From: Thiobacillus sp.
Lineage (GTDB): Bacteria; Pseudomonadota; Gammaproteobacteria; Burkholderiales; Thiobacillaceae
DNA: 14,456 nt
Assembly (NCBI GenBank): GCA_020217265.1
Contig: JAIWOS010000178.1
Coordinates: 1-14,456 of the forward strand
Reading direction: 5' to 3'
Both the position numbers and the translations under genes were made by a program. How positions within the stretch are numbered: position 1 is the stretch's first letter; every line of letters begins with the position of its first letter. Shown here in pieces: positions 1 through 14,456 of this stretch. The notes under the pieces were generated by a model. That model was not told where the DNA came from and searched no databases. It saw only the letters and a program-made list of their open reading frames with translations.

Positions 1-1091
1 GTGGTGGGCTTCATGCCGTACCACTTCTGGTAGTAGACCGGGCCCTGGCACTCGTCGCGCTCGATCATGTAGGCGATCAGGCGGTCGTCGTGTTCGCCTT
101 CCATCTTGCCGTAGCCCATGGTGCCGACGTGGATGCCGGACGCCCCTTGCAGACGCGCGATTTTCGCCAGCACGAAGGCGGTGTAGCCGCGCTTGGCGGA
201 AGGGCTGGTAATCATGCCGTGACCGGCGCGGTGGTAATGCAGGTACTGGTTGGGATACTGGCGACGCGCGGTGGTGATCATGCCGGGACCGCCAACGAAG
301 CCGTCGACGAGGAAGGCGACCTTGTCTGCATCGGGGCCGAAGGTTTCGAGGATGAAGTCGGCGCGCGCGCACATCTCATAGTGGTCGTCAGCGGTGATGT
401 TGGCCGAGAACAGCTTGGCCTGGCCGGTTTCGTCCTGCGCGCGTTTCATGGCATCGGCGACCAGCGGGATGGTTTTCTTCAGCGGCGAGAACACCTGGTT
501 GCCCTGCGGCTCGTCGTTCTTGATGAAGTCGCCGCCCAGCCAGAATTGGTAGGCGGCCTGGGCGAACGGCTCGGGCCGCAGGCCCAGCTTGGGCTTGATG
601 ATGGTGCCGGCGATGTAGCCGCCGTCCTTGACGGGGCGGCCGAGGATGCGCCACAGGTCGGAGATGTCCTTGGACGGGCCGTCGAACAGCTGAATGGCAC
701 GCTTGGGGAAATAGATGTCGATCATCTTGGCGTGCTCGATGTCGCCCATGCCCTGGTTGTTGCCGATGGCGAGCGTCAGGAAGGACACCATCATCATGCG
801 GCCGTCGGTGACGTTGCGGTCGAACAGATCCAGCGGATAAGCAATGCGCATATCCTCGGTGGCTTCGTCGATGTGATAGACCAATGCGTCGACGCCCTTG
901 GTGAAGTCGTCAGTGGTCGAGACTTCAACGTTGGTGCCGGTGGACGATTCGGCGGCGAAGTGCGCGGCGGCTTCGAGGTAGCCATGGCCGGCCTTCGGCT
1001 TCATTTTGTAGGCGACGAGGATGTGGCCCTCGCCCTTGATGAGGTCTTCTTCCTTGAGGGAAAGGTCGGCGTAGCGTGCGGATTGATCCAT
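1..1091 (-). CDS. cbbM: Form II ribulose-1,5-bisphosphate carboxylase/oxygenase (RuBisCO) large chain, partial (3' end outside window)
   Basis: It carboxylates ribulose-1,5-bisphosphate in the cytosol as the CO2-fixing step of the Calvin cycle. The visible 363 codons run without a break from the ATG at 1091, and roughly the last 95 of the usual ~460 residues lie off the left edge. Catalytic residues fall at exactly the Rhodospirillum rubrum form II positions: K166 in GTIIKPKLG, the carbamylated K191 with D193 and E194 in [10 protein letters not shown]287, H321 and loop-6 K329. An AGGAG ribosome-binding site lies nine bases before the ATG. It is divergent from cbbR, which probably controls it. 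Form II enzymes have no small subunit and low CO2 specificity and are not carboxysomal, so this copy likely serves at high CO2 or low O2, complementing the carboxysomal form I enzyme expected past the right edge. Assignment is secure. Confidence 0.97.
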
Positions 1092-1229
1092 GGTGTGCTC
1101 CTGTGACGATGCAAACCCCCGGCGCGATGGCGCAGGGGACGATGGTCGGCATCATAATCATATGCACATATAATTAAAATTTAATTATTATTATAAGTTT
1201 CATATCGCCGGACTTATACATCTGCCGCC
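1092..1229. promoter_or_regulatory. cbbM/cbbR divergent control region with probable CbbR operator
   Basis: This 138-bp intergenic interval separates the divergent cbbM and cbbR genes. Its centre (about 1151-1200) is strikingly AT-rich within a GC-rich window. It contains an odd-length palindrome at 1171-1187 with 8-bp arms TAATTAAA and TTTAATTA around one central base. LysR-type regulators bind such dyads (T-N11-A type), and CbbR classically binds the interval between its own gene and a cbb operon. A TATAAT match to a -10 box lies on the minus strand at 1190-1195, and two TATGAT matches lie near 1151-1159. None has a good -35 partner, as is common for activator-dependent promoters. Operator identity is inferred; the palindrome is seen directly. 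Confidence 0.7.
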
Positions 1230-2150
1230 ATGCGCCGCCTCACCCTGCGCCAGCTCCGCATTTTCGAAGCGGTCGCGCGCCATCTTTCGTTCTCGCGTGC
1301 CGCCGCCGAGCTGCACCTGTCGCAGCCCGCGGTATCGATCCAGGTCAAGGGAATAGAAGCGATTCTCGGCCTGCCTTTGACCGAGCAGCTCGGCAGGAAG
1401 GTTTTTCTCACCGACGCCGGGCGCGACGTGCTCCACGCCGCGCGCGCCATCACCGCGCGACTGGACGACCTGCAGGAAAACCTGGCGCAGCTGCGCGGGC
1501 TCGAAGGCGGTCGCTTGAGAATCGCGGTGACGTCGACCGCCAACCACATCGCCACCGATCTTCTCGCCCGGTTTCGCCAGCAGCTGCCGAGCGTGGCGCT
1601 GCATCTCGACGTGTCCAACCGCGCCGCCGTGCTCGCCCGGCTGGCGGACAACCAGGTCGATCTGGCGATCATGGGGCAGGTGCCGGAGGGTCAGGATCTG
1701 CTCGCCACGCGCTTCATGGACAATCCCCTGGGCGTGATCGCCGCGCCGGATCATCCCCTCGCCCGGCGCCGCCGCATCCCGCTTTCAGAACTGGCGCACG
1801 AATCCTTCCTGATGCGCGAGCCGGAATCCGGCACGCGCGCGGCAATCGAGCGATTCTTCGCCGACCATGACCTGGCGCCGCAGACCAGCATGGAAATGAA
1901 CAGCAACGGCGCGATCCGACGCGCGGCGAGCGTCGGCCTGGGCCTGGGCATTCTGCCCCTGCAAACGCTCGAGCTCGAATTGCAGCTCAAGCGGCTGGTC
2001 GTGCTCGATGTGGCAGGCTTCCCGCTCATGCGCCACTGGTACGTCGTTCACCGCACCGATAAGCGGCTGTCGCCGACGGCGCTGGCGTTCCACGATTTTG
2101 TGCTGAAAGCGCCCGGCGCGCCCGATCCGGCCGCCAGCAACGCCGCCTGA
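1230..2150 (+). CDS. cbbR: LysR-type transcriptional regulator CbbR
   Basis: This 306-residue protein is a typical-length LysR regulator. The N-terminal winged helix-turn-helix (about residues 1-62) begins RRLTLRQLRIFEAVARH and contains the recognition-helix segment LHLSQPAVSIQVKGIE. A periplasmic-binding-protein-like effector domain (about 90-295) follows. CbbR senses Calvin-cycle metabolites in other autotrophs and activates RuBisCO operons. Divergence from cbbM across a short palindrome-bearing interval is the classic arrangement and is the main reason for the specific name rather than generic LysR. The ATG at 1230 gives the expected N-terminus, although its ribosome-binding site is weak. 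The gene converges on the small ribbon-helix-helix gene with a 16-base gap. Whether it also controls the carboxysome operon, whose promoter is outside the window, cannot be seen. Confidence 0.9.
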   Translation: MRRLTLRQLRIFEAVARHLSFSRAAAELHLSQPAVSIQVKGIEAILGLPLTEQLGRKVFLTDAGRDVLHAARAITARLDDLQENLAQLRGLEGGRLRIAVTSTANHIATDLLARFRQQLPSVALHLDVSNRAAVLARLADNQVDLAIMGQVPEGQDLLATRFMDNPLGVIAAPDHPLARRRRIPLSELAHESFLMREPESGTRAAIERFFADHDLAPQTSMEMNSNGAIRRAASVGLGLGILPLQTLELELQLKRLVVLDVAGFPLMRHWYVVHRTDKRLSPTALAFHDFVLKAPGAPDPAASNAA

Positions 2151-2166
2151 GCGTTCTCTGCCGCGC

Positions 2167-2358
2167 CTACGCGGATTTGTCGGCGTCCTGCGGCAGGCCC
2201 GAGGGCTGCCAGGCCACGCCATGCTGCTTGAGGTAGTCGCGGATCATCTGGCGGATGACCTGCGACGGCGTCAGGTCCTGCGCGGCACACAAGTGCTCGA
2301 ACGCCTTCTTTTTCGCGGGATCGAGCAATACGGTCAAGCGAGCGGTTTTGGTTTCCAT
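2167..2358 (-). CDS. Small ribbon-helix-helix (CopG-like) DNA-binding protein
   Basis: It encodes 63 residues starting METKTARLTVLLDPAKKKA. A short basic beta strand (about 4-12), a first helix (about 13-25) and a second helix starting after LTPSQ (residues 26-44) give the ribbon-helix-helix pattern of the CopG/Arc/MetJ superfamily. Such proteins bind DNA as dimers through the paired strands, usually at palindromes. The ATG at 2358 is preferred; an in-frame TTG four codons upstream is less likely. The gene is divergent from the SulP transporter across about 107 bp holding a TATAAT box and two inverted repeats, so autoregulation and control of the transporter are plausible. There is no adjacent toxin gene, so I do not call it an antitoxin. 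The exact target is unknown. Confidence 0.75.
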   Translation of the reverse strand: METKTARLTVLLDPAKKKAFEHLCAAQDLTPSQVIRQMIRDYLKQHGVAWQPSGLPQDADKSA

Positions 2359-2465
2359 GGCATCATTCAATCAATTATCAGAGAATTATAATTTGACTGC
2401 ATTTGAAGTCACATTGCGGCCTCGGGCCTGCAGCAAGAAATAACAGCATTGAAAAGGCAAATTCC
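2359..2465. promoter_or_regulatory. Divergent promoter/operator region between the ribbon-helix-helix gene and the SulP gene
   Basis: On the minus strand a perfect TATAAT (2385-2390) lies 16 bases from a GTGACT element (2407-2412, four of six matches to the -35 consensus), a credible sigma-70 promoter for the ribbon-helix-helix gene. The -10 lies inside the perfect palindrome AATTATAATT (2384-2393). Next to it is an inverted repeat, TGACT (2394-2398) and AGTCA (2407-2411), separated by eight bases. Both are plausible operators for a dimeric ribbon-helix-helix protein. No convincing rightward promoter for the SulP gene is evident, but the palindrome also places TATAAT on the plus strand. Confidence 0.5.
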
Positions 2466-4094
2466 ATGATCGCTTTCGTCGAAGCCCATCGAGCCGGTCT
2501 GCTTGCGCGCGCGCACTGGCTGCCCAACCTCGCTGCCGGACTGGTGGTCGGCGTGGTCGCGCTGCCGCTGGCCATGGCGTTTGCGATTGCCAGCGGCGCC
2601 CGCCCCGAGCAGGGTCTGTATACCGCCATCGTCGCTGGCGCGCTGGTGTCGCTGTTCGGCGGCTCGCGCCTGCAGATCGCCGGGCCGACCGGCGCTTTCA
2701 TCGCACTGCTGTCGGTGATCACCGCGCAGCACGGCATCGTCGGCTTGCAGATCGCCACGCTGATGGCCGGGCTGATCCTCCTGGTGATGGGGCTGGCGCG
2801 CATGGGCGCGGTGATCCGCTACATTCCCACGCCGGTGATCGTCGGCTTCACGTCGGGGATTGCCGTCATCATTTTCGTCGGGCAGTGGCGCGACTTTCTC
2901 GGCCTGCCCAAGGTCGGCGGCGAGCATTTCCACGAAAAGGTCTGGCAGCTTATGCAGGTGATGCCGCAACTCGATCCGGCCACGCTCGCCGTCGGCGCCG
3001 CAACCCTGCTCGTGGTGATCTATTCGCAACGTCTGCCCGGCATGCAGCGCGTGCCCGGGCCGCTGACCGCGATGATCGTCGCCACGGTCGGGGTCTATGC
3101 GCTGGAGTTGGACAGCGTCGCCACCATCGGCAGCGCGTTTGGCGGCATCCCGTCTACGTTGCCGGCACCGTCCCTGCCCGAAGTGACGTTCGCGCAGGTC
3201 GTCACCCTGATCGGCCCGGCCTTCACCATCGCCATGCTGGGCGCGATCGAATCGCTGCTCTCGGCGGTGGTCGCCGACGGCATGGCTGGCACCCGTCACG
3301 ATTCCAACCAGGAACTCATCGGCCAGGGCATCGCCAACATCGCCGCGCCGATTTTCGGCGGTTTCGCCGCGACTGGGGCGATCGCGCGCACTGCGACCAA
3401 CATCCGCAACGGCGCGACTGGACCGCTCGCCGGGATCGTGCATGCCGCATTTCTGATCGCGGTGATCCTGTTCCTGGCGCCGCTTGCTGCGCACATACCG
3501 CTCGCCGCGCTGGCCGCGATCCTGTTCGTGGTGGCGTGGAACATGAGCGAGGTGGGGCATTTCGCGCATATCCTGAAAAAAGCACCGCGCGCCGACCGCG
3601 CGATCCTGGTCATCACCTTTGTCCTCACCGTGTTCGCCGACCTCGTCGTCGCGGTGAACGTCGGCGTGCTGCTCGCCGTGCTGCATGTGATCCACCGCAT
3701 GACCGAGACCTTCGACGCCCACCCCGCCGGCGACGACCTGCTTGCCCGCCACGGCGTCGGAACGCTGCCCGCCGACACGCTGGTCTACGACATTGAAGGC
3801 CCGCTCTTCTTCGGCGCCGTGGAAAATCTCGAGAACGCGCTGCTCTCCACGCACACCGAACCGAAGACCCTGGTGATCCGCATGCGGCTGGTGCCCTTCA
3901 TGGACATCACCGGCATCCAGACGCTGGAGAACGTGATCGCCAAACTGGCGAAACGCGGCATCCGGGTGGTGATCTGCGAAGCCAATACGCGGGTGCGCCA
4001 CAAGCTGGAAAAGGCCGGGGTGCTGGGGGGCGACAGCCCCACCCGTTATGCGGACAACCTGCGCGACGCGGTGAACGCCCAGGCGGCAGGCTGA
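2466..4094 (+). CDS. SulP-family (SLC26-like) anion transporter with C-terminal STAS domain, candidate bicarbonate transporter
   Basis: It encodes a 542-residue inner-membrane transporter. The N-terminal three quarters consist of many hydrophobic segments with SulP hallmarks: an early LPLAMAFAIASG segment, then GLYTAIVAG and the substrate-site region LQIAGPTGAF. The C-terminal STAS domain (about residues 430-535) carries DITGIQTLENV, the conserved phosphorylation-site region in related domains. The start at 2466 is chosen because an AAAAGG ribosome-binding site lies just upstream and it places the cytosolic leader normally; an in-frame ATG at 2403 would add 21 unlikely residues. The family transports sulfate, bicarbonate and other anions; BicA of cyanobacteria is a bicarbonate-sodium symporter. 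The position beside cbbM, cbbR and the carboxysome operon favours inorganic carbon uptake, but substrate cannot be read from sequence alone and sulfate remains possible. Confidence 0.88.
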   Translation: MIAFVEAHRAGLLARAHWLPNLAAGLVVGVVALPLAMAFAIASGARPEQGLYTAIVAGALVSLFGGSRLQIAGPTGAFIALLSVITAQHGIVGLQIATLMAGLILLVMGLARMGAVIRYIPTPVIVGFTSGIAVIIFVGQWRDFLGLPKVGGEHFHEKVWQLMQVMPQLDPATLAVGAATLLVVIYSQRLPGMQRVPGPLTAMIVATVGVYALELDSVATIGSAFGGIPSTLPAPSLPEVTFAQVVTLIGPAFTIAMLGAIESLLSAVVADGMAGTRHDSNQELIGQGIANIAAPIFGGFAATGAIARTATNIRNGATGPLAGIVHAAFLIAVILFLAPLAAHIPLAALAAILFVVAWNMSEVGHFAHILKKAPRADRAILVITFVLTVFADLVVAVNVGVLLAVLHVIHRMTETFDAHPAGDDLLARHGVGTLPADTLVYDIEGPLFFGAVENLENALLSTHTEPKTLVIRMRLVPFMDITGIQTLENVIAKLAKRGIRVVICEANTRVRHKLEKAGVLGGDSPTRYADNLRDAVNAQAAG

Positions 4095-4100
4095 GCCGCC
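4082..4100. other. Short hairpin at the convergent sulP/csoS1D junction
   Basis: A 6-bp inverted repeat, GGCGGC (4082-4087) and GCCGCC (4095-4100), with a 7-base loop spans the SulP stop codon. It lies between the SulP and csoS1D genes, whose stop codons are only 22 bases apart. No T-run follows on either strand, so it is at best a weak or transcript-stabilising element. No better terminator is visible here. Confidence 0.25.
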
Positions 4101-4116
4101 GTGCACCGGCCCGGCC

Positions 4117-4752
4117 TCAGTCGTGCCCGCTCTTAGCACGCAGGTTGAGCTGCTCGATCGCCTTCATCGCCGCGGCCTGCGCTGCCTCGGCCTCGGCCTC
4201 GGTGCCCATCATCGTCAGGCGCCCGAAGTTGCCGAAGGCTTTCACGTCGACCAGCGTGATGTGCGCGCCCTTCTCCGCCTCGTTCGCCGCGTAGACGATA
4301 TAACCCGCCGGCTCGACCTCGAGGATGAACATGCTCTTGCCGGGCAGGATCATCGATCCCTTGCGCATCTGCCGGTTGATGAGCGTGGTGTGGTCCGGCG
4401 TCATGCCGCGGATGATCTCGTTCCACGCCACCTTGCACGAATGGCGCGATTCGACAGTGGTGTTGAGCTGGCGCAGGATGATGTCGCCGGCTTCCATCAC
4501 CTCGCTCTGGTTGCGGTAGTGGATCTCCATGGAGCCGAACGAGCGTTCGACGACCTGCTCGCCAAGGTGGACGTTGGTTTCCTTCAACGCGATGTCGGAT
4601 AGCCGGTGCACCGCCATGCCGGGCGCGACCTCGACCCACAGGCAGGCATCGCCTGGCACCGGCAGGAAGCCCTGCGACGAGGTGGCCAAGTAGGAGGCCA
4701 GCTGCGGCTGCAGCGAGTCGATGAAGACGAAGGTGCGGAGATGGACTTTCAT
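4117..4752 (-). CDS. csoS1D: Carboxysome shell protein CsoS1D (tandem-BMC trimer, BMC-T)
   Basis: It encodes 211 residues with two bacterial-microcompartment folds: about residues 5-100 ([13 protein letters not shown], then ALKETNV, VVERSFG) and about 105-203 ([30 protein letters not shown], then AFGNFGRL). In Prochlorococcus CsoS1D the trimers stack and open or close a large central pore, using a Glu-Arg pair in the VERLYG motif. Here the pair is E69-R70. The protein probably forms gated pores in the shell for larger metabolites such as ribulose bisphosphate. The N-terminal extension of cyanobacterial homologues is absent, as expected for a ~210-residue proteobacterial form. The start at 4752 is set by the LRTFVF onset; an open frame extending further upstream runs antisense-like inside cbbO. 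It follows cbbO by 11 bases as the last gene of the operon. Homology is recognised from memory of the family. Confidence 0.85.
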
Positions 4753-4763
4753 GGGCGGAAGAA

Positions 4764-7118
4764 TCAGCGGGTCAGGCCCATGTAGAGCATCGGCAATTTC
4801 TCGGGCAGCCGTTCGAGGTGGTCGATGACGGTGTAGTTCTTGGCGCCGAAGATGCGCGACACGTACTGGTCGGCGTGCGGGTCGAGCGACAGCGCGTACA
4901 CCGTGACGCCCTCGCGTGCGAGCTCTTCCACCGCGCGCTTGGTGTCGAAGCGGTGGTATTGCGGGTCGCGCGTGTCGTTGTCGGCCGGCTCGCCGTCTGT
5001 GATGACGAAGCACACCTTGCGCGAAGCCGGACGCAGCTTGAGGAAGGAGCCGGCGTGCCGCAGCGCCGCGCCCATACGCGTCGAATACGCGCCTTTCATG
5101 CCGGCGAGCCGCGCCTTGACGAGATCATTGTACGGCGCGTCGAAATCCTTGAAGCGGTAGTAGTGCACGTCGTGCCGCCCGTCGGAACAGAACCCGTGCA
5201 GCGCGAAGGAATCGCCGATGCGGTCGAGCGCGTCGGAGAGCAGCACCGTCGCCGAGCGGGTGAGGTCGAGCACCGAGTAATCGTGCCCCTTGACCTTGTC
5301 GTTCGACGACTCGGACATGTCGAGCAGAACCATCACCGCCAGATCGCGCTCGTTGCGCTTGTAGCGCATCATGATGCGGGTATCCGGCTGCTGACCCATT
5401 CTTATGTCAATCATGGCCCGCACGGCAGCGTTGATGTCGAGCTCGTCGCCGTCCTCGACCCGGCGGATGCGCTGCATGCCCTGCGGGATCATCGATTCGA
5501 TGAGGTACTTGAGCCGCGAGATCGTCGGCTTGTTGTCGGTGATGATCTTCTCGATGACGTCGATATCGCCGATCTGCGGATGGCGTTCAAGCACTGTGAC
5601 CCAGCTCGGACGCTCGAGCTGGATGGTGTAGTCCCACTCGTGGTAGTGCACCGGGTCGGCCATCGGCGGGCGGCCTTCGAGCGAGTTGATCGAGACGCCT
5701 TCCTGGTCGAGGAAGAATTCGGTTTCGAGCACCCAGATTTCCTCGGCGTCGTCGCCCGCGAATTCGTTGTTGACCTCGTTGACCATCTCCATCACGGAGA
5801 CTTTCTTCCTGATCTGTTTCGGCCCCCAGGTCGCTTCCAGCGCTTCCGCCTCGTCGTACTCTTCCGACTCCCACACCGTGCGGTTGTCGTCGCGGTAGAT
5901 CGCGCGCAGGCTGTCCGTGCGCACGTTGAATTCGGGCAGCCCCTCGGGCAGGTAATGCACCAGCTCTATGCCAAGGTTCCAGCTGGTCTGCGCGGTGTCG
6001 AGTTGATCCTGGGCGGCACGGAAGAGCTCGACGCCCTTCTGCACCCACGGATGCGGGTCGCGCGTCTCCATTTCCAGCAACGCACGCGCGAGCCGGTTGA
6101 TGAGGTCGCCGATCGTCTTCGGCTCGACATACTCGAACACCGGGTGCAGCGCCAGCCAGGAATCGCGCATGTTCGGGAACTGGCGAATCGCCAGCGCCTC
6201 GACGCGCGCGTCCTCGAACGCTTCGATCACCGCCATCTGCAGCGTCGAGAGCATCTGCATCGACAGCGGTTCCTTGCTGAAGGCCAGGTGGGCGGCGCAG
6301 TGGTTGGCGGCGGCGCGGTAGATCTCCACGCCCGAGACGATCCGGTCTTCCGGCGTGGCGTCACCCAGCGGACGGTAGTCGTCGTAGGCGTCGGCGATAT
6401 GAATGACGAAGCGCTCGATGTAGGGCTTCAGGCCCTCGCGCGACTCGTAGTCGCCGGCGGTCGGGCGCAGGAAGAAATCCCGGCCCCACATCGCGCGCAG
6501 GTAAATGTTGAGCCGGCGCTGCACGTCGACGAAGAGCGTGCCCTTGCGCTCCTGCTGCAGCACCGACAGGGCATCGGGGCTTTGCAGAGAGAAGTACTTA
6601 AGCTGGCCGTCGAAGTCGGCCTTGTAGGCCTGCGCGCCCCACATCACCCAGCGCCGCAGGCCGCCGAGCGTGAGCTGCGTCAACAGCCTGTCGAGGTTTT
6701 CCAGCATCGGCCGCAGGCCGCGCGGCGCCTGCGCCAGCATGATGGACAGCACGTTGAGGTAATTGCGAAAGACGTTCTCGTCGCCCAGCCGCTCTGCCGC
6801 CAAAGGCGCGGTGCCGGCGATCAGCGCGAGCACCTGACCCGAGGTCTTCGACGCCATGCCGAGCAGGAAGTTGACGATGTCCGGCAGCACGTCCTCGCCG
6901 ATGGCGCGCGCGACTTCCGGCATCGCCTGCAGATACGAAACGACCACCTCTTCGCCGCGCCCGAGGTTGTGCAGCGCGACCGCGCCCTTCATGAAGTTGT
7001 CCAGCCCGCGTGCGGAGAACGCGCGCGCGGCTTCGTTCCACGAACCGCGCAGCACGTCCTGCGCGTCGGTGGGAAGCTCTTCCAGGAGCTCGCTGTACTC
7101 TTCGATGTGGATGGCCAT
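4764..7118 (-). CDS. cbbO: RuBisCO activase subunit CbbO (von Willebrand factor A domain protein)
   Basis: It encodes 784 residues, the usual CbbO length. CbbO is the adaptor of the CbbQO activase: one CbbO docks on a CbbQ hexamer and binds RuBisCO, so that ATP-driven remodelling releases inhibitory sugar phosphates. The N-terminal two thirds are the helical, CbbO-specific region. The C-terminal von Willebrand A domain (about 595-784) has a complete metal-ion-dependent adhesion site: D600-x-S602-x-S604 in LLDMSESS, T680 in YSTRMG and D708 in TDGEP. An acidic insert near 440-460 (AGDDAEEIW) precedes it. The ATG at 7118 has only a weak ribosome-binding site and lies just after a strong hairpin with T-tract that separates it from cbbQ, suggesting lower expression than cbbQ. 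Confidence 0.95.
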
Positions 7119-7128
7119 GGCTCAGGGC

Positions 7129-7180
7129 AAAAGGAAAACGGCGCGGCACGCGGTCGACTGGATGACCGCGCGCCGCGCCG
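7129..7180 (-). terminator. Terminator-like hairpin between cbbQ and cbbO
   Basis: On the transcribed (minus) strand a 17-bp stem forms between 7180-7164 and 7155-7139, with one G-U wobble (7171 with 7148) and an 8-base loop. It is followed directly by TTTTCCTTTT (7138-7129). On the plus strand the wobble becomes an A-C mismatch, so the structure is best suited to the sense RNA. It starts nine bases past the cbbQ stop. A GC-rich stem plus T-tract is the signature of an intrinsic terminator; because cbbO and csoS1D follow with no visible promoter, it is probably a partial terminator or a 3'-end processing and stabilising element. Confidence 0.7.
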
Positions 7181-7188
7181 CCATCCGG

Positions 7189-8100
7189 TCAGAAGTAGGT
7201 GGTGACCGCCGAATCCAGCGCGTCGCGCATGTCCGGGTCGTCGGTGATCGGCCGCACCAGTGCCATGCGGCAGGCGCCGAGCGCCGGCACGCCCTTGGCG
7301 ATCAGGCTGCCGGCGTAGATCAGCATCCGCGTCGACAGGCCTTCGTCCAGACCATGCCCCTTGAGGTTGCGCGCGCGCTCGCCGATGTGGACGAGATTCT
7401 TCGCCACGTCGAGCGACACCCCGGATTCGTGGGCGACGATCTCGGCTTCGACTTCATGCTCGGGATAGTTGAAGTCGAGCGCGCCGAAACGCTGCTTGGT
7501 CGACTGTTTCAGATCCTTCATCAGGCTCTGGTAACCAGGGTTGTACGAAATCACAATCTGGAAGTCGGGGTGGGCTTCGATCATTTCGCCCTTCTTTTCC
7601 AGCGGCAGCTGGCGGCGCGCGTCGGTCAGCGGGTGGATCACCACGGTGGTGTCCTGCCGCGCCTCGACGACTTCGTCGAGATAGCAGATCGCGCCGAGGC
7701 GGGCGGCGACCGCGAGCGGGCCGTCCTGCCAGCGGGTGCCGTTGGCGTCGAGCAGGAAGCGGCCGACCAGGTCGGACGCGGTCATGTCCTCGTTGCACGC
7801 CACGGTGATGAGCGGCTTGCCGAGTTTCCACGCCATGTATTCGACGAAACGCGTCTTGCCGCAGCCGGTCGGGCCCTTCAGCATCACCGGCATGCGCACC
7901 GCGTAGGCCGCTTCGTACAGCTCGACTTCGTCGGCGACCGCGCGGTAGTAAGGCTCCTTCTTGACGCGGTAGGCGTCCAGCAGGTTGCTGCCGGTATCGG
8001 AGGCAGGACGCACGTCGGCTGTCGGGCGCTGCTGCGCGGCGGCGCGCGCCAGCGCTTCCTGGCGCGGTGAATAGGTGCGCATGAAGGGATCGTTACGCAT
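7189..8100 (-). CDS. cbbQ: RuBisCO activase AAA+ ATPase CbbQ
   Basis: It encodes 303 residues of the MoxR-group AAA+ ATPases. CbbQ forms hexamers that, with CbbO, use ATP to reactivate inhibited RuBisCO; in Halothiobacillus it associates with the carboxysome. Walker A is GPTGCGKT (76-83), Walker B is YLDEVVEA with D142-E143, sensor-1 Asn is N187 in SYNPGY, and a likely arginine finger is R204 in TKQRFG. The core aligns from about residue 42 ([11 protein letters not shown]). The first ~40 residues (Ala/Gln/Arg-rich) exceed the usual ~265-270 length and look disordered. The ATG at 8100 is supported by an AAAGGAA ribosome-binding site; an internal ATG at 8082 would shorten the extension by only six residues. 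It follows mcdB by 18 bases. Confidence 0.95.
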
Positions 8101-8118
8101 GGAAAGTTCCTTTGTTCT

Positions 8119-8427
8119 TCAGTCCGGCCAGACACGCTGCGGATGCAGGGTGCCATTGGAATCGGGAATGCCGCCGGCGTGCACGCGGGTCGCGCTCGGC
8201 TGAGCGGCCGGCGACTTCGCCGTGGCTGCGGCCGCGGGCGCCGGTTTGGGAGCGGCTGGCTTGGCTGCGGTCTTTGCCGGGGCCGCCTTGGCTGCGACGG
8301 GTTTGGCGGCCGGTTTGGCGGCGACAGCACGTTTGGGGGCGGGCCGGGCTGCCGGTTTCGCGGCAGGCTGCTGTGCAGCCTTGGCCTGGCGGACGCTGGC
8401 CGCCAGTTTGTCTTTCATCGTGCTCAT
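8119..8427 (-). CDS. mcdB: Carboxysome positioning adaptor McdB (alpha-carboxysome type)
   Basis: It encodes 102 residues, almost entirely low complexity: a basic N-terminus (KDKLAASVRQAKAAQQ), a long Ala-Lys-Pro tract with repeated AAKPAAKP-like units (about 20-75), and a conserved-looking C-terminus GGIPDSNGTLHPQRVWPD. McdB proteins are intrinsically disordered adaptors that load on carboxysomes and stimulate the ATPase of McdA, spacing carboxysomes over the nucleoid. Alpha-type McdB carries a near-terminal tryptophan important for carboxysome association; here it is W100 in RVWPD. The start codon overlaps the mcdA stop as ATGA, implying translational coupling, and a GAGGTG ribosome-binding site is present. 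The Lys/Ala/Pro composition alone could suggest a histone H1-like protein, but its position beside mcdA and the terminal motif favour McdB. Confidence 0.85.
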   Translation of the reverse strand: MSTMKDKLAASVRQAKAAQQPAAKPAARPAPKRAVAAKPAAKPVAAKAAPAKTAAKPAAPKPAPAAAATAKSPAAQPSATRVHAGGIPDSNGTLHPQRVWPD

Positions 8428-9056
8428 GCGATCACCTCATTGATTATGGCTTCGATTTCAGCCACGGCGGGAGCGCCGCGACTGCCCAGCTGATAGACCG
8501 AGGCACCTTCGAGCGCGGCGGCGCGGTAAATGGCGCGGCGGCGGATCCCTGCGTCGAGCACCGGGAGTCCGAATTCCGCCAGCGCATCGTGCATGGCCAC
8601 CGACAGCGCGCTCTTGGGTTCAAGCTGGTTGAGCACCAGATACGCCTGCAGCTCGGGATTGCGCTTCTTCGCTTCGGCAATTTCCTCGGGCAGCTTGAGA
8701 CTCGCCCACAGGTCCACCGGCGACGGCAGCACCGGGATCAACGCCAGATCGCAGGCGCGCATTGCGGCCTGCGGACCGTGCGCGTCGATCGAGGGCGGAC
8801 AGTCGAGCACGGCATAGCGGTAGGCCTTGAAGGTTTTCTTCAGGTCCGCCGCCTCCCAGCGACCGTTCAGGGTCTTGACCGTTGCGGGGAACGGCGCCCC
8901 GCCCGAGCTCGCCCATTGCAGCGATGAGCCCTGCGGGTCCAGATCTACCACGACGGTTTCGCCGCGCCGCGCCAGACCTGCGGCCAGATTCATGGCCAGC
9001 GTGGTCTTGCCCGCGCCGCCCTTCTGGTTGATGACCGCGATGATGCGGGTGGCCAT
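8424..9056 (-). CDS. mcdA: Carboxysome-positioning ParA-type ATPase McdA
   Basis: It encodes 210 residues of the ParA/MinD P-loop family. The deviant Walker A motif QKGGAGKTT gives the signature lysine K12 and nucleotide-binding K17. Walker A' is VVVDLDPQGSS with D40, and Walker B is YAVLDCPPS. In the ATP state such proteins dimerise and bind nucleoid DNA non-specifically; McdB-stimulated hydrolysis creates gradients that distribute cargo. Location within an alpha-carboxysome operon immediately before mcdB identifies the cargo as carboxysomes rather than a chromosome or plasmid, and no ParB gene is nearby. One base separates its ATG from the preceding acRAF stop (TGAGATG) and it overlaps mcdB by four bases, so all three are translationally linked. 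Confidence 0.93.
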   Translation of the reverse strand: MATRIIAVINQKGGAGKTTLAMNLAAGLARRGETVVVDLDPQGSSLQWASSGGAPFPATVKTLNGRWEAADLKKTFKAYRYAVLDCPPSIDAHGPQAAMRACDLALIPVLPSPVDLWASLKLPEEIAEAKKRNPELQAYLVLNQLEPKSALSVAMHDALAEFGLPVLDAGIRRRAIYRAAALEGASVYQLGSRGAPAVAEIEAIINEVIA

Positions 9057-9057
9057 C

Positions 9058-9321
9058 TCAACTCCGCACGATCAGCGCATCGACCCGGCGCGCGAAGACG
9101 GTATCGGCGTCGCTCAGGGTTTCCCCGTCCGCGGCCTCGAGCGTGACGTTGACGTAGGTCGTGCCGAAGTTGATGTTCTGCGGATGGACGCCGGTTTCCT
9201 CCGACAAGGCCGCGAGCGCGTCGAGAAACGCCCGGGTCTCGCCGTAGGCGCCGAACGAAAAACGCCGGAACAGCGTCGGCGGCTTGCCGCGCGCTTCCCA
9301 GCCTGCCGGCAGTTCAGCCAT
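9058..9321 (-). CDS. Alpha-carboxysome RuBisCO assembly factor acRAF (pterin-4a-carbinolamine dehydratase-like)
   Basis: It encodes 87 residues starting MAELPAGWEARGKPP. The protein has the pterin-carbinolamine-dehydratase-like fold pattern: the RRFSFGAYGETRAFLDALAA helix region and VHPQNINFGTTYVNVTL strand region. Members of this group in cso operons (acRAF) act as chaperones for form IA RuBisCO assembly and are not expected to act on pterins. The ATG at 9321 is preferred because GGAG lies at proper spacing before it. An in-frame GTG at 9336 would add five residues. Its start overlaps the end of the bacterioferritin-like gene by eight bases, and mcdA follows after one base. Family assignment is strong; in vivo role is transferred from characterised homologues. 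Confidence 0.88.
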   Translation of the reverse strand: MAELPAGWEARGKPPTLFRRFSFGAYGETRAFLDALAALSEETGVHPQNINFGTTYVNVTLEAADGETLSDADTVFARRVDALIVRS

Positions 9322-9748
9322 GTCGTTCTCCGCCACCCAGGGTGGCCAATGCGTTCACGTGTTCCATCTCTTCGCGCAGGATACTGGCGAAAAGCTGGGC
9401 GCATTCGCCGTCGCGCATCCGCTCGGCGTGAGCCAGTGCTTGCTGATACAGGCGCACCGCGTCCACTTCGAGCTGATGATCGGCTGCGAGGAGGGCATCT
9501 GCCGTGCGCCCGAGGCGCGACGGCGGCAGGTTGCCCGCCGACGGCGCGACGCCCAGCTTGATGAGCGATTCCATCAGGCGTTCGGCGTGGCCCAACTCCT
9601 CGATCGCCTCGTGCCGCAATTCCGCCGCAAGCCTGTCGTCGCCCCATAGTCGGGCAAGCACGCTCTGGGCGAGGTACTGCTGCACCGCGCTCATTTCGTG
9701 AGTGAGCGCGCGCGCGAGCCAGCCCAGCGTTCGCGGATCGACGCTCAT
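9314..9748 (-). CDS. bfr: Bacterioferritin-like diiron protein of the carboxysome operon
   Basis: It encodes 144 residues forming a four-helix ferritin-like bundle. All six ferroxidase ligands fall at the same numbers as in E. coli bacterioferritin: E18, E51, H54, E94, E127 and H130 (motifs HEMSAVQQY, EELGHAE, DHQLEVDA, REEMEH). The heme-ligating Met52 is replaced by Leu52, and the C-terminal fifth-helix region is shorter than the usual ~158 residues, so it probably binds no heme and may not form a full 24-mer cage. A GGGAG ribosome-binding site precedes the ATG. Such genes recur in proteobacterial cso operons, where the role is unproven; iron storage or peroxide protection near RuBisCO are possibilities. 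It follows csoS1 by 23 bases and overlaps acRAF. Confidence 0.88.
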   Translation of the reverse strand: MSVDPRTLGWLARALTHEMSAVQQYLAQSVLARLWGDDRLAAELRHEAIEELGHAERLMESLIKLGVAPSAGNLPPSRLGRTADALLAADHQLEVDAVRLYQQALAHAERMRDGECAQLFASILREEMEHVNALATLGGGERHG

Positions 9749-9771
9749 GCTGTCTCCCGATACCGAGCGTG

Positions 9772-10110
9772 TCAGCTCTGCGTCATCGTGATTTCAGCAT
9801 CGCGCCCGCCGCCCGACGCGTCGGGTTTGGTCGGCAGGATGCCTTCGACTTCGCTGTGGACACGGGCGATGATGTGCGCGGCCACCAGACCGTCGCCCAC
9901 GCGCTCGCACGCATCGGCGCCGGCACGAACCGCCGCGTTCACCGCGCCGGTTTCGCCACGCACCAGAACTGTCACGTAGCCACCACCGACGAATTGACGG
10001 CCGATCAGACGAACTTCTGCCGCCTTGGTCATCGCGTCCGCCGCTTCGATCGCGGGAACCAGACCGCGGGTTTCGATCATGCCCAGGGCAATACCCATAC
10101 GTTCAGCCAT
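9772..10110 (-). CDS. csoS1: Major carboxysome shell hexamer CsoS1 (BMC-H)
   Basis: It encodes 112 residues. Residues 5-95 are a single bacterial-microcompartment domain nearly identical to canonical CsoS1 (IALGMIETRGLVPAIEAAD, then GRQFVGGGYVTVLVRGETG). Hexamers of this protein tile the shell facets, with small charged pores that pass bicarbonate. A Gly/Ser-rich C-terminal tail (about 98-112, ending EITMTQS) makes it similar in length to CsoS1B of Halothiobacillus rather than the 98-residue CsoS1A/C. It is the only such gene in this operon, where three tandem copies are common. Strong translation is expected from AAGGAG eight bases before the ATG, and a GC-rich hairpin lies in the 98-base gap upstream. 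Confidence 0.96.
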   Translation of the reverse strand: MAERMGIALGMIETRGLVPAIEAADAMTKAAEVRLIGRQFVGGGYVTVLVRGETGAVNAAVRAGADACERVGDGLVAAHIIARVHSEVEGILPTKPDASGGGRDAEITMTQS

Positions 10111-10208
10111 TTCAATACTCCTTCTTCAGTTCAAAGTTGATAACGAAACTTGCCTTGCCGCGCCAGCGCCCGCTGCGCGGCCGCCGCTTTGCTCTTTACA
10201 CCACCGTG
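10111..10208 (-). promoter_or_regulatory. csoS4B-csoS1 intergenic leader with hairpin and strong ribosome-binding site
   Basis: This 98-base gap is the longest inside the visible carboxysome operon. It holds a GC-rich inverted repeat at 10157-10181: 7-bp outer arms, then one unpaired base, then a 4-bp inner stem closing a 2-base loop. No T-run follows, so it is not a classical terminator. The consensus AAGGAG sits just before csoS1. The combination suggests RNA processing or stabilisation to raise CsoS1 relative to the upstream genes. The structure is seen; its role is inferred. Confidence 0.5.
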
Positions 10209-10454
10209 TCACGCATCCCAGTCGTCGATGATTCCGCAGATGGTGAGATCGGTCATCGTCTTCACATCGGGCATCGCCAGCCTGGCCGCGCTGCCCACGT
10301 TGGTAAACACCCATTTCCCCGGCGGCACGCCGACCGGGTCGGTCGCCACCAGGAGTGCGCCCTTGTTCGTCTCCAGCACGCGCAGCGAGGCGGCCTTGAG
10401 GCCGGGAACCCGCCGCGTGCATACCAGATCGCCCCGGACGCGCATGATTTCCAT
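10209..10454 (-). CDS. csoS4B: Carboxysome vertex pentamer CsoS4B (BMC-P)
   Basis: It encodes 81 residues of the CcmL/EutN pentamer family. Motifs are MRVRGDLVCTRRVPGL at the start, ATDPVGVPPGKWVFTNVGSAAR in the middle and TDLTICGIIDDWDA at the end. Pentamers cap the twelve vertices of the icosahedral shell and prevent CO2 leakage. The ATG at 10454 shares its A with the csoS4A stop (TGATG), implying translational coupling; a second in-frame ATG at 10445 is possible, but MEIMRV matches the usual start of the B paralogue. Order after csoS4A supports the letter B. Confidence 0.94.
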   Translation of the reverse strand: MEIMRVRGDLVCTRRVPGLKAASLRVLETNKGALLVATDPVGVPPGKWVFTNVGSAARLAMPDVKTMTDLTICGIIDDWDA

Positions 10455-10714
10455 CAGGCGTTCGCCTCCGGATCCCAGTGGTCGATGATGCCGACGATGG
10501 TGAGATCGGACGGAAACTCGCGGCTGCCGGCGGCTTCCCGCGCGGCCGACGAACTCACGCAAATCACCCAGTCGCCCGGAATGCAGCCGACGGCGTCCAC
10601 CGCGACGGCGCGTGCGCCGCCGACTTTTTCCTGCACGACCAGGAGCGGCTTGTGGCCGAACTGATCGAGACGGTTGGTCGATACCAGGGTTTTTTCGACG
10701 CGCATGATCCTCAT
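10454..10714 (-). CDS. csoS4A: Carboxysome vertex pentamer CsoS4A (BMC-P)
   Basis: It encodes 86 residues of the CcmL/EutN family and is paralogous to CsoS4B. Visible family motifs are MRIMRVEKTLVSTNRL, AVDAVGCIPGDWVICVSSSAAR and SDLTIVGIIDHWDPE. It forms pentamers at shell vertices. The ATG at 10714 is chosen because MRIMRV matches the family start and GAGGAG lies eight bases upstream. That ribosome-binding site overlaps the csoSCA stop codon (10725-10727), tying its translation to that gene. It ends by sharing one base with csoS4B. Confidence 0.94.
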   Translation of the reverse strand: MRIMRVEKTLVSTNRLDQFGHKPLLVVQEKVGGARAVAVDAVGCIPGDWVICVSSSAAREAAGSREFPSDLTIVGIIDHWDPEANA

Positions 10715-10724
10715 CGAAAGCTCC

Positions 10725-12272
10725 TCAATGTCCCGCGTCCGCGGCCGCGTCTTCGAAGAAGGCGCAACGCTCGGTATCGAAACGGTCCGACACCGCCGTC
10801 CGGCAGGCAAGCAGGCCTTGCGCAGTCAGCGCAGGGTAGCGCGCCTCGATGGCGGCCTTCACGCGTTTGGCGCGCAGCACAGCGCGTGCGCGCGAGCCGG
10901 GTACGTGAGACGAATAATAAAAATGCACCAGAACCGGGACCGGCAGTCCGTGACGGATGTTCAGCCCGGTGAAAATCTTGATCCCCACATCCATGTCGGC
11001 CGCGCCTTCCTCGACCGTGTCGAGGTGGGCGTAGTAATACTTGTTGCGCAACTGGACATAGCTCGTCGCCTCGCCTGCGCAGATCAGCGCCTCGTCATGG
11101 CCGATCACGGCGTAGCGTCCGGCATGGTGCTGAATCACGTATTCGATTTGCGAGAAATTGGCCTCGGCGAGCGCCAGCACCAGCTTCCACATGCCGTCGG
11201 CCATCTTGCCCTGGCCTTCGGCCCAGCCGCCGGCGGCTTCGGCCGCCGCGAGTTCGGCGGCGATCTTGGCGCGCGCGCCCTCCCGGCTCATGCCCAGCGT
11301 GTCGCGATAGAGCGTCGCGGTATCGATGTAGCGGTACGGGCTGACGTCGCCATTGCCATCCGGCAGGTGGATGCGCAGGGCGTCGATGTCGGTGTCTAGC
11401 CCGATCAACAGGATGTCGGGCGCGGCGCCGACACCGTAGGTGTTCTCGACGGCGACGCGCAGTTCGTTGAGACGGGCGAGCGCCGATTCGGTCGCAAGCT
11501 TGTCGTTGCTGCCGTGCGCCGCGCAGCCCTGGTCGCAGGCATGCGAGCTGCTGTAGTGGTAGACCGCGATCTTGAGATAGTTGAGCGATTCGCCGTCGGC
11601 AATCGCGCCGGACAGGCGCTCGAGCTCGCGGTGGCTCCAGTCGACGACATCCGCCTCGACGTCGAACATCGCGCCGGCGTAGGCCTTCACGTAGGTGTTC
11701 CGGTTCGGCGCCATGCGGAACACGAAGGGCAGGAGGCCCTGCAGGCGACCGTCGGCGCACGGCGATATATCGACCGTGTGGTAGCCGCATGCGGCGAGGA
11801 ATTCGGCGGTAATCGGCATCCGCTCGATCCATAGCGCCTGGTCGGCCTCCATGGAATCGACGCTGACCCTGAAGCTTTCGAATACGCAATGCGCATACAA
11901 GGCCTTCATGTCGAGGCCGGACACCCAGGCGTCCTCGAGCATGCCCTGCGGCAGCGCGTATCCCAGCCGTTCCAGCGCGAGACGCTGCGCGCGCTCGACG
12001 AAGTCGTGGTCGTGCTGGTGCGCGGAAATTTCTTTCAGCACGCCGATGATGCGCGAGAAGCGCCCGCGTACGGTTTCTTCGTATTCGTACAGGCGGCGGT
12101 TGAGTTCGGCGTCGACCAGTGCGTGCTCGCAACGCTGCCCCGCGCCGAGGCTGCACGCCGGATTGGCGAGCGCGCCGGTTTCAGCCGCCACCCGCACGGC
12201 GTGCGTTCCGCTGGCACCCGCCTCGCGGGCTTGGGCCTGACGCATCGCGACGAGACGTTTACGCGTATTCAT
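10725..12272 (-). CDS. csoSCA: Carboxysomal beta-type carbonic anhydrase CsoSCA
   Basis: It encodes 515 residues, the normal length for this shell-associated enzyme (formerly CsoS3, epsilon class). It converts bicarbonate to CO2 inside the carboxysome next to RuBisCO. The N-terminal helical region (about 50-145) is followed by the catalytic domain, with zinc ligands C172, H239 and C250 by position against the Halothiobacillus enzyme (C173, H242, C253). The Asp-Arg dyad is D174-R176 in SPCADGR. The third, degenerate symmetric domain occupies the C-terminal third. The disordered first ~50 residues (RLVAMRQAQAREAG onward) may contact RuBisCO, as shown for the Halothiobacillus protein. It lies 18 bases after csoS2 and 10 before csoS4A. 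Confidence 0.96.
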   Translation of the reverse strand: MNTRKRLVAMRQAQAREAGASGTHAVRVAAETGALANPACSLGAGQRCEHALVDAELNRRLYEYEETVRGRFSRIIGVLKEISAHQHDHDFVERAQRLALERLGYALPQGMLEDAWVSGLDMKALYAHCVFESFRVSVDSMEADQALWIERMPITAEFLAACGYHTVDISPCADGRLQGLLPFVFRMAPNRNTYVKAYAGAMFDVEADVVDWSHRELERLSGAIADGESLNYLKIAVYHYSSSHACDQGCAAHGSNDKLATESALARLNELRVAVENTYGVGAAPDILLIGLDTDIDALRIHLPDGNGDVSPYRYIDTATLYRDTLGMSREGARAKIAAELAAAEAAGGWAEGQGKMADGMWKLVLALAEANFSQIEYVIQHHAGRYAVIGHDEALICAGEATSYVQLRNKYYYAHLDTVEEGAADMDVGIKIFTGLNIRHGLPVPVLVHFYYSSHVPGSRARAVLRAKRVKAAIEARYPALTAQGLLACRTAVSDRFDTERCAFFEDAAADAGH

Positions 12273-12290
12273 GATCGCAAGCTGCCGCGC

Positions 12291-14456
12291 TTAACCGCGC
12301 GCCCCTCCGGAGAGCGTGACGGTCGCGCCACCACGGGTGTTGCCCGACGAGCCGGTGATGCGCGACTCAGGCACTTCCACGCGCTCGACTTCACGGAACA
12401 CCTGCGCGTTCACGCCGGCGCCACGCGGCTGGCCGCGCAGCGAAGAATTGCGCGCCAGGCTCGATGCGCCTTCGGTGCCGGTCACGCGGCTCTGAGCGTG
12501 CCAGGCGTCGCCGGTGATGCGCGAGCCTTCCCGGCCTTCGCCGGTGAGGCGGCGGGCGGCAGCGACGGCCTCGGCTGTCTCGACCTGCGCCACGGCGGCG
12601 TCGCGGTGACGGAACTCCGGCGTGCCGGTGATGAGGCCCATGGCCTTGTTCACCGGCCCGGTGATGCGGTCTTCGGCCAGGGAGGTACCGGTCACGTCGT
12701 TGTAACGCAGACGCTGGGCATAACGCGCGGGCGACTCGATGCTGAAGTCGGCCGGCGCCGGCTCACGCGAAGGCACTTCGAAACTGCGGGCGCGGGAGAC
12801 GAAACGGCCGCTGGTCGCACACGCCTTTGCCGCATTGTCCGCGCCGACGTAGGGCGTGCCCGAAATCACTTCGCAGGCGCCGCGCTCGTCGCCGGTCATT
12901 ACGCTGCCGCCTGCGCCGGGGCGGTCGCCGGTGACGGCGGTGGCGGGAATCACCGCCATCTGCTTGACGCGTGCGGCCTGGGCGTCGAGGTCGGGCGCGG
13001 GGCAGAAGCCCGCGAACTGGCCACGGCCGATATAGGGCGTGCCCGACACGGGCGCGCAGGCGCCGTATTCGTTGCCGGTGACCAGGGCGTCGCGACCGGG
13101 ATAGCTACCGGTCACGGGCTGGCCGCGAAAGGTTTCATCGACGATCACTTTTTCCACGGGCTTGACGGCTTGGGTGCTGTCGCACACGGCAGCAAGCTGC
13201 GCGTGCGAGACGTAATCGATACCGGTGACGGGCTTGCACCCGAACGACTCGTCACCGGACAATTTTGGGCTGGGAGCCACCTCGGTGCCCGACACGGCAC
13301 GACCGCCCAGGGTCGGCATCACGCTGACCTTGCGCGGTCCGCCGGCGGTGCCGGTTTTGCACAGGGGCGCGAAATCCGACTGGGTGTAGTACTGGTTGCC
13401 GGTAATCGCGCGGCACGAGCCGGGCTCGTTGCCGGTCACGTTGTCGGCGCGGCCGACGTTGACGCCGGTCACGGTTTCGCTGTCGCGCGACGACATGACG
13501 CTGACCTTGCGCGGGTGCGCGGGCGCCTCGGCGCCGCACACCGACGTGTACTGTTCGGCGGCCAGGTATTCGGTGCCGGTGATGCCGCGGCAGGCGCCGG
13601 GCTCATCGCCGGTGATCTTGGCGGTATGGCCGACAGCGGTGCCGGTCACGGCCTTGCCGCCTGCGGTATGCGTCAGCGTGACCTTGTCGGGCGCGGTGTC
13701 CGCCGCACTCGCCATGTAGCGGGTGCCCGTCAGGCTGCGGTCCGCACCGGGTTCGTCGCCGGTAACCTTGGGCGAGCGTCCCACCATGGTGCCGGTGAGG
13801 GTTTCGCCCTTGTGCGTTTCGGTGACGCCAACCTTGACCGGCGCCGGCGCGGGCTTGCTGGCACAGAATTCGGCGTAACGCTCGGCCGACAGGTACTCGG
13901 TGCCGGTGATGCCGCGGCAGGCGCCCGGCTCGTCGCCGGTCACTTTCTGCGAACGGCCCACTTCGGTGCCCGAGACGCGATGCTCGCGCAGCGTGGTGGA
14001 GACGCCGACCTTGGCAGGCGCGGGCGCCGGACGCTTGGCGTCGCACAGCGCGTCGAACTGCTCGGCGCCGACGTATTCGGTGCCGGTGACGGGGCGGCAG
14101 GAGCCGGGCTCGTTGCCGGTCACCTTGCGGCTGCGGTCGGTCATGGTGCCGGTAACCGGCTGGCCGGCGAGGGTATGACCTTCTTCGACCTTCACCGGCG
14201 CTGCGGCATTCACGTTGCGCACACGCATGCGACCGGTCGGACGGGATTCGGACTTGCTCGTCCCGGCACGGCCCGTGAGCGCCTGCACCAGACGGCGTTG
14301 CATCGCGACCTGGCGGCCGGTCGCGCCCTTGGTGATGGCGGCCTGCCAGTCCTGGCCCGGCATGGCGGCGGCGATCTTGGTCGCCTGCGCCACGCGCTTC
14401 AGCCCGGCCTTGCCGTCCTGTGCCAGCGCCGCGCGGCGGGCGCGGGCGAGCGCGCG
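12291..14456 (-). CDS. csoS2: Carboxysome assembly scaffold CsoS2, partial (5' end outside window)
   Basis: The visible 721 residues lack the true N-terminus, since the frame stays open to the right edge. CsoS2 is a largely disordered linker that gathers RuBisCO through N-terminal basic repeats and anchors to the shell through its C-terminal region. The last of the N-repeats is seen as RALARARRAALAQDGKAGLK at the edge. The middle region (about visible residues 89-485) has seven ~50-residue repeats with the pattern VTGT, VTGDEPG, AC, ITGTEY and a final Cys. The C-terminal region (about 500-721) has further ITG/VTG motifs and ends in the conserved GGATVTLSGGARG. A -1 slippery site inside the sixth repeat predicts a shorter isoform. 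An internal GTG at 14393 should not be taken as the start. Confidence 0.95.
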   Translation of the reverse strand, partial: RALARARRAALAQDGKAGLKRVAQATKIAAAMPGQDWQAAITKGATGRQVAMQRRLVQALTGRAGTSKSESRPTGRMRVRNVNAAAPVKVEEGHTLAGQPVTGTMTDRSRKVTGNEPGSCRPVTGTEYVGAEQFDALCDAKRPAPAPAKVGVSTTLREHRVSGTEVGRSQKVTGDEPGACRGITGTEYLSAERYAEFCASKPAPAPVKVGVTETHKGETLTGTMVGRSPKVTGDEPGADRSLTGTRYMASAADTAPDKVTLTHTAGGKAVTGTAVGHTAKITGDEPGACRGITGTEYLAAEQYTSVCGAEAPAHPRKVSVMSSRDSETVTGVNVGRADNVTGNEPGSCRAITGNQYYTQSDFAPLCKTGTAGGPRKVSVMPTLGGRAVSGTEVAPSPKLSGDESFGCKPVTGIDYVSHAQLAAVCDSTQAVKPVEKVIVDETFRGQPVTGSYPGRDALVTGNEYGACAPVSGTPYIGRGQFAGFCPAPDLDAQAARVKQMAVIPATAVTGDRPGAGGSVMTGDERGACEVISGTPYVGADNAAKACATSGRFVSRARSFEVPSREPAPADFSIESPARYAQRLRYNDVTGTSLAEDRITGPVNKAMGLITGTPEFRHRDAAVAQVETAEAVAAARRLTGEGREGSRITGDAWHAQSRVTGTEGASSLARNSSLRGQPRGAGVNAQVFREVERVEVPESRITGSSGNTRGGATVTLSGGARG
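13002..14192 (-). repeat. CsoS2 middle-region tandem protein repeats (about seven units)
   Basis: Seven imperfect units of about 50-60 codons share a core of VTG-type triplet, KVTG(D/N)EPG, Cys, ITGTEY and a closing Cys. Unit starts are near 14192 (KVEEGH), 14009 (KVGVST), 13832 (KVGVTE), 13682 (KVTLTH), 13508 (KVSVMS), 13331 (KVSVMP) and 13151 (KVIVDE). The third unit lacks both cysteines. At DNA level the VTG and TGDE codons create many GGTGAC/GTCACC inverted pairs, which should be kept in mind when judging hairpins here. Confidence 0.88.
13222..13269 (-). promoter_or_regulatory. Predicted -1 programmed ribosomal frameshift signal in csoS2
   Basis: On the coding strand the heptamer CCCAAAA (13269-13263) is read in frame as C-CCA-AAA, the exact X-XXY-YYZ pattern for tandem -1 slippage. 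Four bases later a 9-bp perfect stem, CCGGTGACG (13258-13250) with CGTCACCGG (13230-13222), encloses a 19-base loop. After slippage the ribosome reads Pro-Lys-Ile-Val-Arg and stops at TGA (13254-13252). The short product would end in the sixth repeat without the C-terminal region. In Halothiobacillus, csoS2 frameshifting is known to make CsoS2A and CsoS2B, which supports the call. Confidence 0.82.

Follow-up and report, generated by a model that had tools for sequence, protein, structure and literature searches.

A putative −1 frameshift cassette in csoS2 of a Thiobacillus genome and a second candidate cassette class among its relatives

Introduction

The founding report of programmed −1 ribosomal frameshifting in csoS2 of Halothiobacillus neapolitanus is said to be that of Chaijarasphong et al. 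from 2016. Outside csoS2, the layout in Escherichia coli dnaX combines a Shine-Dalgarno (SD)-like element about 10 nt upstream, the heptamer A_AAA_AAG and a downstream hairpin, and the short product ends soon after the shift. In frameshifting of the IS1 and IS3 families, the shifted product is a longer fusion.

The H. neapolitanus system is covered in PMC5009743, PMC12312397, PMC12918739, PMC11481516 and PMC11365436. According to the cited passages of PMC5009743, CsoS2A is a protein of 570 aa with its last three residues read from the −1 frame, frameshifting is about 50% efficient, no SD sequence is apparent, and csoS2 frameshifting is predicted for 79 of 162 species. The slip site is placed in the sixth M repeat (PMC11365436, PMC11481516, PMC12918739). 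Carboxysomes of H. neapolitanus and Thiomonas intermedia contain a roughly 1:1 pair of CsoS2 forms, and those of Prochlorococcus MED4 and Thiomicrospira crunogena one form only (PMC4499774). The short form is reported to be non-essential (PMC11365436) and has been suggested to influence shell size and curvature (PMC11481516). In E. coli, C_CC.A_AA.A and C_CC.A_AA.G are both listed as shifty; C_CC.A_AA.G yields 54% frameshifting with a strong stimulator, and the three heptamers of highest efficiency include both it and A_AA.A_AA.G (PMC4066793).

Methods

The window is the whole stretch of DNA analysed, 14,456 nucleotides of contig JAIWOS010000178.1 from a Thiobacillus draft genome. A preceding reading of these letters, made without database searches and hereafter called the sequence-only reading, had proposed a −1 frameshift signal in csoS2. 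For the comparison, Pfam CsoS2_M matches came from 35 of 300 genomes in the order and 54 of 100 in the family, and from 2 of 398 in a phylum sample; the latter two were the window's own genome and G043, already in the set, so that the phylum sample gave no further csoS2 genome. At most 30 loci per search entered the comparison, and a scan of named genomes used the best 80 of 558 relatives. The set comprised 141 csoS2 frames including the window, 128 of them distinct by their last 300 residues.

Class 1 was defined by C_CCA_AA[A/G] followed by a −1 stop at the same distance, and class 2 by A_AAA_AA[A/G] with a −1 stop at codon 28. Hence, in the 65 class-1 genes, selection itself fixes the CCA and GGT codons (65/65) and a good part of the 5' arm; what counts as independent evidence is the number of clade rows that keep the cassette, the SD-like element, the 3' arm and the frozen codons outside the selection. 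SD-like elements were scored by the rule given in the cited part of PMC4066793. A quick, midpoint-rooted protein tree was built from 124 rows, with four partial rows left out.

Results

The 3' part of csoS2 occupies positions 12291..14456 on the minus strand as an open frame of 721 codons, matching Pfam CsoS2_M (PF12288) with 543 bits; its 5' end is cut by the contig end. After it come csoSCA, a csoS4-type gene and the remainder of the alpha-carboxysome locus, and this is the single csoS2 of the draft genome, which is 84.6% complete. All cassette elements described below lie on the minus strand.

The core elements described in the sequence-only reading are present as claimed. The slippery heptamer CCCAAAA stands at 13269-13263, phased C_CCA_AAA and thus an in-frame X_XXY_YYZ, and is followed by the 4-nt spacer TTGT (13262-13259). 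The 5' arm of a putative stimulatory hairpin, CCGGTGACG (13258-13250), is perfectly complementary to its 9-base 3' partner CGTCACCGG (13230-13222). After a slip, the −1 frame would read P-K-I-V-R-TGA, with three sense codons before the TGA at 13254-13252, which would terminate CsoS2A and remove about 325 0-frame codons, including the C-terminal domain. This TGA arises from a GGT Gly codon; of the 149 other K-x-[ST]-G repeats in class-1 genes, 32 likewise use GGT there. Ten nucleotides 5' of the heptamer, the SD-like GAGG (13283-13280) falls under the published SD rule.

The slippery bases had also been described as kept against the repeat consensus, with AAA and TTG as codons unusual for the gene. 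In the window csoS2, the CCA of the heptamer is the sole CCA among 44 Pro codons, while AAA accounts for 4 of 27 Lys, GGT for 11 of 90 Gly and TTG for 1 of 26 Leu codons. Of the 65 class-1 genes, 42 encode the Lys of the heptamer with AAA and 23 with AAG. TTG lies outside the signal, since relatives show free variation at the codon that follows Lys (ratio 0.9).

HMMER protein alignment with H. neapolitanus CsoS2 (PDB 9ly8, 869 aa) pairs SPKLSGDESFGC of the window with APKMSGDERGGC and sets the window P-K opposite P566-K567. The 570-aa short form equals 567 + 3 residues and therefore agrees with a slip at P566-K567. By this alignment the two sites are homologous residue for residue, and the window csoS2 is read as one more case among the already known H. 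neapolitanus-type frameshift sites; register, product length and a conserved cassette support the proposal of a shared frameshift control. Both systems have in common the gene, the repeat, the Pro-Lys pair and three −1 residues before the stop, as well as a downstream stem-loop, which the cited description of H. neapolitanus calls more complex than that of dnaX. They differ in the −1 tail I-V-R, a feature of the window, and in the SD-like element about 10 nt upstream, for which H. neapolitanus was compared by published description, not by DNA. A MAG labelled T. intermedia (L070) carries an identical PKIVR* cassette. The three-part layout of dnaX recurs in the window, with an SD-like element at a 10-nt gap, a heptamer, a hairpin and an early stop. 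However, the gene is unrelated and the site is not classed as dnaX-type, because its heptamer is C_CCA_AAA and not A_AAA_AAG. The −1 regions of the IS1 and IS3 families likewise combine a slippery heptamer with SD or structural stimulators (PMC4066793, in the part cited), but in csoS2 the shifted product is the shorter one.

Conservation in relatives was examined along the lines proposed by the sequence-only reading, with an outcome in its favour. CCA-AAR with the −1 TGA is retained in 57 of the 60 tree rows of the window's clade, and outside the cassette synonymous variation is at its ordinary level. In class-1 genes, synonymous variation falls to 0.37 of expectation in the 15-codon window that begins at the slip codon and includes the selected codons, which is the deepest trough of the gene (median 1.01, sd 0.11). 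The next separate windows stand at 0.65, 0.83 and above; the 0.65 window lies at the poorly covered 5' end, as does a window of 0.52 that appears under a looser coverage filter. Hairpin codons outside the selection are frozen too, with ratios of 0.22 for GGG, 0.01 for CCC, 0.00 for GTC and 0.06 for ACC. On the tree, 5 changes are required for class 1 and 3 for class 2. Neither cassette is present in 33 of the 128 genes, so two isoforms are not universal; L022, which has the heptamer with a −1 stop one codon later, was assigned to neither class. Outside the 128, csoS2 of a Nitrobacter hamburgensis plasmid (L144) has the cassette, and that of a Thiodictyon plasmid (L145) has no canonical in-frame heptamer of the scanned kind.

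The SD rule picks out 57 of the 65 class-1 genes, compared with 191 of 1237 random in-frame places. These are 57 of the 60 class-1 genes near the window (54/57 clade rows and 3/3 partial rows outside the tree) and none of the 5 outside its clade. GAG encodes the upstream Glu in 58 of 59 sites and GGAGG is present in 39; among 132 other T-G-T-E-type places the corresponding counts are 70 and 8. Since none is reported as apparent in the cited account of H. neapolitanus, the SD-like element looks like an addition in the window's clade.

Downstream of the heptamer, the six outer bases of the stem are fully paired (G-U allowed) in 63 of 63 motif-caught sites, compared with 16 of 407 other repeats. 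A fairer control is given by other repeats sharing the GGTGA 5' arm, in which full outer pairing is found in 11 of 72. The caution that repeat codons create such stems on their own was partly right; in view of these counts it fails here. RNAalifold (64 of 65 class-1 rows, as L106 ends too early) gives a consensus bulged hairpin in the order GGUGAC, 12 unpaired columns (9 nt in most rows), GGGU, a 4-nt loop, ACCC and GUCACC. In the window, its inner 5' strand would be the GGG at 13239..13241, which pairs and is kept in 58 of 65 class-1 genes, and its 3' arm CCCGTCACCGG (13222..13232), composed of an inner CCC and the outer GTCACCGG, emerges from conservation, folding and pairing tests alike.

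In this fixed structure 97.7% of cells pair, a value reached in 0 of 500 shuffles. The covariation score and the number of cells changed on both sides also exceed all 500 shuffles, and the remaining two of the five measures do not (pairs changed on both sides, 322/500 as high; further pair types, 499/500). GAC/GTC changes jointly to GAT/ATC in 6 of 64 rows, and covariation rests on one pair because most stem pairs never vary. Over 43 nt of the window, adding inner pairs to the 9-bp stem gives the most stable prediction of three forms compared (−18.2 kcal/mol), followed by the bulged form (−16.1) and the plain 9-bp stem (−15.3); over 65 nt the best predicted fold (−19.9) differs and is without the 9-bp stem. 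Hence a downstream stem-loop is predicted, its exact fold in the window is uncertain, and the case does not rest on that fold.

Three of the 60 clade rows are without the cassette, namely L102 and the pair L110/L111. Here the heptamer is broken, the usual GAG has become GAA or AAA with no SD-like element found, and the 3' arm has lost its full match; the GGT-GAC behind the −1 TGA is still there. Relatives that replace the heptamer and yet keep two isoforms had been named as a possible objection to the signal; in these three, neither the SD-like element nor full pairing accompanies the replaced heptamer, a pattern that we read as the joint decay of one device, twice.

A second class of 30 csoS2 genes displays a different arrangement. 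The heptamer is A_AAA_AAG, as in dnaX, in 27 and A_AAA_AAA in 3 of them, and the SD rule picks out 29 of 30, compared with 70 of 562 control places, mostly with SD-like 4-mers ending 7 to 13 nt before the heptamer. The site lies earlier in the M region than the classical one, and its −1 frame stays open for 28 codons before a TGA. The third-position T that forms this stop stands in Asp (18), Ala (9) and Val (3) codons, and is partly so by construction, as a stop at codon 28 was the selection criterion. The class-2 clade spans five families and is missing the classical site; heptamer and stop are found together in 28 of its 29 rows. The exception, L015, has lost both heptamer and −1 stop, and the SD rule still picks it out. 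Nineteen class-2 genes come from the window's genus, in which the family search found 26 csoS2-bearing genomes including the window; of the other seven, those classed here are the window and G694. The search for class-2-type sites covered the 33 neither-class genes and 12 of the 65 class-1 genes.

Synonymous variation in class 2 drops to 0.28 of expectation over the 28 codons, with the next window at 0.77 (29 genes, L089 left out), and returns to about normal past the −1 stop. Over the same codons the −1 peptides are more similar to one another (0.733) than the 0-frame peptides (0.678). In three ungapped control blocks outside the overlap this order is reversed, with 0.51-0.53 for the −1 frame versus 0.71-0.80 for the 0 frame. 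No proximal hairpin could be adopted, as RNAalifold gave a patchwork for 29 of the 30 genes (L089 left out). L089 itself, outside the class-2 clade, has A_AAA_AAA followed by a predicted 14-bp hairpin. A 9-pair class-2 hairpin located 31 nt past the heptamer shows 94.0% of cells paired, with 11 of 500 shuffles as high and weak covariation. Taken from sequence comparison, we read class 2 as a putative separate, dnaX-like frameshift cassette.

A hidden third class was considered and dropped, since no comparable synonymous trough appeared in 14 Thioalkalivibrio-type csoS2 genes or in 10 genes from families f29, f35 and f43. Among the windows listed, the lowest values were 0.0 and 0.6 (both at the 5' end) and 0.73 for the former, and 0.59 (5' end), 0.69 (near the 3' end) and 0.71 for the latter. 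A G_GGA_AAG heptamer in Thioalkalivibrio was likewise set aside because its −1 stop distance is inconstant (3 or 19 codons).

Discussion

We are highly confident that the window csoS2 carries a programmed −1 ribosomal frameshift signal orthologous to the H. neapolitanus signal, for which proof has been reported, judging from its sequence and that of its relatives. In the proposed mechanism, ribosomes positioned on S-P-K, in the repeat matching the sixth M repeat, would pause at the downstream hairpin, and in the window's clade pairing of 16S rRNA with GAGG or GGAGG about 10 nt upstream should assist the slip. The P- and A-site tRNAs would then re-pair from CCA-AAA to CCC-AAA. Slipped ribosomes would add I-V-R and stop at the TGA, yielding a short CsoS2A devoid of the C-terminal domain that anchors to the shell, and non-slipping ribosomes would make full-length CsoS2B. 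What the sequences show directly is the set of elements, that these are homologous and conserved, and that a few relatives lack them jointly; slippage and its efficiency, the two proteins, the exact hairpin and the part played by the SD-like element we infer. By analogy with H. neapolitanus, the short form may tune scaffold lacking the shell anchor.

In a gene as repetitive as csoS2, repeat codons and base composition might also produce the heptamer and stem incidentally, without any frameshifting. Indeed, 24 of the 149 remaining K-x-[ST]-G repeats in class-1 genes also have a −1 TGA, the GTCACC arm recurs in 25 of 407 other repeats, and a canonical in-frame heptamer arises somewhere in 523 of 5000 synonymous-codon shuffles. 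The same shuffles gave a canonical heptamer followed by a −1 stop no more than 11 codons on in 59 cases and the slippery bases with the TGA at exactly the same place in 5. However, the use of CCA once in 44 Pro codons, the position of the deepest synonymous trough of csoS2, full pairing in 63/63 sites compared with 11/72 having the same 5' arm, and the joint absence of cassette elements in three relatives all make such an origin very improbable.

Synonymous conservation alone names no cause, and the hairpin codons lie within the frozen block. Some other role of the RNA, for example cleavage by an RNase, targeting by a small RNA or folding of the mRNA, could hold the codons constant, and the heptamer would then be incidental. 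We hold this to be very unlikely in view of a trough that begins at the heptamer, the precise position for which H. neapolitanus frameshifting has been described. It is scarcely credible that a short form stems from transcriptional rather than ribosomal slippage: an A run exists, but it has just four residues in the window, AAG replaces AAA in 23 of 65 class-1 genes, and RNA polymerase slippage requires longer runs. Programmed ribosomal frameshifting is our preferred reading of the window site.

To the programmed frameshifting already described for csoS2, the present analysis adds chiefly the second class, and beyond it the SD-like element, a study of the stem arms and their folding, and the joint losses. 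Among the passages searched, from papers other than Chaijarasphong et al. 2016, none mentions a second csoS2 cassette. If the class-2 reading is true, the short isoform of this class would be missing more of the C-terminal half and would carry a basic, conserved tail some 26 residues long. We consider it rather probable that csoS2 frameshifting arose or moved more than once, and that the short form itself has been selected, by convergent means. If this multiple-origin reading is true, class 2 and the added SD-like element of the window's clade would place the short form of CsoS2 itself under selection. The cassettes could serve as natural parts of differing strength for tuning engineered carboxysomes. 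For the organisms themselves, deep conservation, an added SD-like element, joint losses and a second signal would argue that the ratio of CsoS2 isoforms is selected.

A second candidate frameshift site in csoS2

Apart from the class-1 csoS2 genes, which carry the classical C_CCA_AA[A/G] heptamer and a -1 stop at a fixed distance, 30 of the 128 distinct csoS2 genes compared (L113-L135, L004, L005, L018, L023, L024, L026 and L089; 19 of them from the genus of the window) form a class 2 with a different layout. These genes display a Shine-Dalgarno (SD)-like element, an A_AAA_AAG heptamer (A_AAA_AAA in three of the 30) and a conserved -1 frame of 28 codons, which would encode a basic tail, approximately KKGGNPSHERWRNGERHPTGSLVETFRR. 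The site lies earlier in csoS2 than the class-1 site and is a candidate for a second csoS2 frameshift signal. In L089, a csoS2 labelled gammaproteobacterial, the site from position 4792 on consists of A_AAA_AAA and, after it, a predicted perfect hairpin of 14 bp, which sets this gene apart from the other class-2 genes folded.

SD-like element and natural losses

At the classical site, the window carries an SD-like GAGG (13283-13280, minus strand) upstream of the heptamer. Of the 60 class-1 genes close to the window, 57 have an SD-like GAGG or GGAGG ~10 nt 5' of this heptamer; none of the five class-1 genes outside the window's csoS2 clade does. Three class-1 relatives, L102, L110 and L111, are devoid of the heptamer, the SD-like element and full arm pairing. 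In the class-2 relative L015, the heptamer and the -1 stop are gone, while an SD-like element is still found under the published rule. Judged from their sequences, these four loci are natural losses of predicted frameshift cassettes.

Genomic context of the cso locus

The tail of the cso locus occupies positions 4117-10110 of the window. Pfam matches support a VWA protein (4764-7118; named CbbO by eye), CbbQ (7189-8100), a ParA-like ATPase (8424-9056) and a ferritin-like protein (9314-9748). CsoS1D (4117-5013; a weak, sub-threshold Pfam match to BMC), acRAF (9058-9336) and CsoS1 (9772-10110) were named by eye, as was the assignment of the ParA-like ATPase and its small partner (8119-8427; no Pfam match) to McdA/McdB. 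Outside the cso genes, positions 1-4094 harbor a Rubisco large subunit on the minus strand (Pfam; form II-like by eye; cut by the contig end) and, on the plus strand, lysR-like (1230-2150) and SulP-like transporter (2403-4094) genes, both named by eye.

The Rubisco context differs between one class-1 and one class-2 locus. In L143, a class-1 locus from the genus of the window, a Rubisco large-subunit match lies just upstream of csoS2; it is 33% to the window's CbbM and, by eye, form I. In the class-2 locus L141, in contrast, a lysR match lies immediately 5' of csoS2, and no Rubisco match occurs within 18 kb. A passage in PMC9164163 suggests that separation of cbbLS from csoS1-4 may be common to the whole family Thiobacillaceae.
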